Positions 1-37,578 of a stretch of 37,578 bases of DNA are shown here, in pieces. Every line of letters starts with the position of its first letter. Within the stretch, counting starts at the first letter, position 1. A program made the position numbers and the translations under genes. Below the pieces are notes generated by a model. That model saw nothing but the letters and a program-made list of their open reading frames with translations. It did not search any database and was not told where the DNA came from. Source of the stretch: Bacteriovoracaceae bacterium (GTDB lineage: Bacteria > Bdellovibrionota > Bacteriovoracia > Bacteriovoracales > Bacteriovoracaceae); the NCBI GenBank assembly GCA_020630335.1, contig JAHDBN010000013.1:1-37578 (forward strand), given 5' to 3'.

Positions 1-2
1 AA

Positions 3-104
3 TATAGACCGCAATTAATTCTTTTCTACTTATTTGAGACTGTTATGAAATTTTTGAAAGTTCAAACAATGAAAATAAGAAGAAACACATTAAGAAAATA
101 CTAA
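3..104 (+). CDS. 3' end of an unidentified protein (partial)
   Basis: The frame is open from the left edge and stops with TAA at 102-104. It encodes about 33 residues that are basic at the end (…RRNTLRKY). A strong intrinsic terminator begins 7 bases after the stop, which supports a real gene ending here. An internal ATG at 45 could make a 19-residue peptide, but the open frame upstream argues for a truncated longer gene. Too little is visible to name a family. Confidence 0.45.
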   Translation, partial: YRPQLILFYLFETVMKFLKVQTMKIRRNTLRKY

Positions 105-110
105 ATATTA

Positions 111-145
111 AAAAGCCCTCAAGGAAACTTGAGGGCTTTTTTTTT
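111..145 (+). terminator. Rho-independent terminator
   Basis: A perfect 9-bp GC-rich stem (GCCCTCAAG at 115-123 with CTTGAGGGC at 128-136) closes a GAAA tetraloop and runs into nine T residues (137-145). A-T pairing from 111-114 lengthens the stem. The long T tract is on the plus strand, so it ends the gene that stops at 104. Confidence 0.93.
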
Positions 146-151
146 GGTTAT

Positions 152-182
152 TTTTAAGATGTGAACCAATCTTAAAATTTTT
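152..182 (+). terminator. Second, AT-rich hairpin just behind the first terminator
   Basis: TTTTAAGAT (152-160) pairs perfectly with ATCTTAAAA (169-177) around an 8-base loop and is followed by five T residues (178-182). It could be a back-up terminator. The arms are AT-rich and the stem is weaker than the one at 111-145, so it may instead be an operator-like palindrome in the upstream region of the gene at 351. Confidence 0.45.
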
Positions 183-350
183 GACACCCTCTATAAAAAA
201 TACATGAATCTCTTCTTTTGAAACTACTGAGTGTTAAAATGAAATATTACAATGAACTTTATAGTGAGCATGAGGAAATTAACATTTGTAAATTTATAAA
301 GTTACGATGTGTGCTTTAACTTGTTTATAAAAATATAGAGAAGGATAAAA

Positions 351-1295
351 ATGAAAATATTAGTAATTAGTTGTTTTATGGTTTTATTGACTACATCTTG
401 TGGGAAACTAGATGATTTTGAAAAAAAATCAACCAAAATGGCGAAAACATCAGATAAACTTCATGATTTAAGTGGAAATGCCCTTGATCTTCAGAGAAAA
501 GGTGGAAGTAGTATCTCTAGGCTTGAGTATCTTAAAATGATGAATGAAGAGAAAAACTTTATTGGTAAATCTGAATTTGCATCAAAGTACATGAAAGCTT
601 TTGAATTTCAAAGCTGGTTAGGAAATCATATTGATTCTCATAAAGAGCGTGAAAGAATGCTTGATGAAGCCGTTATAGAGTTTTGTAGAAGATTAGCAAG
701 TTACTATTATGAAACTGGATTTAATGAATTTTCTCCTACTACTAATAACAACGATGAGTTAAATATATTTGCTCTTTCTGTTGCTAGTCATCAATTAGAT
801 GCAACTCAAGAAAAAGTACTAAAGAGAAATCCTAAATTAAAAGAATTTTCTATTTATAATATGATTAAAACTGCTTTTTTAGAAATTAAAGATGCAAGCC
901 AAGAGATGAGTAACTTAAGCTCAGAAATGATGGTTTATGAAAGAGAACTTAGGCATTTTTTGAATTCTAGATATAATATGCTTATCGCTATGAGTATGAC
1001 TAAGGTTAGTAAAGTTAGCGAATTGAGTACAATTAGTAAGGCGTGGAAAAGATATATTACAGGATGGGATAATGAGTTTGATTCATTAAATGAATCACAA
1101 AGAGAAAGAGTATTGAAGTACTTAGATGGAGCGGTAAAATTAAAGAAATTTATGAATTCTTTAGGAGAAGATTTAAAACTTCATTCTAAAATCAAAGGAT
1201 ATTATAAAAAATCTAAATTCTCAGATAAAAATAAGTGTCTTAATTGCGAGGATCTTAAAACTTATAGAGCTTATTTAGGTGAAGTTTTAGAATAA
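351..1295 (+). CDS. Putative lipoprotein of unknown function
   Basis: This 314-residue protein starts with a lipoprotein signal: charged MK, a hydrophobic stretch, and a lipobox ending TTSC with the acceptor Cys at residue 17. The mature part is hydrophilic, Lys/Glu-rich and probably mostly helical. Three cysteines lie near the C-terminus (KCLNCEDLK and one elsewhere). An AGAAGG ribosome-binding site lies about 6 bases before the ATG at 351. I recognise no family. It sits behind two terminators and is the only gene of its transcription unit. Its 3' end overlaps the convergent transporter gene by 25 bases, so no terminator separates the two. It is predicted to be anchored in the periplasm; the role is unknown. 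Confidence 0.8.
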   Translation: MKILVISCFMVLLTTSCGKLDDFEKKSTKMAKTSDKLHDLSGNALDLQRKGGSSISRLEYLKMMNEEKNFIGKSEFASKYMKAFEFQSWLGNHIDSHKERERMLDEAVIEFCRRLASYYYETGFNEFSPTTNNNDELNIFALSVASHQLDATQEKVLKRNPKLKEFSIYNMIKTAFLEIKDASQEMSNLSSEMMVYERELRHFLNSRYNMLIAMSMTKVSKVSELSTISKAWKRYITGWDNEFDSLNESQRERVLKYLDGAVKLKKFMNSLGEDLKLHSKIKGYYKKSKFSDKNKCLNCEDLKTYRAYLGEVLE

Positions 1296-2158
1296 GCATT
1301 AGATATAAAAATACCAAGAAGTATTATAAGAAATCCTAATAAATGAAATAGCTGAATTTTCTCTCCTAATATCAATTGGGAGAGAATAGCTGATTCTATA
1401 GGAAGAAGATAATAAATAAGTCCAACCTTAAATGACCCTAGTTCTTTGTTTGCTTTATTCCAGAAAATATAAGCAACTAAAGACGTAAAAAGACCAACAT
1501 ATAAAATTGCACCTAGATTTGTAGTATTTAAAGAGAACCCATACCCCATAAAAAGTTCTATTAAGAATAGAGGAGTATTTATTATTACTGCAAAAATAAA
1601 AAGAACATATAACATAGAGTATTCACTCACACCCTTAATCTCCTTTTCTGCCAGAATACAATAAATTGCCCATAAAATTGCAGAGAGAATCATTAGAATA
1701 TCTCCTGAAGAAAAAGATAAACTAAATAAGATGTTCAAATTACCTTGAGCAACAATATAGATTACGCCAAGAAAAGAAAGCATCACTCCTAATAATTGTA
1801 GGTGGTGAATTGATTTTTTCTGCCAAAACTTTTGAATAAGAACAATAAAAACTGGTGAAGAGACAGATATAATAGATAGATTTATAACATTGGTTAGTTT
1901 CGTAGCAGCATATAAAAGAGCAATAAAAACACTCATTCCTGAAATAGAAAGAATAAAGAGATGTTTCCAGTTTTCTTTAATAGCAGGAAGTTCTTTTTTA
2001 AAAAGGCCAAAAGCAAAGGGAGTAAGGGCCAGTAAAGCAATGAAATTTCTAAAAAAAGCTAAGGCCATAGGAGGGAAAGAATCTCCAAGAGATCTAGAAA
2101 CAATAAAATTTAAGGCCCAAATAAGAGTAGCTAAGACTCCATAAAAGAAGTATTTCAT
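1271..2158 (-). CDS. EamA/DMT-family transporter (RhaT-like permease)
   Basis: About 295 residues with ten hydrophobic segments arranged as two five-helix EamA repeats (roughly residues 1-140 and 150-290), the layout of drug/metabolite transporters that export or exchange amino acids, nucleosides or other small molecules. The N-terminus (MKYFFYG…WALNFIVSRSL) matches the usual first-helix pattern. I place the start at the ATG at 2158, because AGGA lies 8 bases upstream of it; a GTG three bases earlier is also possible. It is divergent from the leucine-degradation operon, so it might move a related metabolite, but the substrate cannot be read from sequence. Its 3' end overlaps the convergent lipoprotein gene. 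Confidence 0.9.
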   Translation of the reverse strand: MKYFFYGVLATLIWALNFIVSRSLGDSFPPMALAFFRNFIALLALTPFAFGLFKKELPAIKENWKHLFILSISGMSVFIALLYAATKLTNVINLSIISVSSPVFIVLIQKFWQKKSIHHLQLLGVMLSFLGVIYIVAQGNLNILFSLSFSSGDILMILSAILWAIYCILAEKEIKGVSEYSMLYVLFIFAVIINTPLFLIELFMGYGFSLNTTNLGAILYVGLFTSLVAYIFWNKANKELGSFKVGLIYYLLPIESAILSQLILGEKIQLFHLLGFLIILLGIFISNAYSKTSPK

Positions 2159-2186
2159 CACTAATATCCTAAATAAAAGAAGTTAA

Positions 2187-2216
2187 TTGATTTATTAAGT
2201 GTTTAGAATCTATTAA
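2187..2216 (+). promoter_or_regulatory. Candidate sigma70-type promoter of the leucine-degradation operon
   Basis: TTGATT at 2187-2192, an 18-base spacer, and TATTAA at 2211-2216 (four of six consensus positions in each box). It lies in the divergent gap between the transporter and the carboxylase genes and would give a leader of about 30 bases. The start codon at 2255 has no clear Shine-Dalgarno sequence. A second -10-like TAAAAT at 2237-2242 is the competing choice. AT-rich DNA gives such matches often. Confidence 0.3.
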
Positions 2217-2254
2217 AATAACACAAGTTTATCCATTAAAATGCGACGCGTAAT

Positions 2255-3880
2255 ATGACTATGATGAATTCACAAATTCAAATAAACAGTGAAGAGTTTA
2301 AAGCGAATGAAGATGCTTATAAACTTCACGAAGAGAAACTAAAAGAAATTCGAAAAAAAGTTTTTAATGAATTTCGAGGCAAGGCCGTAGAGAAGCATCA
2401 AGCTAGAAATAAATATTTGGTTAGAGAAAGAATTAGTAAGCTTATTGACTTTGGATCTGATTTTTTAGAGTTAAGTTCACTTGCTGCTTATCAAGTATAT
2501 GAAAAAGAAGTTCCTAGTGCTGGAGTAGTAACTGGAATAGGAAGAATTCAAGGAGTGGAATGTATCATTGTTGCTAATGATGCAACTGTAAAAGGGGGAA
2601 CTTATTTTCCTTTAACTGTAAAAAAGCATTTGAGAGCACAAGAAGTTGCCCTTCAAAATAATTTGCCCTGTGTTTATTTAGTTGACTCAGGTGGAGCTTT
2701 TCTTCCCTTACAAGATGAAGTCTTTCCAGACAAAGAACACTTCGGACGAATTTTTTATAATCAAGCAATGATGAGTTCTAAAGGAATTCCACAAATTGCA
2801 GTTGTCCTTGGATCATGTACTGCCGGGGGAGCATACGTTCCAGCAATGTGTGATGAATCTATTATTGTGAAAGGAAATGGAACTATCTTTTTAGGAGGGC
2901 CTCCGTTAGTAAAAGCAGCAACAGGAGAAATTGTTTCTGCTCAAGATTTAGGAGGAGCAGATGTTCATTCTAGAGAGTCAGGGGTTACTGATCATATGGC
3001 CAATGATGAGGATCATGCTTTTGAAATTACAAAAGAAATTGTAAAAAACTTAAATTATTCTGGTTATAAAAAAGAAAATTTTAAGATAATTAATAAAATC
3101 ACTGGAGAAGCACCAAAGTTTTCTTCGAGTGAAATTCCTGGAATTATTCCTCATGATACGAGAAAACCTTTTGATATTAGAGAGATAATTTCTAGGTTAG
3201 TCGATAGTTCTGAGTTTCAAGAATTTAAGAAAAATTATGGTAGTACATTAGTTTGTGGCTTTTCTAAAATAGATGGAATGCCTGTTGGAATTGTTGCAAA
3301 TAATGGAATTCTTTTTAGTGAAAGTGCTTTGAAAGGAGCACACTTTGTTCAATTATGTTGTCAAAGAAAAATACCTCTTTTATTTCTTCAAAATATTACT
3401 GGCTTTATGGTTGGGAAAAAATATGAATCTGAAGGAATAGCAAAGCACGGAGCGAAGTTAGTAACTGCAGTTAGTTGTGCTCAAGTTCCTAAGTTTACAG
3501 TTATTATTGGTGGTTCTTATGGAGCTGGAAATTATGGGATGTGTGGAAGAGCATTTAATCCAAGATTTTTATGGATGTGGCCTAATGCAAAGATTTCAGT
3601 AATGGGAGGAGAGCAAGCTGCTGGTGTTTTAGCAACAGTTAAGCAAGATGCTCTTGAGAAATCAGGTAAAAAGCCAATGTCTGAAGAAGAATTAAATGAT
3701 TTTAAAAAACCTATTTTAGATAAGTATGAATTAGAGGGTGAAGCTTATTATTCAACTGCAAGATTGTGGGATGATGGAATTATTTTACCAAGTGAAACTA
3801 GAAGAGTATTGAGCTTGGCATTAAGTGCAAGTTTGAATGCAGAAATGCCAGAAACGAAGTTTGGTGTTTTTCGAATGTAA
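2255..3880 (+). CDS. mccB: Methylcrotonyl-CoA carboxylase, carboxyltransferase (beta) subunit
   Basis: This 541-residue biotin-dependent carboxyltransferase moves CO2 from carboxybiotin to 3-methylcrotonyl-CoA, giving 3-methylglutaconyl-CoA in leucine/isovalerate catabolism. Both crotonase-like halves are present. Stretches typical of MCC rather than of propionyl- or acetyl-CoA carboxylase are clear: [65 protein letters not shown], and the C-terminal KFGVFRM. Length matches the family (about 535 residues). It is first in a tightly packed operon with the hydratase, biotin carboxylase, carrier and HMG-CoA lyase, which fixes the pathway. The start is uncertain among three Met residues within the first four codons; none has a good ribosome-binding site. 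Confidence 0.95.
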
Positions 3881-3885
3881 TAAAT

Positions 3886-4683
3886 ATGGATTATAAATTT
3901 TTAAAAATTCAAGATTCTAAAAGATTAAGAGAAATTACTCTAAATCGTCCTGAAGTTCATAATGCTTTTAATGATGAATTCATTTCTGAGATGATTAATA
4001 TCTTTTCTGAAACTGCTAAAAATGAAAATATTCAAGTAGTAGTTTTAAATGCTGAAGGTAAAAGTTTTTGTGCTGGTGCTGATCTTAATTGGATGAAATC
4101 AATGATTAATTATTCCTTAGAGGAAAATAAAGCAGATAGTTTTAAGTTAGTGCATCTTTTTGATGCTATTAATGAGCTTCCTCAGTTTTTACTTGGGATT
4201 GTACAGGGACATGTCTTTGGAGGAGGATTAGGGATCATTGCAAGCTGTGATTATGTTATTAGTTCAAAAAATCCTTTGTTTTGTTTTTCGGAAGTTCGTT
4301 TAGGCCTATTACCTGCTGTTATTTCTAAATATGTCTATCCCAAAATGGGTTATTCTCATGCTAGAGCATATATGAGTTCAGGGTTAAGATTTGATGCTTT
4401 TAAAGCAAAAGAAATGGGATTAATTCATGAAATTTCTGATGATTTAGTTTTGAGTAAAAATAAAATTATTACAAGCTTATTAAAAGCTGCTCCAGAGGCA
4501 ATGAAAGCAACAAAAAAGTTTGTAAAATCAATAGACGAAAAATTATTTGAAGATAAAAAGAAAGAAATTAAATACGATGATTGGAGTGTTGAAAAAATTT
4601 CTCAATTTAGAATAAAAAAAGAAGGGCAAGAAGGTATGAATGCTCTTTTAAATAAAGAAAAACCATCATGGGATAGGTCTTAG
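3886..4683 (+). CDS. liuC: Methylglutaconyl-CoA hydratase (crotonase family)
   Basis: A 265-residue crotonase-fold enzyme that hydrates 3-methylglutaconyl-CoA to HMG-CoA. The CoA/oxyanion region CAGADLNWMK is characteristic of bacterial LiuC. By alignment to rat enoyl-CoA hydratase, the position of Glu144 is Gly (HVFGGGLG), as is usual in LiuC, while the equivalent of Glu164 is kept in FSEVRLGLLPAVISKYV. It begins 5 bases after mccB and ends directly against the GTG of the next gene, so it is co-transcribed. Operon context and the LiuC-type motif together separate it from general enoyl-CoA hydratases. Confidence 0.9.
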   Translation: MDYKFLKIQDSKRLREITLNRPEVHNAFNDEFISEMINIFSETAKNENIQVVVLNAEGKSFCAGADLNWMKSMINYSLEENKADSFKLVHLFDAINELPQFLLGIVQGHVFGGGLGIIASCDYVISSKNPLFCFSEVRLGLLPAVISKYVYPKMGYSHARAYMSSGLRFDAFKAKEMGLIHEISDDLVLSKNKIITSLLKAAPEAMKATKKFVKSIDEKLFEDKKKEIKYDDWSVEKISQFRIKKEGQEGMNALLNKEKPSWDRS

Positions 4684-6159
4684 GTGAAAAGAGTTTTAAT
4701 TGCCAATAGAGCAGAAATAGCAACGAGAGTTATAAGAACTTGTCATAAGATGGGTTTGGAAACGATTAGTATCTATACAGAAGATGATAAAAACTTGCCC
4801 TTTGCCAAACAATCAACTTATTCGGTAAGTCTTGGAAGTGGCACAGTAGCAGAAACATATATCAATAAAGAAAAGATCCTAGAAATAGCTAAAAAATATA
4901 AAGCTGATGCTGTTCATCCAGGTTATGGGTTCTTATCTGAGAATTCAGAGTTTGGAGAACTTTTAGAAAATAATAATATTACATTTATTGGACCAAAGTC
5001 TAAAAACATTCTTTTGATGGGTGATAAGTTAGAGTCTAAGAATTTTGTAAAATCATTAAAACTACCAGTTGTCCCCGGATATGAGGGAGATAATCAAGAT
5101 GCAAAACATTTAGAACAAGAAGCTTTAAAGATAGGTTTTCCTTTGTTGATTAAAGCTAGTTCTGGTGGTGGCGGAAAAGGAATGAAAATAGTTCATTCTG
5201 AAAAAGATTTCTTAGAACAATTAAATAGAGCTAAAAGTGAAGCGATTAAGTTTTTTGGAAATGATAGAGTAATTCTCGAAAAATTCATCATTAACCCTAG
5301 GCATATTGAAGTACAAGTTCTAGGAGATGGAAAAGGAAATGGGGTTCACTTATTCGAGCGAGAGTGTTCTATCCAAAGACGATATCAAAAAGTCGTAGAA
5401 GAAACGCCATCATTAGCTTTAGATGATAAACTCAGAACTTCAATTTGTGATATGGCAGTAGATTTAGTTAAAGGTTTGAATTATCGAGGTGCTGGTACAG
5501 TAGAACTTATACTTGATGAAGATAAAAATTATTACTTTCTAGAAATGAATACAAGACTTCAGGTTGAACATGGTATTTCAGAAATGATTACTGGTGTTGA
5601 CTTAGTTGAGCAGCAAATATTGATTGCTCAAAATGAGAAGCTTGCTTTAAAGCAAGAAGATATACAGTCAAATGGGCATGCTTTGGAGTGTAGAATCTAT
5701 GCTGAAGATCCTAGTAATAACTTTCTACCTCAATCTGGAGAGATTAAATATCTTGGAAAAACAATTGACCCAACAGTTAGAGTTGATACAGGTTATGAGA
5801 CAGGAAATAAAGTAGGGATTAATTATGACCCGATGATTGCAAAAATTTTAACCCATGATCATTCAAGAGAGTCAAATTTAAACAAGATGAAAAATGCTCT
5901 TAATGAGCTCCCTTTTTTAGGTGTGAAAAATAATAGAGACTTTTTAATTAACATTTTAGATTTTAAAGATTTTTGTAACGGAAATTATCATACCCATTCA
6001 TTAGAAGCTTGGATGGATCAGTTAAGTCAGAGCGAATCAGAAGATTTAGAAATGGCTTATGCAGCATTTCACTTCATTGGATCCCAAAATATTTCTGAAG
6101 AAAGAATTGAAAAGTTTATAGACCCATGGAGTGAAGGATCAGGGGAGTGGTTAGGATGA
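4684..6159 (+). CDS. mccA: Methylcrotonyl-CoA carboxylase, biotin carboxylase part (split alpha subunit)
   Basis: This 491-residue ATP-grasp biotin carboxylase charges biotin with bicarbonate and ATP. Order: N-terminal biotin-carboxylase domain (KRVLIANRAEIATRVIRT), ATP-grasp with the glycine loop SSGGGGKGMKIV at 159-170, the RECSIQRRYQK signature at 226-236, metal/active-site EMNTRLQVEH at 287-296, and a C-terminal domain to about residue 440. The GTG start abuts the liuC stop. In most bacteria the alpha subunit continues through a BT linker and a biotinyl domain (about 650-670 residues). Here the frame stops at the domain boundary and the carrier is a separate gene overlapping by ATGA. Two local oddities: the almost universal EHPVTE reads EHGISE (295-300), and RRHQK reads RRYQK. 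Confidence 0.93.
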   Translation: MKRVLIANRAEIATRVIRTCHKMGLETISIYTEDDKNLPFAKQSTYSVSLGSGTVAETYINKEKILEIAKKYKADAVHPGYGFLSENSEFGELLENNNITFIGPKSKNILLMGDKLESKNFVKSLKLPVVPGYEGDNQDAKHLEQEALKIGFPLLIKASSGGGGKGMKIVHSEKDFLEQLNRAKSEAIKFFGNDRVILEKFIINPRHIEVQVLGDGKGNGVHLFERECSIQRRYQKVVEETPSLALDDKLRTSICDMAVDLVKGLNYRGAGTVELILDEDKNYYFLEMNTRLQVEHGISEMITGVDLVEQQILIAQNEKLALKQEDIQSNGHALECRIYAEDPSNNFLPQSGEIKYLGKTIDPTVRVDTGYETGNKVGINYDPMIAKILTHDHSRESNLNKMKNALNELPFLGVKNNRDFLINILDFKDFCNGNYHTHSLEAWMDQLSQSESEDLEMAYAAFHFIGSQNISEERIEKFIDPWSEGSGEWLG

Positions 6160-6641
6160 AAGTTTTAATTAATAAGAATTCTTATCAACCCAATGATTTC
6201 TCCAAAGAAAAAGAAACTTTGATGATTGATGGAAGCAAGTATCAATTGATAGAAAAAGAGAAAAATCATCTTTTAATAAAAAAAGACGAAAGAATCTATA
6301 AAGTGTTTTATGTATTTAATGATAAAGCAAAATCCGTAAATTTAAGTTTTAAGGGAAAAACTTATGATATGCGTATTAATGATAGTGCAAAACATGAAGC
6401 TGATAATGAAAGTGGTAATACGATAACTGCTCCAATGCCTGGGAAAATTTTTAAAGTATTAAAAAGTGCTGGAGATTTAGTTGAAGTAGGAGAAACTATT
6501 GTTATTTTAGAAGCAATGAAGATGGAACATGCTTTAAAGGCTAAAGTTCAAGGGAAATTAGATGTTTTGAACTTTAAGGAAGGAGAGCAAGTTGAAGCAG
6601 ACGCATTGATTGCTAAGGTCCTAGAGGACAATAATGATTAA
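6156..6641 (+). CDS. Biotin carrier subunit of the methylcrotonyl-CoA carboxylase (separate BCCP)
   Basis: About 161 residues. The C-terminal 75 form a biotinyl/lipoyl domain (TAPMPGKIFKVL at 90-101) with the biotinylation motif EAMKMEH and acceptor Lys122. The first 85 residues are a lysine-rich beta segment that probably equals the BT linker found between biotin carboxylase and BCCP in fused alpha subunits. I choose the ATG at 6156 because it forms an ATGA overlap with the upstream stop and has GGGGAG 9-14 bases before it; a GTG at 6147 is the alternative. Together with the preceding gene it rebuilds a full-length alpha subunit, so the two products probably act as one functional subunit. 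It overlaps the next gene by 8 bases. Confidence 0.88.
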   Translation: MKVLINKNSYQPNDFSKEKETLMIDGSKYQLIEKEKNHLLIKKDERIYKVFYVFNDKAKSVNLSFKGKTYDMRINDSAKHEADNESGNTITAPMPGKIFKVLKSAGDLVEVGETIVILEAMKMEHALKAKVQGKLDVLNFKEGEQVEADALIAKVLEDNND

Positions 6642-7521
6642 AATTGTAGAAGTTGGTCCGAGGGATGGCCTACAAAATGAATCAAAATTTCTTAATACGA
6701 ATGTAAAAGCGTCATTTATCAAAGATTTATCTCTTGCTGGTTTGAAAAATATTGAAATTTCTAGTTTTGTTAGTCCCAAAGCAATTCCTCAAATGAAGGA
6801 TTCTCAAGACTTAGTAGGGCTTTTAGAAAAGGAAAAATTTTATAAATCAGTACTAATACCTAATATGAAAGGCTACGAGATATCAGAAAAATTTGAAATT
6901 GATGAAATCTCACTGTTTACAACAACGTCTGAAACGTTTTGTAGGAAAAATACTAATTGTTCAATTGATGAATCTCTAAGAAGAATTCAAGATATTATTA
7001 GAGAAAATGCTGGGAAAAGAAAAATTAGAGGTTATCTATCAACAGTTTTTGGCTGTCCTTATGAAGAAATGATACCTCTTAAAAAAGTTTTATCTTCAAT
7101 TGAAAAACTTTTTAGTCTTGGCTGTGAAGAAGTTTCTCTTGGTGATACCACTGGAGTGGCTTATCCAAAACAAGTTCGATTATACCTTAAGGAAATTAAA
7201 AAAAATTTTGGATTAGAAAAAATAGCAATGCATTTTCATGACACTCAAGGAATGGCTTTAGCGAATGTTTCTGAAAGTTTAGAAGAAGGTGTTGAGATCT
7301 TTGATTCTTCTGCCGCGGGATTAGGTGGATGTCCTTACGCTAAAGGAGCAAGTGGGAATGTGGCAACAGAAGATTTGGTAAACTTTTTTCAAAGAAATGA
7401 AATTGATGTTGGAGTAGATTTAAAAAACTTAGTAATGGCAAGCCAAGAAATTTTAAAATTACTAGGAAAAGAATCAAACTCTAAAGTTCATCAGCTAATA
7501 AAGAGAAAATATGAGTTATAA
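6634..7521 (+). CDS. liuE: Hydroxymethylglutaryl-CoA lyase
   Basis: A 295-residue TIM-barrel lyase that cleaves HMG-CoA to acetoacetate and acetyl-CoA, the last step of leucine catabolism. Diagnostic features are present: the N-terminal VGPRDGLQNE with catalytic Arg10/Asp11, the metal-binding MHFHDTQG with His200 and His202, and the HMGL loop GLGGCPYAKGASGNVATED with catalytic Cys233. Length is normal. It overlaps the carrier gene by 8 bases and the following crotonase by 11, so translation is probably coupled. No mitochondrial- or peroxisome-type extension is present. Confidence 0.95.
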   Translation: MIKIVEVGPRDGLQNESKFLNTNVKASFIKDLSLAGLKNIEISSFVSPKAIPQMKDSQDLVGLLEKEKFYKSVLIPNMKGYEISEKFEIDEISLFTTTSETFCRKNTNCSIDESLRRIQDIIRENAGKRKIRGYLSTVFGCPYEEMIPLKKVLSSIEKLFSLGCEEVSLGDTTGVAYPKQVRLYLKEIKKNFGLEKIAMHFHDTQGMALANVSESLEEGVEIFDSSAAGLGGCPYAKGASGNVATEDLVNFFQRNEIDVGVDLKNLVMASQEILKLLGKESNSKVHQLIKRKYEL

Positions 7522-8290
7522 AAATATATTAGTTTCTAAAAAAGATTTTATTACAGAAATCACTTTAAATAGACCTGAGTTTCTAAATGCATTTACCCTT
7601 GATCTTATTCATGAATTTTTATCAGCTTTAAAAGAGTCCAAGAAAGATGATACAAGAGTACTAATTATATCTGGAGCTGGCAGAGCATTTAGTGCAGGTG
7701 GTGATTTAAATGCTATGAAAAACAAGACAGGAATGTTTGCTGGCAATGAAGAAAAGTTAAAAAAAATCTATCAAGAAGGCATTCAACAAATTCCTTTAAT
7801 GCTTGAAAGTATTGAGATACCAATTATAGCTATGGTTAATGGCCCCGCAGTTGGTGCTGGATGTGATCTCGCGTGTATGTGTGATCTTCGAATAATGAGT
7901 GATAATGCTTTTTTTAAAGAAAGTTTTATTAACCTTGCCTTAGTTTCAGGTGATGGTGGAGCTTATTTTCTTCATCGATTAATTGGGTATGGGAAAACAA
8001 TGGAGATGCAATTAACGGGAAGAAAAGTTAAAAGTGATGAGGCCCTTAAAATAGGCCTTGTGAATGAGGTTACTTCATCTGACTCTTTAAAGACAAGAGT
8101 TTATGAATTAGCTGAAAAGTTAGCTGGATATCCTTTTGAGGCATTAAAAATGAACAAGAAAGGCATTAAAGATGGGTTCTATTCAAATCTTTCAGATCAT
8201 CTTGATCTTATGTCTAGCTTACAGGCTAAAACACAAAGAAGTGATGAACACTTTAAATTGGTCGATGAGTTCTTAAAAAACAATAAATAA
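7511..8290 (+). CDS. Enoyl-CoA hydratase/isomerase family protein with atypical active site
   Basis: A 259-residue crotonase-fold protein with the oxyanion-hole region AFSAGGDLNAMK and GPAVGAGCDLACMCDLRI. The Glu144 position of enoyl-CoA hydratase is Asp (GAGCD) and the Glu164 position is Phe (KESFINLALVSGDGG). A conserved Asp lies a few residues later in SGDGGAYFL, the place where dienoyl-CoA isomerases (ECH1-type) carry a catalytic Asp. It may therefore be an isomerase or act on an unusual acyl-CoA rather than be a plain hydratase. It is last in the leucine operon and overlaps the lyase gene by 11 bases. No convincing terminator follows; only a T run without a good stem. Confidence 0.85.
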   Translation: MSYKNILVSKKDFITEITLNRPEFLNAFTLDLIHEFLSALKESKKDDTRVLIISGAGRAFSAGGDLNAMKNKTGMFAGNEEKLKKIYQEGIQQIPLMLESIEIPIIAMVNGPAVGAGCDLACMCDLRIMSDNAFFKESFINLALVSGDGGAYFLHRLIGYGKTMEMQLTGRKVKSDEALKIGLVNEVTSSDSLKTRVYELAEKLAGYPFEALKMNKKGIKDGFYSNLSDHLDLMSSLQAKTQRSDEHFKLVDEFLKNNK

Positions 8291-8451
8291 TTTTTTTTAT
8301 TCTTGTTTATGTAGGTAGTGCTAACTAAAGTTGGCAAGTTAGTAAACCTTATAAACTGATAAGTATCTTAAATCACGTATGATCGTCATTACTTAACTAA
8401 TCTTTAGTCACTTTCCACTTAAAATAATTCATAAGAATTAATGTTTAATTC

Positions 8452-8457
8452 GGGGAG
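8452..8457 (+). promoter_or_regulatory. Strong ribosome-binding site of the repeat lipoprotein gene
   Basis: GGGGAG lies 6 bases before the ATG at 8464. It is among the strongest Shine-Dalgarno sequences in the window and fixes this start, which also gives an intact lipoprotein signal. It suggests a well-translated product. Confidence 0.75.
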
Positions 8458-8463
8458 AATAAT

Positions 8464-10206
8464 ATGAAAATATTAATGATGTTTATTTTAAGTTTATTAG
8501 TAAGTTGTGGGAACTCTCATCTTACTGATCCGGAACCAGATGCAAATTCAGGCGCATCAGAAGGCTCACCTATTATTTCAGCTTGCTTGCATCCTCAAGC
8601 TGAGAATTATCAACCACAAAGTGGACTAGCTGATGCTGGAGCTTGTACTTTTAAAGCATGTGATAATGCAGGTTTTGCTGAGCACAGTCTAAGAGATGCT
8701 TATCATGCATATATATTATCTTATGGTGGGGAAATTTTAAATGATCCATCTAAATGTATTCATCAAAAAGAAGATTACTCTAATAAATGTGAAAATCCAC
8801 GAGCATATAATTTTCAATTAGCAGAAGATTGTAAGTTTAAAGCTTGTAGTGATGAAACTTTTGTTGATCATTATGAATATCTTTCTTTAGTTTCTCTTTA
8901 TGGAGCAGCAGTTGAACATGATCAAAGTAAGTGTGTTACTAAAAAAGCTTATCCAGGTTGCATGAATGAGACTGCGAGTAATTATAATGCAAATGCAAAC
9001 CAAGAAGATAAAAGTTGTAAATTCACACTATGCCTAGATAGTGCTTTTGAAGAGTTTGATCTTGCAGAAAATCAATCTGTTTTTTCAGCAGCAAGTTCTT
9101 ATGCTTTAGCAAATGGGTTAAGTGTAATAGATCTTGTGGGAGAAAACACATGTAAAACTCAAAAAGATTATGAGGTTGCAGGTTGTACGATAGAAGGTGC
9201 AATTGGTTATTCCTCTGAAGCCACAATAGATAATAAAAGCTGTAGATGGAATGCTTGTTTAAATCCAAACTATGAAGAACATGATGCTGATTTAGCTGCA
9301 ATTATTGAAGCTTATAAAGAAGAACATGGTGGGGCATTGGAAGATTATCACACGAATACTTGTGAAGTTGCTAAAGATGTTTATGGATGTACGGCACCTA
9401 GTGCAAATAATACAGACGCTGGAGCAACTGCAGATGATGGAAGCTGTAAGTGGTCAGTTTGTCTTGATCCCTTATATGAAGAGTATGATTCAAGCTTTCA
9501 AGTTATCTTAGATAGCTATGTTTCTCTTCATGGAGAAAATATAGATTTTTATAATTCAAGTAGTTGTACGACTTTAAAACCTGTTTTAGGTTGTACTATT
9601 CCAGGAGCAACGGGTTATAGTGCAGAAGCAACTCAAGATAATGGTAGTTGTCGTTGGGAAACTTGTCTTGATTCTAATTACACTGAATATGATTCTGATT
9701 TAGCTTCTATTATCTCTGATTATATTGCTGCTCATGGTGGAGATCAAAGTACTTATCATACAAGCACCTGTTCGGTTGCTAATCCAATTTATGGATGTAC
9801 TCAGCCTACAGCAAGTAATACTGATAGCAATGCAACACATGATGATGGAACTTGTATGTGGAATACTTGCTTAGATTCAAACTACGTAGAATATGATGCT
9901 CTTATTGAGATTATTATCAATGGTTATGCCGCAGTTAATGGTGGTGTGAGTGCTGATTATTTCTCTAGCACTTGTGTGACTCCAGTCTCTGTTGAAGGGT
10001 GTACTGATGAAGATGCAGAAAATTATAATCCTAACGCATCTATTGATAATGGAACTTGTCACTGGATAGCTTGTTGTAATGAAGGCTATAGTAATTCGAC
10101 TACTGCAGATGAAAAGCTAAAGTATCATAATTATGCACAAGAGCATGGTGGAGATCTTATGGATTACATCACATTAAGTTGTGAAGGACTTCCATACGGA
10201 AACTAG
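8464..10206 (+). CDS. Cysteine-rich tandem-repeat lipoprotein (first paralog)
   Basis: A 580-residue lipoprotein: signal peptide with lipobox ending LVSC (Cys15), a short linker, then nine tandem units from residue 41 to the end. The unit is about 68 residues with four cysteines: GCTxPxAxNYxxxATxDDGSC, then W/F-x-x-C, an aromatic/acidic YxEYD stretch, a helix ending HGG, and a closing TC. Four successive units, starting at nucleotides 9181, 9385, 9589 and 9793, are each exactly 204 bases. The GCTxPxAxNY…DDGSC element resembles repeats in large surface proteins of Bacteroidetes and other marine bacteria; no enzymatic motif is present. I infer a disulfide-rich rod or binding protein on the cell surface or in the periplasm. 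The next gene is a tandem paralog sharing the SCGNSHL start. Confidence 0.85.
   Translation: MKILMMFILSLLVSCGNSHLTDPEPDANSGASEGSPIISACLHPQAENYQPQSGLADAGACTFKACDNAGFAEHSLRDAYHAYILSYGGEILNDPSKCIHQKEDYSNKCENPRAYNFQLAEDCKFKACSDETFVDHYEYLSLVSLYGAAVEHDQSKCVTKKAYPGCMNETASNYNANANQEDKSCKFTLCLDSAFEEFDLAENQSVFSAASSYALANGLSVIDLVGENTCKTQKDYEVAGCTIEGAIGYSSEATIDNKSCRWNACLNPNYEEHDADLAAIIEAYKEEHGGALEDYHTNTCEVAKDVYGCTAPSANNTDAGATADDGSCKWSVCLDPLYEEYDSSFQVILDSYVSLHGENIDFYNSSSCTTLKPVLGCTIPGATGYSAEATQDNGSCRWETCLDSNYTEYDSDLASIISDYIAAHGGDQSTYHTSTCSVANPIYGCTQPTASNTDSNATHDDGTCMWNTCLDSNYVEYDALIEIIINGYAAVNGGVSADYFSSTCVTPVSVEGCTDEDAENYNPNASIDNGTCHWIACCNEGYSNSTTADEKLKYHNYAQEHGGDLMDYITLSCEGLPYGN
8584..10206 (+). repeat. 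Nine tandem four-Cys units (68 residues / 204 bases)
   Basis: The units begin at the Cys codon at 8584 and repeat to the stop. Early units vary in length (for example 225 bases between 8956 and 9181); those beginning at 9181, 9385, 9589, 9793 and 9997 are spaced exactly 204 bases. Units at 9181 and 9589 resemble each other (GCTI-GA-GYS…SCRW…YHT-TC-VA) and those at 9385 and 9793 resemble each other (GCT-P-A-NT…DDG-C-W), an A-B-A-B pattern implying duplication of a 408-base pair of units. The copies have diverged at DNA level, so the array is not freshly expanded. Confidence 0.85.
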
Positions 10207-10229
10207 TTAAATTAATGAAGGGCAATAAA

Positions 10230-12299
10230 ATGAAAAAAATAATAACTTTAATAATTTTCGCAGTTGGGTTAACTAGCTGCGGGAATTCACACCTTTTTGA
10301 TCCAGAAGATAAAGTTAATACTGGAAGTTCTCTTTCTGGGACACCGACAACAACAGGAATCTTACCTCCCTTTACAGGAGGAGGCGGAGGATCTCTAGAT
10401 GTTTTGCTTTGTCATCATCCAGATGCCGTAAACTTTGATTCAAGTATGTGGACAAGTCCAGGAGCTTGTACTTTTACAGCTTGTGATGATGAAAGCTTTG
10501 TAGAGCATGATTTAAGAGTTGAGTATCAAAAATATATTGATAAGCATGGTGGAAGTATTTTAGATGATCCCGGAAAGTGTAAAGATAAAAAGCAAGGAGA
10601 AGGTTATTGTGATGATGCTTTGGCATCGAATACAGGAGCTTATGAAACTTGTATCTATAAAGGTTGTGGACTTGAAGGATATTATGAGTATCAAATCTAT
10701 CAAGATTTAATTACATTACATGGAGATAAAGTCCAAAGGGATGATTCTCTTTGTCTTACTCCAATTCTTTATCCAGGGTGTACGAGCTTATTAGCTGAAA
10801 ATATGAATCCTGAAAGTGATGTAGATGATGGAACATGTGTATTTAAAGCTTGTACAGATGAAAATTTTCAAGAATATAATGTAGATATTATTACAGCTAT
10901 AGCTAGTTATGCTAGTGAACATGGACTAAATTTTGATGAAATTAATAGTTCTGAAGGGCAATGTCTTACTCCTATAGCAGTGAGTGGTTGTATGATTGAA
11001 GGAAGTTTAACTTATAATGAGCATGCAACGATTGAAGATGGAACATGTAAATGGTCAGCTTGTTTGTTAGAGCAGTATCAAGAATACGATGGAGCAATGG
11101 AAATTTTAATTCAAAATTATGCTCAAGTTCATTCTGTAAGTAATGTAAATGATCTAGTGGTGAGTACTTGTCAAAATTTAAGGCCTAAATGTGAGGACTC
11201 AAGGGCTGAAAATGAAGGTAAGTATGAATTATGTCATTATCATTTATGTGCTGATCCTCTCTATGAAGAGTACCCTTTATATTTAGAAATAAAAGCACTT
11301 GCAGATGCAGGACAAGCAACGATGCAGACTAGTCCAAGCTATTGCATTAATTTAATTAAAAAAGAAGGATGTTTAGAAGAAAGTGCAGAAAATACAACGA
11401 TAGGTGCTAACCATGAGAATGGAACTTGTTTATGGAAGGCTTGTCTTGATGAAAAATATGAAGAGTATAATGCACTAACAGCTTCTATCATTCAGTCTTA
11501 TGCGAATCAGCATGGTGGTGGTGTAAGTAGCTATTATGAAAATACTTGTAAAACATTAAAGGCCAAAGTTGGTTGTACAGATCCAAAAGCAGATAATTAT
11601 GATTCATCTGCAGAAGTAGATAATAAAACATGTAAATTTAAAGTTTGTACCGATTGTAAGTATGTTGAGTTTGGAGCAAATGGTTCTGGAACAGCTTATC
11701 AAAAAACACTTGCAGCGAGTGCTTATGCTAATCTCCATGGCTTAAGTTTTACTTCTGTGATTGTTGATAATTGTAAAACTCCAATAGGAACTCATGGATG
11801 TACTGATCCATATGCAAAAAATTATAAAGGTAATGCATGGAGTGATAATAAGACATGTGTTTACAAGGCTTGTTTGTCAGGAGCAAATTATGGTGGAGGA
11901 AGTTCAAACTTCATGACACCTTTTATTAATGCTTACGCATTAGAACATAGTTTAAATATAGTAGAGACAACTCAAAATGTTAGTAATTCTAGTAATGGAA
12001 AAGTTTATGTTGTAAAAACTTGCCATGCAGGAGCTAGAAAATTAGTGATTAATTTAGACTCTGAATGCTTAAACAGTCCTTATAATAGTGCTTATATCAA
12101 AGTTCAAAGAGCAGGATTGCCGACTGTTAGCAGGCCTTTAACAACGCCACAAAATACAGCTGTTTATGATGTTACTAATGGACAAAGTTATTCTGTAGAA
12201 ATTATTAATGGAGGAGTTTCGGTTTATCACTTCTCAGGAACACAAAGTGTTAGTGGATCAATTAGTGGTGATACTATTCACGAAATAAGTTGTAAGTAA
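10230..12299 (+). CDS. Cysteine-rich tandem-repeat lipoprotein (second paralog) with extra C-terminal domain
   Basis: About 689 residues. I choose the ATG at 10230 over the ATG at 10215 because AAGGG lies 7-11 bases upstream and the signal peptide then starts normally (MKKIITLIIF, lipobox LTSC, Cys17). After a Gly/Thr-rich linker (GGGGGS near residue 50) come eight four-Cys units like those of the gene before it, from residue 61 to about 599. Unlike the first paralog, a non-repeat C-terminal segment of about 90 residues follows, beta-rich in appearance with two further cysteines (…LDSEC… and …EISCK at the end). Both proteins begin SCGNSHL-x-DPE, and their first two units correspond, so they come from gene duplication. 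The gap between the genes is 23 bases, so they are one operon. Function unknown; a surface or periplasmic role is inferred. Confidence 0.85.
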   Translation: MKKIITLIIFAVGLTSCGNSHLFDPEDKVNTGSSLSGTPTTTGILPPFTGGGGGSLDVLLCHHPDAVNFDSSMWTSPGACTFTACDDESFVEHDLRVEYQKYIDKHGGSILDDPGKCKDKKQGEGYCDDALASNTGAYETCIYKGCGLEGYYEYQIYQDLITLHGDKVQRDDSLCLTPILYPGCTSLLAENMNPESDVDDGTCVFKACTDENFQEYNVDIITAIASYASEHGLNFDEINSSEGQCLTPIAVSGCMIEGSLTYNEHATIEDGTCKWSACLLEQYQEYDGAMEILIQNYAQVHSVSNVNDLVVSTCQNLRPKCEDSRAENEGKYELCHYHLCADPLYEEYPLYLEIKALADAGQATMQTSPSYCINLIKKEGCLEESAENTTIGANHENGTCLWKACLDEKYEEYNALTASIIQSYANQHGGGVSSYYENTCKTLKAKVGCTDPKADNYDSSAEVDNKTCKFKVCTDCKYVEFGANGSGTAYQKTLAASAYANLHGLSFTSVIVDNCKTPIGTHGCTDPYAKNYKGNAWSDNKTCVYKACLSGANYGGGSSNFMTPFINAYALEHSLNIVETTQNVSNSSNGKVYVVKTCHAGARKLVINLDSECLNSPYNSAYIKVQRAGLPTVSRPLTTPQNTAVYDVTNGQSYSVEIINGGVSVYHFSGTQSVSGSISGDTIHEISCK
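10410..12027 (+). repeat. Eight tandem four-Cys units in the second paralog
   Basis: Units begin at the Cys codon at 10410. They keep the four cysteines and the pattern GC-x(9-14)-G-x-C-x-W/F-x-x-C…Y-x-E-Y…H-G-x…C, but vary more in length than in the first paralog (roughly 57 to 75 residues). The best-kept units contain GCLEESAENTT…GTCLW and GCTDPKADNYD…KTCKF. The last unit is extended before the final KTC. Confidence 0.8.
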
Positions 12300-12306
12300 A
12301 ATTGAA

Positions 12307-12345
12307 AATAAAGCTCTAGATTTTCTCTAGAGCTTTATTGTTTTT
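12307..12345. terminator. Bidirectional intrinsic terminator between convergent genes
   Basis: A perfect 14-bp stem (AATAAAGCTCTAGA at 12307-12320 with its complement at 12326-12339) closes a 5-base loop. On the plus strand GTTTTT follows; on the minus strand a TTTT tract follows too. It ends the repeat-lipoprotein operon and overlaps the last codons of the minus-strand gene ending at 12327, so it probably serves both. Confidence 0.88.
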
Positions 12346-13037
12346 GCTTGTTGAGACATAACTTTAAATAATTTTGCAACAGAATCTTCAATACTTGAAA
12401 AAACTCTACCCGTAATAAAAGATTTATTTACGAGCCAATGATCCGTAGACATTGTATATTTATAAGTAACCTTTATTTTGTTAGAAGAGAGTTCTTTTAC
12501 TATAAATGTAGAAGAAGCGTTTTTTATTGTCGCATCAAATTTTAAATTTTTTCCTGTTAACTTTTTACTAAGCTTATCATCTATAGATTTATCGACTATT
12601 GTGTAATGTTTTACACCACCGATGTATTCCTCTTTGATAGTTATAAGTTGTTGAAGAATTTGATTTCCTTGTTTTTTGATATACTTAGTAGCGACATAAT
12701 CATGCTTGGAATATCCAGGAGTAATGATTTTATATTTTACAGATTCTACAACATCTTCACTGTGAAATTTACATTCATAATTTTTAGATGAAAATCTTCT
12801 AGAGCTTTTCAAGCTATTATCACATCTATCATCTGTTCTTTTATAAGCTTCTATAAAAGATTTAGCTGATTGATTTATAATCTTCGAAGTTTCGGCGAAA
12901 TAATGTCTGAAAGAATCTACTTTTCCAGTCTTAAAGTTCATCTGGTTTCTAGAAAGTTGTTTATCAATCTCAATAGAGTTGTCTATTTTTGAGAAAAGAG
13001 GGGTAGATAATATGATTGTAATAAATAAAAATTTCAT
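12327..13037 (-). CDS. Exported protein of unknown function (possible START-like fold)
   Basis: About 236 residues from the ATG at 13037; the frame opens at a GTG at 13070, but the later start gives a clean signal peptide (MKFLFITIILSTPLFS). The mature protein is basic and ends in alternating beta strands and a long C-terminal helix (HWLVNKSFITGRVFSSIEDSVAKLF), an arrangement like START/SRPBCC lipid-binding proteins, but I see no diagnostic motif. It has two cysteines (DDRCDNS and YECKF) that could form a disulfide. It lies about 50 bases downstream of the kinase gene on the same strand, so it may be part of the two-component operon and act in sensing, or be a target. Confidence 0.65.
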   Translation of the reverse strand: MKFLFITIILSTPLFSKIDNSIEIDKQLSRNQMNFKTGKVDSFRHYFAETSKIINQSAKSFIEAYKRTDDRCDNSLKSSRRFSSKNYECKFHSEDVVESVKYKIITPGYSKHDYVATKYIKKQGNQILQQLITIKEEYIGGVKHYTIVDKSIDDKLSKKLTGKNLKFDATIKNASSTFIVKELSSNKIKVTYKYTMSTDHWLVNKSFITGRVFSSIEDSVAKLFKVMSQQAKTIKL

Positions 13038-13090
13038 AACATTTAGTTTACCTATATTGAGCAATGACACAGCTTGTAGTTAAAAACTAC

Positions 13091-14158
13091 CTATTCATCT
13101 AAACTAATTCTTTTGTTTTTCGTTGGAATTTTAATAAAAAAGATCGTTCCTTTATCCTCTTCACTTTCGACCCAAATTTCACCTTTATGCTTGGAAACAA
13201 TATGCTTAACAATAGAAAGTCCAAGGCCTGTTCCTCTTGAGCTTTTCTGGTTAGTTCTAGAAGATTCTACTTGGTAAAATCTCTCAAAAATTCTTCCCAT
13301 ATGTTCTCTAGATATTCCAGGGCCATCATCAGAAACAGAGATAATAATATCTTCTTTTTCTTGAAAGCTTGTAATTTTAATATGAGGTTTTTCTCCAGCA
13401 TACTTACAGGCATTATCTATTAAATTAATTAATGCTTGTTCAAAAAGTTTAGGATCAACTCTAAGAGTTTCTATAGGTAAATCATAAGAAATTTGAATGT
13501 TTTTATGACTGTAGTTTTGTAGGAGCATTGCTCGAACACTTTCAATCATAGCTTTCAAGTTAATCTCTGATTTTATTAATCGATGTCTTGATTCAATCAT
13601 TGATAAATTTAACAGATCAGAAAATAAAGCATGTAGTCTTTCTGTATTTTTAATAATTTTTGATAAGTATTCTTTTCCAGCAGGCAATACGAGTTCTGTG
13701 CTATTTTCTAAAACTTGAGCGAAGCCTTTAATTGAAGTTAAAGGAGTTCTTATTTCATGAGAGACGTTTGCAACAAAATCAACTCTCATTTGCTCAGAGA
13801 GTTTAGCAGCTGTGATATTTCTAAACACTCCCATCGCACCGAAACATTGGCCTTTATCCATCATCGGAGTAATAACAATATCGTAAAAATGTTTTCTATT
13901 TTTATAAGTAATCTCATAATCTTCAATTCTGAATGGAACAGATTCATTAATGCAGAATTGAAAACCATCTAAAATCTCTTCATTAGAAATAACATCAGAG
14001 AGCTTACTAGGACTTTCTTTTTTATCTTCAGAGAATTTTCTTTCAAATTCTGAATTCAAAAAAATGATATTTGTATTTTTATCTACAGAAAGAATTGCAT
14101 CGTTAATACTTTCAAGAAGAATCTTATTTAAATCTAATTGAGCTAAAACTTCGTTCAT
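13091..14158 (-). CDS. PAS-domain sensor histidine kinase (PhoR-like, no membrane segment)
   Basis: A 355-residue kinase: N-terminal PAS domain (about 10-118), HisKA with H-box FVANVSHEIRTPLTS (phospho-acceptor His134), then HATPase_c with N-box NLIDNACKYA, G1 DDGPGI, F-box FERFYQ and G2 GTGLGLSIVKHIV. It resembles the C-terminal part of PhoR, but has no transmembrane helix, so it is probably cytosolic and senses through the PAS domain or a partner. Its ATG overlaps the stop of the response-regulator gene (ATGA), showing translational coupling. Targets cannot be read from sequence. Confidence 0.93.
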   Translation of the reverse strand: MNEVLAQLDLNKILLESINDAILSVDKNTNIIFLNSEFERKFSEDKKESPSKLSDVISNEEILDGFQFCINESVPFRIEDYEITYKNRKHFYDIVITPMMDKGQCFGAMGVFRNITAAKLSEQMRVDFVANVSHEIRTPLTSIKGFAQVLENSTELVLPAGKEYLSKIIKNTERLHALFSDLLNLSMIESRHRLIKSEINLKAMIESVRAMLLQNYSHKNIQISYDLPIETLRVDPKLFEQALINLIDNACKYAGEKPHIKITSFQEKEDIIISVSDDGPGISREHMGRIFERFYQVESSRTNQKSSRGTGLGLSIVKHIVSKHKGEIWVESEEDKGTIFFIKIPTKNKRISLDE

Positions 14159-14844
14159 GAATCAATCTCTATAAATCTGTATCCTATGCCACGAATTGTT
14201 TTAATTACAGTTGAGTATTCACCAAGTTTTTTTCTAAGACCTGCCATATGAGTATCAATAGTCCTAGGAGTAACATGAACATCAGAACCAATGATTTCTG
14301 TTATTAGTTGCTCTCTAGTAAAGACACATCCAGGCTTTTTAGCAAGTGAAGTTAATATTTGAAATTCTGTATGGGTAAGAGGCAATTCTTTATCTTTTAC
14401 ATAAGCAGCACAACTTTCTAGGTTGATACTTAAGTCATGATATTTAAAAGATTTGGTTTGTTGCTTGAGATCTCTTCTTCTTAACTGAGCCCTAACTCTT
14501 GCGAGTAAAACATCCATGTCAAAAGGTTTAGTTATATAATCATCTGCTCCCGCATCAAGGCCTTGAATAATATTATCGGCTTGAGTTAGCGCTGTGACCA
14601 TAATAATTGGAACATCTTTTGTCTTTTTTTGTGATCTAATAAGATTACAAAGCTCAATTCCACTTAGACTTGGTAACATCCAATCAATGAGAAATAAGTC
14701 ATAATCAGCATTCTTTTCAATGATCTCTTTAGCACTATTTCCTGTATGAACAGCTGTAGCATTTAAGCCTTTGCTCATTAATTGCGCCTTTAAAAGTTCA
14801 GCAATATCTATCTCATCTTCAACTATTAAAATTCTTTTACTCAT
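14155..14844 (-). CDS. OmpR/PhoB-family response regulator
   Basis: About 229 residues from the ATG at 14844 (MSKRILIVEDE); an ATG at 14886 would add 14 residues not seen in the family. The receiver domain has the acidic pair Asp10/Glu11 region, phospho-acceptor Asp54 (LIDWMLP), Thr84 and Lys106 (TKPF). The C-terminal winged helix reads PLTHTEFQIL…VFTREQLI…RTIDTHMAGLRKKL…IRGIGYRF, typical of PhoB/OmpR DNA-binding domains. It is the partner of the downstream kinase by gene order and overlap. A palindrome at 14928-14945 in the divergent upstream region is a candidate binding site. Confidence 0.94.
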   Translation of the reverse strand: MSKRILIVEDEIDIAELLKAQLMSKGLNATAVHTGNSAKEIIEKNADYDLFLIDWMLPSLSGIELCNLIRSQKKTKDVPIIMVTALTQADNIIQGLDAGADDYITKPFDMDVLLARVRAQLRRRDLKQQTKSFKYHDLSINLESCAAYVKDKELPLTHTEFQILTSLAKKPGCVFTREQLITEIIGSDVHVTPRTIDTHMAGLRKKLGEYSTVIKTIRGIGYRFIEIDS

Positions 14845-14927
14845 GATGCTTTTTAGCATAGAGCATAATTCATCGCATATTAGCACTGCGTTAGCTTTAT
14901 TGTAGATCGGTAAAAATTACCCTTTTT

Positions 14928-14945
14928 TTAAGATTACTATCTTAA
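14928..14945. promoter_or_regulatory. Palindrome in the divergent promoter region
   Basis: TTAAGAT (14928-14934), a 4-base centre, and ATCTTAA (14939-14945) form a perfect inverted repeat between the response-regulator gene and the secreted metallopeptidase gene. Neither side has a terminator-like T tract placed to serve a gene ending here. It could be an operator, perhaps for autoregulation; PhoB-type regulators usually bind direct repeats, which weakens that idea. Confidence 0.25.
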
Positions 14946-14971
14946 GTCTTTAGTTATGCCGAATAATTATT

Positions 14972-15880
14972 GTGATAAAGATTTTCATTTTTTTATTTTC
15001 TATGAATGTTTTTTCATTTTTTGAAAAAAATATTAATGGGCCTTGGGTTGATCCTAGTAAATCTGAAGAGCAAAACTTTAGAGATTTGATAGCTATTCTA
15101 GAAAGATCCTCTAGAGGAAAATTTTTACTGAATAAAGCATATGAAAAAACAGCAGAGATTGGGAAAAGTATTTATGATGTTTTGCGCTTGGGTGATGGTT
15201 CTATAACAGATACAACTCTTCTTAGAAGATTTAATCCTGATGATCCATTTCATGTTGCTTATGATTCGAGAGCATTAATTTTTTTAAATAAAAATTTAAG
15301 TGTTTATCACGCAGTCTTAGACTTTGCTCATGAATTAGTACATTTCATAGCGAGAAAAGATTTCAATCCCTATACTCATGATTTTACAGTTGTAGATTTT
15401 GTAAAAAACACCATTGAAGGAACGGGCGGAGAGGCCGAAGCTTTTTTAGGTGAATGTCAGGTCAATTTAGAAATTTTTAGTCATGATAGTTCTGAGAGAT
15501 CTAGGTGCAAAAGAGTTTTTAAGATTTCAGAAACAAAAGAAAGTGCGGTGAAAGAGTTTTATAAGTTAGGTCCTTATTATAGAAATTTTAAAGATTCTAT
15601 CTTAGAAATTGCTCCTTTTTTAGATATTGAATCAGAGTTTCCTCATTTAAGTAGATCAAAAGTTGTCTTCCAATCATCAGCTCATTATAAACCTTACCCT
15701 TTAGCTTCAGTCGATGAGTTTAAAAATATTCAGAAAGCAGCATGCAAAAATGAGAAAAGAAGGCTAGATTTAGCTCTCTTGAGTATGCGAGGGCCAAGCT
15801 CTGAAAATTCTACTAAAAAGAAGATGTTTAGCTCTTTGAAACATGACTTCGAAGGCAGATGTTTTAGCTTTGTTCAGTAG
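14972..15880 (+). CDS. Putative secreted zinc metallopeptidase-like protein
   Basis: 302 residues with a GTG start and an N-terminal signal-like segment (MIKIFIFLFSMNVFS). The centre holds an HExxH motif, FAHELVHFIARK (His120, Glu121, His124), followed 30-32 residues later by GGEAEAFLGECQ, whose Glu154 or Glu156 could be the third zinc ligand. The rest has no recognised domain; Cys162, Cys178 and others could form disulfides. It looks like a gluzincin of an undescribed subfamily acting outside the cytoplasm. It is divergent from the response regulator and directly upstream of the nuo block. A substrate cannot be inferred. Confidence 0.7.
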   Translation: MIKIFIFLFSMNVFSFFEKNINGPWVDPSKSEEQNFRDLIAILERSSRGKFLLNKAYEKTAEIGKSIYDVLRLGDGSITDTTLLRRFNPDDPFHVAYDSRALIFLNKNLSVYHAVLDFAHELVHFIARKDFNPYTHDFTVVDFVKNTIEGTGGEAEAFLGECQVNLEIFSHDSSERSRCKRVFKISETKESAVKEFYKLGPYYRNFKDSILEIAPFLDIESEFPHLSRSKVVFQSSAHYKPYPLASVDEFKNIQKAACKNEKRRLDLALLSMRGPSSENSTKKKMFSSLKHDFEGRCFSFVQ

Positions 15881-15882
15881 TC

Positions 15883-15917
15883 TAAGGGCATAGATTCATT
15901 GACGTTAGTGGCCCTTA
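15883..15917. repeat. Inverted repeat overlapping the nuo promoter
   Basis: TAAGGGC (15883-15889) and GCCCTTA (15911-15917) are perfect inverted arms separated by 21 bases. The right arm sits between the -35 and -10 boxes of the candidate nuo promoter. It may be an operator, or a weak hairpin at the end of the upstream gene; no T tract follows. Confidence 0.35.
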
Positions 15918-15928
15918 AACGGTAAAAT
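15899..15928 (+). promoter_or_regulatory. Candidate sigma70 promoter of the nuoBCDI operon
   Basis: TTGACG (15899-15904), an 18-base spacer and TAAAAT (15923-15928); each box matches five of six consensus bases. The predicted leader is about 19 bases and contains AAGGA, placed 6 bases before the nuoB ATG. This is one of the best promoters in the window. Confidence 0.6.
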
Positions 15929-15953
15929 TAATCAAAATTTCTAAGGATAATTA

Positions 15954-16436
15954 ATGCAAGACGGTATTGTACTCGCTAAAGCTGATGAGCTTTTAAATTG
16001 GGGTAGGAAAAACTCTTTATGGCCTATGACTTTTGGTCTGGCATGTTGTGCTATTGAGATGATGGCAACAGGTGCAAGTAAGTATGACCTTGAAAGATTT
16101 GGCTGTGGTGCTTTTATGGCAACACCAAGAAGAGCAGACTTAATGATTGTTGCTGGAACAGTGACTTTGAAAATGGCAACAAGAGTAAAGCTTCTTTGGG
16201 AACAAATGGCTGAACCTAAATATGTTATTTCGATGGGATCATGTGCTAATAAGGGAGGGCCTTACTGGCAACATGGTTATCATGTTTTAAAAGGTGTTGA
16301 TGAAGTTGTGCCTGTAGATGTTTATGTACCAGGTTGTCCTCCAAGACCAGAAGCTTTGATTGAAGGATTAATGGTTCTTCAGAAAAAAATCGCAAATGAA
16401 AGAATTCTAAAAGATAAGTGGGTGAAGCATGCTTAA
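15954..16436 (+). CDS. nuoB: NADH-quinone oxidoreductase subunit B
   Basis: A 160-residue complex I subunit that carries the terminal iron-sulfur cluster N2, which passes electrons to quinone. Its cluster ligands are visible: the tandem CysCys in [11 protein letters not shown] (31, 32), Cys97 in MGSCANKGG, and Cys128 in [11 protein letters not shown]. The conserved [14 protein letters not shown] is present. Length is typical. AAGGA lies 6 bases before the ATG. It overlaps nuoC by 8 bases. No nuoA lies upstream; the preceding gene is a metallopeptidase-like protein, so this operon begins at B. Confidence 0.97.
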
Positions 16437-17007
16437 TGATATTGTTAGTCATATTAACTCTCATGTTAGCAATGCAAATGCGAGTCTAATTAGTCCAGTT
16501 GAGGATGGAGCTGGTGATAGTTCTATTTTAATTAATCCTGAATCAGTATTTGAGACGATGAAGTGTTTATTAACTTCAAAGTATAATGCTCTTCAGGTAA
16601 TTAGCGGTGTTGATTACACTGAGTATATTGAAGTTTGTTATATGCTTGCTAACTTTGATCCTGAGAATCCAAGAGAAGCAATTATCAAAACAAGATTAAA
16701 AGATAGAGAGAATCCAAGTTTAGATTCTATTTGTTCTTTATCTCTAGCTGCTAACTGGCAAGAAAGAGAATGTTACGACATGCTAGGGGTGAGTTTTAAT
16801 AATCATCCTGATCATAGAAGAATTCTTTGTCCTGATGATTGGGAAGGATTTCCTTTAAGAAAGGATTATAAAGTTCAAGAAGTTTATCGTGGAATGGAAG
16901 TAAATCCAGAAGCGAAGATGAATAGAGACGATCAGCTTTTTGGAGAAAATGTTCAAAAAGGTAATGAAGAAGAGTTATTAAAAAGAGCTCTCGCGAGGGG
17001 GTTATAA
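16429..17007 (+). CDS. nuoC: NADH-quinone oxidoreductase subunit C
   Basis: A 192-residue 30-kDa-type subunit of the complex I peripheral arm. The C-terminal signature is clear: [19 protein letters not shown], then [18 protein letters not shown]. The N-terminal part contains the usual [14 protein letters not shown] region. It overlaps nuoB by 8 bases, and its stop shares a base with the nuoD start (TAATG), so B, C and D are translated together. It is not fused to nuoD as it is in E. coli. Confidence 0.95.
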
Positions 17008-18182
17008 TGCAAACTTGGGATATGGATTTACCTGAGCTTCAAGAACCAGAAACTCAGACAGGTGAAAAACTTAAATCAGAACTTTTAACTGTGAATATGG
17101 GGCCACAACACCCTGCTACTCACGGAGTTTTGAGAGTAGAAATAAAGACAGATTCAGAAATTGTAGCAAAAGCAATTCCTCATATTGGTTATCTTCATAG
17201 ATGTATGGAAAAGCATTGTGAAGCTATTGATTATAGAGGAGTTATTCCTTTTGTTGATAGACTTGATTACTTGGCAGCTATGAGTCAAGAGCTAACTTAT
17301 TCAATGGCAGTAGAGAAGATGCTTGGAACAGAAGTTCCGAGAAGAGCAGTCGTTATTAGAACAATTGTTTCAGAGCTTCAAAGAATAGCTTCTCATTTAA
17401 TGGCATTTGGAACTTATGCTCTAGATCTTGGAGCTTTCTCTCCATTTCTGTACGCATTTGATGAAAGAGAAAAGATCTTAAGATTATTTGAAGAGTTAAG
17501 TGGAGCAAGACTTTTATATAATTATTTTTGGATTGGTGGTGTTTGGAATGATATTACTGATACTCAAATAGACTTTGTAGAAAACTTTCTAGATGGTTTT
17601 GAAAAAGAACTTGTTAAATATGATAAATTAGTAAGTCAAAATAGAATTTTTCAAGAAAGAACAATGCATGTAGGAACTTTAAGTCTAGAAGATGCTCATT
17701 CTTTCGGAGCTACAGGGCCAGTATTAAGAGGATCAGGACAAGCTTGGGATTTAAGAAAAGTTAATCCTTATCTTTGTTATGATGAATTAGATTTTGAGGT
17801 TCCAGTAGGTGAAGGACAGAGAGGAAGTACGGTTGGTGATTGTTATAATAGATACTACGTTCGTATGCTTGAAATGGTTGAGTCAGTGAAGCTTGTTAGG
17901 CAATCGATTAAGCTTTTAGAACCAGGGCCTATTATTGGGAAAGTTTCTAAGGTTATTAAGTTACCTAAGGGTGAAATTTATATGAGAACTGAGTGTCCTA
18001 GAGGAGAACTCGGAGTACATTTAGTTTCAACGGGTGAGAAAACTCCTTATAGAGTAAAAATTAAATCTCCATGCTTTACGCATACATCAATTCTTCCACA
18101 CATTGCTCCAGGACAAATGATTGCAGACTTTGTTGCAAGTATTGGAAGTATAGATATTGTTTTAGGTGAAGTAGACAGATAA
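17007..18182 (+). CDS. nuoD: NADH-quinone oxidoreductase subunit D
   Basis: A 391-residue 49-kDa-type subunit, related to the large subunit of NiFe hydrogenases, forming the quinone pocket with NuoB. The loop GPQHPATHG (His35, His39) and the DRLDYLAAM segment with Tyr88 mark the quinone site, and the protein ends in the canonical IVLGEVDR. The C-terminal nickel-binding CxxC of hydrogenases is absent, as expected. The helix after the quinone loop reads LHRCMEKHCE; most proteobacterial NuoD have Gly and Ala at the two Cys positions (66 and 71), so these cysteines are unusual. Confidence 0.96.
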   Translation: MQTWDMDLPELQEPETQTGEKLKSELLTVNMGPQHPATHGVLRVEIKTDSEIVAKAIPHIGYLHRCMEKHCEAIDYRGVIPFVDRLDYLAAMSQELTYSMAVEKMLGTEVPRRAVVIRTIVSELQRIASHLMAFGTYALDLGAFSPFLYAFDEREKILRLFEELSGARLLYNYFWIGGVWNDITDTQIDFVENFLDGFEKELVKYDKLVSQNRIFQERTMHVGTLSLEDAHSFGATGPVLRGSGQAWDLRKVNPYLCYDELDFEVPVGEGQRGSTVGDCYNRYYVRMLEMVESVKLVRQSIKLLEPGPIIGKVSKVIKLPKGEIYMRTECPRGELGVHLVSTGEKTPYRVKIKSPCFTHTSILPHIAPGQMIADFVASIGSIDIVLGEVDR

Positions 18183-18195
18183 AAAGGTAAAACTT

Positions 18196-18696
18196 ATGAA
18201 TGAAGAAAGACTGACATTTTTTGGATATTTCAGAAATATCTATACTGCTGTAAAAAGTAGTGCGATTGGAATGTGGATTACCTTTAGATATGTATGGGGT
18301 AAAAAGCCAGTGACTATTGAGTATCCAGAAGTAAGAGAAGTTCTTCCTGAAAATACTAGGTCTAGACTTTATAATGATGTTTTAAATTGTATTAGCTGTA
18401 ATATGTGTGCGATTTCTTGTCCTGTTGATTGCATTTATATCTCATCAGTTCCAAGGCCTAAGGATTTGGATATACCTAAATGTGATGATGGAACTCCTAA
18501 GAGACAAGTACTTACTCAATATGTTATTGATACCGCTCTATGTTGTTATTGTGGTCTTTGTACAACAGTTTGTCCTACTGAATGTTTAACTCATACAGAA
18601 GATTATGAATTCTCTCAGTATGAAGTAGAAGATATGAAGTATGATTATTTAACTGATGATTTGATTGCTTGGAGAGATAGGTTAGTTAAGGCGTAG
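18196..18696 (+). CDS. nuoI: NADH-quinone oxidoreductase subunit I (2x[4Fe-4S])
   Basis: A 166-residue ferredoxin-like subunit holding clusters N6a and N6b. The first CxxCxxCxxxCP runs from Cys65 to Cys75 (CISCNMCAISCP) and the second from Cys116 to Cys126 (CCYCGLCTTVCP). The N-terminal amphipathic segment (FFGYFRNIYTAVKSSAIGMWIT) fits the family. It follows nuoD after 13 bases, so nuoE, F, G and H, which lie between D and I in the usual order, are missing here. The AAAGGT ribosome-binding site overlaps the end of nuoD. Confidence 0.96.
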   Translation: MNEERLTFFGYFRNIYTAVKSSAIGMWITFRYVWGKKPVTIEYPEVREVLPENTRSRLYNDVLNCISCNMCAISCPVDCIYISSVPRPKDLDIPKCDDGTPKRQVLTQYVIDTALCCYCGLCTTVCPTECLTHTEDYEFSQYEVEDMKYDYLTDDLIAWRDRLVKA

Positions 18697-18703
18697 GCTT
18701 TCA

Positions 18704-18973
18704 GTGAAAGACATATCAGGAAAATCTCAATTAGAAATTTTAAAAAAGCTAGCAACGAAAAGTCACCCCTATTGGAAATGTTCGAAGTGTGAGTCTCGTA
18801 AATTTTTGCTTCAAACATTGGCAATAAAAGGTGGAACTTGGCTTGCTTTACTATCAGGTCTAGATACAGAAGAGTTTTCCGTTTTAGTTTGTGAAAACTG
18901 TGCATTCTCAGAGTTTTATAAAGTAGCTCCTTCTTCTATAAATAAATCACTCGATTTAATTAGAGAGAATTAG
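18704..18973 (+). CDS. Small zinc-ribbon protein, function unknown
   Basis: 89 residues, GTG start 7 bases after nuoI. Two Cys pairs, YWKCSKCESRKF and VLVCENCAFSEFYK, are about 40 residues apart, the spacing of a zinc ribbon. Between them lies a Gly-rich hydrophobic stretch (IKGGTWLALLSGL). It resembles small zinc-ribbon proteins of the nucleic-acid-binding DUF2082 type, but the match is only in outline. Co-transcription with nuoBCDI suggests, but does not show, a link to complex I assembly. It is followed 4 bases later by a GNAT gene. Confidence 0.7.
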   Translation: MKDISGKSQLEILKKLATKSHPYWKCSKCESRKFLLQTLAIKGGTWLALLSGLDTEEFSVLVCENCAFSEFYKVAPSSINKSLDLIREN

Positions 18974-18977
18974 TTCT

Positions 18978-19523
18978 ATGTTTTTATTAGAAACAAAGCG
19001 CTGTATTTTGAAGTTTCCTGAAGAGGATCATTTAAAGCATTATCAAAAAATTTTTAATAATTGGGAAATTATCCGTCATCTTGGTGCTCGTGTTCCATGG
19101 CCTTACCCTGACAATGGAGTTGAGGAGTTTTTCAACATTTTAAGGCCTAAAAATGGAAAAGATGAGTGGTTTTGGGGAATATTTTTAAAGACCAATCCTG
19201 ATGTGATTATAGGTGGGATTCATTTAAGAAGAGGAACAGGTGAGTATGGGAATCGAGGTTTTTGGTTAGATCAAAATTTCTGGAATCAAGGAATTATGAG
19301 TGAGGTCAGTCAAAGAATTAATGATCATGCTTTTAATGATTTAGGTTTTACTAGCCTGAGATTTTCTAATGCGAAAGGAAATATTGCCTCTAGAAGAGTG
19401 AAAGAAAAAACTGGTGGCAAGTATTTATATACTGAACCTTTTGATTTTGTTGATCCTGAGCTTACACATCATGAGGTTTGGGAGTTGAGAAAAGAGGATT
19501 GGATAAAAAGTGAAAAGTTATAA
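18978..19523 (+). CDS. GNAT-family N-acetyltransferase (RimJ/RimL type)
   Basis: 181 residues with the RimJ/RimL-style start (LLETKRCILKFPEEDHLKHYQKIFNNWEI) and the acetyl-CoA-binding region IGGIHLRRGTGEYGNRGFWLDQNFWNQGIMSEV, then SLRFSNAKGNIASRRVKEKTGGK, as in acetyltransferases for protein N-termini or small molecules. The target is unknown. It sits in the run of genes behind nuoI, 4 bases after the zinc-ribbon gene, and overlaps the next gene by 14 bases. Confidence 0.87.
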   Translation: MFLLETKRCILKFPEEDHLKHYQKIFNNWEIIRHLGARVPWPYPDNGVEEFFNILRPKNGKDEWFWGIFLKTNPDVIIGGIHLRRGTGEYGNRGFWLDQNFWNQGIMSEVSQRINDHAFNDLGFTSLRFSNAKGNIASRRVKEKTGGKYLYTEPFDFVDPELTHHEVWELRKEDWIKSEKL

Positions 19524-19887
19524 AAAGTACTTTCATTTTTTAGCATATTTTGTATTTTTATTCTTAGTGATTTTTATTCTTGCTCATGGGTTATCTTTAA
19601 GCATTAAACTTGGGATTACCTTTGTTAGTTCATTAATTATTTATAGTATTATTTTTCTTATTTCTAACAAAGTGATTGATTATACTTTTTCTTTGATTAT
19701 TTATCTTCTTATTCTTTATTTCTCGATTGAAGAAAGCAATCTGATTTATTATCCCATAGATGAACCTAACGATGGATCTCCTTTGTGGGCTCATTTGTTT
19801 GGAAAAATTACTAGTGGTTTTTTTCTATTATGGAAAATGGTGTGTGATGAATTTATTTTTAAAGTTAAAACATCAAAGAATCAATAG
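19510..19887 (+). CDS. Small membrane protein, function unknown
   Basis: 125 residues starting with GTG inside the end of the acetyltransferase gene. Three hydrophobic segments span roughly residues 8-28, 30-52 and 58-72, followed by an acidic stretch (PIDEPNDGSP), a fourth weakly hydrophobic segment and a lysine-rich tail. No family is recognised. Overlap with the upstream gene supports translation. Its 3' end overlaps the convergent phhB gene by 23 bases. Confidence 0.6.
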   Translation: MKSYKKYFHFLAYFVFLFLVIFILAHGLSLSIKLGITFVSSLIIYSIIFLISNKVIDYTFSLIIYLLILYFSIEESNLIYYPIDEPNDGSPLWAHLFGKITSGFFLLWKMVCDEFIFKVKTSKNQ

Positions 19888-20164
19888 TCCTAGCAAGATC
19901 AAAGTCCTTGTAACTTAATCCATCAACATCATGAGTAGTCATACTTACTTCACATTTACCAAAAGAGACTTTGAGATCAGGATGATGACACGCTTTCTGT
20001 GCTTGCCATGCAATTGCATTCACAAAAGCTATCGTTTTGTAATATCCCTTAAAAGTAAAAGTCTTAGAGATTTCTTTTTTTTCTGAGTTATATTCCCAAT
20101 CATTGATTTCAGATAATGCTTTTTTTATCTGATTTTCTGAATAGGCCTTAAAATCTACACTCAT
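19865..20164 (-). CDS. phhB: Pterin-4a-carbinolamine dehydratase
   Basis: A 99-residue enzyme that dehydrates 4a-hydroxytetrahydrobiopterin so the pterin cofactor of phenylalanine hydroxylase can be recycled. Active-site residues are visible: the HHP motif at 60-62 (ACHHPDLKVSFGKCEV) and His78 in MTTHDVDGLSYKDFDLA. Length is typical. Its ATG overlaps the stop of the hydroxylase gene (ATGA), so the two are translationally coupled, as in Pseudomonas phhAB. Confidence 0.95.
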   Translation of the reverse strand: MSVDFKAYSENQIKKALSEINDWEYNSEKKEISKTFTFKGYYKTIAFVNAIAWQAQKACHHPDLKVSFGKCEVSMTTHDVDGLSYKDFDLARTIDSLMF

Positions 20165-20979
20165 GACATCACCGATTGAGAGTTGGTTGTTGTGTCTTTT
20201 GGTTGAAACTTAGGAGCGAAATTTCCTAACTCTAAAGATTCTTTTGCGAGAGCAATAAGATCATGATCAAAGAGTTTAAATAGATCATCTAGTTGGTTAA
20301 GAACAAAGTAAACTGGTTGTAAGATATCTATTCGATAAGGTGTTCTAAAGGCCGTCATTGGGTCATTTAGATCAATACGTTCAGGAACATCACTATCTAT
20401 AGCATAAACAGTTTCATTCTTTGAACTTAATATACCACCACCATATGCTCTATATTCATTGTTTTCTTTTAAAAGACCAAATTCAATTGTAAACCAGAAT
20501 AGTCTAAAGAGTCTCATTCTAACTTTTCCACTAACTGTGCTTGCGAGCTTTCCATATTCTTGCATGAAGTTTGCGTAAGCTTGATTCGTTAGAAGAGGAG
20601 AGTGTCCATAAACTTCATGGAAAATATCTGGTTCTTGAAGATAATCAATATCTTCTTTTGTTCTGATAAAGTTTGCACAAGGAAATTTTTTGTTTGCAAG
20701 AAGTTCAAAAAATTCCTGTGCAGGAATAATTGCCGGTACAGGTTCTATGGCCCAACCAGTGTGTTCTCTTAAAACATTTGAAACTTCAAAATGTTGTGGA
20801 ACTTTATTTGTAAAATTTAGAAGTTCGACACCCCTAATAAATTCTTTGCATGCTCTTGATTGAATAAGTCGGTCCTGTCTTGACACCAGAAAGTCCCAAG
20901 TTTCATTTTCAGTATCAGAATATGTAACTATTCCGTCTTTATTCGGTTTATGTGATTCGTATTTTGATTCTTTTTTCAT
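20161..20979 (-). CDS. phhA: Phenylalanine 4-hydroxylase (monomeric bacterial type)
   Basis: A 272-residue non-heme iron, pterin-dependent hydroxylase turning phenylalanine into tyrosine. The iron ligands are clear: His121 and His126 in DIFHEVYGH, and Glu166 in FWFTIEFGL. The conserved region around GWAIEPVPAIIP and PDIFHEVYGHSPLL matches bacterial PhhA; there is no N-terminal regulatory ACT domain. It is followed by phhB with an ATGA overlap. No Shine-Dalgarno sequence precedes the ATG; the candidate promoter's -10 box ends 8 bases upstream, so a leaderless message is possible. Confidence 0.95.
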   Translation of the reverse strand: MKKESKYESHKPNKDGIVTYSDTENETWDFLVSRQDRLIQSRACKEFIRGVELLNFTNKVPQHFEVSNVLREHTGWAIEPVPAIIPAQEFFELLANKKFPCANFIRTKEDIDYLQEPDIFHEVYGHSPLLTNQAYANFMQEYGKLASTVSGKVRMRLFRLFWFTIEFGLLKENNEYRAYGGGILSSKNETVYAIDSDVPERIDLNDPMTAFRTPYRIDILQPVYFVLNQLDDLFKLFDHDLIALAKESLELGNFAPKFQPKDTTTNSQSVMS

Positions 20980-20987
20980 TGAGTATC

Positions 20988-21016
20988 ATTTTAGTCTGGT
21001 AATATTAAGTTTTCAA
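20988..21016 (-). promoter_or_regulatory. Candidate phhA promoter with almost no leader
   Basis: Read on the minus strand: TTGAAA (21016-21011), a 17-base spacer, TAAAAT (20993-20988), then 8 bases to the ATG. A transcription start 7 bases past the -10 box would fall about 2 bases before the start codon, in line with the missing ribosome-binding site. Confidence 0.45.
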
Positions 21017-21030
21017 ATAGTTCCTAGGCA

Positions 21031-21059
21031 TTGAAATGTATTAAAAGCTCAGGGATAAT
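21031..21059 (+). promoter_or_regulatory. Candidate promoter of the small exported protein gene
   Basis: TTGAAA (21031-21036), a 17-base spacer, GATAAT (21054-21059), with the ATG at 21066. The predicted start of transcription coincides with the A of the ATG. Against this, AGGGA at 21051-21055 could serve as a ribosome-binding site and overlaps the proposed -10 box, so only one of the two readings can be right. Confidence 0.3.
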
Positions 21060-21065
21060 ATAAGT

Positions 21066-21269
21066 ATGAGAGATATCTTAAAGATAACTATTCTTTCTCT
21101 AACTTTCTCGCCTCTAATTTCATTTAGTTTAGAACCAGTGCAGGGTGGAAAGCTAAATTTAGAGCTTATTGCTAAAATCAAACAAGAAAATCTTCTAATT
21201 GCTGAAAAAGAAAAGGCCAGAAAAAATCCAACAAGATTACCGGCCTCTTCTAAGAATATAAAAAAATAA
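21066..21269 (+). CDS. Small exported protein, function unknown
   Basis: 67 residues: a signal-peptide-like N-terminus (MRDILKITILSLTFSPLISFS, probable cleavage near residue 21) and a short basic, helical mature part (LELIAKIKQENLLIAEKEKARK) ending in a proline/lysine tail. AGGGA lies about 10 bases before the ATG. It is too short for family recognition. It stands alone between the divergent phhA gene and the convergent slipin gene, and its stop lies 5 bases from the end of the latter. Confidence 0.55.
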   Translation: MRDILKITILSLTFSPLISFSLEPVQGGKLNLELIAKIKQENLLIAEKEKARKNPTRLPASSKNIKK

Positions 21270-21285
21270 GCTTCTTATTTTTTTT
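21261..21285. terminator. Weak AT-rich hairpin between convergent genes
   Basis: AATAAG and CTTATT with flanking A and T runs form a short stem around a 3-base loop, followed on the plus strand by eight T residues. It overlaps the ends of both the small exported protein gene and the slipin gene. Stem stability looks low. Confidence 0.35.
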
Positions 21286-22021
21286 CTAATAAATTTTTAA
21301 ATATATCAATAGGAATAGGGAAGAATGTTGTAGAGCTTCCATTGTTTAAACTAATTTCTCTCATTGTATCTAAATATCTAAGAGTAATAGCTTCCTTTTT
21401 CTCACCTAGCACTTGCGCTGCTTCAGCTAATTTATGTGAAGCTTCAAGTTCACCTTGAGCTGAAATTATTTTTGCTCTTTTCTCTCTTTCCGCTTCAGCT
21501 TGTCTAGCAATAACTCTTTGCATGTCCTCAGGAAGATCAATTGCTTTTAATTCAACGTTTGTCACCTTAATTCCCCAAGGCTCAGTTAATTCATCGAGTA
21601 TTACTTGGAGTTTAGAATTAATCTCATCTCTTTTCTCTAAAACTTCATCTAGTTCATATTGTCCTATAACAGACCTTAGAGTTGTTTGAGCAATCTGAGC
21701 AGTTGCATGAATATAATTAGCAATACTAATTATGGCCTTTGCTGGTTCATCAACTTTAAAATAGACAACTCCATTTACTCGTACTGTGACGTTATCTTTG
21801 GTGATGATGTCCTGACTTGGAACATCCATAGTCCTGACTCTTAAATCAACTTTTCTCATTTTTTCTAGAATAGGAATTAAAATAATAAGTCCTGGGCCTC
21901 TAACACTTGTAAACTTCCCAAGCCTGAATACAACTCCTCGTTCATATTCATCTAGAATCTTGATTGAGCTAGCTAAAAAGAAAACAATAATAATTAAAAA
22001 TGGTAAAAATGCAGTAAACAT
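21275..22021 (-). CDS. Slipin (bacterial stomatin, SPFH/band 7 protein)
   Basis: 248 residues: one N-terminal membrane segment (about 4-22), then an SPFH domain ([26 protein letters not shown] … [21 protein letters not shown] … [14 protein letters not shown]) and a C-terminal coiled coil rich in Ala/Glu ([30 protein letters not shown]). Slipins form membrane microdomain scaffolds and partner with NfeD-type proteases. The NfeD gene ends 9 bases upstream on the same strand, the classic slipin/NfeD operon. Confidence 0.95.
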
Positions 22022-22030
22022 AAATTCTCC

Positions 22031-23323
22031 TTATATTTTTTTTATTTCTAAAATAAGTGATTCTTGATCAGTAGGGTCTCTATCGATAACGATAATTTTA
22101 TCTCCTGGTTCTAACTTGTCTTTACTCTTAGCTTTCCAAAATTGCCCCTGAACTTTTATTTGATAAATACTAGGGCCTATAAGATCTAAAACTTTAAAAA
22201 CGGATCCTTTTTTATCTTTAGGAATATTAAAGTGATCACTACTAGGAGCATCACTTTCTTTAAAAAAGATATAAGCAATAAATCCAAATATTCCTAATAA
22301 AGTTGCAATGGTAACAAATATAACTCTTCGATCTAGTATTAATAAAGAATCAGGCGTATCGAAAAGAAGTAATGATCCAAAAACAAGAGATAGTAAGCCA
22401 CCAATAAATAAAATGCCATAGCTTGTAATATAAGATTCTAAAATGAATAAAATTAAAGAAAGAAGTACAAGTCCTGCTGCTGCAAAATTAATTGGTAAAA
22501 CTTGAAACCCTATTCCTGCTAGTAAAAGACAACCTGCTCCTAGAGCTCCCGCAATAAAACCACCAGGAGCTTGCATCTCAAAATAAATAAGAGCAGCACC
22601 CAGTAAGAAAAAGATATAAGCTAGTTGAGGGTTAGCTATAATATCTAACAAAGTATCAATCATTGATCTTGGCATTTCTATAAATTCTGGATCAGAAAGT
22701 TTTAATTCTTTTACTAAGTCCTTTTTAGAATTCACAATTTGATTAATGACATTTTCTTTTTTTGCTTGTTGAGCACTATAAGATTTTGCTTCGCTAATCA
22801 TTAATTTAAATGCGTTTTTATTTCTTCCGTATTTCTCACAAAGTGATGTGGTTAAGGCCACAAGATCATTGATTGCTTTAGCTCTTAAGTCACTTCCAGC
22901 GTCATCTGAAGATTTTTTATCACTACCATCAATGTTTTTTCCAGTTGATGCAATAGGAGTTGCAGCTCCTATATTCGTACCATCACTCATGAATAAATAA
23001 TCAGCTCCTGCTGAGATTAAAGCTCCTGCGCTGGTAGCACTAGAGCCTTCTGGTGTAATCCACACAATAATAGGAAATTTAGCTTCTCCGAAAAGATTTA
23101 AAATATCTTTGGTTGTAGAGACTAATCCACCTGGTGTATTTAACTTGATTAAGGCCATTGAGTTCTCTGGTACTTTTTTTAGGCCTTTACTCAAATACCT
23201 ATAAGTTGCAGGGTTAATAGTTGAATTAATTGAAAATTCAAAAACTTTATTTACTTTTAAATCTTCTTGGGCAAACGTTAATAGGCTTAATCCTAAAATT
23301 AATAAGTATTTCATTGAAAACAT
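22031..23323 (-). CDS. NfeD-family membrane serine protease (long form)
   Basis: 430 residues: signal peptide (about 1-18), a ClpP-like periplasmic protease domain with NTPGG at 62-66 and the nucleophile region EGSSATSAGA (probable Ser98; Lys149 is the likely general base), then about five transmembrane segments (roughly 215-360), and a C-terminal OB-fold NfeD domain. The archaeal homologue cleaves the hydrophobic C-terminus of stomatin. Here the slipin gene follows after 9 bases, so a membrane-quality or scaffold role is likely. An ATG nine bases downstream (23314) is an alternative start that gives an equally good signal peptide. Confidence 0.92.
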   Translation of the reverse strand: MFSMKYLLILGLSLLTFAQEDLKVNKVFEFSINSTINPATYRYLSKGLKKVPENSMALIKLNTPGGLVSTTKDILNLFGEAKFPIIVWITPEGSSATSAGALISAGADYLFMSDGTNIGAATPIASTGKNIDGSDKKSSDDAGSDLRAKAINDLVALTTSLCEKYGRNKNAFKLMISEAKSYSAQQAKKENVINQIVNSKKDLVKELKLSDPEFIEMPRSMIDTLLDIIANPQLAYIFFLLGAALIYFEMQAPGGFIAGALGAGCLLLAGIGFQVLPINFAAAGLVLLSLILFILESYITSYGILFIGGLLSLVFGSLLLFDTPDSLLILDRRVIFVTIATLLGIFGFIAYIFFKESDAPSSDHFNIPKDKKGSVFKVLDLIGPSIYQIKVQGQFWKAKSKDKLEPGDKIIVIDRDPTDQESLILEIKKI

Positions 23324-23379
23324 TCTATCTTTGAGGGCTCAGTTAGGCATTTCTTTTTTTCATACTTAGAGCTAAATCA

Positions 23380-23407
23380 TTGATATTTATTAAATTTTCG
23401 TTAGAAT
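23380..23407 (+). promoter_or_regulatory. Candidate speD promoter
   Basis: TTGATA (23380-23385), a 16-base spacer and TAGAAT (23402-23407), each matching five of six consensus bases. It would give a leader of about 25 bases that includes AAAAAAGG ahead of the ATG at 23439. Confidence 0.45.
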
Positions 23408-23438
23408 TAGCTGTTTTAGCAAAAAAGGCCTTGAAATA

Positions 23439-24221
23439 ATGAATACTAAGAATGATGAAAAATTAAAGCTCTCTGGCTTTAACAACCTAACTAAAGTTTT
23501 AAGTTTTAATCTCTATGATTTTTGTATCACGATGAATAAAGATCAACGGCATAATTACATTCAATATATAAATGAAAAATACAATGCCAAAAAAATAGTA
23601 GAAGTGAGTAAAAAGATTTGTGAAATTATTGAGGCAAATATTTTAAATATTTCCAAGCAAGATTATGATCCTGTTGGTGCATCAAGTATGGTGTTAATGA
23701 GTGATGTGAAAGGTGAAGGGAAATGGGAAGATAGCTCATCACCTGTGAGTGCTCAAGTAAACTGTCATTTAGATAAATCACATATCACAGCTCATACTTA
23801 TCCTGATGCGAGTGATCCTGAAGGTATTTGTTCTTTTAGAGTGGATATAGATATAGCAACTTGTGGAGAAATTATTCCACTTAATGCTATTAATTATTTA
23901 TTTCAAGCATTTGAGTGCGATGTTGTTTTTATTGATTATGTTGTACGAGGATTTACTCGGACAGCTGATGGAAAGAAAATTTATAATGATGAATATTTTA
24001 ATTCTATTCAAGACTTTATTAATCCATCAGTTCTTGAAAATTATGATTTTAAATCAGATCTTAATTTAGGTAGAGATAATATTTGGCAAACAAAACTCAT
24101 GGTTAAAGAGTTTGGAGCTGAAAGATACTTAATGGATAAATCAGATTTTAATCACCCTGATATTGATAAACAGATGAGTTTACTTAAACAAGAAATGGAA
24201 GATGTTTTTCATTTAAGTTAA
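23439..24221 (+). CDS. speD: S-adenosylmethionine decarboxylase proenzyme (E. coli type)
   Basis: A 260-residue proenzyme whose product makes decarboxylated SAM, the aminopropyl donor for spermidine. It closely follows the E. coli SpeD layout (264 residues): LKLSGFNNLTKVLSFNLYD at the start, ANILNISKQDYDPVGAS, and the self-cleavage site LDKSHI where Ser114 becomes the pyruvoyl group; also IATCG with Cys142, and RGFTR. Spermidine synthase (speE) is not in the window. Its stop overlaps the convergent methyltransferase gene by 4 bases. Confidence 0.96.
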   Translation: MNTKNDEKLKLSGFNNLTKVLSFNLYDFCITMNKDQRHNYIQYINEKYNAKKIVEVSKKICEIIEANILNISKQDYDPVGASSMVLMSDVKGEGKWEDSSSPVSAQVNCHLDKSHITAHTYPDASDPEGICSFRVDIDIATCGEIIPLNAINYLFQAFECDVVFIDYVVRGFTRTADGKKIYNDEYFNSIQDFINPSVLENYDFKSDLNLGRDNIWQTKLMVKEFGAERYLMDKSDFNHPDIDKQMSLLKQEMEDVFHLS

Positions 24222-25408
24222 GACTTAGTTGCTCTTATTAAAATATTTCTAGGTGATATCTTAAAATCAAAAACCTCTCCGACCTGGACTTTTGAATTTT
24301 CTTCTAATTTTTTTGCCCTATGAAAAACAATAAGTTTTTCTATGGATCTAGCAAAACATCCTCTTAGAAATCCTAAATTAATTAAGCGATTTATAATTTT
24401 CTGAGTATCATTATTTTTAAAAAATGAATTAAGAGGTAAACTTGATGTTAAATTTAGTCGTCGTAGTTGTTCTTTTGCGTAATGATGGAAATCTTTTTGA
24501 TAAATATCTTTGGTGGAACTTAATAAGGTTGTTGTTTTCTTTGTATTGAAATTATTTTTCAAAAACACTTCAAAAGCATATCTGAACTTTTTTACCTGTA
24601 TTCTAGCTTCTAGATCCTTTAAACTTGCGTGTGAAGCTCTGATAGCTAGAGTTCTCATATGATTGTTTATAGGAAATTGTTCATTGAAGTCATGAGTGCA
24701 CTTATGAAAACAACATCCAATATTAGAAAAGGATTTTGCTTTCTTTTCTTTTTTATAGAAATCAAGAACATGATCACTTAAATCACCACAATTATGCAAA
24801 GCAATGAGGGAATGAGCTTCTTTTAAATCTAAATGCATATCTTTTTTTATTTCAAATTTTTTAGATTTTAATTGAGTTCTTCTTTTTGCTTTTTCTAAAA
24901 GCTGATTATCTTTATCTAAACAAACGGAGACTTGGTTATAATGAGATGAGAAAGATTCGCTTAAATGACCTACACCTCCAGCAAAATCTATACTTGGGTA
25001 TTGAGAATCAAGATGAGGTAATAAATGAGTTAATTCATGTTGCTTCTTCTTACTCATCTGGAAGGTTTTATTTAATTGTATTGGCTTTACTTCTAATTTT
25101 GGAAGTATTGATAATTCTTGAAACTTATGATGAAAGAATTGTAAATTGTTAGTAAGTGAAAGCTTTTCAAAATTTATGAATTTAAGAATTTTATCATTAT
25201 CAAAACTTTCTAGCTCTTTAACGTAAGATTCTATCTCATCAGAATAAATAAAAGGATAGTTATTTAAAATCTCTGTTCCCCATAATTTCTTATAAGGAAT
25301 TAGAGTATTTTGAATGTGTTGTATTGCTGATTGATACACCTTAAAGGTAATATAAGGGATGCATGAGATTTTATCAAAAATCCAAAAATCAAAATCATTA
25401 AAGGGCAT
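24218..25408 (-). CDS. METTL25/RRNAD1-type methyltransferase-domain protein
   Basis: About 396 residues. The centre matches the Methyltransf_32 pattern of METTL25/RRNAD1 proteins: MSKKKQHEL, SAM-binding motif I as DFAGGVGHLSESF, then SLIALHNCGDLSDHVL and SNIGCCFHKCT. The N-terminal ~115 residues and C-terminal ~150 residues are specific to this family. Substrate unknown. The frame opens at a TTG at 25444, with ATGs at 25429 and 25408; the next Met is the MSKKKQ residue well inside the domain, so the 5' end must overlap murD on the other strand by at least 50 bases. None of the starts has a clear ribosome-binding site. It is convergent with speD. Confidence 0.75.
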   Translation of the reverse strand: MPFNDFDFWIFDKISCIPYITFKVYQSAIQHIQNTLIPYKKLWGTEILNNYPFIYSDEIESYVKELESFDNDKILKFINFEKLSLTNNLQFFHHKFQELSILPKLEVKPIQLNKTFQMSKKKQHELTHLLPHLDSQYPSIDFAGGVGHLSESFSSHYNQVSVCLDKDNQLLEKAKRRTQLKSKKFEIKKDMHLDLKEAHSLIALHNCGDLSDHVLDFYKKEKKAKSFSNIGCCFHKCTHDFNEQFPINNHMRTLAIRASHASLKDLEARIQVKKFRYAFEVFLKNNFNTKKTTTLLSSTKDIYQKDFHHYAKEQLRRLNLTSSLPLNSFFKNNDTQKIINRLINLGFLRGCFARSIEKLIVFHRAKKLEENSKVQVGEVFDFKISPRNILIRATKS

Positions 25409-26618
25409 AAAGCTTTTAATCTGGGGCATGGGTGTGACCGGCAAGGCCCTTTATCAAGTATGTAAAGAACGAGAAGCAGATGTTTGGTATACAGATAAGG
25501 AGTATCAAGGACTCGATAAATTTATTCCAGAACAAGAAGTTATTGAATCTAATCAAAACTTTGATTTAATCTTGAAATCTCCGGGAGTTCCTTGGAAAGA
25601 TCAACTAGCATTTTTTAGAAATTCAGAGACTTTAGTTTTAGGAGAATTAGAAGTTATTTCTTTGCTCTCTGATGTTCCAATTATAGCGATAACAGGAAGC
25701 AATGGTAAGACTACTGTTTGTACAATGCTTAAAATGGCATTTGATTTATTAGGAAGAAAAGTTTTTTTAGGAGGAAATATTGGGAATGCTTATTCAAATA
25801 TTTTAAATGATGAGTATGAATTTTCAGTAATCGAGGCATCGAGTTTCCAGTTGGAATTGCTAAGTTCATTCAAACCTAGAGTTGGAGTTATTTTGAATAT
25901 AACTCCTCATCATCTAGAGAGATATAAAGATATAGAAGAGTATAAAAAAGCAAAATTTGAAATTTTTAAAAATATGAAAGAAAGTGATGATCTAATTATA
26001 TGCCCGCAGTTATTTAAAGAAGTGCATGCTAATTGTCGTGTGCATGAAAGATCAAAAAGTAATTTAGATTTCACTTCTATGAAAGTGCTTGGTGAGCATA
26101 ATAAAAAGAATTTTATTGTAGTACATGATATACTTGATTGCCTAGGATTAGATACCTCAGTGATGTCAAAATTAATAGAAAGTTTTTATGGAGTGGAGCA
26201 CCGGATTGAATTTTTAGGCAGTATAGGAAAAACAAAATATTTTAATGATTCAAAAAGTACTAGTTTGGAAGCAACTCTTACAGCAATTAAATCTTTTACG
26301 GATAAAAGCAAAATCCAGCTATTATTAGGAGGTAAGCTAAGATCTGATGATGTTTCAGAATTTAAAGAAATACTTGAGTATATTTCAAAAGAGCAAATCT
26401 TTTTATATGGAGAATCTAAGAATTTACTCAAAGAAGTTTTTAATATTAGTGGTTATTCAGAAATGGGTGACATTTTCAATGAAAATAAGTTTAAAGAGGG
26501 AGATATAGTATTATTTAGTCCCGGTTTTCCTTCTTATGATCAATTTCAAAACTTTGAAAAAAGAGGAATGAGGTTTAAAGAGTTATTCTCAGAAAAATTA
26601 AAAAATTATAAGGCATAA
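25359..26618 (+). CDS. murD: UDP-N-acetylmuramoylalanine-D-glutamate ligase
   Basis: This 419-residue Mur ligase adds D-glutamate to UDP-MurNAc-L-Ala in peptidoglycan synthesis. Visible: an N-terminal Rossmann-like UDP-binding segment (LLIWGMGVTGKAL), ATP-binding GSNGKTT at 113-119, GGNIG, SSFQLE, NITPHHLERY, the HRIEFLG region, and FNDSKSTSLEAT. The family more often has NITPDH(L/M)DRY; here His replaces the first Asp. It is slightly shorter than E. coli MurD (438). AGGG lies 4 bases before the ATG. It stands outside any division/cell-wall cluster, with a terminator behind it, and its first 50-86 bases are antisense to the methyltransferase gene's start. Confidence 0.94.
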   Translation: MHEILSKIQKSKSLKGIKLLIWGMGVTGKALYQVCKEREADVWYTDKEYQGLDKFIPEQEVIESNQNFDLILKSPGVPWKDQLAFFRNSETLVLGELEVISLLSDVPIIAITGSNGKTTVCTMLKMAFDLLGRKVFLGGNIGNAYSNILNDEYEFSVIEASSFQLELLSSFKPRVGVILNITPHHLERYKDIEEYKKAKFEIFKNMKESDDLIICPQLFKEVHANCRVHERSKSNLDFTSMKVLGEHNKKNFIVVHDILDCLGLDTSVMSKLIESFYGVEHRIEFLGSIGKTKYFNDSKSTSLEATLTAIKSFTDKSKIQLLLGGKLRSDDVSEFKEILEYISKEQIFLYGESKNLLKEVFNISGYSEMGDIFNENKFKEGDIVLFSPGFPSYDQFQNFEKRGMRFKELFSEKLKNYKA

Positions 26619-26630
26619 AATAGTCGCAAT

Positions 26631-26658
26631 ATCTATCTAGCAAGGTAGATTTTCTTTT
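26631..26658 (+). terminator. Intrinsic terminator of murD
   Basis: ATCTATCT (26631-26638) pairs with AGGTAGAT (26643-26650), including one G-U pair, around an AGCA loop, and is followed by TTTCTTTT. It lies 12 bases after the murD stop. Confidence 0.6.
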
Positions 26659-26665
26659 AACTTAT

Positions 26666-26671
26666 TATAAT
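26666..26671 (+). promoter_or_regulatory. Perfect -10 hexamer 8 bases before a start codon
   Basis: TATAAT at 26666-26671 lies just behind the murD terminator. No good -35 box is found 16-18 bases upstream. A transcription start 7 bases on would leave about a 2-base leader before the GTG at 26680. Confidence 0.35.
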
Positions 26672-26679
26672 ATTCAAAG

Positions 26680-28296
26680 GTGAAAAGTTTATTAATTTAT
26701 CTTCTAATAGGAAGCCTTGTCGCTTCAGCTCGTCCTTGTGAGAGTTATTTATCTAGAAAAAAAACTGAATTTAGAAAATCTTATTTTAATAGTCTTGAAA
26801 GTTTTAGGATCTGGAAAAGTGAAGTTCTACAAAAAGATGTTCTTGAAAATCTCACACTTGCGCTTACAGATGGGTTAGAACAAGGTTTTATTTCAGAAAG
26901 AAACTTAAAATCATGGAAGAACAGAATTCAAGAATCTAAGGATTATAATCGAGAGGGAAGTTTAGAATTAGTAAAAAAGGTCGAAGAGCAAGTACTAAAG
27001 GCAGAGAATATAAAAAATGGAATAAATAGAAAGAGTAAGTATATAGCAAAGAAATTTAAAAATGATTTTTTGGTAAAAGAATCCTTGAAACGTGAAAGTT
27101 ACTTAGGGAAAGTTTCTTTAATGGAAGCCAATTTAATACGACAAAAGGGAGATCTTTTAAGCTCTAGGATAAAAAGTGAGAAGGATGCGAAAGATTTTTT
27201 TGATTTAGTATATTTGATACATCATGAAAAAGATGTGGATAGATTAAAACTTTTAAATAATTTAGAGGATATCTATAAAGTAAAAAAAGGTGATTTCAAA
27301 AAAAAATCGTTGAAATCTAGTGAAGTTTTAAAAAAACTAGAGCTTATTGATAAAAAATCTAAAGGGTTACGTTCTAAGCGTTTAGACGTTCATGGAGATA
27401 TACAAAAAGCTATTAAAGAAGAATCTATTTACAGAAATCAAAAGTTAAGCTGTAAGGCAAGAAATTTAAGGCCGGATCGGTTAAGGAATGCTTTAGATGA
27501 ATGGAAGTGGCTGATCTATGGAGTTTCGTTAGCAACAGTCACTGGAACGTTTGGAGTAATGGAAATTTTTGATAAAGAAAAAGAGGAAAGATGGGAAAAG
27601 GAATCTTTCAAAGTTCTTTCTTGGGAATTATTCATGACTGCATTATCAACTTATATAGGTACTAATGTCATAACAGCTGAAGGCTTAAAGAATTTTACTA
27701 AAGTCTTGGTGAAGTATTCAGCGGGAATGCTTTCGAATGTCATTGATATGGCCGGTTATAAATATTTTTTTATGGAGCAAATTAAAACGAAAGATGATTT
27801 AAATAAGATTGCTGAGGCAATAGTGAAAGCTCTTTTAAAAAATGAAGATGTGAGAAAATTAGTAGAGCGAATTGATAAGAGTGAAGATGCTAGCTTAGAA
27901 ATAAAAAATATTTTAGTTGAAAATAATTACACTGAAATCAATAATTATTCTGAAGATTTTATTGATTCTTTTCAAAAGATTCTAAGTGTAAAAGCAGCTT
28001 ATGAAGAAGAGCATCACGATAATTTAATAGGTTTTAAGTCAGGTGATAAATCAGTTGATCGGCTACGTTATAATAGTGCTTATGGTGTATGGTCTAGTAT
28101 CAAGAGTTTAGTTCTTGGAGTCTTTTCTTATAATCTTTTTTGTCAGGGTAGAATAGTTGGTAATATGTATATTGGTGGAGCACAGCAAAAAACCTTGGCC
28201 AAGATTATTACTTTGATTATTTTGGCACTAGATAAGACTGGGAGTACTTATTTATATTTTAAAGGAAGAGAGAAAGTAATTAATCAAGGTTTCTAA
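26680..28296 (+). CDS. Large coiled-coil membrane protein, function unknown
   Basis: 538 residues from a GTG start. An N-terminal signal-like segment (MKSLLIYLLIGSLVASA) is followed by about 240 residues of Lys/Glu-rich helical, probably coiled-coil sequence. Then come hydrophobic segments near residues 275-300 (WLIYGVSLATVTGTFGVM), 315-335 and 345-370, a second charged stretch, and C-terminal segments near 470-490 and 505-525. Three cysteines are visible: PCESY, LSCKA and FCQGR. No family is recognised. A terminator precedes it, so it has its own promoter. It may span the envelope, with the helical part outside the cytoplasm. Its 3' end overlaps the convergent acetyltransferase by 17 bases. 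Confidence 0.7.
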   Translation: MKSLLIYLLIGSLVASARPCESYLSRKKTEFRKSYFNSLESFRIWKSEVLQKDVLENLTLALTDGLEQGFISERNLKSWKNRIQESKDYNREGSLELVKKVEEQVLKAENIKNGINRKSKYIAKKFKNDFLVKESLKRESYLGKVSLMEANLIRQKGDLLSSRIKSEKDAKDFFDLVYLIHHEKDVDRLKLLNNLEDIYKVKKGDFKKKSLKSSEVLKKLELIDKKSKGLRSKRLDVHGDIQKAIKEESIYRNQKLSCKARNLRPDRLRNALDEWKWLIYGVSLATVTGTFGVMEIFDKEKEERWEKESFKVLSWELFMTALSTYIGTNVITAEGLKNFTKVLVKYSAGMLSNVIDMAGYKYFFMEQIKTKDDLNKIAEAIVKALLKNEDVRKLVERIDKSEDASLEIKNILVENNYTEINNYSEDFIDSFQKILSVKAAYEEEHHDNLIGFKSGDKSVDRLRYNSAYGVWSSIKSLVLGVFSYNLFCQGRIVGNMYIGGAQQKTLAKIITLIILALDKTGSTYLYFKGREKVINQGF

Positions 28297-28828
28297 TATC
28301 TAGTAAGTAATGTTCACTACTGTACCACTTTCCATCTTGAAAGGTTAAATCTTTTTGTTCTGCAATCTTTTTAAAATTATACTTTAAAAGAATATCTTTT
28401 AATCTCTGATTGAATTCGAAAGGAGCTGCTTCAATATGTGTGCATCCTAGTTTTTTTGCAGTATTAAATAAATGTAAAAACATTTTTTTTCCTAAACCTT
28501 TTCCTCTATTTTCTTCTTTTGAGATAAGAATGCCTGGCCAGGCAACAATGCCATCTTGATGACGACACTGAGAGTGGTTAATATGAATATCATATATTCC
28601 GATATAGCTTTCCTCTAACTTAACGAGGTAGCTATGTTTTGATTCTGCATACTTAGAAATTCCTGAAAAGTTTTCTTCAAAATCATTAGGATCTGTTGGC
28701 CCTCCATATCCTTGTTCAGGTTTTCGGATCATCCATTCTTTTTTGGCATCAGTGTTTAAAGAGAAGTCTAGCCATGCTTTTTTATGATTAGCATTATGAA
28801 TATCTACTTTTTCAAATGTGATATTCAT
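28280..28828 (-). CDS. GNAT-family N-acetyltransferase in the tryptophan-degradation operon
   Basis: 182 residues with the acetyl-CoA-binding motif A as ISKEENRGKGLGKKMFLHLFNTAKKLG and a typical beta-bulge AAPFEFNQRLKDILLKYNFKKI. The substrate is unknown. Its ATG shares a base with the kynureninase stop (TAATG), so it is translationally coupled to tryptophan catabolism; an aromatic amine such as anthranilate or kynurenine is a possible substrate, by context only. Confidence 0.85.
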   Translation of the reverse strand: MNITFEKVDIHNANHKKAWLDFSLNTDAKKEWMIRKPEQGYGGPTDPNDFEENFSGISKYAESKHSYLVKLEESYIGIYDIHINHSQCRHQDGIVAWPGILISKEENRGKGLGKKMFLHLFNTAKKLGCTHIEAAPFEFNQRLKDILLKYNFKKIAEQKDLTFQDGKWYSSEHYLLDIRNLD

Positions 28829-29985
28829 TACGATAACCTTTGAAACATTTCTTCAACGTCCTCTAAGCTTTGATAAATACTAAAGCCAAAGCGAAGAATA
28901 TTTTTTCTTTTATCAATTAAAATATTGAGATTGGTTAGTTTCTCAAAAGCCTCAGATGCTTCTTTCTCATCAATAAATTTTACAGCTATAAAATGAGCGT
29001 GGTTATTTCTATCATTAAGCAAAAGAGTAGCGTTTTTAAAAAATAATGATTTCTTAGTTTTTTCAAGGAAGGTATTTTGAAGTTCTAAAACATGTTTATG
29101 GATTTTTTCAAGAGTGATACCTTTTTTTATAAATAAATCCCAGACTGCATTAAGTCTATAAAGTCCACTTGGTTCAAAAGTTGATCCAGAGAACTTTGAA
29201 GCATCTTGGGGATAAAAAACTTTATCTTGTTTCATATTAGATAAATTTTGAATTTCAGCCATCCAGCCTGTGTTTTTAGGACGCAAATTACAATCTGTTG
29301 GAGTAATTAAGAAGCAAGCTCCCTCACCGGCCATAGCGTATTTGTAGCCCCCGCCAGTAATATATGCTCTTTGAGCTAAGTGATACAAGCTCATTGGCCT
29401 GGTAAATAAAGAATGGTATCCATCAATCAAGATCTTAACATCAGGATCTATTGAAAAACATAAAGATTCTAGATCTGTGATTTTTAAAAAGAAACCTGAG
29501 TTAAAAAAGCATTGACTTAAAATGATAATATCAGGTTTAAAATCCTCAACTTCTTTTAATAAAGATTCTTTTAGTTTGTAACTATTCCCATGAGTAATTT
29601 TAAAGAAATTAATCTCAGTACCTTCTTCGTGGAAGCGTCTTAGTTGTCTGTCTAGAGAATAGAACTCTGAATCTGTTGTTAAGATTTTTAAATTTTTCAA
29701 ATCAAAACTAGAAAGAAAACGATAACTTAGTTCATGAGAATTAGGGGCAAAGACTATTTGATTTGGATCCTCTAGATGAAATAAATTTTTTAAAATATTT
29801 TGTGATTTAGGAATAACTTCATTGAAGATTTTATTCCACTTCTTATCAATTAAGGTTGTTGAATCCTTCCAATATTCCTTCATTCCTTCATAAGCAATAT
29901 CAGGCCATAAATGATGACTATGTGCTTGAAAGGCTAATGTTTTATCTAGGTTTTTAAGAGAATGAGTAAAATATTCTTTATACAT
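28828..29985 (-). CDS. kynU: Kynureninase-like PLP enzyme (class V aminotransferase fold)
   Basis: 385 residues with fold-type I features: FQAHSHHLWPD at the start, Asp188 in LIDGYHS contacting the PLP ring nitrogen, and the PLP-binding Lys215 in GGGYKYAMAGEG. Kynureninase cleaves kynurenine to anthranilate and alanine. The immediate upstream tryptophan 2,3-dioxygenase (1-base gap) supports this role. The active-site stretch differs from the usual kynureninase VDLAHaxGN…SYKYLNxGPG, so it is either a divergent kynureninase or a related desulfurase/lyase; the sequence alone is not decisive. The acetyltransferase follows with a TAATG overlap. Confidence 0.7.
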   Translation of the reverse strand: MYKEYFTHSLKNLDKTLAFQAHSHHLWPDIAYEGMKEYWKDSTTLIDKKWNKIFNEVIPKSQNILKNLFHLEDPNQIVFAPNSHELSYRFLSSFDLKNLKILTTDSEFYSLDRQLRRFHEEGTEINFFKITHGNSYKLKESLLKEVEDFKPDIIILSQCFFNSGFFLKITDLESLCFSIDPDVKILIDGYHSLFTRPMSLYHLAQRAYITGGGYKYAMAGEGACFLITPTDCNLRPKNTGWMAEIQNLSNMKQDKVFYPQDASKFSGSTFEPSGLYRLNAVWDLFIKKGITLEKIHKHVLELQNTFLEKTKKSLFFKNATLLLNDRNNHAHFIAVKFIDEKEASEAFEKLTNLNILIDKRKNILRFGFSIYQSLEDVEEMFQRLS

Positions 29986-29986
29986 C

Positions 29987-31054
29987 TTATCTCTTAGAAA
30001 CTTGATAGTGATATCCTAGAAGTTCTTGAATTTCTTTGGGAAGTTCTGGTCTTTTTGATTTTGGAATAAGAAATGTATTAAGTTTGAAAAAATCAGCAAA
30101 TAAAACGTGTTTTTCAGCTGTTTTTCTTAAGTATTCATGACCAGAAGATCCTCCTGTTCCAATTCTTTGTCCGAGCATTCTTTTTACCATTAAAGCGTGA
30201 GCATAACGCCATTTAGTAATCCATTCATCCATTTCTAAGAGTGAACTAATTATTTTATAAGGTAAATGCATGAGAGGGTAGTCTTGATAGGTTGTAATAA
30301 ATAAAGCTGCAAGCATAGATCTTCTAGATAAACTAAAATCTGCTTTTTCATACTCATCTTGATTAAATAAGACATTAAAAGAACTTTTAATACTTTCAAG
30401 ATTTTTTATTTCTATATCCTTTTCAATATCATTTAATGTTTTATTATTTTTAATTGTATTCGAATCATTTTTTAGCATGATATCAACTGTTTGCTTGAAG
30501 TTTTTCCAGAACGAAAAACCTTTGGTGTCAATTAACTCTAATCTAGAAAGCCAAGAATTTACTAATTCTTTTAATGATTTTTCGCTTAAAGCTTTATTTA
30601 GTTCTGCTTGTTCGTTTGGTTTTAATCTTGAATTAAAAAACTTTCTTTCTATTTGAGATCTATCCTCGAGTTTTAAGCCTAAAATAGTTTCTAATTTTCT
30701 AAACTGTAAGCTTTGAAAGCCTGAAGCTGGATTTAGTAAATCTCTGAATTCTAAAAATGCTGAAGGTGTCATTGTTTCAATGATAGAAACTTGATCAACA
30801 AGAAGTTTAAGAATTTTATTACATCGAGAGATTCTTGAGACAATAACTCCAAGTTCTTGATCATCAACAATTTCTTTTTTAAAAATCGTTCTTATCGATT
30901 CTAATTCAAAAAGAATTTGCTTGAACCAAAGTTCATAAACTTGATGAATGATAATGAAAAGCATTTCATCGTGAGCAGGCTTTTGCTTTTTACTGCTTTC
31001 TAGAAATTGTGCTTCTAAGATTTTGTCTAATTTTAGATATTCCGAGTAATGCAT
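29987..31054 (-). CDS. kynA: Tryptophan 2,3-dioxygenase
   Basis: A 355-residue heme dioxygenase that opens the tryptophan indole ring to N-formylkynurenine. Family hallmarks: MHYSEYLKLDKIL at the start, IIIHQVYELWFKQILFELES with the distal His37, MTPSAFLEFRDLLNPASGFQS, and the proximal heme ligand near His286 in WRYAHALMVKRMLG followed by GTGGSSGHEYL. It is longer than the short bacterial form (about 280-300) because of an extra helical stretch around 190-235, closer in size to animal TDO. The gene for kynurenine formamidase is not adjacent. A perfect TATAAT lies 10 bases before the ATG, with no Shine-Dalgarno sequence. Confidence 0.95.
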   Translation of the reverse strand: MHYSEYLKLDKILEAQFLESSKKQKPAHDEMLFIIIHQVYELWFKQILFELESIRTIFKKEIVDDQELGVIVSRISRCNKILKLLVDQVSIIETMTPSAFLEFRDLLNPASGFQSLQFRKLETILGLKLEDRSQIERKFFNSRLKPNEQAELNKALSEKSLKELVNSWLSRLELIDTKGFSFWKNFKQTVDIMLKNDSNTIKNNKTLNDIEKDIEIKNLESIKSSFNVLFNQDEYEKADFSLSRRSMLAALFITTYQDYPLMHLPYKIISSLLEMDEWITKWRYAHALMVKRMLGQRIGTGGSSGHEYLRKTAEKHVLFADFFKLNTFLIPKSKRPELPKEIQELLGYHYQVSKR

Positions 31055-31064
31055 GATAAATTGT

Positions 31065-31070
31065 ATTATA
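31065..31070 (-). promoter_or_regulatory. Perfect -10 hexamer just before kynA
   Basis: TATAAT read on the minus strand, ending 10 bases before the kynA ATG; the -35 region 17 bases upstream (TTCTCC) is poor. The predicted leader is about 4 bases. It lies in the 42-base gap shared with the divergent aminopeptidase P gene. Confidence 0.4.
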
Positions 31071-31096
31071 GATTTATTTTATGAGATGGAGAAGTA

Positions 31097-32821
31097 ATGA
31101 ATTTATCAATAAGTCAGATTCAAAAAAATATAAAGACTCTAAATCGTATTATTCAGGAGCTTAATGCTGATTGTTTATACGTTCCTAGCTTTGATCAGTT
31201 TATTAGTGAATACGTTCCTCTATGGAATAACTTGAGATTTTATGTAACCGGATTTACAGGCTCTACAGCTGATGTGTTGCTTATAGGTGGAAAGGCACAC
31301 TTATTTGTAGATGGAAGGTATCATCTGCAAGCAGATGAAGAGGTTGAATGTGAAGATGTGGTTATTCATAAATGCACGAACGAAGAGCGGATATTCCTTA
31401 AGGCTTTAGATCTTGCTAATGAAAATAATGTTAAAAGTTTTGGGGTTATTCCAGAAAGAACCCCTATAAGTCACGCTGAAATGATTCAAGATAATTTTGA
31501 AACTATTTTAGTGAATGAATCCAAATTCCTAGAAGAAATTGATTTTAATCAAAAAACAGATTTTCCTACTGTGCAAGAAATAGATTCAAAGCTTTTAGGG
31601 CAAAATGTTAAAGATAGACTCAAGCGTTGTGAGCTTTTAGATAATGAAGCACTTTTTCTTTCAGCCATAGATGATGTGTCTTGGATTACAAACTTAAGAG
31701 GATATCATTTAAGTTTTCTTAGTTCCTTTCTTTCCAAAGCAATTGTAACTAAAGATCAGATTTCTTTAATTGTTCAAGAGAATATCAAATTTAATAAGCA
31801 TGATGATTTAATAAAAGTTTTTACATATAAAAGTAATATAGATGAAGTTTTACATGATCTTATTAAGGAATTAGATATTTCCAGTATTAAGTATGATAAA
31901 AACTTTAGTACTTTAAATGACCTTGAAGTTTTAAAGAAATCAAATATTCAATTAGAAGCAGGAACAGGTTTAACTTTTATTAAAAATATTAAATTGTCAG
32001 TGGAAGTTCCTGAATATGAGAGAATTTTTAATCTTGGAGATCAAGCAATATTTGATACTATCAAATGGTGTAAAAATGAGGTTCAATCTAATAATGAGAT
32101 CTCAGAGTTAGATCTTTATAAACAAACGACTATTTCTTATCAAAAATACGGTTCTACAGAACAAAGCTTTAATACTATCAGTGGAGCGGGAGAGCATGGT
32201 GCTATCATTCATTATAGCGATCCCAAAAGTAGTAGGATTATTAACAAAAATGACTTGGTTTTATTAGATTCTGGTGGTTACTTTGAAAGTGGACTAGCTA
32301 CAGACACAACAAGAACTTTTCTAGCTGATGAGAATAATATTGAGCATCCGATGTTTAATGAATATAAAAAAGCTTATAGTTTAGTTGTAAGAGCTCAAAT
32401 TCAAGCAGAGTCAGCAGTTTTTAAAAAAGGGACCAAAGGTAGATCTATTTCCATGCTTGCTCGACAACCTCTTTATCAAGAAGGTCTTGATTATGCTCAT
32501 GGGTTAGGTCATGGAGTAGGGGTACATGTTCATGAACCTGGAGTGAGGTTATCTACCGTTAGTGACTTACCATTATATGAAGGGATGGTTGTCTCTATAG
32601 AACCAGGGCTTTACTTTGATCATAAATTTGGTATTCGACATGAAAATATCGTTATTGTTGAAAAGCATCCAGAATTTAAAGGTTTCTTGAAATTTAGAAC
32701 GCTAGTTTTTATAGGCCTAGAAGAAGTTTTACTCGATTTCGATACCTTTACTCCTACGGAACTTAAGTACTACAATTGGTATAAAAGTGAGTGTGAGAAA
32801 AGATCTAGAGCGTTTATTTAG
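31097..32821 (+). CDS. Xaa-Pro aminopeptidase (M24B, long form)
   Basis: A 574-residue aminopeptidase P that removes an N-terminal residue before proline. Domains: a creatinase N-terminal domain (about 1-145), a second creatinase-like domain (about 150-305), the M24 pita-bread domain and a short C-terminal M24_C tail. Metal ligands are visible as Asp391 (LLDSGG), Asp403 (ATDTTRTF), His472 (HGLGHGVG), Glu502 (SIEPGLYF) and Glu516 (RHENIVIV). The three-domain form is the same as eukaryotic XPNPEP1. GGAGAAG lies just before the ATG at 31097. No signal peptide, so cytoplasmic; it fits use of imported peptides. Its 3' end overlaps the convergent gene by 8 bases. Confidence 0.95.
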   Translation: MNLSISQIQKNIKTLNRIIQELNADCLYVPSFDQFISEYVPLWNNLRFYVTGFTGSTADVLLIGGKAHLFVDGRYHLQADEEVECEDVVIHKCTNEERIFLKALDLANENNVKSFGVIPERTPISHAEMIQDNFETILVNESKFLEEIDFNQKTDFPTVQEIDSKLLGQNVKDRLKRCELLDNEALFLSAIDDVSWITNLRGYHLSFLSSFLSKAIVTKDQISLIVQENIKFNKHDDLIKVFTYKSNIDEVLHDLIKELDISSIKYDKNFSTLNDLEVLKKSNIQLEAGTGLTFIKNIKLSVEVPEYERIFNLGDQAIFDTIKWCKNEVQSNNEISELDLYKQTTISYQKYGSTEQSFNTISGAGEHGAIIHYSDPKSSRIINKNDLVLLDSGGYFESGLATDTTRTFLADENNIEHPMFNEYKKAYSLVVRAQIQAESAVFKKGTKGRSISMLARQPLYQEGLDYAHGLGHGVGVHVHEPGVRLSTVSDLPLYEGMVVSIEPGLYFDHKFGIRHENIVIVEKHPEFKGFLKFRTLVFIGLEEVLLDFDTFTPTELKYYNWYKSECEKRSRAFI

Positions 32822-33428
32822 CTTTTAAAGTTTCTAAATATTGCGTACTTAATTCTTCTAAAGAGATTTTTTTATATACATTGTTATTCGTAATGGCCTT
32901 TAATTGCTTGTTCAGCTCAACTCCTATCTCTGGAGAATAACTTTCAAATGCTAGTGTACTTGTAAGTTTATCATAAGGAAGCTTTGCTGAGCTTTTCTCT
33001 GACTTGATTTTGTAAATACTTTGATCGCTTGGATCAAAAACTAGAGTATAAGGAAAACCTTCAGTGACAAGTTCACCACTATTATAAAAGCATTTATAAA
33101 TTTTTTCTTGATTTAAAATCTCATTACCAAGAACTGTTCTTTTTAAGTTACAATCTTTAGTTGGCTTCTCTAGATCTACTCCTGATCTTTTTAAAAAGTC
33201 AGTATCAATATTTACAAAGTAATAATCTTTTTTTACATCATCATTACTATGATTACCTGCTAAGAAATTTTTCTTGTATGCTTTGCAGGGTGGGCAAGCT
33301 TCAAATCCTATCGAAATAACAATCTTTTTATTCGTTTCAAGAGTTTTGTTGATAGCGTAGTTCAAACTCGGATAAACGTACGAAAATGATGAATAAGAGA
33401 AGATAATCAAAGTAAACAAATATTTCAT
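32814..33428 (-). CDS. Periplasmic thioredoxin-fold protein with CPPC motif
   Basis: 204 residues. A signal peptide (MKYLFTLIIFSYSSFSYVYP) is followed by a thioredoxin-like domain: KIVISIGFEACPPCKAYKKNF with the redox pair Cys45/Cys48, and a probable cis-Pro in GFPYTLVFD. Extra cysteines at DCNLK and KCFYN might form a second disulfide. CPPC is found in some DsbE/SoxW/thioredoxin-like proteins. The role is likely disulfide handling or reduction in the periplasm; the partner is unknown. A long hairpin lies between it and the upstream peptidase gene. No ribosome-binding site is apparent. Confidence 0.82.
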   Translation of the reverse strand: MKYLFTLIIFSYSSFSYVYPSLNYAINKTLETNKKIVISIGFEACPPCKAYKKNFLAGNHSNDDVKKDYYFVNIDTDFLKRSGVDLEKPTKDCNLKRTVLGNEILNQEKIYKCFYNSGELVTEGFPYTLVFDPSDQSIYKIKSEKSSAKLPYDKLTSTLAFESYSPEIGVELNKQLKAITNNNVYKKISLEELSTQYLETLKAK

Positions 33429-33477
33429 TTTACTATTGTATCTAGAAATTTAACTGGAAAGACTTGTATTGTAAGAT

Positions 33478-33512
33478 CTACAGGAATGTATAGTTTTTAT
33501 ACATTCCTGTAG
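33478..33512 (-). terminator. Perfect 15-bp hairpin between two minus-strand genes
   Basis: CTACAGGAATGTATA (33478-33492) pairs perfectly with its complement (33498-33512) around a 5-base loop. It lies 14 bases after the M1 peptidase stop. On the minus strand only a weak ATCTT follows, while the plus strand has CTTTAGTTTT, so it could be an inefficient terminator, an mRNA 3'-end stabiliser or a processing site. Confidence 0.55.
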
Positions 33513-33525
33513 CTTTAGTTTTAAT

Positions 33526-34884
33526 CTATAAAAAGGCTTTTAAGTCTTTATAACTGTGTTTTTTGTGAAAAGGGTGTCGAGTCTTACTTTTTTGAGAGAG
33601 TCCGAATCCACCTCTAGTGCTTCTTTTTCTATAGATATATTTGTCGAAAAATTCAGCAAGATTAGTATTGAAATAATCTTCCATTTCTTTTTGAAAGAAA
33701 GGTGTTGATATTACTGTTTCTTTATTTCTTTCAAAATAATCCTTAAGAAATGGTTTTAAACCGCCTTTTGAGTCGAATTTTTTATCTAAAACTCCAAGCA
33801 AAACACTACCTGGGCCATAAGCATTTCTATCAGTCGTTCTTCTGTAAGGAGAGTGACTTGCAACTCCAGTCGCTTTTGGTGTTGAGTATTGTGGATAGTC
33901 ATCATCTCCCCAACTAGCAATTGCTTCATCAATCCACCCTGAGTTTCCTCTTCCTGGCATAATATTTCTCGCAAAGTAAGAGTGATCCATCTCATGTCTT
34001 AATGCTCTAAAAGATGTCCACGTTGCTCCAGCGTATTCCATTCCTCCTTGAAAAGGTGAGACCCCATAAGCAATGAAAAAATCATGAGGCCATGGACCAA
34101 AATCTTTTTCTAATTGGGCCATGTATTTAAGTGTAGCAGTTTTAAATTTCAAGAGACTATTAGAGGACGTAGATTTCTTATAAACTGTAATAGGAATAGT
34201 TCTTCCATCTATCGATTTGTAATCAAATTCTCTAATCTTATAACTTCCTTCAGGTACTAAGTGATAAAAAATAGAAGAAGTTGTATAGAAAGAAGGATAT
34301 TTCACCTTAAAATGATTTTTAGCTAATTTAGTAATTTTACCATTCGTGAATAATCTATGTTCTTTGTTGGCATTTAAAATTTGTACTTCAAAATACATCT
34401 TCACTTGATCGTATTCAAAAGAAGAAGGAATGAATTGTTCTAAATATCTTCTATCACTTAGATCAGACATCCAAAAAGCACTTTTTACACCTTGAGTTCC
34501 AAAATCAATGAGCTTATCAAATGAGTTTTTAATTTCAAGAGTATGTTCTCCTGCTTTAATTTGTTTATTTGTTACTTTAAACTTCGTAACACCTTCAATT
34601 CTTTTATCTTCTAATTGCGCTTTCTTACCATCGATTTCCATAAAATCAGTCTCAGGTACGAGATCAAAGAAAGTATAACCATCTTGAGATTGTTCAAATA
34701 CGATTTTTGTATGAACTTTTGCTGTTTCTTTTTTTAAATCATAAGTAATTTTATAAGTAGCAACTTTTACATCTGGAAATACTGCTTTAGCACTTTTGTG
34801 CTGAATAGGTTTTTGCTTAACCTTGCTTTTTGTAAAACCAAGCATTGAAAGACTTAGCACAACGCTAATAATGATATTTGTCAT
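33526..34884 (-). CDS. Secreted M1-family metallopeptidase
   Basis: 452 residues. A hydrophobic signal segment (MTNIIISVVLSLSMLGF) is followed by a beta-rich N-terminal domain (about 40-240) and a thermolysin-like catalytic domain. The substrate-anchor loop GGMEYAG (280-286) corresponds to the GAMEN motif, and the zinc site HEMDH (297-301) is followed after 18 residues by Glu320 in GWIDEAIASW, the HExxH-x18-E signature of M1 peptidases. It is shorter than classic aminopeptidase N (no large C-terminal domain). It probably acts in the periplasm or is exported, degrading peptides. The start is well fixed by GAGGAG 7 bases upstream. Confidence 0.88.
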   Translation of the reverse strand: MTNIIISVVLSLSMLGFTKSKVKQKPIQHKSAKAVFPDVKVATYKITYDLKKETAKVHTKIVFEQSQDGYTFFDLVPETDFMEIDGKKAQLEDKRIEGVTKFKVTNKQIKAGEHTLEIKNSFDKLIDFGTQGVKSAFWMSDLSDRRYLEQFIPSSFEYDQVKMYFEVQILNANKEHRLFTNGKITKLAKNHFKVKYPSFYTTSSIFYHLVPEGSYKIREFDYKSIDGRTIPITVYKKSTSSNSLLKFKTATLKYMAQLEKDFGPWPHDFFIAYGVSPFQGGMEYAGATWTSFRALRHEMDHSYFARNIMPGRGNSGWIDEAIASWGDDDYPQYSTPKATGVASHSPYRRTTDRNAYGPGSVLLGVLDKKFDSKGGLKPFLKDYFERNKETVISTPFFQKEMEDYFNTNLAEFFDKYIYRKRSTRGGFGLSQKSKTRHPFHKKHSYKDLKAFL

Positions 34885-34890
34885 ATAGTT

Positions 34891-34896
34891 CTCCTC
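34891..34896 (-). promoter_or_regulatory. Strong ribosome-binding site of the M1 peptidase gene
   Basis: GAGGAG on the minus strand, 6 bases before the ATG at 34884. It fixes the start and suggests high expression. Confidence 0.75.
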
Positions 34897-35011
34897 GGAT
34901 ATTAATATTTTCTTATTTTAGAGAGGCCTTTGAGCTTATGACACTTACACTTAATAACATTCGAGTTAAAATATGATATAAATACTGCCTATTTGGTATT
35001 TGAGGTTATAA

Positions 35012-35464
35012 ATGAAAATAAGAAAAGCATCATCTAAAGATAAAATGTTTATCGTTGCATCCCAAGTGAGAATGGCTCAAGAAAGTGAAGAGCTTAGTTT
35101 AGATGAAAAGATCGTAGGTAAAGGGGTAGAGCATATTTTAACCAATCCTGAAATAGGCTTTTATTTGATAGCAGAAGATGGTGAGCAAGCATGTGCTTGT
35201 TTATTGGTTTTGAAAGAATGGAGTGATTGGAGAGCTGGGAATGTGCTATGGATTCACTCAGTGTTTGTATTGAAGCCTCATAGAAAAAAAGGAGTTTTTT
35301 CTAAAATGTATCAGACCTTAAAAAATGATGTCATTCAGGATGATGAATTACAAGGGCTAAGACTTTATGTTGATAAAACGAATTTAAATGCCATTAAAGT
35401 TTACGAAAAGCTTGGTATGAACTCCGAGCATTATCATATGTATGAGTGGATGAAGAACTTCTAG
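35012..35464 (+). CDS. GNAT-family N-acetyltransferase
   Basis: A 150-residue single-domain acetyltransferase. The start MKIRKASSKDKMFIVA is typical, and the acetyl-CoA-binding region reads VFVLKPHRKKGVFSKMYQTL, with RLYVDKTNLNAIKVYEKLGM near the end, as in small GNAT enzymes. Substrate unknown. GAGG lies 7 bases before the ATG. It is divergent from the M1 peptidase and its stop lies 2 bases from the end of the convergent serC gene. Confidence 0.9.
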   Translation: MKIRKASSKDKMFIVASQVRMAQESEELSLDEKIVGKGVEHILTNPEIGFYLIAEDGEQACACLLVLKEWSDWRAGNVLWIHSVFVLKPHRKKGVFSKMYQTLKNDVIQDDELQGLRLYVDKTNLNAIKVYEKLGMNSEHYHMYEWMKNF

Positions 35465-35466
35465 GT

Positions 35467-36582
35467 TTAAAGAGTAGATTCTATCGAATAGCTAAGAAGT
35501 GCCGTAAGTTTTTCTAGATCTTCTAAAGTTATATTATGAAACAAAGAAATTCTAAATTGATTTCTACCTAATTTTCTATAAGAGTCGATACCATTTGCAA
35601 TATTAAGATCAGAAAGTTTTTGACTCAAATCGGTTACTGTGATTTTTTCATCAACATCAATAGTAGCAACAGATCTTGATCTATATGAATCATCTTTTAC
35701 AAAACAACTAAGATAAGGTTTTGATTCAGCCCAAGAATAAATATGTTGAGCTTTTAATTCAGCCATCTCATTAACCTTGGATCTTCCAAGTTTATTCATT
35801 TCTTTTATTTGCTCATTAAGCAAGAAAAGATTTGATACGCTAGGAGTGTTATACGTTTGATTTTTAGCAGAGTTATCAATTGCTAACTTCCAGTTCATAA
35901 TAGTTGGAATATAGCGATTTTTATCAGAGTTAATTTTCATAGCTCTGTCTTTTGCTTTTTCAGAGAGAAAACCTATAAAAAGACCACCTTCAGCTGCGAA
36001 AACTTTTTGAGGAGAGAAATAATAGAAATCTACATTTTTATGATCACATTCTATTTGTCCTGCTCCACTTGTCGCATCCATACAGATTAGTGTTTTATCA
36101 TTGCTTGATGGAACACCTGTCATTTGAACACCGGTCGAAGTTTCATTTAATGTTAAAGCAATGAGATCACATGATTCATCAGTACTTGGAATTAACCCTT
36201 GGCCATACTCTACATTTTCGAGACTTGTTTCTAGCCATGGAACTTGAGAATGAGCTTTATACCACTTGTTTGAAAATTCACCGCATACATGATGTTTTGA
36301 GGATTTTTCAACCATTCCAAGTGCAATCATGTCCCATAGAAATGTTGCTCCTCCATTACCTAAAATAATTTCATGATCTGTTAAATCAAAATAATTCGCT
36401 AGCCCTTCTTGAACTTCTTTGACTAAATTTTTTACTTTTGGCTTCCTGTGACTCGTACCCAATAAGCTTACTCCGGTACTTGCAAGGTCGTTAAGCGCTT
36501 TAGTTGATACCAAAGATGGGCCACAACCAAACCTAGGGTCATTTGGGATAAGTTCTTTAGAAATGGAGAGATTTTCAAACAT
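35467..36582 (-). CDS. serC: Phosphoserine aminotransferase (actinobacterial-type subfamily)
   Basis: A 371-residue PLP enzyme of serine biosynthesis converting 3-phosphohydroxypyruvate to phosphoserine. Sequence blocks match the SerC subfamily best known from actinobacteria: IPNDPRFGCGPSLV, LLGTSHRKPKVKNLV, EIILGNGGATFLWD, LNETSTGV, MDATSGAGQ, and NQTYNTPSVSNLFLL, ending with YRKLGRNQFRISLFH. The PLP Lys is Lys193 in FSPQKVFAAEGG. The proteobacterial SerC pattern is clearly different. AAAGG lies 10 bases before the ATG. Neighbours are unrelated; serA and serB are not in the window. Confidence 0.93.
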   Translation of the reverse strand: MFENLSISKELIPNDPRFGCGPSLVSTKALNDLASTGVSLLGTSHRKPKVKNLVKEVQEGLANYFDLTDHEIILGNGGATFLWDMIALGMVEKSSKHHVCGEFSNKWYKAHSQVPWLETSLENVEYGQGLIPSTDESCDLIALTLNETSTGVQMTGVPSSNDKTLICMDATSGAGQIECDHKNVDFYYFSPQKVFAAEGGLFIGFLSEKAKDRAMKINSDKNRYIPTIMNWKLAIDNSAKNQTYNTPSVSNLFLLNEQIKEMNKLGRSKVNEMAELKAQHIYSWAESKPYLSCFVKDDSYRSRSVATIDVDEKITVTDLSQKLSDLNIANGIDSYRKLGRNQFRISLFHNITLEDLEKLTALLSYSIESTL

Positions 36583-36674
36583 AATTTATTACCTTTTGAG
36601 ACAAGATAAAAAAATGATACGGCAGAGAAAACAATTAGGAAAATCAGGAAAACTTCTTTAAACTAATTTAAGTT

Positions 36675-37578
36675 ATGAAACAGATTATCTTCTTGCTTTT
36701 TTTTTCCCTACTTACTTTTTCTCAGGATAGAAAAGTAGAACTAGACACCATGAAAATTGATGGAGTTATTCTTATCGATAAAATGGTTATTGAAGATAAA
36801 ATTATCGAGGAAGAAGAGATTTCAGAAGAAGAAAAAATAGAAGAGAAAAAAGAAGTATCCAAAGATTTAAATAAAAAATTAGAAAATCTAGAAAAGCGAG
36901 TAAATTCAGATCAGCTAAGTGATATTCCTGAAACCGTTCAGGAGCCTGTTAAGAGAGAAGAAGTAGTTAAAGATAAAAAAGTTTATGATTTTTTATTTGA
37001 TAATTCTCGCCCGGCTATTTTTAAATCAAAGAGTAAATGGAAAAACTTAAAACTTGGTGTAGGGATGTTTAGTTTTTCTCCTAATCGATACCAAGAAACG
37101 GGTAAGGGAGGAGAAATTGGATTTGATTTTTCTCCGGCCATCGGGATTGGGCTTGAGTTAGCGAATCCATCAAAGTTAAGTTATCAAATTGATTCCTATT
37201 TTACTTTTCCTAGAGAGAGTGAGGACGGATTAATCAGTGAATTTAAATTTGGTCTTGAGTTTGCTGCTTATTATCGCTTATTTCCTATGATTAGACCTTT
37301 TGTAGGGTCAACTGTTTTTTTCAATATGTTAAAATCTAAAGAAACAAAGATAGAAAAATTACCTTCTAACCAAGGAACTTTCTTTTCAAGTGCATCACTA
37401 AGAAGCTCTATTAATAATACATTAGATGTTGGAGTTGAAGTCTTGCTTGGAAAGTTTTCTTTAGATCTTAAAGTAGGCTTTCTGTCTATATTTGATAGTC
37501 AGAAAAGAGATCGCAATTATGGAGTGATGTTAAATTATTATTTTGATATGGGGAAAAAAGAAAAGGTTCTACCTGTAG
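36675..37578 (+). CDS. Exported protein with acidic coil and probable beta-barrel (partial at right edge)
   Basis: Open from the ATG at 36675 to the window end (301 codons, no stop). A signal peptide (MKQIIFLLFFSLLTFSQ) is followed by a highly acidic Glu/Lys-rich, probably coiled-coil stretch (about 30-100, including EEEEISEEEKIEEKKE). From about residue 120 it alternates aromatic and polar residues as in an outer-membrane barrel (LKLGVGMFSFSPN, GFDFSPAIGIGLELA, FGLEFAAYYRLFPMIRPFVG, NYGVMLNYYFDMG). This suggests an OmpA-like or similar barrel with an N-terminal periplasmic coil. It has no clear ribosome-binding site. It is divergent from serC. Confidence 0.75.
   Translation, partial: MKQIIFLLFFSLLTFSQDRKVELDTMKIDGVILIDKMVIEDKIIEEEEISEEEKIEEKKEVSKDLNKKLENLEKRVNSDQLSDIPETVQEPVKREEVVKDKKVYDFLFDNSRPAIFKSKSKWKNLKLGVGMFSFSPNRYQETGKGGEIGFDFSPAIGIGLELANPSKLSYQIDSYFTFPRESEDGLISEFKFGLEFAAYYRLFPMIRPFVGSTVFFNMLKSKETKIEKLPSNQGTFFSSASLRSSINNTLDVGVEVLLGKFSLDLKVGFLSIFDSQKRDRNYGVMLNYYFDMGKKEKVLPV

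Follow-up and report, generated by a model that had tools for sequence, protein, structure and literature searches.

A lineage-restricted four-cysteine bead unit used as whole lipoproteins in a Bacteriovoracaceae bacterium

A bead unit with four cysteines, which belongs to no named family and is restricted to one lineage, is used as whole lipoproteins in a Bacteriovoracaceae bacterium. The window, that is, the whole 37,578-nucleotide stretch of DNA that was analyzed (G000:C2), is part of a 2.36-Mb draft genome and carries two adjacent genes of this kind, lpA and lpB; rather than standing alone, the two belong to a modular family of six lipoproteins with a proposed stalk-plus-head build. On balance, we think it probable that the proteins are outer-membrane stalks of disulfide-stabilized beads that hold heads off the membrane for contact with, or capture of, cells or particles.

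RESULTS

Two adjacent lipoprotein genes

lpA (8464-10206, 580 aa) and lpB (10215-12299, 694 aa) lie on the same strand with a gap of 8 nt and, as the preliminary description had it, both of these adjacent co-directional open reading frames encode lipoproteins. Each has the signal peptide and lipobox cysteine of a signal peptidase II substrate (LLVS-C15 in lpA and GLTS-C22 in lpB), and the Pfam LPAM_1 match was weak. Because the lipobox is present, both products are placed outside the cytoplasm. The better start for lpB is likely the ATG at 10230, which is preceded by GAAGGGC. The features were as follows:

8464..10206, + strand, lpA, lipoprotein with 8 four-Cys units, mature residues 15-580, without C-terminal head
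8464..8505, + strand, lpA signal peptide, lipobox LLVS, lipid Cys15 codon at 8506-8508
8506..8532, + strand, lpA lipid Cys and post-lipobox box CGNSHLTDP
8584..8787, + strand, lpA unit 1, membrane-proximal type
8788..8958, + strand, lpA unit 2, short (57 aa), of a type common to lpB unit 2
8959..9183, + strand, lpA unit 3
9184..9795, + strand, lpA units 4-6, segment modelled by AlphaFold2 (pLDDT 94.1)
9796..9999, + strand, lpA unit 7
10000..10203, + strand, lpA unit 8, extra Cys beside C3 (CC), kept in the G001 ortholog
10215..12299, + strand, lpB, lipoprotein with 8 four-Cys units and a C-terminal domain
10278..10304, + strand, lpB lipid Cys22 and post-lipobox box CGNSHLFDP
10410..11999, + strand, lpB units 1-8, starting at residues 66, 132, 189, 259, 326, 386, 454, and 529
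11997..12296, + strand, lpB C-terminal domain of about 95 aa, modelled as mostly beta at low confidence
12307..12339, + strand, terminator-like hairpin, 14-bp stem, T-rich tail on both strands

A strong ribosome-binding site and a strong terminator had been read as signs of an abundant product; a Shine-Dalgarno-like GGGGAGA upstream of lpA and the 14-bp hairpin are indeed present, but neither demonstrates abundance. The hairpin at 12307-12339 is usable by the convergent gene too. No promoter for lpA/lpB stood out from shuffled sequence. Cysteines number 34 in lpA and 36 in lpB, close to the previous estimate of about 35 per protein, and make up 5.9% and 5.2% of the residues, compared with about 1% in the other proteins of the window. 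lpA is acidic (pI 4.2), with 88 Asp and Glu residues against 24 Lys and Arg residues.

The four-cysteine unit

The repeated unit, of 57 to 75 residues, has the form C1-x18-C2-x4-C3-x~34-C4-x~8, with length variants. Nine copies had been assigned to lpA and eight to lpB; the number for lpB stands, while eight were counted in lpA, which gives 16 rather than 17 in total. The repeat itself is real, as had been claimed, for a hidden Markov model (HMM) built from the units of either protein recovered all eight units in the other: the model from lpB scored 373.7 bits against lpA (best of 1000 shuffles, 12.1), and the model from lpA scored 315.0 bits against lpB (best of 1000 shuffles, 8.1). The spacing C-x18-C-x4-C occurs six times in lpA and six times in lpB, compared with a shuffle mean of about 0.1. 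In a comparison of 24 diverse units, C1, C20, C25, Tyr44, and C60 alone never varied, and Ala6 and Ala13 hardly did; the D-[DN]-G loop was well kept, and the motif C-x4-A-x-N-Y-x(n)-D-[DN]-G-[ST]-C was found in most units.

Units 1 and 2 are unlike the remaining units in lpA as in lpB, and in both proteins the 57-aa unit 2 does not have the DDGSC loop length. The two first units are 52% alike, the highest value among the cross-pairs, and unit 2 is the lpA unit best kept between species (77%). The fourth cysteine of lpB unit 8 is displaced to a position just past the array end. Recent tandem duplication at the DNA level was considered and rejected: the DNA contains no unit-length tandem array, and slippage at that level is therefore unlikely now.

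Predicted fold and putative disulfides

AlphaFold2 modelling of lpA units 4-6 from ten aligned rows gave a mean pLDDT of 94.1 and a pTM of 0.59. Of the long rod envisaged in the preliminary description, the model gave a defined fold for three units but no settled linear arrangement, since a pTM of 0.59 leaves the bead-to-bead geometry open; the beads look well defined, their mutual placement does not, and the rod shape is unproven. Each unit is predicted to have short strands near C2-C3, a helix of 14 residues that includes Tyr44, and a turn or short strand before C4. A Foldseek search of the PDB with the three-unit model returned nothing at E <= 0.001, and among 153 chains realigned with VIA-align none had Z >= 2; the query was in both cases a small flexible multi-bead model, so that novelty of the fold is not implied. 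The model of full-length lpB was of low confidence (pLDDT 49, 3 sequences).

In a 6-Cys form of the unit, two additional cysteines co-occur, as seen in 112 units, and this joint gain lends indirect support to disulfide pairing. We infer that the beads are stabilized by disulfides. A DsbA/thioredoxin-like lipoprotein gene beside the 6-Cys pair (L009, 9422-10483) was considered as disulfide evidence and set aside, being absent from the loci of other genomes.

Known families and the short motif

Searches of the full unit against Pfam, NCBIfam, PHROGs, and PADLOC at curated cut-offs gave only sub-threshold or unrelated matches, and PDB sequence searches with the protein, the unit profile, and the lpB head gave no match. 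The Pfam hits DUF3774, GP44, and Phage_connect_2 were short or unrelated and were judged spurious. A literature search turned up neither the unit nor any account of proteins of this kind in the group. The view that the full unit falls in no nameable family stands: no library tested matched it end to end. The predicted fold is also confident, so that neither of the outcomes named beforehand as refuting the description occurred. It had also been stated that the short GCTxPxAxNY..DDGSC part is known from large proteins, and it does stand alone in large marine viral proteins.

This short motif, GCTDPxAxNYxPxAxxDDGSC, for which no Pfam or NCBIfam model was found, occurs in large extracellular proteins, those of marine viruses among them, and corresponds to the first 20 to 25 residues of the unit (C1-x18-C2, with the DDGSC end). 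It was found at 30 viral loci. The viral copies are short: of 371 profile stretches, 336 ended no later than profile position 32, and a single one spanned the unit. L064, like the viral loci, has the short motif without the remainder. To this motif the unit adds C3, the 14-residue helix, and C4, and the viral proteins have no known lipobox role. The viral structure library yielded ten matches to the three-unit model at E <= 0.001, down to 4e-10, with low TM-scores; because nearly all viral relatives lack the helical half, these matches were read as local and confined to the short motif. That lpA came from a virus or plasmid was considered and rejected, since searches of viral contigs, plasmids, and phages found no related locus.

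A modular, lineage-restricted family

Besides lpA and lpB, the six bead-array genes of this genome include two in tandem for proteins of 1224 and 1273 aa (C5), one for 823 aa (C27), and one for 2105 aa (C31). In a search of 369 genomes of the phylum with the unit profile, each of the genus's four genomes had about 45 units, G137 (from another genus) about 25, and G006 2; the rest of the 369 gave nothing beyond weak or short-motif matches. Nearly all complete members have a lipobox, and family members occupy the same loci across the genus. The closest relatives that have names are metagenome assemblies of Bacteriovoracaceae (L065, JAHDHG010000052; L066, CALHLC010000035).

The position of the lpA/lpB locus is kept, with an enoyl-CoA hydratase gene on one side and a small secreted-protein gene on the other, beyond which lie a PAS histidine kinase gene and then a response regulator gene. 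G001 has two lipoprotein genes at the locus; G002 and G003 have three each. lpA and lpB are 50-61% identical to their G001 counterparts and about 35% identical to those of G002, a faster divergence than that of most flanking genes. Unit number differs between orthologs (8 versus 9 in lpA; 9-11 in the wider group), and the 1220-aa class has 16 detected units, 100 Cys, and 1217-1224 aa in all four genomes.

The order in the members is always the same: lipobox, linker, N-terminal array, and a variable C-terminal part. This part may be vWA-type or propeller-like or, in lpB, a beta domain restricted to the genus; lpA has none and ends at its last bead without a head. vWA-like C-terminal domains with DxSGS occur in the 823-aa class and in the 734/747-aa class (G002 and G003); the vWA matches of the paralogs, with E values of 0.0015-0.02, fell below the Pfam cut-offs, and Pfam identified no vWA/MIDAS domain in lpA or lpB. 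The other C-terminal parts included the following: a long region with one CxxCH in the 2105-2265-aa class; Vps10/BNR-type propeller repeats, preceded by one to four units, in G137; and an HEXXH-containing, metalloprotease-like segment in L062.

The preliminary description had left out the roughly 95 residues past the lpB array. This C-terminal domain was found only in this genus (four genomes) and is 76% identical to that of the G001 ortholog; between species, lpB unit 8 is kept at 74%, compared with 47-65% for the remaining units. Such conservation of the last unit and the head is what would be expected if the head were the working end.

A box following the lipid cysteine

In most members the lipid Cys is followed by N-[SA]-[HN]-L-[FY]-D. 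A search of four genomes with this pattern gave 36 matches, compared with 23 for the reversed-pattern control; of the matches read in detail, 19 directly follow a lipobox, and the others, bar one, lie in frames of 45 aa or less. At least six bead-free lipoproteins have the box (L110, L111, L128, L130, L134, and L137), and a stricter form, searched in 125 family genomes, was mostly confined to this genus. By analogy, the box could be a candidate lineage-specific sorting or export signal; it could also simply reflect shared N-terminal ancestry. In Bacteroidota, the lipoprotein export signal LES has the form K-(D/E)2 or Q-A-(D/E)2 (PMC5080379). The speculative likeness is that of a short conserved box right after the lipid Cys in otherwise unrelated lipoproteins; the two sequences differ, and export is no more than a candidate function of the present box.

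DISCUSSION

Mature lpA and lpB would each be a string of about eight disulfide-stabilized beads with a lipid anchor in the outer membrane. The array would most likely act as a stalk or spacer carrying a C-terminal head away from the membrane, the head being the small beta domain in lpB and vWA or propeller-like domains in relatives; the headless lpA may serve as a filler, a partner stalk, or a presenter of its last bead. The family as a whole would most likely serve to contact or capture other cells or particles. The main ground for this reading is the combination of N-terminal arrays with C-terminal heads, together with the conservation of the lpB head. A stalk role is likely and adhesion is plausible, and exposure on the outer leaflet is suggested by analogy. 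The pTM of 0.59, the low-confidence model of full-length lpB, the sub-cut-off vWA matches, and the headless lpA were counted against the stalk reading, and nothing found here marks this uncultured genus as predatory.

Two systems offer parallels. The Cys-rich tandem repeats of myxobacterial TraA have been proposed to form a rigid stalk that presents a PA14 recognition domain on the cell surface (PMC3325183); no NCBIfam match links that repeat to the unit, with TIGR04201 covered only if it is in that release, and TraA, with its type I signal, N-terminal head, and MYXO-CTERM tag, differs from the present family, which has an N-terminal lipid anchor and C-terminal heads. Bd0875 of Bdellovibrio bacteriovorus, a MIDAS/vWA-family adhesin of the same phylum, is needed for prey invasion (PMC11003981) and is not known to carry a four-Cys bead array; the vWA-like DxSGS end is common to it and two paralog classes, but lpA and lpB have no vWA domain. 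The likeness to TraA and Bd0875 is analogy, not family membership. A bolder proposal, that a new disulfide-bead fold serves a predator-related lineage as an extendable stalk with interchangeable heads and is sorted to the surface by the lineage-specific N-[SA]-[HN]-L-[FY]-D box, is doubtful.

If instead the beads themselves bind, the array would be a multivalent binder of metal (e.g., Ca2+ via the DDG loop), glycan, or peptide, with length giving avidity and the heads secondary. lpA consists of beads alone, the arrays are strongly acidic (pI 4.2 for lpA), and the D-[DN]-G loop varies little between units, all of which would fit; yet few positions are fixed past the four cysteines, Tyr44, and Ala6/Ala13, so that no conserved binding site is apparent. 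Thrombospondin type 3 repeats, which are calcium-binding Cys/Asp repeats, resemble the unit in cysteine spacing and the Asp-Gly loop, but the unit has a helical second half, and the Pfam thrombospondin type 3 models matched nothing in it at E values up to 10. Binding by the beads is unlikely on these grounds. That the proteins are periplasmic spacers, held at the inner face of the outer membrane as struts to peptidoglycan or the inner membrane, is distinctly unlikely: a lipobox by itself does not prove surface exposure, and the near-constant length of the 1220-aa class is ruler-like, but Pfam and NCBIfam searches found no peptidoglycan-binding domain, the heads of relatives (vWA, propellers, and the metalloprotease-like segment) resemble contact or substrate domains, and arrays of 1200-2100 aa would seem long for the periplasm. 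An abundant protective or redox-buffering coat, a disulfide-crosslinked layer with possible inter-chain bonds through the odd cysteines of lpA unit 8 and lpB unit 7, is very improbable, for although mature cysteine counts are odd in lpA/lpB here and in the nearest relative (33/35 and 37/35) and in the 1220-class orthologs (99 in four of four), they are even in the vWA-type members and the pair-locus genes of G002 and G003.

Six large Cys-rich lipoproteins built on one unnamed unit in a 2.4-Mb genome suggest that much is invested in a single device of the surface or envelope. The unit lends itself to structural study, and with the post-lipobox box, lipoprotein sorting in the phylum becomes open to experimental test. 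If the stalk-and-head reading is true, the family would provide defined candidate contact proteins for uncultured Bacteriovoracaceae, in which adhesion and prey recognition are hardly known.

Motif following the lipobox

Both tandem bead lipoproteins, lpA and lpB, carried a short box, N-[SA]-[HN]-L-[FY]-D, after the lipobox:

Window 8506-8532: box of lpA
Window 10278-10304: box of lpB

The box was common to bead lipoproteins and to lipoproteins lacking beads (genome stretches L110, L111, L128, L130, L134, and L137), and it is a candidate signal for lipoprotein sorting in the genus carrying lpA and lpB.

In another genus, represented by genome G137, a gene cluster (stretches L059 and L061) encoded lipoproteins in which Vps10/BNR-like propeller repeats came after one to four bead units; the consensus after the lipobox of the bead lipoproteins there was different, C-[SG]-[LM]-x-T-[KNS]-V.

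Genes adjoining bead lipoprotein genes

Three neighboring genes were recorded:

Window 12327-13070, minus strand: secreted 247-aa protein
L037 (stretch of genome G003) 12728-14773, minus strand: additional lipoprotein-like protein, 681 aa
L009 9422-10483, minus strand: DsbA/Thioredoxin_4-type lipoprotein with CRHC

The 247-aa protein matched no Pfam family; its gene adjoined bead lipoprotein genes in all four genomes of the genus and lay beside genes for a PAS histidine kinase and a response regulator. The 681-aa protein, which had NANLF close to its N terminus, was encoded between an enoyl-CoA hydratase gene and the bead genes. The DsbA-type gene adjoined two genes for 100-Cys lipoproteins; the other three genomes of the genus lacked it at the corresponding position.

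The 2105-aa bead member

L011 4912-11229, minus strand: 2105-aa bead member
L043 3337-10075, minus strand: counterpart in G001, the nearest relative, split between ORFs of 574 and 1674 aa that overlap

In the 2105-aa member, about 20 detected bead units preceded a long C-terminal region containing two EF-hand/dockerin-like stretches and a CxxCH heme-type motif. Stretches L041 and L042 kept this motif, and it could also be seen in L043. The split in G001 is a frameshift or an assembly error.

Odd cysteine counts

Each protein had an odd cysteine in one bead unit:

Window 10072-10077: CC in lpA unit 8
Window 11655-11657: CTDC in lpB unit 7

Mature lpA and lpB had odd numbers of cysteines in both the window genome and its nearest relative, and all four 1220-aa orthologs had 99; with these counts, one cysteine in each protein may be free or engaged between chains.
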